DNA from: a virus
DNA length: 22,862 nucleotides
IMG/VR virus record: IMGVR_UViG_3300021185_000724
Location: 1-22,862 of that record
Direction: 5' to 3' (one strand)
The notes below the pieces were generated by a model, which did not search any database, was not told where the DNA came from, and saw only the letters and a list, made by a program, of their open reading frames with translations. Within the stretch, counting starts at the first letter, position 1. Each line of letters starts with the position of its first letter. A program made the position numbers and the translations under genes. Positions 1 through 22,862 of the stretch are shown here, piece after piece.

Positions 1-687
1 GAGGTCAAGAACTTCGCACGATTGAGCGGCATTGGTACGAAGCGTAAGGTAGTCGTGCTTGATGAGGCTGATGGCCTCACCAATCAAGCACAAGACGCAA
101 TGCGTGGTATCATGGAGAAGTATGCACAGAAGGTGTTGTTTATCCTCACCGCTAACTATGCAGACAAGATACGCCCCGCAATCAAGAGCAGGTGTACGGT
201 GTACACATTCCACCGTGTATCAGCAGAGCAGGGTGCCTCTCATCTTACACGCCTCACTGAGTCGTGCGGTGTCCCTACAGATTGGGAGCCGTTCTACGGT
301 GATGTAGTGGAGTACCACGGTGGCGACTTGCGTGCCGCTGTTGCATCCCTTGAGCGCATCCCTAAGACGGCTGATGCAATCAAACAATTCACCATCAAAC
401 ATCAAGAAGATGATTGGTGGGATTTTACCGTCAAGAACAAGTGGAACGAATTGCGTGAAAACTTGCTTGACACATTACACTCTACTGGCGATAGGTTGTC
501 CTTCATGAACAACTTCCATCGTACCATCCGAAAACAGTTTGATAGAGATGCCGACACGACATTTGCAATCATGGCTGTGTGGGGGGATATGATGAAGTAT
601 GTGTATGAGTGGCCCGGTTCGGGTGAGTCCTATGTTGAGGTACTTGTCGCACAGTTGAAAGAAAAAATAGAGGTGAAACAAAAATGA
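1..687 (+). CDS. rfcS: Replication factor C small subunit (clamp loader), 5'-truncated
   Basis: This is the C-terminal part of an archaeal-type clamp-loader small subunit, the AAA+ ATPase that opens the PCNA ring and places it on primer-template DNA. The frame is open from base 1, so the gene begins before the window and the Walker A region is missing here. A TTG at 22 is only an internal codon. The sequence shows Walker B (VVVLDEAD, with DEAD encoded at 61-72) and the SRC motif at 187-195 that carries the arginine finger. The spacing and wording between them (AMRGIMEKY, then ILTANYADKI, then IKSRC) are typical of RFC small subunits. A helical collar-like region follows. The stop overlaps the next start as ATGA at 684-687, which suggests translational coupling. 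With PCNA and PolB downstream, the replisome assignment is secure. Confidence 0.93.
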   Translation, partial: EVKNFARLSGIGTKRKVVVLDEADGLTNQAQDAMRGIMEKYAQKVLFILTANYADKIRPAIKSRCTVYTFHRVSAEQGASHLTRLTESCGVPTDWEPFYGDVVEYHGGDLRAAVASLERIPKTADAIKQFTIKHQEDDWWDFTVKNKWNELRENLLDTLHSTGDRLSFMNNFHRTIRKQFDRDADTTFAIMAVWGDMMKYVYEWPGSGESYVEVLVAQLKEKIEVKQK

Positions 688-2030
688 GTACATGGAAAGA
701 TACAGATGAATACGAAGACATTGACGACAGTGATGCCCCAACAGGCAACGGCTTCGGCACCGTGGTGGAAACAAACACTACGGGTGGCCTACCGAGTAGT
801 GTCGTTGACAGGCTGAAAGCATACGCTGAACGAACAGGAAAGGGTATTGGAGAGGTAACGAATGAGTTCCTTGAAGAACTCAAGACACAGCATAACTGCG
901 ATGACCCAAGCATTGAAGACGAAGACTTGTTGATTGATTGGGCTGAACAAATGGTTGTACAAACCCGCCGACAAAGCGGTGGAGGTAACAGTAAACTACA
1001 GACATGGGTTGGTAGTTTCCTCGGTGTCGCTGACAAGAAGCGTGACCGACTGGCGAACATTGTGCGAGCCAATATCAAACTCTTCAAGGAAGACCCCGAA
1101 GAGGCAATCAGTAGTGGTCGTCTTGGTGTCTATTCAAAGACAGATGGCGTATGGCATTTGACTACTAAGGAAGGTACCGTAAGTACCGAGATTCCTACAG
1201 TGGAAAACCCTGTCCCACCACACGGTGTCAAGCATGACAACATGTGGGTATGTCTTACATCCTACGACAACAAAGCCGCCCCGTCTAAGAAGATGGGTCG
1301 CTACGCTTACTTCCTCGGTGGGGAAGAAGAAGACTTCGTGAAGAACGGTAGCATTGCACTATGGCGCATTGACCTAACAGGTGACAATGTGTATCAGCAA
1401 ATCACTACTGGTCGTCCTTGTAAGGTACAGGTTGTACCGCCTCGTGACAATGCGAATGAGGCTTTCAAAGATGTGCTGACTACATACACTGACTTTGAGA
1501 TTACATACACTGATGAGTTCGTTGGTGATGATGTGCGCCCACTACTCCATCCTTCACGGTTTTGGACAAATGGAGAGTTCCATGAGATGTTTGTACATAT
1601 TGACTCGTTGGAAGAAGCCTACGAAGAGCGTAAGCAACACTACACAGCAGGTGGCGAGAAGCGTTCCTACGGGCCGCTTGTCATCACTAAGGGTACGGTG
1701 TCCCGTATGTCCACTGAGCCTCGTGAGAGCGAGTACGATGAGGAAGGACACAACTACAACATGACTCTCTCAAGCAGTATCAGTGGCGACATTGATTGTT
1801 GGGTGCCCGGAGCAGTGGGCAAGTGTACGCAACCCTTCACCTCTCATTGGGGTGATGATGCGTTCCCATACGCTGAGAAGTCCACCGTCTTTGTCTTTGG
1901 CCGTATCGGTATGAAGACACGAGATGGACTTACTACTCCCAAACTAACGGTGTTCGGTGTCTATGCAGACCCACGCCGCTCCCGCCGTCGCATGACTGGT
2001 GGAGATACAGATGTGGGGCAATTTAACTGA
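684..2030 (+). CDS. Uncharacterised replication-block protein, possible RPA/SSB-like protein
   Basis: No family is recognised with certainty in this 448-aa protein. The N-terminus is acidic (DEYEDIDDSD), followed by a helical stretch at about residues 37-140. The middle is mixed alpha/beta with many short hydrophobic strands. The C-terminal third (about 330-435) looks like a beta-barrel: VITKGTVSRM, an acidic loop, then strands around STVFVFGRIG and LTVFGVYADP, as expected of an OB fold. The tail is Arg-rich (RRSRRR). Lying between the clamp loader and a RecA-like ATPase, it is a reasonable candidate for the virus's single-strand DNA-binding protein, but that is inferred from context and strand pattern only. 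The start is the ATGA overlap with the clamp-loader gene. The gene is intact, with base use like its neighbours. Confidence 0.42.
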   Translation: MSTWKDTDEYEDIDDSDAPTGNGFGTVVETNTTGGLPSSVVDRLKAYAERTGKGIGEVTNEFLEELKTQHNCDDPSIEDEDLLIDWAEQMVVQTRRQSGGGNSKLQTWVGSFLGVADKKRDRLANIVRANIKLFKEDPEEAISSGRLGVYSKTDGVWHLTTKEGTVSTEIPTVENPVPPHGVKHDNMWVCLTSYDNKAAPSKKMGRYAYFLGGEEEDFVKNGSIALWRIDLTGDNVYQQITTGRPCKVQVVPPRDNANEAFKDVLTTYTDFEITYTDEFVGDDVRPLLHPSRFWTNGEFHEMFVHIDSLEEAYEERKQHYTAGGEKRSYGPLVITKGTVSRMSTEPRESEYDEEGHNYNMTLSSSISGDIDCWVPGAVGKCTQPFTSHWGDDAFPYAEKSTVFVFGRIGMKTRDGLTTPKLTVFGVYADPRRSRRRMTGGDTDVGQFN

Positions 2031-2036
2031 GGTGAT
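2029..2036 (+). promoter_or_regulatory. Strong Shine-Dalgarno site for the RecA-like gene
   Basis: GAGGTGAT is complementary over 8 bases to the anti-Shine-Dalgarno sequence at the 3' end of archaeal 16S rRNA. It lies 5 bases before the ATG at 2042 and overlaps the TGA stop of the preceding gene, so it fixes the start at 2042. The same octamer precedes the PCNA gene. Confidence 0.75.
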
Positions 2037-2041
2037 GAACT

Positions 2042-2998
2042 ATGGCGGGATTTGGAAAAACAGCAGAAGCACAGAAAGAAGTAGCAAAGGTACAGCAGGT
2101 AGCCCCTGCTCCTGTAATGGATGCCTTCGCTCACTTACGACTTGAAGAAGAAAAGATGGGTCAAGAAAAGATGACTCACATGTTTATCGGTGTAGCAGGA
2201 TTTGACGGTACAGGAAAATCGGGTATCGTTGCCTCAGCATTTGATGAGTATGTCAAGGAGAACCCCAATGCAATGATGCACGCAGTTGACTTTGACATGG
2301 GAGTAGCCATGCTTAATTCAGCAGTAAATGAAAACCCGAACATCAAGTCATGGAAACCATGGCAGATGAGCGTGAGCGACCGTACTGCATACGACTATCC
2401 GGGCACGCATCAGCGTGTCATGGACATCATGAAATACATTCTACAAAAGGTGGAAAGTGGTGAAGAAGAAGTATGGGGCGTACTCGTAAGTGGTCTTGAT
2501 TCATGGTTGGAGATTTGTACCAACAACATGCGTATCATTGACTTGGGACTTGCGAAGGACGGTATTGATTCCGCAGACATGCGTGGAGCAGGTGAAGGTA
2601 AGCGAGTGGAGCGACAGTCCGATTGGGCTATCCGTAACACCCGTTTCCACCAACTCACGGCTCTCTCCCGTAGCCTCGTGCGTGCGGGTGTCCGTGTCTT
2701 TTGGGAGACTCACCTTCGTGCTACTAATTTCTCCTACGGTAAAGAAACCGATACTACTTCTTGGATGCCCGAATGGGAGAAGAAGACCAACAATTACCTT
2801 CCTACCATCATTTGGATGGAGCAAGAGGAACACTACGATGATGACGGCGTACTCACTAAGACCGAGTACAAGGCCCGCTTCAAGAAGTGTAAAACCAACC
2901 CTGCTCTTCAAGACCAAGCACGCACTGTGTTTGTGACTCGTCCGAATGGTCAACCGGAATGGTTCGGACTTTCCGAACTATATGATGGGAGTTTGTGA
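2042..2998 (+). CDS. RecA/RadA-superfamily ATPase, Sak4-like
   Basis: This is a 318-aa P-loop ATPase of the RecA/RadA group. Walker A is GFDGTGKS at residues 53-60, and a hydrophobic Walker B strand ends in VSGLD with the Asp at residue 153. Upstream of Walker A is only a short Lys/Glu-rich leader, so there is no helix-hairpin-helix domain like that of full-length archaeal RadA. The short single-core layout is closer to phage Sak4-type annealing proteins, which promote single-strand annealing or strand exchange during recombination-dependent replication. The position beside the putative SSB and PCNA fits that role. The start at 2042 has a strong GAGGTGAT ribosome site. A host-derived RadA paralogue with reduced activity is the main alternative. 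Confidence 0.72.
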   Translation: MAGFGKTAEAQKEVAKVQQVAPAPVMDAFAHLRLEEEKMGQEKMTHMFIGVAGFDGTGKSGIVASAFDEYVKENPNAMMHAVDFDMGVAMLNSAVNENPNIKSWKPWQMSVSDRTAYDYPGTHQRVMDIMKYILQKVESGEEEVWGVLVSGLDSWLEICTNNMRIIDLGLAKDGIDSADMRGAGEGKRVERQSDWAIRNTRFHQLTALSRSLVRAGVRVFWETHLRATNFSYGKETDTTSWMPEWEKKTNNYLPTIIWMEQEEHYDDDGVLTKTEYKARFKKCKTNPALQDQARTVFVTRPNGQPEWFGLSELYDGSL

Positions 2999-3136
2999 TA
3001 CTCAAAGTGCATCCCGTACAATGAGAGGGGTTTTGGTAAGTAATGAATGGGTTGGTGTACTGGGGGCAGTCACCATAAAAGGTTCTATTCCGCCGACGAG
3101 GGGTGTGTTTCCCTCTCCCCATTCCCCCTTCTCACT

Positions 3137-3144
3137 GAGGTGAT
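3137..3144 (+). promoter_or_regulatory. Strong Shine-Dalgarno site for the PCNA gene
   Basis: GAGGTGAT lies three bases before the ATG at 3148. It sits at the end of a 149-base non-coding gap (2999-3147), the longest in the + strand block. The gap also holds a C/T-rich tract and a possible small hairpin (GAGGG at 3098-3102 with CCCTC at 3111-3115). No convincing TATA box is visible in the gap. Confidence 0.7.
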
Positions 3145-3147
3145 ATT

Positions 3148-3900
3148 ATGACAAAGATTAGAATAGACAGAAAAGAGTTGCTTGACTTCCTTACCTCATT
3201 CGGTAAGGGTGTGACTGATGTACGCATGAGTTGTGTAGGCAACCGCCTCACTGTTGAGGTAGGCTTTTCATCTTACTACTTGCGTAAGCAGGTGGTAGGG
3301 GTTACAGTGGATGAGGAAGGTATCATTCACATCGCTTTGTTGGAAAAGGCAATTGCATTTCTCAAGGCGAGTAAGCAGGACAATGTAACACTGCGTCAAG
3401 CGAAGGAAACAAAACCCCTTCACATAGAAGCAGGAGGAAACAAGTTGCAGATACCAAGTACAGATGATATTACCTCAGCGGCAAAGACAGTCGTAGTTCG
3501 TAAGATGCTTGAGCAGTCATCCGAACAGGGATGGAGTTCTTTTGCGGGTGATGAGTTGAATGTACACGCTACTCTCAAGACGAAGGACTTGATTTCCCTC
3601 GCAGGGATGAAAGGATTACTGGCGAAAGATTCCTTGTACAAGATGCGTATTCATTGTGGTGAAGGAGAGTTCGGTATCGTGGCTGGTAAAGCCGCTACTG
3701 GAAGACTCTTCACTACACTACCTGCTCTTGACACCGATGGGCCTAACGCTACCATTCAATCACACTTTGGTGAATGGTTACCTACATGCCTACAGTTCCT
3801 TGATGATGGGAATGCTCGGCTACATATGGGAGATGGTACCCTTGTTATCTTTGAACAACAGAATACTTTACTGATGATTGTAAACGAGAGTGATATTTGA
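3148..3900 (+). CDS. pcn: DNA sliding clamp, PCNA-like
   Basis: The 250-aa length is typical of archaeal PCNA (about 245-250 aa), which forms a ring that tethers PolB and other DNA enzymes. Sequence similarity is weak, but the order of elements fits a two-domain clamp. The N-terminal half has a helix of the LLDFLTSFGKGV type, a beta pattern, and LEKAIAFLKASKQDNVTLRQ followed by a strand in the place where PCNA has its central helix and loop. The C-terminal half repeats a similar pattern and ends with DGTLVIFEQQNTLLMIVN in place of the usual closing strand and APR-type tail. Its location directly before PolB, sharing one base (TGATG at 3898-3902), and after a clamp-loader subunit strongly supports the call. 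A degenerate viral clamp is the most likely reading. Confidence 0.68.
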   Translation: MTKIRIDRKELLDFLTSFGKGVTDVRMSCVGNRLTVEVGFSSYYLRKQVVGVTVDEEGIIHIALLEKAIAFLKASKQDNVTLRQAKETKPLHIEAGGNKLQIPSTDDITSAAKTVVVRKMLEQSSEQGWSSFAGDELNVHATLKTKDLISLAGMKGLLAKDSLYKMRIHCGEGEFGIVAGKAATGRLFTTLPALDTDGPNATIQSHFGEWLPTCLQFLDDGNARLHMGDGTLVIFEQQNTLLMIVNESDI

Positions 3901-6296
3901 TGATTGTTGATTACCTGTCGGATGACCCCTACGAGCCACCCACGATTTATGTGCGTACTCGTGGGGCCGATGGGGTACTGAAAGAGCGATACATCACGCA
4001 TGAGGATGATGACTTCGTGTACCCGTTTTGTTGGTTGCGACAGAATGCACCCAACTGGGTACTCAATCGCCTCACGAATCTTCATGGCCGTATCCTCAAA
4101 GATGAGGTAGGTGTTGGGATTGATGGTGGTAAGATATGGAAGGTTGAAGTGAACCATCCGAATGTTCTTTGGGAAATCAAAGAGAAAATCGGTAAGTGGA
4201 CTTACGAGGCTGACTTGAATTACCTTGACCAAATCCTTCTCACCAACTATCCCGATGAACTACCGGAGTTCCATCCTCGTAAGTGGTACTACGATTTAGA
4301 ATGGGCAACGACTGGTGATGGTATCATTACAGTCATGGCCGTGGCTGATACCCATGCTGAACACAATGTAGTGTTTGCATGGAGCGCAGAATCGTATCGT
4401 GATAACATCACTAAGACTGAATGGATAGACCGATACGAAGGATATGAACTTCGTACTTTCACTGACGAAGACAAGATGCTAATTGCGTTTGTTGAACACT
4501 TGGTAGAGTGTGACCCCGATATGCTGATTGCTCACGCAGGTGGTTGGGCTGACCTACCAAAGTTGTACAACAGGCTCGGTGCATTGCGTCATGACATTTC
4601 ACCACTCGGTACATTCCTTCCACCCAAGAAGGATGGGTCGGGTTACAGGACTACGGCTCAACCCATCAAAGGACGACTGGTATTTGATACAGCGGCACAG
4701 TGGGAAGAGGGTAGTGGCTTTGAGGGTGTATGGCAAAAAAGTGGGCGTGGTAAGGCACAGCAACGAAAACTTGCATGGTTCGCTACTGAACTTGGGCTTG
4801 GCTCAAAACTTACTGATGAAATAGAAGGTATGACTGTACACAACGGATGGAAAGAATACTATGATGATTTCGTAGATTACTGTTTGGTGGATACTACCTT
4901 ACTCCGTGACATTGATGTGAAGTTAAACTGTACTGATTTCCACCTCGCACTACAACAAGTGGCGGGTGTACAGTTCGGTAGTACCCACAATGTCAGTAGA
5001 TACTTCCGTGGTTTAATTGGTCGTAAAACAAATCTCAAGGCTCCTACCTCTTATCTTCTTGAGCGGCCCGAACTACAGGCGGCTTGGGTTATGCCTCCTG
5101 TACCGGGGCGACATGAAGATGTTGCACTGGTTGACTTTGCATCTCTTTATCCTAACATCATTCTCTCAGCCAATCTTTGTCACACTACTATGTGTGACCA
5201 ACCCGGCCCTAATGTTCTCACGCTTGACATACCTGCGAAGATGGACGACGATGGTAATTTCATGCCGGGTACGGGTGGTGTATTCCATTGGCGACAAGAC
5301 AAGGAAGGTTTGCTTCCAAAGGTAGTCAAGGATATGCTCGCTCTTCGTAAGCACTACAAGGGGCTGATGAAGGCCGCTACAGACCCCGATGAGAAGATGG
5401 GTTACAACATGTTACAGATGGCCGTTAAGGTCGCTGTGAACGCCGTGTATGGTATGCTTGGTAGCCGTAAGGTTCGTGGACAATGGAGCAGTTATGAGAT
5501 TGCTCAGTCCATCACCTACCTCGGTCGTGAATCAATCAGCATGTTAGTGAAGCGTAGCGAAGACATGGGCTACCGTGGCCTTGCAGGTCACACTGATTCG
5601 TGTTACATCCAAGTGCCCTTTGATGAGGCTGAGGAAGTAGCACAGAAACTCACTGACATTGCTCAAAACGAAATGGACTTGAAACATCTTGATGTAGAGT
5701 TGGAGGCTTTCTTCCCGTACTGGTTTACAGCAAGTGTCAAGAATCGCAACTTCGGTGTCAAGTCATGGCCTCTTGATGAGGCGGGTCAAATGAAAGTGAC
5801 GGGCTTTTCTATCAAAGCCTCAAGTGCCCCACCACTGACAAAAGATTTACTGGGTAAAGTATTCACCATGATTTCCACTGGAAAAGATGAGGGCGAAATC
5901 TTTGATGAAGTACGCCCTAAAATCAAGAAGGTGTTCTTGGGTGAACGCCCTGCTACTGATGCTTCTTCATACGGTTCAGTTAGAAAGAAACTACATGAGT
6001 ATGACAAGGTAGTACCTAACGCTATAAAGGCGGCACGGTATTCCAATGAGTATCTTGGTACAAACTATGAGAAGAACGACAGTGTACGATGGGTATTCAT
6101 TGATGATGTACCCGAAGGTCAACCTTACTGTAATGTTATTGGCTACGAAGATGAGCGACAACTCAGTGAGTACAGTATTGACTGGACTACTATCGTGGAC
6201 AAATGGATTCATCGTAAATTAAAGTCAGTGTACGAAACACTTGACTGGGATTTAGAAAGGCTTACGGCACGCCGAGTGCCGAGAAAATTATGGTGA
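3900..6296 (+). CDS. polB: Family B DNA polymerase with 3'-5' exonuclease domain
   Basis: This 798-aa replicative polymerase is complete. The exonuclease domain keeps its acidic residues: Exo I YDLEW with D132 and E134, Exo II with D218 (HAGGWAD, lacking the usual Asn), and Exo III YCLVD with Y327 and D331. In the polymerase domain, motif A is DFASLYPNII starting at D412. Motif B is KVAVNAVYG with K510, N514, Y517 and G518. Motif C reads GHTDS with H564 and D566, so the first Asp of the usual DTD is His. A KxRY-like thumb motif (VKNRNFG) follows. The start is the ATG at 3900, which shares a base with the PCNA stop; an in-frame TTG lies just before it at 3897. No intein or terminal-protein-specific insertion is obvious, so RNA-primed synthesis with the encoded primase is likely. 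Confidence 0.96.
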   Translation: MIVDYLSDDPYEPPTIYVRTRGADGVLKERYITHEDDDFVYPFCWLRQNAPNWVLNRLTNLHGRILKDEVGVGIDGGKIWKVEVNHPNVLWEIKEKIGKWTYEADLNYLDQILLTNYPDELPEFHPRKWYYDLEWATTGDGIITVMAVADTHAEHNVVFAWSAESYRDNITKTEWIDRYEGYELRTFTDEDKMLIAFVEHLVECDPDMLIAHAGGWADLPKLYNRLGALRHDISPLGTFLPPKKDGSGYRTTAQPIKGRLVFDTAAQWEEGSGFEGVWQKSGRGKAQQRKLAWFATELGLGSKLTDEIEGMTVHNGWKEYYDDFVDYCLVDTTLLRDIDVKLNCTDFHLALQQVAGVQFGSTHNVSRYFRGLIGRKTNLKAPTSYLLERPELQAAWVMPPVPGRHEDVALVDFASLYPNIILSANLCHTTMCDQPGPNVLTLDIPAKMDDDGNFMPGTGGVFHWRQDKEGLLPKVVKDMLALRKHYKGLMKAATDPDEKMGYNMLQMAVKVAVNAVYGMLGSRKVRGQWSSYEIAQSITYLGRESISMLVKRSEDMGYRGLAGHTDSCYIQVPFDEAEEVAQKLTDIAQNEMDLKHLDVELEAFFPYWFTASVKNRNFGVKSWPLDEAGQMKVTGFSIKASSAPPLTKDLLGKVFTMISTGKDEGEIFDEVRPKIKKVFLGERPATDASSYGSVRKKLHEYDKVVPNAIKAARYSNEYLGTNYEKNDSVRWVFIDDVPEGQPYCNVIGYEDERQLSEYSIDWTTIVDKWIHRKLKSVYETLDWDLERLTARRVPRKLW

Positions 6297-6300
6297 TAAA

Positions 6301-6468
6301 ATGAGAAGAGATGTATGTTGGCTTTGTGGTGGAAAACTAATATGGGGTGCTGACTTTGATGCACAAGATTACGGTTATGAGGGTGATGGTATAGTTGCTA
6401 CATTGTCATGTTCTAATTGTAATGCTAATGTAACTTATGTACTTTTAAACGAGGATGAGGAAGAATGA
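6301..6468 (+). CDS. Small zinc-ribbon protein (55 aa)
   Basis: A complete small frame starts at an ATG 4 bases after the polB stop and ends in an ATGA overlap with the next gene. The protein has two Cys pairs, CWLC near the N-terminus and CSNC about 30 residues later, which together can bind one zinc ion as a ribbon. The C-terminus is acidic (NEDEEE). Such ribbons in viruses often bind nucleic acid or act as transcription or replication accessories, but no specific role can be read from the sequence. The tight spacing on both sides supports a real gene. Confidence 0.72.
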   Translation: MRRDVCWLCGGKLIWGADFDAQDYGYEGDGIVATLSCSNCNANVTYVLLNEDEEE

Positions 6469-6653
6469 GTCGTATTGAAGATGAAGTGTGTAAGAAGATT
6501 GCTCAACGAGCAGAAGTAGGTAAGAGTAAGTATGGAGTTACTATGGAGACTGCGCCGCTATCCCGCCTTGAATGGCTCATCCATGCACAAGAAGAAGCAA
6601 TGGACTTAGCCGTGTACTTGCAGAAGTTGATTGAGATGGAGGTGGAAGAATGA
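6465..6653 (+). CDS. Short MazG-like/all-alpha NTP pyrophosphohydrolase-like protein (62 aa)
   Basis: The small protein is predicted to be all-helical. The core consists of a KYG motif (residues 22-24) and LSRLEWLIHAQEEAMDLAVYL, with E43, E44 and D47. This resembles the second half of the metal-binding ExxE...ExxD arrangement in MazG-like and related dNTP pyrophosphohydrolases that many marine phages carry as very short proteins. If active it would hydrolyse a nucleoside triphosphate to a monophosphate and pyrophosphate, probably as a dimer or tetramer. It overlaps both neighbours by 4 bases (ATGA). It is shorter than MazG domains (around 90-100 aa), so the catalytic assignment is tentative. 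Confidence 0.55.
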   Translation: MSRIEDEVCKKIAQRAEVGKSKYGVTMETAPLSRLEWLIHAQEEAMDLAVYLQKLIEMEVEE

Positions 6654-7684
6654 GATTCAATCCTAACGGTGATGATAGTCGTCCACGCATTGAAGACTAC
6701 CTTGCTGAAACAGGTCACGATGAAGAGGCTGAGTCCTACCGCATGAGTACCTATGCTTGGAATCCAATGGACACGCCCGATAAGAAACTGCGGGTCACCA
6801 AGTCAAGCCTTGGTACATTCGGCTGGTGTCGCCAACAATACTACCTTGAGAAGTTCAAGGGCTTGCGTGGGGAAACAGTTGACCACCACATACGAGGGCT
6901 GAATGTCCACGACATGATGGAATGGTTTTGGGCTAACTTCACTCAAGAACAGGAACAGGCCGTACTTAATTTACTGGTGAAAGGAAGAGAGGGTGAAGCA
7001 CGAGAACTGTTCTTTAGTGCGGTACCCCAACCTCCCGAACCATACGAGTTCGGGGAAGATGAACAAATCGCTCAGTGGTTGGAATGGAACTTCCGCCGAC
7101 TGGGACACACTATGGGAGAAGAGTGGCGACCCGCAGGGGTTGAGGCTAATATCCATGCCTACCGCTTCGTTGAAGTTGACGGTGAGGCTATTCCTATTCA
7201 CATCAATGGGTTCATTGATACACTGTTTCAAGACGGTGAAGGCTACGCCCTCATGGAATTGAAGACAGGTAAATACAAAGCCCGAAGCAAAGTACCCGCT
7301 ATGCGTAAGGAGATGGCTTTTTACAAAATGATGTTGGAGAACAGCAAGCACGCTGAGTTCCTACCTATCACCCATTGGGGATGGGAGTTTCCCGGCGGGG
7401 GTATCAACGGGGGCGAAGGGCCAACACTATACTACGAGCCTACTGAAAAGAAGTGGGCGGCAATGAAGTCTGTGGAGAAAGCACTGGAACGCTTAGTGAA
7501 GGCTCACATAGACATGGACTTCCCACCCGACCCGTGGATGGGTAGGAAGCGGGAAGATGAAACTCTTGAGGACTTGTTAGAACGCAACGGCATGAAATGT
7601 TCGTGGTGCGACCACAGGGAACACTGTTCCTTTTGGTCACTAACTGATGAGTTCCTTGATGATATAATGGAGGAAGATAAATGA
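6650..7684 (+). CDS. Cas4-like RecB-family Fe-S exonuclease
   Basis: This 344-aa protein carries the complete Cas4/AddB-type signature: a PD-(D/E)XK nuclease with a 4Fe-4S cluster. The nuclease residues are H87 (NVHD), D190 (GFID), E203 and K205 (ELKTGK), then Y225 in the position of the QxxxY motif (here ExxxY). The cluster cysteines are C60 near the N-terminus and C317, C320 and C326 near the C-terminus (CSWCDHREHC). Members of this family resect DNA ends in the 5'-3' or 3'-5' direction. There is no Cas1/Cas2 or repeat array here, so a role in viral recombination or end processing with the RecA-like ATPase is more likely than adaptation. ATGA overlaps on both sides place it in the same operon. 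Confidence 0.9.
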   Translation: MRFNPNGDDSRPRIEDYLAETGHDEEAESYRMSTYAWNPMDTPDKKLRVTKSSLGTFGWCRQQYYLEKFKGLRGETVDHHIRGLNVHDMMEWFWANFTQEQEQAVLNLLVKGREGEARELFFSAVPQPPEPYEFGEDEQIAQWLEWNFRRLGHTMGEEWRPAGVEANIHAYRFVEVDGEAIPIHINGFIDTLFQDGEGYALMELKTGKYKARSKVPAMRKEMAFYKMMLENSKHAEFLPITHWGWEFPGGGINGGEGPTLYYEPTEKKWAAMKSVEKALERLVKAHIDMDFPPDPWMGRKREDETLEDLLERNGMKCSWCDHREHCSFWSLTDEFLDDIMEEDK

Positions 7685-7986
7685 GAAATACAGTAATGTT
7701 ATTGGAGAAAGTATTGAGAGAAAAGTTGAGTAGTGACAAATACACTTTGCGCCTTAATTCAACAAAGAGTGGTAACCTGCCTAATCGTGCGGCGTTTGTA
7801 CGAAAGGTGTACAGGCAAACCACATTGGATGAATTTAATCAAAGTGGAATGGGAACTATCAAACCAGTCAGCGTGAAAGAAATTGTGTACACAGTACACG
7901 CACGCCATTTGAAAGAAGACAAGATTGGTGAACTACACGATGCACTTCTCAACGACTTGAATTTGTTTATGTACAAGCATCGGTGA
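7681..7986 (+). CDS. Hypothetical protein with a PCNA-binding (PIP-box-like) motif (101 aa)
   Basis: No family is recognised. The protein is basic, with an N-terminal helix (about 1-17), a central loop, and a C-terminal helical half (about 63-98). Residues 45-53 read RQTTLDEFN, which matches the archaeal PIP-box pattern Q-x-x-L-x-x-F with Asn in the last aromatic position. In archaea such a motif docks proteins into PCNA, so the protein might recruit or regulate the clamp; this is inference from one short motif in an apparently exposed region. It is coupled to its neighbours by ATGA at 7681 and GTGA at 7983. Confidence 0.7.
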   Translation: MRNTVMLLEKVLREKLSSDKYTLRLNSTKSGNLPNRAAFVRKVYRQTTLDEFNQSGMGTIKPVSVKEIVYTVHARHLKEDKIGELHDALLNDLNLFMYKHR

Positions 7987-9080
7987 GTAGTATGTCATTT
8001 GTGCCGATTGACTACCCTCGTGAGGTGCTTGAACTATCAAGTAGCGGCGATAAGGGCTGGCGGCGAATGGTAAAAAACGCTGATGAATTAGAATCATACT
8101 GGCGTGGTAAGAACGGTAGCGGTAATGTATATTTTACAGCCTACGGTTATACTGAAACACAAGCCCCTAAGCACCATCGTGTTGACTACAACACCCCACT
8201 GATACATCACTTCGTGATGGACTTTGATTGTAAGGACTTCAACAACAGGGGTGCTGATGTAGCGTTTGAGAAACCTCAAGAAGAGGTTCAGCGGTTACAT
8301 CAATTCCTCATGAAAGAAAATACATTGCACTATGTATGGTTTAGCGGAGGTGGGTACCATGTATGGATTCCGCTTTCCGAATCTCTTGTACCACAAAACG
8401 GGGGCGAGGTATCACGCATCAAAACATCGGGGCGTGTATTGATTAAACAATGGGAAAAAGAAATAGGCTCATTGGATTGCAATGACCCCACCGTAATGTT
8501 TGACACCAGCGGAATGATACGCATACCTAATTCATACAACGCCAAGCGTGGTGCTTGGTCTGTCCCACTTACAAGCCATCAACTGATGACACTATCGCAC
8601 GATGATTTGATGGACAAGGGGATGGAATCGCACCGTGGATATATCCCGCTTGGCGAAAATAAATTACTCATGAAAATAGTTGAAAATAAGTTTTCGGAGA
8701 ATTTTGACTTGAAGCCCGTTGAGTTACCTACGGTAGCATTAAATGACATTCACATTCTTCCGTGTTTGTCCCAAGCGGCGATGGGCGGGGGTAACCCTCC
8801 CCACCGTGCGAGATACCATTTTGCCTCTTACTTGGCTGATAGGTTTCGCATGTTCTTTCCTGCTTGGAGAGTACCAAACGAAGAGAAAGAAAAACATGTA
8901 CAAAACATTGTGAGTATTTGTGAACAACAGGAATGGGTTGATTACCGCTACGAGAAAACGGAGGAACAAGTTAGAAGCATCGTGATGACTGGATACTCAC
9001 ACGCTACATGTTCTACACTTTACACCGAAGGATTCTGTATGGGTAAATGCAAGTATTACGATGGAACAGGGGTGAATTAA
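7983..9080 (+). CDS. Archaeo-eukaryotic primase: PriS catalytic domain fused to PriL-type Fe-S domain
   Basis: This is a 365-aa single-chain primase. The first part is an AEP catalytic domain: metal-binding DFD at D80 and D82 (HFVMDFDC), the nucleotide-binding SGGGYHVW motif with H126, and the third motif FDTSGMIRIPNS with D174 and R180. The second part, about residues 250-362, resembles the C-terminal domain of the archaeal/eukaryotic large subunit PriL: ILPCLSQA, then HRARYHFASYLADRF, then GYSHATCSTLYTEGFCMGKC. It supplies four cysteines, C261, C343, C352 and C356, spaced for a 4Fe-4S cluster. This cluster domain normally positions the initiating nucleotide. The GTG start at 7983 makes a GTGA overlap with the upstream stop; an ATG at 7992 is the alternative. 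It should make primers for PolB. A PrimPol activity is also possible. Confidence 0.88.
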   Translation: MSSMSFVPIDYPREVLELSSSGDKGWRRMVKNADELESYWRGKNGSGNVYFTAYGYTETQAPKHHRVDYNTPLIHHFVMDFDCKDFNNRGADVAFEKPQEEVQRLHQFLMKENTLHYVWFSGGGYHVWIPLSESLVPQNGGEVSRIKTSGRVLIKQWEKEIGSLDCNDPTVMFDTSGMIRIPNSYNAKRGAWSVPLTSHQLMTLSHDDLMDKGMESHRGYIPLGENKLLMKIVENKFSENFDLKPVELPTVALNDIHILPCLSQAAMGGGNPPHRARYHFASYLADRFRMFFPAWRVPNEEKEKHVQNIVSICEQQEWVDYRYEKTEEQVRSIVMTGYSHATCSTLYTEGFCMGKCKYYDGTGVN

Positions 9081-9081
9081 A

Positions 9082-9366
9082 ATGCCGAGAAAAAATGGAA
9101 GCCGACGAAACATACGCACAATAGAACGAATAGTAAAACTCATTGATGAAAGTGATGAGGGAGAATTATCAACACTACAAATCCATGACGGCTTCTTAGA
9201 GAAGTGGATAAATGGTACTCCCACAAAAGCACGCTTAGGTAATCTCCTTGCTAAATGTAGAGAATTTGAGCAAGCGGGTAGCGTGGTAATAGCAAGTGGA
9301 TACGCAGGTCAAAGATACCCTATTGCTGTATGGAGATTGAGAGATGAAGCCACAACTAATTATTGA
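9082..9366 (+). CDS. Small winged-helix-like protein (94 aa)
   Basis: The basic N-terminus (RKNGSRRNIRTIERI) leads into a helix. A helix-turn-helix-like stretch follows (STLQIHDGFLEKW, then TKARLGNLLAKCREFEQAG) and then a beta hairpin (SVVIASGYAGQRYPIAVWRL) that would form the wing. The layout matches small winged-helix DNA-binding proteins, but no exact family is recognised. It might regulate the viral operon or assist the adjacent nuclease, whose start lies inside its last 23 bases in another frame. A GGGGTGA ribosome site precedes the ATG at 9082, which comes one base after the primase stop. Confidence 0.6.
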   Translation: MPRKNGSRRNIRTIERIVKLIDESDEGELSTLQIHDGFLEKWINGTPTKARLGNLLAKCREFEQAGSVVIASGYAGQRYPIAVWRLRDEATTNY

Positions 9367-10042
9367 CAGTAACGAGCGAGGCTTGCTTTGTGAATCTATA
9401 GAACGCAAGGCACAGAAGGCAGGGCTGACTGTTGCTCGTCAAGTTCTCGTAGTAGGTGATTACTTACTTGGGGGTGCCTGTGTTGAGGCTAAGAGCATAG
9501 GTGACCTCTTTCAATCAAGCCACAGTGGACACTTGTGGCGACAGTTAGATAACATGGATGCTAACTTTGAGCGGTTCTTTTTAGTGGTACATGGTGACAT
9601 AGGAAAGTATGTTGCTATTGCTAAAAAGAATGGGCGAAGAAAGATTTCATACTCAAAGGTACAAAGCGAATTGCTTGGTACACTCGCACGCCTCATGTCC
9701 GATTTTGATTGTCAAGTATTCTATTGCAACAATGTAAGCGAGGCCGCATCATTCATTGTGAAACTTCACGGTAAGTTGCACAAGCCCGCCAGTAAACACG
9801 GAGCGCAGACAGTAAGGCGTGTAGCGTCTAATGACCTGCGCCTTGATATGATTATGACCGTGCCGGGTATAGGTCAAGAAACGGCTGAGAAATTATTAGA
9901 AAGATGTGGGAGCATAGAAGAAATGTGCTTCCCCGATTCAATCAAGCAAGTGAAGGGGCTTGGTGAAGTAAGAAGGAAGATGTTGGTAGATGTATTGACA
10001 AGTGAAGAGCCTGTGCGTCAAGAGCGCAGTGTTCGTCGTTAG
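9344..10042 (+). CDS. ERCC4-domain structure-specific nuclease with HhH domain (XPF/Hef/Mus81-like)
   Basis: This 232-aa nuclease has an ERCC4 domain at about residues 1-140 and a helix-hairpin-helix pair at about 163-225. The catalytic pieces are D8-x-x-E11-R12 (DSNERG), GDY at 38-40, and E48-A-K50 with D54, corresponding to the family's ERKxxxD but with Ala where Arg is usual. The HhH motifs are MTVPGIGQETAEKLLE and IKQVKGLGEVRRKML. Relatives cut flaps, forks and Holliday-type junctions, usually as dimers. There is no helicase domain, so the protein resembles short crenarchaeal XPF or viral forms. With the RecA-like and Cas4-like proteins it may resolve recombination intermediates. The ATG at 9344 overlaps the previous gene by 23 bases. 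Confidence 0.88.
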   Translation: MKPQLIIDSNERGLLCESIERKAQKAGLTVARQVLVVGDYLLGGACVEAKSIGDLFQSSHSGHLWRQLDNMDANFERFFLVVHGDIGKYVAIAKKNGRRKISYSKVQSELLGTLARLMSDFDCQVFYCNNVSEAASFIVKLHGKLHKPASKHGAQTVRRVASNDLRLDMIMTVPGIGQETAEKLLERCGSIEEMCFPDSIKQVKGLGEVRRKMLVDVLTSEEPVRQERSVRR

Positions 10043-10050
10043 TATATAAA
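10043..10050 (+). promoter_or_regulatory. Possible archaeal TATA box before the helicase-like gene
   Basis: TATATAAA begins one base after the TAG stop of the ERCC4 gene and lies about 28 bases before the ATG at 10078. An archaeal TATA box at this distance would place the transcript start very near the start codon. No purine-rich BRE is evident upstream. It is the clearest TATA-like octamer in a + strand gap, but evidence is by eye only. Confidence 0.35.
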
Positions 10051-10077
10051 CCAAGAAAGAGAAAGGAGATGAGTAAA

Positions 10078-11475
10078 ATGACACTAAAAGAATACCAAGC
10101 CGTTGAGAGATTTCCAATTTTGAAAGCCTACCTACATCACTTTTCACAAACATCAATGAAAAATGAAATGCCGGGTTTGCTATCATTCTTTTTCATTCAA
10201 GGTCAAACGACCTTACCATATGTTCGCCTACCTACTGGTGACACTCACCTTGACTTGCGAGTGCATGTCTTTTGGATTCAACCTTCCCGTACTGGAAAAT
10301 CCATTGCTTGGAATTTTATCAGCGATGTTATGAAAGAAGCGGAGATTCCGTTTGAGTTGTTTGCTTCGGGTACTGATGCAGGGTTGATTGGTTCTACAAA
10401 TGCTATTCTTGATGATGATAAAAAACCTACAGGTGAGTATGAAACCGTGGAGGGTTTACTCGCAGGTCGTAAAGCAATTAACTTTGATGAAGGTTCTATC
10501 TTACTCAATCCGGGCAAGCACGGGCAAGAAACTGTACTGTACTTACAGACCGCATGTAACCCAGTTGGAAGTGGAAACAATACACTGGTTAAACACATGA
10601 AGGGAAATAAGATTGAATGTCCTTCTCTCGTATCTCTATGGATTACCACTTACCCACCGAAGGGTGTCAAGGAGTATGTTCTAACAAAGGGTATCTTTCA
10701 GCGTGTCCTGCTGTACTATAGGCACTGGGATATGGAAGAGCGTCAAGAAGTGAGCAATCGTCGTCTTGGTACTTTCTTTGGCCGTGCTGAAAAGAATGAT
10801 ATTAGTAAGGATGAATTGTACCAATACTTCCGTGATACTGAGAAGCGCATTCGTGACCGCCTTCTTGACATGGCTGAAATCGGTTACACTTCATGGGACG
10901 AAAGTAGTAATGAAGAGAAGGAAGAGATTGTACAAGAACACATGTGGGATATGTTCACCCCTTCTAACGATTATCAAACGGCATTGTATCAAGCATCCGA
11001 TGAGATATACGACCTGTTGCGTAACATGAGTCCATCCATGTCCGAGATTGTAGCATCGTTTACTCCCGCCATTGAGAATTACTTGGGTATCTTTTCAGTT
11101 CACATGGCTATCCTTGATGAGAAGTGGGAAGTCAATGCGGAGCATGTTGACTTAGCACACGAGATTCTTATTGACCTGTTCCAAAACCTCATTGCTTGGC
11201 TTGAAGACTCGGTAGAGGTCGGAGGTAACAAGCAGAAAGAGGCTAAGGCACACGATGGTATGATTGCCGCCTATAACGAAGGTACACCATACGAAATTGA
11301 AGGCTTAGGTGATGGGTGGAGGCTACGCAGTATCTTCTTCACGACATACATGGACAAGAGTAAGGTGTCCAAGAGTACAGCAGAAAGGCATTTCAAGGAC
11401 TACGGTGGCTCACTGTTTAAGAGCAAGAAGAGCGGTGGCCGTGTCTTCATCCGAAAAATAGGTGATACAGAGTGA
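10078..11475 (+). CDS. P-loop ATPase, putative replicative helicase with C-terminal winged helix
   Basis: The 465-aa protein has a P-loop core with Walker A QPSRTGKS at residues 68-75, where the first Gly of GxxxxGKS is Gln, and Walker B AINFDE with D137 and E138. A later strand SLVSLWITT and the FQRV segment could supply sensor and arginine-finger functions. The C-terminus (about residues 410-460) has SKVSKSTAERHFKDYGG followed by a beta hairpin, which fits a DNA-binding winged helix. The position among primase and polymerase genes suggests the replicative helicase or initiator ATPase, perhaps a divergent AAA+/MCM-like or DUF3987-like form; the exact family cannot be fixed. The ATG at 10078 is chosen because GGAG at 10065-10068 lies 9 bases upstream, whereas it directly abuts the in-frame ATG at 10069. 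Confidence 0.65.
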   Translation: MTLKEYQAVERFPILKAYLHHFSQTSMKNEMPGLLSFFFIQGQTTLPYVRLPTGDTHLDLRVHVFWIQPSRTGKSIAWNFISDVMKEAEIPFELFASGTDAGLIGSTNAILDDDKKPTGEYETVEGLLAGRKAINFDEGSILLNPGKHGQETVLYLQTACNPVGSGNNTLVKHMKGNKIECPSLVSLWITTYPPKGVKEYVLTKGIFQRVLLYYRHWDMEERQEVSNRRLGTFFGRAEKNDISKDELYQYFRDTEKRIRDRLLDMAEIGYTSWDESSNEEKEEIVQEHMWDMFTPSNDYQTALYQASDEIYDLLRNMSPSMSEIVASFTPAIENYLGIFSVHMAILDEKWEVNAEHVDLAHEILIDLFQNLIAWLEDSVEVGGNKQKEAKAHDGMIAAYNEGTPYEIEGLGDGWRLRSIFFTTYMDKSKVSKSTAERHFKDYGGSLFKSKKSGGRVFIRKIGDTE

Positions 11476-12074
11476 GTGACATATTAGCGTTAGATATTGA
11501 GACTGCAAACTTTTCTCATGAAATAGGTGGGTGGAAGAACACTCACCTGTTTGAGCCATCAGTGGTGGCTACTTGGGATGGTGACAAGGGTACCATTTAC
11601 TGCAACAAATCCCTTAATCTTGATGATACTGTCAAAGCATTACACCCTCGTACATTGGGTGAGGACTTGTCCGACCATGTAGAAAAAGGTGGACAGGTAC
11701 TTGGGCACAACATAAAGGCATTTGACTTGCCTGTATTGCGTGATGCTTTAGACTGTTGGACAGCCAGTGACTTGATGAAGTCCGGCTCCGTAATTGATAC
11801 TCGCAACTTAGTTAGCAAGGCCGCATTGAGTGTTGGTAAAGTTGATACATCGCTTGGTATGCTTACCAAGCACACATTCAACACCAATAAGTTGATGAAC
11901 AGTGCCGATGCACCTGTGGCTTGGAGAGAAGGCCGGTATGATGAGGTGGCGAAGTATTGCTTAAGCGATGCTCAACTTACCTATGACTTGTATCAGTTTG
12001 GAAAAGCCGAAGGACACATCCTATCAAGAAGTCTTGATACGGGTGAAGTTGTAGAAATAGAAGTGGATTGGTGA
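11472..12074 (+). CDS. DEDDy-type 3'-5' exonuclease (DnaQ-like/RNase H fold)
   Basis: This 200-aa stand-alone exonuclease has all DEDDy residues visible: D8 and E10 in ALDIET, then N80 with D85 in GHNIKAFD, and Y162 with D166 in YCLSD. A conserved-looking VIDTRNL segment (D109) lies between. The layout matches the proofreading exonuclease domain of family A and B polymerases without a polymerase. It could proofread in trans, trim 3' ends in recombination, or degrade host DNA or RNA. It starts with GTG at 11472 in a GTGA overlap with the helicase-like gene. The PolB in this window has its own intact exonuclease domain, so this enzyme is a second one. Confidence 0.87.
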   Translation: MSDILALDIETANFSHEIGGWKNTHLFEPSVVATWDGDKGTIYCNKSLNLDDTVKALHPRTLGEDLSDHVEKGGQVLGHNIKAFDLPVLRDALDCWTASDLMKSGSVIDTRNLVSKAALSVGKVDTSLGMLTKHTFNTNKLMNSADAPVAWREGRYDEVAKYCLSDAQLTYDLYQFGKAEGHILSRSLDTGEVVEIEVDW

Positions 12075-12081
12075 AAATTAC

Positions 12082-13587
12082 ATGACAAAACAGGAGACAG
12101 GAAAACAGGAGAAAGCACAGATACATAACATCCGAGCGGCTAAGACGGTAGCAGAAACCGTCAAGAGTACGCTTGGGCCTATGGGTATGGACAAGATGAT
12201 GGTAGATGGTGGCGGTAATGTCATCGTCACCAATGATGGAGCAACCATCCTACGAGAGTTGGATGTATCTCACCCCGGTGGGAAGATGATTGCAGAAGTC
12301 GCTCGTACCCAAGAATCATTATGTTATGATGGAACAACAAGTACAGTCGTATTGGCTGGTCAATTACTCGGCAACAGCGAAATGTTGTTTGAGAAGGGAC
12401 TACACCCCAATGTGATTTGCCGTGGGTATCACGAGGCCGCACAGATGGCCGTGAAGCATCTCAAAGACGAAATAGCATACAGTAGTGATGAGCGTGATGC
12501 TCTCATTGGTGTAGCCAAGACAGCCATTACTGGTAAGACACTTGAGACTGCGTTAGATGCAGTGTCGGAATTGTGTGTTTCAGCAGTTGAAAAAGCGGGT
12601 AGTGCTGAGAATGTCAAAGTGGTTTCTTTCCCCGGTGGTTCGCTTGAGGATTCATACCTCTATGATGGTGTGATTGTCAATAAGGACTTCGTGCTTGAAG
12701 GAGAAGACTCATACTCACAAATGGTACTTATCAATACAGGGCTTGAAACTGAGAAGACCGAGGACAATGTACAGGTTCAACTTGATGCAAAGTCTTACCA
12801 GTCTTTCAAGGGTGCAAGCAAGGCTGACTTGGTAGCCAGTGCAAAGTACATCGTTAATGCTATGCCTAAAGGCGGTATTGCTTTTGTTCGTGATGGTGTA
12901 AGTGATATGGTATGTTCGTATCTCAAGAAGAACGGCATTATGGCGGTACGCCGTATGCCCGAATCATCCATGCGTGCGCTCAGTCGTATGTCGGGTATTG
13001 AGATTTCTCAAACACCGGAAGACATTGAGGGTGCGGCTGAGGTTTCAATTACTCGTGAAAGAAAAAACGAAGTTTGGTATCTTTTTGTTAATAGCGACAA
13101 TGAGAGTAACGAAGCAACCCTTGTACTGCGTGGTGCTACCTCACATACACTTGAGGAAGTGGAGCGAGGATTTGATGACGCACTGGGCGTAGTATCTCTT
13201 GTGATGAACAGCAAGCAGTATGTCGTGGGTGGAGGCAACGCCTATGTGCGTATGGCTACTCACCTGCGCCAACACGCCGCTTCGGTGGGTGGACGGGCAC
13301 AGATGGCTATTGAGGCGTTTGCTGATGCCTTAGAAGTGATTCCTGCTACCATTGCTGAGAATGCCGGTCACGACCCATTGGATACGATTCTCGCTATGCG
13401 ACACGATATTCTTCAAGGTAACCTTTCGGCTGGCCCCGATGTTACCGAGGGCGGTGTTAGGGACTTACTTGCTGATAGTGTGATTGAACCAGTAGAACTG
13501 GTGCGGCAAGCGGTCTTGAGTGCAGGTGAAGTCACCAATGCTATTCTACGCATTGACGACATTGTTGCTCGTCGCCCTACACAATGA
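12082..13587 (+). CDS. ths: Group II chaperonin (thermosome/CCT-like)
   Basis: This 501-aa ATP-driven folding subunit should form a double-ring chamber. Group II features are clear: the N-terminal equatorial part (IRAAKTVAETVKSTLGPMGMDKMM, VTNDGATILREL), the phosphate-binding DGTTS with D83, an apical domain of thermosome type without GroEL motifs (IAFVRDGVSDMV, then GIMAVRRM), the hydrolysis-associated Asp in ERGFDDAL (D366), the GGG turn (VVGGGNAYVRMA) and the end ILRIDDI. It is shorter than host thermosomes (about 540-550 aa), mainly at the ends. The normally Gly-initiated GDGTT motif has Tyr before the Asp. Genes of this kind are reported in magroviruses, where a role in capsid or replisome folding is assumed. 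The ATG at 12082 follows the exonuclease stop by 7 bases. Confidence 0.95.
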   Translation: MTKQETGKQEKAQIHNIRAAKTVAETVKSTLGPMGMDKMMVDGGGNVIVTNDGATILRELDVSHPGGKMIAEVARTQESLCYDGTTSTVVLAGQLLGNSEMLFEKGLHPNVICRGYHEAAQMAVKHLKDEIAYSSDERDALIGVAKTAITGKTLETALDAVSELCVSAVEKAGSAENVKVVSFPGGSLEDSYLYDGVIVNKDFVLEGEDSYSQMVLINTGLETEKTEDNVQVQLDAKSYQSFKGASKADLVASAKYIVNAMPKGGIAFVRDGVSDMVCSYLKKNGIMAVRRMPESSMRALSRMSGIEISQTPEDIEGAAEVSITRERKNEVWYLFVNSDNESNEATLVLRGATSHTLEEVERGFDDALGVVSLVMNSKQYVVGGGNAYVRMATHLRQHAASVGGRAQMAIEAFADALEVIPATIAENAGHDPLDTILAMRHDILQGNLSAGPDVTEGGVRDLLADSVIEPVELVRQAVLSAGEVTNAILRIDDIVARRPTQ

Positions 13588-13706
13588 GTGATTTGATGTT
13601 TATTTGTACGCTGTGTGATGAACCCTGTTCATATTTAATTGACGGTGATTTTTGCGAGGAATGTTGGAATGGGCAAACTAATGGACAGGTTAAGGCAAAA
13701 GTGTAA
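13584..13706 (+). CDS. Very small zinc-ribbon protein (40 aa)
   Basis: The start overlaps the chaperonin stop as ATGA. The 40-residue product contains CTLC, a further Cys five residues later within DEPC, and CEEC near the middle, enough to bind zinc as a compact ribbon. The length, coupling to the chaperonin and Cys spacing argue for a real gene, though none of these proves expression. Its last 38 bases overlap the next gene in another frame. Function unknown; nucleic-acid binding is plausible. Confidence 0.55.
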   Translation: MSDLMFICTLCDEPCSYLIDGDFCEECWNGQTNGQVKAKV

Positions 13707-13893
13707 GATGTGCGGGGCGCATGAAATCCCCCGCCGACTTACTGGACGCTTTGTTGACTATGACAGTGAGCGTGTGTACCTACTACATTGCCGTCAGTGC
13801 GGTTTGTTTTGGCTTGACCCTTCAATCAAGAAGTTGAAGCCGTACCGCTTGAAGAACATCTACCTCCATCCGTCTATGGATGAGGAAGAGTAA
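13669..13893 (+). CDS. Small zinc-ribbon protein (74 aa)
   Basis: The ATG at 13669 is chosen because GAGGA at 13656-13660 lies 8 bases upstream; the frame is also open back to a TTG at 13639. The protein has CKMC near residue 13 and CRQC about 33 residues later, forming a ribbon around a basic, aromatic core (RRLTGRFVDYDSERVYLLH). A basic stretch (KKLKPYRLK) and an acidic end (DEEE) follow. This is the last gene of the + strand block and ends at 13893, directly against the stop of the convergent gene. It may be a transcription-factor-like or DNA-binding accessory, which cannot be told from the sequence. Confidence 0.68.
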   Translation: MGKLMDRLRQKCKMCGAHEIPRRLTGRFVDYDSERVYLLHCRQCGLFWLDPSIKKLKPYRLKNIYLHPSMDEEE

Positions 13894-15081
13894 TCATTGC
13901 AACCGTACAAAGGTAGGGTCAGTAGCATGACTTACCGTACACACGAATCGTCCATAACCACCGTCAGCGTCAGCCGTATCCCCAATAGCCGATGTAGTAG
14001 AGTTGGTCAATGCGAAGGTACCAGTGTTTGAACCATGAGTGTTTTTTATTTCAATGATGTAGCCAGCAGGGAATGGGCCGCTGGTGGTGATGGCGAATGT
14101 ACCACCGGGTGTCAGTACGAGAATGTTAGCATCAGCCGATGTAATGTCAATGCTCGTGGCTGTGCTGGTCAGCACACGGTCAAACACAGAACGAGTAAAG
14201 CGAGCGGCGTGGGTGCCGCTGTAGTACAGTACATCTTTCGCACTATCGCCAGCAGTTGTGCTTGCTATTTGGGCACCAAAGGACTGCCATAATGCACCAA
14301 AGCGACTTGTGGAAAGGTTGCCTGTGTCTTGATTGTAGGCATCAAGTTCAGTGTGTAAATCAACAGGCGTTGTAGCCGCAACAGCCCCGCTGGTCACTGG
14401 TGATAGGTACAGTGGGGTAGGGCGCACGAACACTCTCTTGTCGTTGCTTTCACTGATTGACAACTTAAGGTCACCACCCGATGCAGAATACACTACACGA
14501 AGAACTGCAAGCACCACGCTTTGTTTCACATCAAGACTCGCTAAAGGAGTGCTGAGGAATGCCGAAGGTGTAGTGGGGTAGGTGTTGGACGATGTAGCCA
14601 CAGGTGTACCCATTTCCCATGTGATACATTCTTCCGCAGTATTGGTGCTTATATACACGACAATCAAGGCTTCTTGACCACTACTAAGTGCGCTATAGTT
14701 TGAAGTGCTGGTGTGACTACCTTGACGAGCATGATGACTACTTGTTTGCAACTCAACATCTTGGGATGAACCCGGCCCACCTGCGAACTTGTACAATACT
14801 CCATCAAGCACAGCGTGTCCACCTACAATGCGTACAGTGTAAGTATTGGTTACTTGCTCACAAACACCCGGTAGGTCTTCGGGATTATCACGAATGCTTG
14901 CCGTACCTGCTGTGTCTTCTTCCAACATGATACCGTTTCCATGCACACCCTCAAGCATGTTTGTAAGTGAAGGGCTGGTGATGTGTTCACCGTCTTCTAA
15001 ACTGTCTGTAAAGACCCCGCTACCAGTCATTGCTGATGCGTGGTTTGCCGCTGTATGTCCCGATAATGGATTTCCTGTCAT
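13894..15081 (-). CDS. Tail-fibre-like structural protein
   Basis: This 395-aa protein is rich in Ser, Thr, Ala and Gly with many short beta strands and no predicted membrane segment. A mid-N-terminal segment (VGGHAVLDGVLYKFAGGPGSS) and the following SALSSGQEALIVVYIST resemble repeats in viral tail or receptor-binding proteins. The final 100 residues look like a beta-sandwich tip (LVLTPGGTFAI, GYIIEIKNTHGSNTGTFAL, ending in FVRLQ). No exact family is recognised. It is the last gene of the late block in transcription order. The start at 15081 shares one base with the preceding stop (TAATG) and has a GAGGTGG ribosome site at 15086-15092. A role in the distal tail or host attachment is inferred from composition and position. 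Confidence 0.6.
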   Translation of the reverse strand: MTGNPLSGHTAANHASAMTGSGVFTDSLEDGEHITSPSLTNMLEGVHGNGIMLEEDTAGTASIRDNPEDLPGVCEQVTNTYTVRIVGGHAVLDGVLYKFAGGPGSSQDVELQTSSHHARQGSHTSTSNYSALSSGQEALIVVYISTNTAEECITWEMGTPVATSSNTYPTTPSAFLSTPLASLDVKQSVVLAVLRVVYSASGGDLKLSISESNDKRVFVRPTPLYLSPVTSGAVAATTPVDLHTELDAYNQDTGNLSTSRFGALWQSFGAQIASTTAGDSAKDVLYYSGTHAARFTRSVFDRVLTSTATSIDITSADANILVLTPGGTFAITTSGPFPAGYIIEIKNTHGSNTGTFALTNSTTSAIGDTADADGGYGRFVCTVSHATDPTFVRLQ

Positions 15082-15425
15082 TAAGCCACCTCAATTGCGA
15101 TTTGGATTTTTAATTCATTTGCTGATGATTTGTTTATTGGTGCAATTGTATATCGTGCAACAGGAGTGAAATCCGCACTGTCACGAAACTGAATGTACAC
15201 CTCTTTTATTTGCTCAGTAAATGAAGTATCATAGGGTAGTTTGGCTTCTATCAGTAGGGATGTGTCATCAACAATTGTGATGGTGGGTGTGAGTGTGATG
15301 GCTGGTCGTCCAGCGGCACCATCGTCAGTAGTAGCAGGTGTACCATCAAAACCCAAGATGACTTCGTTGATGTTGCTTGCGAGAGTGTCAAGCAAGAGGC
15401 GGCGCATATAATCACTAATCGGCAT
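15081..15425 (-). CDS. Small tail/baseplate-associated protein of unknown family (114 aa)
   Basis: The N-terminus is a helix (YMRRLLLDTLASNINEVILG). The remainder is beta-rich with alternating hydrophobic residues (TPTITIVDDTSLLIEAKL, EVYIQFRDSADFTPVARYTI, ELKIQIAIEV), so it is probably a compact beta-sandwich. Proteins with this outline lie between hub and fibre genes in many tailed viruses, but no named family is recognised. It overlaps the preceding hub-like gene by 11 bases (15415-15425) and shares one base with the fibre-like gene, consistent with coupled translation in a tail module. Confidence 0.62.
   Translation of the reverse strand: MPISDYMRRLLLDTLASNINEVILGFDGTPATTDDGAAGRPAITLTPTITIVDDTSLLIEAKLPYDTSFTEQIKEVYIQFRDSADFTPVARYTIAPINKSSANELKIQIAIEVA
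15086..15092 (-). promoter_or_regulatory. Shine-Dalgarno site for the fibre-like gene
   Basis: On the minus strand this reads GAGGTGG, complementary to the archaeal 16S 3' end and four bases from the ATG at 15081. It lies inside the end of the upstream 114-aa gene and supports the TAATG start. Confidence 0.6.
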
Positions 15426-16839
15426 ATATGTTCCCCTTTACTGTTGTTTTATTTACCCCAATCGGTAAGCCGTTTCCGCCTATTAGTCCACGATTGTGTG
15501 TTCCCTTCACACCACCGATAAGGTAAGCCGTATTAAATACCCCTCTTTCCTTTACTACTGAAACAATTCGCAATTCAACCTTACCAAACAAGGCCAAGTT
15601 CTGTTCTACTACCTGTACATAGGTGGCGGGGTTGTTGTCGTTTGCACCCACGGTACTGCCTTCCGTGACTCCTTGAAGGATGCCCTCAATACCTGTGTCC
15701 AAATTGAGCATAGATATGTCGCTCATGTTTCGCATAGGCATGTGTTTAACCTCAGTGACGACCTTCTTTCCACCATCATAATTGACAGTCATACCGGGTC
15801 GCAATGTAAGGAGATTCAAGTGTCCTGCGCTTGAGATTGCACCCTTCATGAGTGAGCGTGATTTGAGAATCTGTCGTGCAACACGACGAGCGGCGTTAGT
15901 GGTACGGGCAGTGTTGTCAGTGATAGGTGAACTATCCTCACGCACTTCTTCTACCTGTCCTTCTACATCATCCACTGTGACAATAACCAAATCGTTGAGA
16001 GCCAAAGGATGACCCTGCACAGTAACACGATTGGAGATGTTCTCTATTGGGTTATCTTGCTTTGGCCCAAACCGCATATTCTTGTCCACCGTGTAGGCGG
16101 CTTCACTGAATGATACAGGAATATACAACAGGTTACCGAAGCGGTCAAGCAATATCATACGACTGTCGTGACGACCTAAGAAGCGCAGGGCAGTCATGAG
16201 GTTCATGTTGTTGAAGTCTTGACCCACGAAGCGTGTACTATGCTTGCGGGCAGATGAGGCGGTGGTGTTCTTTGCTCGTGAAATGTTTACGCTGGTAGCA
16301 CCACTGTTGATAGATTCACCAAGTCGGATAGCCAAATCCGATGTACGCAACCCTACATCAACAGGCTGACCGAGTTTGACTTTACGGCCTGTGAAACCTA
16401 TACCGTCCAGCGTCTTGCCCTTCATGTTTCGTAGATTCATCAATACACCGAATGATGATGATTCAATGTTGTGCGGTAGTAAGCGTTGGGCTGATGCGTC
16501 TGCGTTGTATATGAGCATGGGGCTGTTGGTGCTGGAAATTAAATCATCAGCAAAGAAAGGAGCGGTGAGTAGAGAATGACCGGGTGTACCGTTATGCGTC
16601 AACTGTATGTACGATTCGCCCTCAAGGATGCGATAGTTGCGTTGCGGCATCACTTGTAAATTACGAGTGTTTTTCTTCTCCACCGTAACCTTAGCCTTGT
16701 TCGCCTTCTGCACGCTGATACGACCGTGATGAATGGCGTTGTCCACGAATACGGGCTTACGCACATGTGTCATGACCTCATCTGCGTCAGTGCTGTACCG
16801 ACCAGTCCTTGTGTTCTTAAGAACGGTCATTACCGCCAT
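15415..16839 (-). CDS. Putative tail hub or baseplate protein
   Basis: This 474-aa protein has a basic N-terminal 60 residues, then mixed beta structure. The middle to C-terminal part has the pattern of tail-hub proteins: NRVTVQGHPLALNDLVIVTVDD, a helix (ARTTNAARRVARQILKSRSLMKG), then LNLLTLRPGMTVNYDGG and a strand pair (KVVTEVKHMPM, DISMLNLDTG). The order of an NRV strand, an A-rich helix and an LRPGM turn recalls gp27/GpD-type hubs, but overall similarity is not strong enough to be certain. The ATG at 16839 is used; a second ATG at 16830 would share one base with the upstream stop (TAATG) and is equally plausible. Context between small structural genes and fibre genes supports a baseplate role. 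Confidence 0.5.
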   Translation of the reverse strand: MAVMTVLKNTRTGRYSTDADEVMTHVRKPVFVDNAIHHGRISVQKANKAKVTVEKKNTRNLQVMPQRNYRILEGESYIQLTHNGTPGHSLLTAPFFADDLISSTNSPMLIYNADASAQRLLPHNIESSSFGVLMNLRNMKGKTLDGIGFTGRKVKLGQPVDVGLRTSDLAIRLGESINSGATSVNISRAKNTTASSARKHSTRFVGQDFNNMNLMTALRFLGRHDSRMILLDRFGNLLYIPVSFSEAAYTVDKNMRFGPKQDNPIENISNRVTVQGHPLALNDLVIVTVDDVEGQVEEVREDSSPITDNTARTTNAARRVARQILKSRSLMKGAISSAGHLNLLTLRPGMTVNYDGGKKVVTEVKHMPMRNMSDISMLNLDTGIEGILQGVTEGSTVGANDNNPATYVQVVEQNLALFGKVELRIVSVVKERGVFNTAYLIGGVKGTHNRGLIGGNGLPIGVNKTTVKGNIYAD

Positions 16840-17465
16840 CCCCGTTCATTTTTTTCTTCGTCATAGAATGGCATAAGGGGGAGTTTGTCAATCATTTCTG
16901 CGTACATTTGTCTTTGGTTATTCAAATTTTCTTGGTAGCGAGGGTATTCTTCCGAATCCTCTTTGGGTGGATACCCGTAATACTCAGTCAAGAATGAGTC
17001 ATTGGCGACCAAATCATCAACATACTTTTGCTTGTTTTCTTTAAATTGTTGAATGGGAATAAAGGGATGAGTCGGTAATGGAGTAATAAATTGTCTTGGT
17101 ATGGGTCTGCTCACTGCACCTGCTCGTCCATCGTGGGTCAAATCCTTCATATCGTTGGGTTGGAAAAATCCTTCCCTTATACCAAAACCTGCTCTATTTC
17201 CTTCTACATCACCCCCACCACCCGTTTCCCAATAACCACCTTTAAGCCACGGGTTTTCGGGTGCTTGGATGTTGTTTTCGGTGTAAAAGTAGTTCTTATT
17301 CCGACCATCAATACCCATTTCGTTGATTTTGTGGGCACCAAGTTGTGGTGTACCGTGTGATGCTACTACCGGCCCATACGAACTGGGGAAATCGGGATGA
17401 AACTCACCCAATTCTGTTTGGCGTGATTCCTTGAGGAAAGCCCATGCTTTGTGAAAGGCGGTCAT
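16830..17465 (-). CDS. Late-block protein with shared N-terminal module (tag protein B)
   Basis: This 211-aa protein has unknown function. Its first 32 residues form a module that is nearly identical to that of the gene just upstream: 25 of 30 aligned residues agree, including KAW, FLK, SRQ, ELGE, HPDFP and SSYGPV. The remaining body has no visible similarity to the neighbour. It has Gly/Asn/aromatic-rich loops (YWETGGGGDVEGN), Pro-rich segments (FITPLPTHPFIPIQ) and a Gln/Asn-rich helical end, with no membrane segment or Cys cluster. The start is set at the ATG at 17465, which gives an ATGA overlap with the upstream stop and aligns with the start of the related module. An in-frame ATG at 17483 would add 6 residues. 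It overlaps the hub-like gene by up to 10 bases. Confidence 0.7.
   Translation of the reverse strand: MTAFHKAWAFLKESRQTELGEFHPDFPSSYGPVVASHGTPQLGAHKINEMGIDGRNKNYFYTENNIQAPENPWLKGGYWETGGGGDVEGNRAGFGIREGFFQPNDMKDLTHDGRAGAVSRPIPRQFITPLPTHPFIPIQQFKENKQKYVDDLVANDSFLTEYYGYPPKEDSEEYPRYQENLNNQRQMYAEMIDKLPLMPFYDEEKNERGWR
17371..17464 (-). repeat. Direct repeat encoding the shared N-terminal module, copy B
   Basis: This stretch is closely similar at DNA level to 17970-18061, in the same orientation and 599 bases apart at the conserved end. A block of 26 bases (17371-17396 against 17970-17995) is identical, and the rest has scattered substitutions and one codon-length indel near the start codon. It covers the first 30 or so codons of the gene ending at 16830. 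Confidence 0.88.
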
Positions 17466-18061
17466 TCTCCCTTCGCCCCCCATGTCGCCTGTCCTTCACC
17501 TGTGTAATTATTAGGAAGTTGAGTCAAGTATTGCGGAGGAATATAATTAGTTATGTGCGCTTCGGGTGCTTCACCCATATACCCTAAATTTCTAAACTGA
17601 CCTTGTAATTGTTCATATGGCATTCTTACGCCTATTTGTTTTCGCTTTCCTTCTTCTGCCATAAATTCATGTGATAAATTATTTTGTTCATCGGTTAATT
17701 TTCCGGTAGGATAAAACCAATTACCTAATGTAGTTTCATCTAAATTAAATGGTTTAACATTATTATCTATATTATCTTCTATATGGTCTTTTTCCCATAA
17801 TACACTTTCTAAAGTTGGTGATTGTGGTTTTAATCCCTCTTGAATCAATTTTTCATACGGTTGAAACTCATCGGGGTCAAAATCATTATGAGTAGCGTAC
17901 CCTGCATCAATTGTTTTTAACCATTCATCCCCCCATTCTTGTACAGGATGAAACCTTCGCATAGTCACTGGCCCATACGAACTGGGGAAATCGGGGTGAT
18001 ACTCACCCAGTTCGGATTGGCGTGATGCCTTGAGAAAACGCCAAGCCTTCTCAAATATCAT
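17462..18061 (-). CDS. Late-block protein with shared N-terminal module (tag protein A)
   Basis: This 199-aa protein has unknown function. Residues 1-32 are the module shared with the next gene (FEKAWRFLK, SRQSELGEYHPDFP, SSYGPV). The body is hydrophilic and acidic in the middle (DFDPDEFQPYEKL, KDHIEDNIDNNVKP), with a mostly loop-like end containing NYIPPQYLTQLPNNY. The body is clearly richer in A and T than its neighbours, mainly at 17640-17850, while the module is not. No signal peptide, membrane segment or enzyme motif is seen. The ATG at 18061 follows the basic-protein stop by 9 bases, with a GAGGG site close upstream. Position within the late block suggests a virion component or assembly accessory, without direct proof. 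Confidence 0.7.
   Translation of the reverse strand: MIFEKAWRFLKASRQSELGEYHPDFPSSYGPVTMRRFHPVQEWGDEWLKTIDAGYATHNDFDPDEFQPYEKLIQEGLKPQSPTLESVLWEKDHIEDNIDNNVKPFNLDETTLGNWFYPTGKLTDEQNNLSHEFMAEEGKRKQIGVRMPYEQLQGQFRNLGYMGEAPEAHITNYIPPQYLTQLPNNYTGEGQATWGAKGE
17970..18061 (-). repeat. Direct repeat encoding the shared N-terminal module, copy A
   Basis: This is the partner of 17371-17464. The 26-base identical core lies at 17970-17995. Similarity ends abruptly at the point where the two proteins diverge, which is what a tag copied onto a different body would leave. Confidence 0.88.
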
Positions 18062-18070
18062 TTCAAACCC

Positions 18071-18406
18071 TCAACAGTTCCATCGCTTCAAGGATGCTCC
18101 CTTTGGTGTGAGTTTACCCTTTTTACTGGTTGCACCTTTCATACCACTCATACGAGCGCAAAACGACTTACGACGCTTTGCTTTCTTTGAGCCGGGCTTG
18201 AGTTTGCTTGGCTTGGTTGTCACGGGAGGTTTGAGGTTTGCACCACTCTTACGCTTGGCGGCGGCACGACCCTTAGCATTCAGTCCACCCTTCGGGCTGT
18301 GTTTGTTTGGATTGTAGCCGTGGAATGGTTTTTCTTTCTTGGCTTTCATCACTGCAAAGGCTAATTCTGCTGGTGTACAGCAGTTACAAAATTCATAGTC
18401 GGTCAT
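18071..18406 (-). CDS. Small basic Lys/Arg-rich Cys protein of marine viruses (DUF6321-like)
   Basis: In this 111-aa protein the core from about residue 37 to the end is rich in Lys and Arg: KGGLNAKGRAAAKRKSG, LKPPVTTKPSKLKPGSK, KRRKSFCARMSGMKG, and the ending KRWNC. Cysteines are at 7, 9, 10, 83 and 111. The wording of the core closely recalls a small family common in marine tailed viruses that I believe is catalogued as DUF6321; the accession is from memory. Function is unknown. The strong positive charge suggests binding of DNA or RNA, perhaps in the virion. ATGA overlap with the large upstream gene (18403-18406) shows it is part of the late operon. Confidence 0.75.
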   Translation of the reverse strand: MTDYEFCNCCTPAELAFAVMKAKKEKPFHGYNPNKHSPKGGLNAKGRAAAKRKSGANLKPPVTTKPSKLKPGSKKAKRRKSFCARMSGMKGATSKKGKLTPKGASLKRWNC

Positions 18407-21400
18407 GCTCCATCCCCACTGTGGTCATTTGAATTGTAGGTTACATCTCCTTTATGTCCTTTTGGATGCAAAGATTGAGAGAAGCGAGGTTGAACACTGA
18501 AATCCATACGCTCTTCCTTACTCTCACCCTCTTGATGAGTGCGACGACGAGCGGCATCTGCACGGTAGTGTTGCAGGGTATTTTCGCTCATTACGATTCG
18601 TGTCACTTCGTTGTCCAATAACGATGAATCAAAGTTGCTTTCACCTGTACCAATAATTTTCGGGCCTTGACTCATAGGCACAGTGTCGCTTGCGCTGATG
18701 TCCATGTAGTACGCAGGTGCGTATGGAGGATTGGTGTCGGGGTTGGTAGCACGAATATAGGAACCAACGGACGCTTTACCACTGGTTGTCTCATAGACAT
18801 ACAATCCGTATTTTCCACCAGCCGTAGCACCGAAGTAGTTGCTACCGTACTGCGGGCTTGATGAGTGAAGGGCGAGGTTGGGACGGAACATCTCAGCGTG
18901 TTGTTTGTCCAGTAAACGAACTGGGCGTAGCATGTAGGAAATGCGCTTGTCAGTGACATTGGTACGCTGATGCCCGTTGGTATCAGTTTGATATGGGTTG
19001 CTTGACTTCCATTGCGAAGCATTGTTTGTGAATCCGTATTTTTCGGCAAGGTAGCCTTCTACTTGTTGTCTTTCTGTTGTACTCATAGCCCGATTGTACT
19101 GAATAATTTCTGCGATTTTACCTTTCAATTCAAACGAACCTACATGGCCGATACCATACGGGTCTTCATCAGCCACATACCAAGCACCAGTGCTACTTCC
19201 TACACTAACACCTTGTAAAAATAGTTCAAAGTTAGCGTTGCTACCTGCGCCATCTCCACCTGCTATGGTTCCAGTAACCAATTCTGCTTGATTAACGACT
19301 ACAGCATTACTTGGGGAGTTTACAACAGTGTAAGTAGTGTTAGCACCACCTCTCCACTGCCATTTGTCGCTTGAATCCCACCGAATAAATAACGAATGAC
19401 CAGCACGGGTTACTGGGCTGTTTGCGAATGTTTCCAAAACCCCTTGAGCATTTCCATCGTCGTCATCCGACCAAGCAACGACAAAGAGTGTTACATCGGT
19501 AGTGTTTAAGCGAGCATCAAATGGTGTACTCATAATGTCTGTTCCATCACAATCTACAACTGGCATGTTGTTCACATTGGATGATGACGCAATATAGACT
19601 GGTTGTTTGGATGCAGTAGATTGTGTGAACTCAAAGCCATGCGGCCCGCTGTCTTTCCATGATGTTACAGCCGCTCCATCGGCTAAATCAAGTGAGTCTG
19701 CCTTAAGCCATAGAGCCATGCCCGAAGTAGGTATTCCGCCCCATTCAGTATCATCAAGCGGAGAAACATAATTTCGTGCCTCAGCAATGTATGTACCACC
19801 GAGTGGGTTGAAGTTAGAGGTATGGGAAAGGCGCATAGCACCACCTTGCGGTTGCCCTCCAAAGTCAAGAGCAGTGAGGTCGTAATGTCCAAGTGATTGC
19901 GAACCTGCTTGCATACCACCTTGCATAATGACACGCTGACCAACACCACGGTCAGCGTGTAGGCTGTGCGCTTCTGTATTGATAGCAATGAGGTTATCAT
20001 CTACACCTTCTACATTCTCAGTATCAAGTCCTATACGGGGCGCACTACGGCTAACAGCATCTTTGTGTGGTGAATCTCCACTCACTGTTTCTACACGGTC
20101 ACTGACTACGGCTTCGGGTTTAAGCAACCCGTCTTCTGCAATATCAAGGCGTGCGCTGATACCACGGGGTACTTCGTCGGGTTGCAGTATATCATTGCGT
20201 GCCCGTATGTATCCATCATTCATATTTGGCTCGGCAGTATGATGTGAAAGAACAACACCAGTGGCGTGATACGGCTCGTCAAGAGCAGTGAGTACATCTT
20301 CATTGAAAGCAGTAGGATAGCGGAGGCCACGCCCGTGACCATCATCCCCAACACGGTGTGCGTTGGTAGGGAAGAATACATCCACAAGTTCAGTTGCATC
20401 GTTTGTATTTACATTGTTAAGACGACCACCAAAGCGAGGTATAGTATTCCCCGATGTGACACTTATGTTACCCGAAGCATCAACAAGATGCTTCATGTTT
20501 ACAATAGGGTTTCCGCCATCGTATATGCGTTCAAAGGGTGATTTACCATTTGTGCGGTCGTATTCGTACACATCAGCGGCATCCCAAGCAGGGCGAATAC
20601 CGAAGCCACGAACAGGGTGACGGCGCACATCTTCACCACGAGTGTTGCCCCACCAATCTACCAAGTAATACGACACGGCTTCGTCAATCTTAGCAATGTT
20701 CTTTCCATTTGCGTCACCCCACCAGTCACGCAATACCGTGTTGGCGTTTCGTAGTGTACGCACTGGACAACCGAATGGGCGTGAAACACGCATACCGTCA
20801 CTGTAGCGTACTTGGAACTCCGGTTTGTCAACACCGAGCATACCGGAGAAGTTTGTTTGACGCTCCATAATACCGACTTGCGTGTTAGGATATGTACCGT
20901 TTGAAAGACTACTACCACCTGCGTATGTCCATGTTTCAGTTTCACCTTGCACAAGTGGCCCGTGTGGATAACCTACGCTGGTATTCGTGCTTGTGATAGC
21001 GGCTTCACGGAACGCACGCATACCATACAAAGACCACTGTGGTTTGTTGTAGGGTTGGCGTAGGCCAATACGATAACCAAACGGTCGGGTGCGAGTGGGA
21101 TTGCTGATACCATCGTAAGAAGTTTTACTGATTCCACTACTCACTGTGTATGAACCATCATCATCTGCATCAGTCCACACAGGCCCATCAAAAGTATAGT
21201 CTCGTGGATAGTCCCATGCGGCGGAGACATATCCATATCCGTCAAGACGGCTCACCAGTGGCCCACCACGACTACCACAAGGCCAATAATGATTCAACAT
21301 AACCGCTGTACTTGCATCACTACCGTCATACTGACCACCTTGATTTGTGTATTCAGCAGTGGATAATCCTTGCGGAGCCATTGCCGCAGTCATAGTTTGA

Positions 21401-22862
21401 GCGGTTATCATATCACCCGTACCTCCAATTAACACAGGTGAGTCAGCAGTAATTGAAGCGGCTAAAACTTCATTAACGGTTATTGTATTTGTACCAGCGT
21501 TAATTGATGCTACACTGTATGCTCTACCATCAAGCATGATTTTTGGTGTACCTTCAATAGATACCAATGCGTCAACTGTGAAAGTTGTATCACTCGCTCG
21601 TGTATTGAATATCATTGCTGTATTACTACCACCTGTAGCAGATGCAGAAGCACCTTTTGTATTAGCAATCTTGTAAGGTGGTTGAGGTGTACTTCGTTTG
21701 AATGCAAACGGCCCCATACTGGCGTAGTATGTTGCATCATGGTAGTGTACAGTCTCAAAGTGTTCGGGCATACTGTTGAGTGGCTTTTGTGCAACTGCTC
21801 GGTCAGTCAATGGGTTAAGCCATGTACGACTTGAATCCGAGTAGAATGTATGTGGCCGACCAAGATTTGGATGCCATAGGCATAGGAAAGCATCAGCCGT
21901 ATGTAGGCTGTTTGTATCTCGGCTACCCTGCAACATTTGTGGGAGAATACGAGGTACCATGCTTGATAGCGATTCAGTGAAGATGGAACCAGCAGGACGG
22001 AAATCATAGGCACGAGTAAGCCGAATTTTAGTTCCAGCAGTTAAATTACTGGTAAAAGCACTGTTGGCTACAATAGTAAACTGTAGTGGTTTGTTCATGT
22101 TACTTGCATCATAACCGCTACGCTCGGTATAGGTGTGCGTGCGTCGTACACCGTTAGCATCCGTGTATTCCAATTTGTTCCCGTAATACGGTTTTTGTGG
22201 GAAGCCACGAGCGTCATTGACTTTGATAACGGTGCTTGAAGTAAGACTGACAAATGTACATACTGGATTAAGACTGATGTTTTCAAGCACTTCGTGATAT
22301 ATGTCGGGATGGGTACTTGGGTATCCTGCAAGAGTGATTTGACAAGCAATACTACCTGCGCTTGCACGAAGGAACTCGTAGTAGTTGTCAAAGCGAGAAT
22401 GGTCAAGATGGCGGAAACCTGTAGCCGTGCTATCATCCGGCCCTACCTTGTGAATTATACTCCACCACGGAATGTTTGTTGTCATACCGGGTGATGACCT
22501 AACGAACATTTGAGGTTGGTATGGAAGTGACCGCTTAACAAATGCAGGACTTTCAGTTCCTTGTACACCGAGTGGATTGTACAACATCAATGGTGGGATA
22601 TTGGTGAATTGGCTTCCGTGGTCGGGGTCATGGTCTATGATGAGTTCGTTAATGAATATCTCACAACCTCTTACATCAGCCATTATTGCTTCGGCTAATA
22701 CAAGGCCCACTGCACCTGTAGCACTGTCGGGTTCACGCAAGCCTACAACCAATGCTACCTGTTGACTGGTGAGTTCATTAACTGACCCATCGGGAAGAGC
22801 AGTCGCCGCACCGTTAGCATGGTAGCCTAATAGTTGTGACTTGTGTATGTTGGGTTGAATGA
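18403..22862 (-). CDS. Very large tail/receptor-binding-like protein with a LamG domain, 5'-truncated
   Basis: This frame is open to the right edge, so the start lies outside; a TTG at 22752 is internal and no ATG occurs before it. At least 1486 residues are visible. Most is beta-rich and Asn/Gly/Thr-rich with many aromatic residues and no recognised enzyme motif. A concanavalin/LamG-like domain is clear at about 19030-19740: it begins near ALWLKADSLDLADG, continues VTSWKDSGPHGFEF, and ends IAEIIQYNRAMSTTERQQVEGYLAEKYGF. Such domains bind glycans or proteins. After it comes a 200-residue C-terminal part ending in a charged, DNA-binding-like tail (RRRTHQEGESKEE, then HPKGHKGD). The size, the LamG domain and the block of structural genes point to a tail-tip or receptor-binding protein that recognises the host surface. 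Confidence 0.78.
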   Translation of the reverse strand, partial: IQPNIHKSQLLGYHANGAATALPDGSVNELTSQQVALVVGLREPDSATGAVGLVLAEAIMADVRGCEIFINELIIDHDPDHGSQFTNIPPLMLYNPLGVQGTESPAFVKRSLPYQPQMFVRSSPGMTTNIPWWSIIHKVGPDDSTATGFRHLDHSRFDNYYEFLRASAGSIACQITLAGYPSTHPDIYHEVLENISLNPVCTFVSLTSSTVIKVNDARGFPQKPYYGNKLEYTDANGVRRTHTYTERSGYDASNMNKPLQFTIVANSAFTSNLTAGTKIRLTRAYDFRPAGSIFTESLSSMVPRILPQMLQGSRDTNSLHTADAFLCLWHPNLGRPHTFYSDSSRTWLNPLTDRAVAQKPLNSMPEHFETVHYHDATYYASMGPFAFKRSTPQPPYKIANTKGASASATGGSNTAMIFNTRASDTTFTVDALVSIEGTPKIMLDGRAYSVASINAGTNTITVNEVLAASITADSPVLIGGTGDMITAQTMTAAMAPQGLSTAEYTNQGGQYDGSDASTAVMLNHYWPCGSRGGPLVSRLDGYGYVSAAWDYPRDYTFDGPVWTDADDDGSYTVSSGISKTSYDGISNPTRTRPFGYRIGLRQPYNKPQWSLYGMRAFREAAITSTNTSVGYPHGPLVQGETETWTYAGGSSLSNGTYPNTQVGIMERQTNFSGMLGVDKPEFQVRYSDGMRVSRPFGCPVRTLRNANTVLRDWWGDANGKNIAKIDEAVSYYLVDWWGNTRGEDVRRHPVRGFGIRPAWDAADVYEYDRTNGKSPFERIYDGGNPIVNMKHLVDASGNISVTSGNTIPRFGGRLNNVNTNDATELVDVFFPTNAHRVGDDGHGRGLRYPTAFNEDVLTALDEPYHATGVVLSHHTAEPNMNDGYIRARNDILQPDEVPRGISARLDIAEDGLLKPEAVVSDRVETVSGDSPHKDAVSRSAPRIGLDTENVEGVDDNLIAINTEAHSLHADRGVGQRVIMQGGMQAGSQSLGHYDLTALDFGGQPQGGAMRLSHTSNFNPLGGTYIAEARNYVSPLDDTEWGGIPTSGMALWLKADSLDLADGAAVTSWKDSGPHGFEFTQSTASKQPVYIASSSNVNNMPVVDCDGTDIMSTPFDARLNTTDVTLFVVAWSDDDDGNAQGVLETFANSPVTRAGHSLFIRWDSSDKWQWRGGANTTYTVVNSPSNAVVVNQAELVTGTIAGGDGAGSNANFELFLQGVSVGSSTGAWYVADEDPYGIGHVGSFELKGKIAEIIQYNRAMSTTERQQVEGYLAEKYGFTNNASQWKSSNPYQTDTNGHQRTNVTDKRISYMLRPVRLLDKQHAEMFRPNLALHSSSPQYGSNYFGATAGGKYGLYVYETTSGKASVGSYIRATNPDTNPPYAPAYYMDISASDTVPMSQGPKIIGTGESNFDSSLLDNEVTRIVMSENTLQHYRADAARRRTHQEGESKEERMDFSVQPRFSQSLHPKGHKGDVTYNSNDHSGDGA

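Follow-up and report, generated by a model that had tools for sequence, protein, structure and literature searches.

The window analyzed here, i.e., the whole stretch of 22,862 nucleotides (IMG/VR virus record IMGVR_UViG_3300021185_000724), carries three adjacent tagged genes on the minus strand. Their features are given below, the ADP-ribosyltransferase (ART) fold of the bodies being a prediction.

16830..17468, minus strand: gene A, tag, linker, and predicted ART-fold body of HGT type (alternative earlier start 17483 in the ORF list)
17433..17468, minus strand: tag of gene A, MTAFHKAWAFLK; helix 3-14 in the AF2 model
17370..17432, minus strand: ART-family linker of gene A, ESRQTELGEFHPDFPSSYGPV
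17462..18061, minus strand: gene B, tag, linker, and predicted ART-fold body of HP[TV] type
18029..18061, minus strand: tag of gene B, MIFEKAWRFLK; helix 2-14 in the AF2 model, with a confidence below that of the body
17966..18028, minus strand: ART-family linker of gene B, ASRQSELGEYHPDFPSSYGPV; family alignment of 27 rows
17371..17396 and 17970..17995: identical 26-base block, plus-strand letters GGCCCATACGAACTGGGGAAATCGGG
18071..18406, minus strand: DUF6321 protein (Pfam DUF6321, E 2e-17), third adjacent gene, with the tag in degenerate form

Compared in register, the N-termini of genes A and B are identical at 25 of 30 residues, just as the initial annotation had reported, and the identical DNA block that it described is exactly 26 bases long. 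BLASTP between the two proteins gives E = 4e-16 with the signal coming from the N-terminal module; the shared N-terminus is therefore not due to chance. Codons that differ at conserved module residues are mostly synonymous (GCA/GCT, AAA/AAG, TTG/CTG, CAT/CAC, and others), indicating that the constraint acts on the protein, and codon identity is 0.66 in the tag, 0.54 in the linker, and 0.48 in the body. We also considered a signal at the DNA level alone, i.e., a translation enhancer or a recombination site, and rejected it because many conserved residues use different codons and because internal tags exist. In the DUF6321 gene of the window, the first half of the module is present at 18344-18373 in degenerate form, TPAELAFAVMK, and a DUF6321 relative (L220) bears the canonical tag MEPFDEAWSLLKAKKKSKPFHGYNP. 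DUF6321 is also found without the tag, in Pelagibacter phage HTVC131P between the annotated scaffolding and capsid genes (L197 2920-3159) and in cyanophage P-TIM68 at the C-terminus of a terminase-adjoining protein (L199 1894-3177).

Bodies of the two genes and the two layers of the module

The initial annotation regarded the bodies of A and B as unrelated. This view did not survive profile comparison and structure prediction, which both point to the ART fold and to remote homology. Profiles were compared with the module removed, and the hhalign controls, i.e., unrelated tagged proteins and reversed profiles, all scored 17 or less. In these comparisons the body of gene A falls within the YHGT family (probability 96, score 57.6). 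Scores of 29-39 link the gene B family to several other families, and body 0 scores 31 against body 1, the value for gene A against body 1 being 57.6. Most of the eight module-bearing body clusters connect directly or stepwise in this way, and the C-terminal motif IP[PR]Q[YF][LI]T.LP is common to A and B. AF2 models were obtained for gene B (pLDDT 86, pTM 0.81, 27 sequences) and gene A (pLDDT 68, 18 sequences). In VIA-align, 31 of 31 listed matches of the gene B model (top Z 6.0) and every listed match of the gene A model (top Z 7.9) are chains of the ART superfamily, including KptA, DarT, PARP, and CC0527. Because these Z values are under 8, we consider the assignment of both bodies to the ART fold moderate, i.e., consistent rather than strong; Foldseek alone gave no significant match for the gene B model. 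The Pfam PARP profile is matched by five of 18 A-family members (best E 1.4e-4), gene A itself having no Pfam match. The HGT motif (H-G-T/S of the H-Y-E class) is invariant across the gene A family alignment, gene A included. At the catalytic motif, canonically HG[TS] or R-S-E, gene B has HP[TV] and part of its family QPT, and the catalytic activity of gene B may, judging from these residues, be altered or lost.

The module itself has two layers. The first is a helix of ~11 residues, [PA][FM][DEN]xA[WF]xLLK, which heads proteins of many body types and is referred to here as the tag; the second, the next ~20 residues (RQ..LGEFHPDFPSSYGPV; residues 12-32), is confined to one ART-fold family. The long module, i.e., tag plus RQ..LGEFHPDFPSSYGPV, precedes eight body clusters and also occurs internally in longer proteins. 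Its linkers contain LGE or YIE, and in the gene B family the mean amino-acid identity of the linker is 87% versus 44% for the body. Taken together, the profile links and the ART-only structure matches suggest that the second half of the module belongs to an ART-fold family, with A and B as remotely related members. The portable N-terminal tag proposed in the initial annotation is thus borne out for the first ~11 residues, found on at least 29 body groups, but not for residues 12-32, which stay with one ART-fold family.

Spread of the tag and exchange of the cargo

About 100 contigs were gathered by pattern and profile scans of viral contigs. Among their 995 distinct called proteins the tag pattern has 220 matches, versus one in shuffled proteins, and 161 of the 220 lie within the first 15 residues. 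The tagged bodies form 47 BLAST clusters, or 29-39 groups with no detectable relationship after profile-profile merging. In a separate DNA scan for the canonical short tag, at least 119 viral stretches matched, many of which hold the tag two to four times, and the viral matches yielded at least 160 distinct tagged proteins in at least 81 body clusters; one further match, among the matches listed, opens a short ORF only. The same scan of 257 Gb of cellular genomes gave two matches, with ~2 expected by chance (an estimate), and none of 26 pattern matches to the long module in cellular genomes was confirmed. The tag is portable and restricted to viruses. Among cultured phage records, neither the module nor gene B has a real relative and the window region has no DNA match, and in the magrovirus literature no description of such a tag was found with related terms in the accessible part of PMC10160649.

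The bodies that follow the tag include ADP-ribosyltransferase-like, HD-hydrolase, winged-helix, DUF6321, and other types, though a Pfam search named few of them. In one protein the HD phosphohydrolase match starts at residue 12, right behind the tag (PHROG 990, E 2e-37), and one tagged body gives a weak AsnC-type helix-turn-helix match. At the motif level, HExxH occurs in 12 tagged proteins versus a shuffled expectation of 1.3, and paired CxxC in seven versus 0.0.

How one body is replaced by another can be read from 56 genome pairs in which the bodies differ and lie between flanks that are homologous on either side (72-98% identity). If both partners have bodies with the ELGE linker, the 5' homology typically ends a few bases from the module end; if one partner has a YRG body, it ends 47-51 bases earlier, right after AWRFLKASRQ. 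Homology usually resumes near the stop codon. The clearest recent swap involves a contig that has gene A itself, the partners being 98.5% identical to the module end, different in the body, and 99.6% identical from the stop codon. Since homology breaks off where the tag or module ends and returns at the stop codon, cargo is swapped as cassettes behind a leader that remains in place. Assembly chimeras as the source of the swaps are excluded for the pairs with both flanks diverged to 72-92%, and such diverged flanks rule out misassembly for most swap pairs; for one pair (L105/L106), with 99.95% identity as far as the module end, an assembly chimera is possible. Of the explanations offered in the initial annotation for the near-identity of the two starts, i.e., recent duplication, gene conversion, or strong constraint, constraint on the protein agrees with the synonymous codons, and in place of the other two the exchange of cassettes behind a locus-bound leader fits better.

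Late genes and source virus

The tag is restricted to late genes. Of the 215 late-strand genes on five large contigs, 53 are tagged, versus none of the 233 on the early strand (Fisher p = 2.8e-19), bearing in mind that the contigs were chosen via tagged genes, that many loci are related, so that the counts are not independent, and that "late" was assigned from strand and neighboring genes rather than from expression. Finding the contigs through tagged genes inflates the late count by about one gene per contig; the early zero is unaffected. In the nearest relative of the window's virus (G005), terminase, portal, head maturation protease, and major capsid protein (MCP) are encoded on the strand of the tagged genes. 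A protein of ~1,900 residues is encoded between portal and protease. On one contig (L144/G002), 13 consecutive genes have the tag as such or in slightly diverged form. One early gene (G001 19748-20416) begins with MTIHDAWAFLKEEVRLRGSTGAG, a weak tag match with a score of 10.9, below the threshold; by eye, its look-alikes in other contigs do not keep the motif.

The window encodes a family B polymerase (PolB) and has two oppositely oriented gene clusters; a chaperonin was identified by sequence reading in the window and in its large relatives. Magrovirales, viruses of marine Poseidoniales, are described with opposite gene clusters, a replisome with PolB, a chaperonin, and HK97-type head genes (PMC10768690), and the gene content and arrangement seen here are compatible with this profile. 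An untagged HMG-CoA lyase-like gene, identified in the related contigs by reading of the sequence, lies in or beside tagged clusters (G001 48947-49795, G002 32138-33028, G008 1-761, and G004 71308-72153); HMG-CoA lyase is listed in the ICTV Magrovirales profile (PMC10768690). A second shared start was seen on the early side, where up to seven consecutive small genes begin with MIDTDKYEGHTE.PW or close variants and differ in the remainder (L189, G005 90542-92735); the same start occurs in early regions of G001, G004, and G008. From its sequence it looks like another portable N-terminal module, on early genes.

Possible role of the tag

Some tags are internal or C-terminal, and ten proteins have two or more matches to the tag pattern, mostly 90-330 residues apart. 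GE or SE stands directly before 22 of 38 internal tags, whereas E precedes only three of 116 N-terminal tags (p = 1.4e-13). A cut after this Glu would give each piece its own N-terminal tag, and proteolytic processing at the tags of multi-tag proteins is, from these patterns, possible. The T4-type site [LI]xE in the 30 residues behind the tag was found in eight of 45 clusters versus 9.0 expected, i.e., without enrichment. Several multi-tag proteins end, behind the final tag, in a conserved last segment, SPEA..HK..Y..KY..SP.R.KYR.EL.RERR.RG (phrog_6437), e.g., residues 243-308 of L278:246-1190:-. Ends resembling that of the tag were also seen near the N-termini of the G005 MCP (32143-33252; SGSELLK/AD) and protease (30757-32133; MDIALLK/SG or SIAILK/GG), and in their relatives in G001, G004, and G008.

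We propose that, in Magrovirales-like viruses of marine archaea, the tag is probably a signal that targets virion cargo to the capsid for injection. As a short amphipathic helix it would be the address of late-made accessory proteins, docking them to the scaffold, protease, portal, or shell on the inner side of the head during assembly, and the docked proteins would be packaged and delivered with the DNA into the next host. In genes A and B the tag would be followed by the conserved linker and then by ADP-ribosyltransferase-fold cargo. Recombination would exchange the cargo while the leader remains at the locus, the tagged slots serving as sockets for new effectors. Docking, packaging, and injection of tagged proteins are what we infer by analogy, as a leader, late genes, variable cargo including ART, cassette exchange, and a protease together match the logic of phage T4. 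The internal and C-terminal tags are unlike a simple N-terminal signal and count against this explanation. The core idea of the initial annotation, that unrelated late proteins have a portable tag in common and that virion incorporation is one candidate for its role, is strongly supported by the related sequences.

In T4, ten N-terminal residues suffice for the packaging of internal proteins, the leader being their only common part, and the ADP-ribosyltransferase Alt is packaged and injected (PMC9026906, PMC12373910). The tagged proteins resemble T4 IPI-III and Alt in having a short N-terminal sequence on late accessory proteins with otherwise unrelated bodies, and the two systems also share ADP-ribosyltransferase(-fold) cargo, variable cargo loci, and a head maturation protease (PMC9026906, PMC12373910). 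They differ in the sequence of the tag, in virus lineage, and in the LxE-type site, which is not enriched behind the tag; moreover, there are far more putative cargo families here, and tags are also internal and C-terminal. The tag is likened to the T4 leader as a functional analogue only. Phage polyvalent proteins, including ART-PolyVal, are likewise long multidomain proteins with ART-like domains (Iyer et al. 2017, PMC5512222), and the A family gives weak Pfam ART-PolyVal matches; here, unlike in polyvalent proteins, a short tag recurs between the domains, and domains of these kinds are also encoded singly by tagged genes. N-terminal propeptides on packaged and ejected proteins, cut by the prohead protease, are found in SPN3US and phiKZ; according to the accessible part of PMC10052503, they are, unlike the tag, mostly long and cut at AxE, with no single tag of this kind described there. 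Short peptides that recruit unrelated cargo into an HK97-fold shell, as proposed here for the tag, are also known as the cargo-loading peptides of encapsulins, which are cellular compartments and whose loading peptide is usually C-terminal. We know of no sequence relation between the tag and these peptides.

Alternatively, the motif could serve chiefly for processing: the prohead maturation protease would cut at or beside the tag, so that a propeptide is removed from single proteins and multi-tag proteins are split into tagged effectors. We regard this as unlikely to be the main role. It draws on the GE or SE before internal tags, on the ten multi-tag proteins, on the head maturation protease encoded in G005, and on the prohead proteases of T4 and SPN3US, which remove cargo propeptides (PMC9026906 and the accessible part of PMC10052503). 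Within the N-terminal 40 residues, untagged late proteins are moreover enriched in hydrophobic-hydrophobic-K (44/155 versus 31/230, p = 0.0004), the MCP (SGSELLK/AD) and protease (MDIALLK/SG) among them, a comparison in which some orthologues are counted several times. However, P1' would be proline in GE/PM, and behind the tag there is neither a conserved residue after LLK nor an enriched [LI]xE. Processing is in any case compatible with targeting, because T4 does both.

Binding to a partner outside the virion, i.e., a chaperonin, a host factor, or a membrane, with the tag marking folding or localization in the infected cell, is in our judgment improbable. Chaperonins and membranes can both be bound by hydrophobic helices, the window and its large relatives encode a chaperonin (by sequence reading), and a role of T4 propeptides in chaperonin recruitment is reported in the accessible part of PMC10052503, but a folding address would not be expected solely on accessory late proteins, and not one of the 233 early-strand genes is tagged. 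Ordinary tandem duplication, with A and B as paralogues whose N-terminus is their most conserved part, is very improbable. Homology of the bodies, which the initial annotation took as the sign of such a duplication, was found for this pair, both being predicted ART folds remotely homologous via their families and sharing the C-terminal motif. It does not account for the tag, which stands on at least 29 body groups without detectable relationship: the presence of this tag on bodies such as DUF6321, HD, and winged-helix, the internal repeats of multi-tag proteins, and the body swaps with the leader retained are left unexplained. Tandem duplication is thus refuted as a full explanation and is valid for the relation of the two window bodies only.

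If capsid targeting is taken further, the tag could be a lineage-wide packaging code, and the viruses of marine group II archaea, which are abundant, would be equipped with a large arsenal of injected effectors that can be exchanged, partly as multi-tag polyproteins cut into tagged pieces; we put this forward tentatively, as a possibility rather than an expectation. If it is true, the effector arsenal would be readable from sequence alone, the 11-residue motif marking candidate injected proteins, mostly unannotated, of a major uncultured group of archaeal viruses, and it would reveal how these viruses swap effectors. It would also provide a simple handle on host takeover by archaeal viruses and possibly a loading tag for engineered particles.
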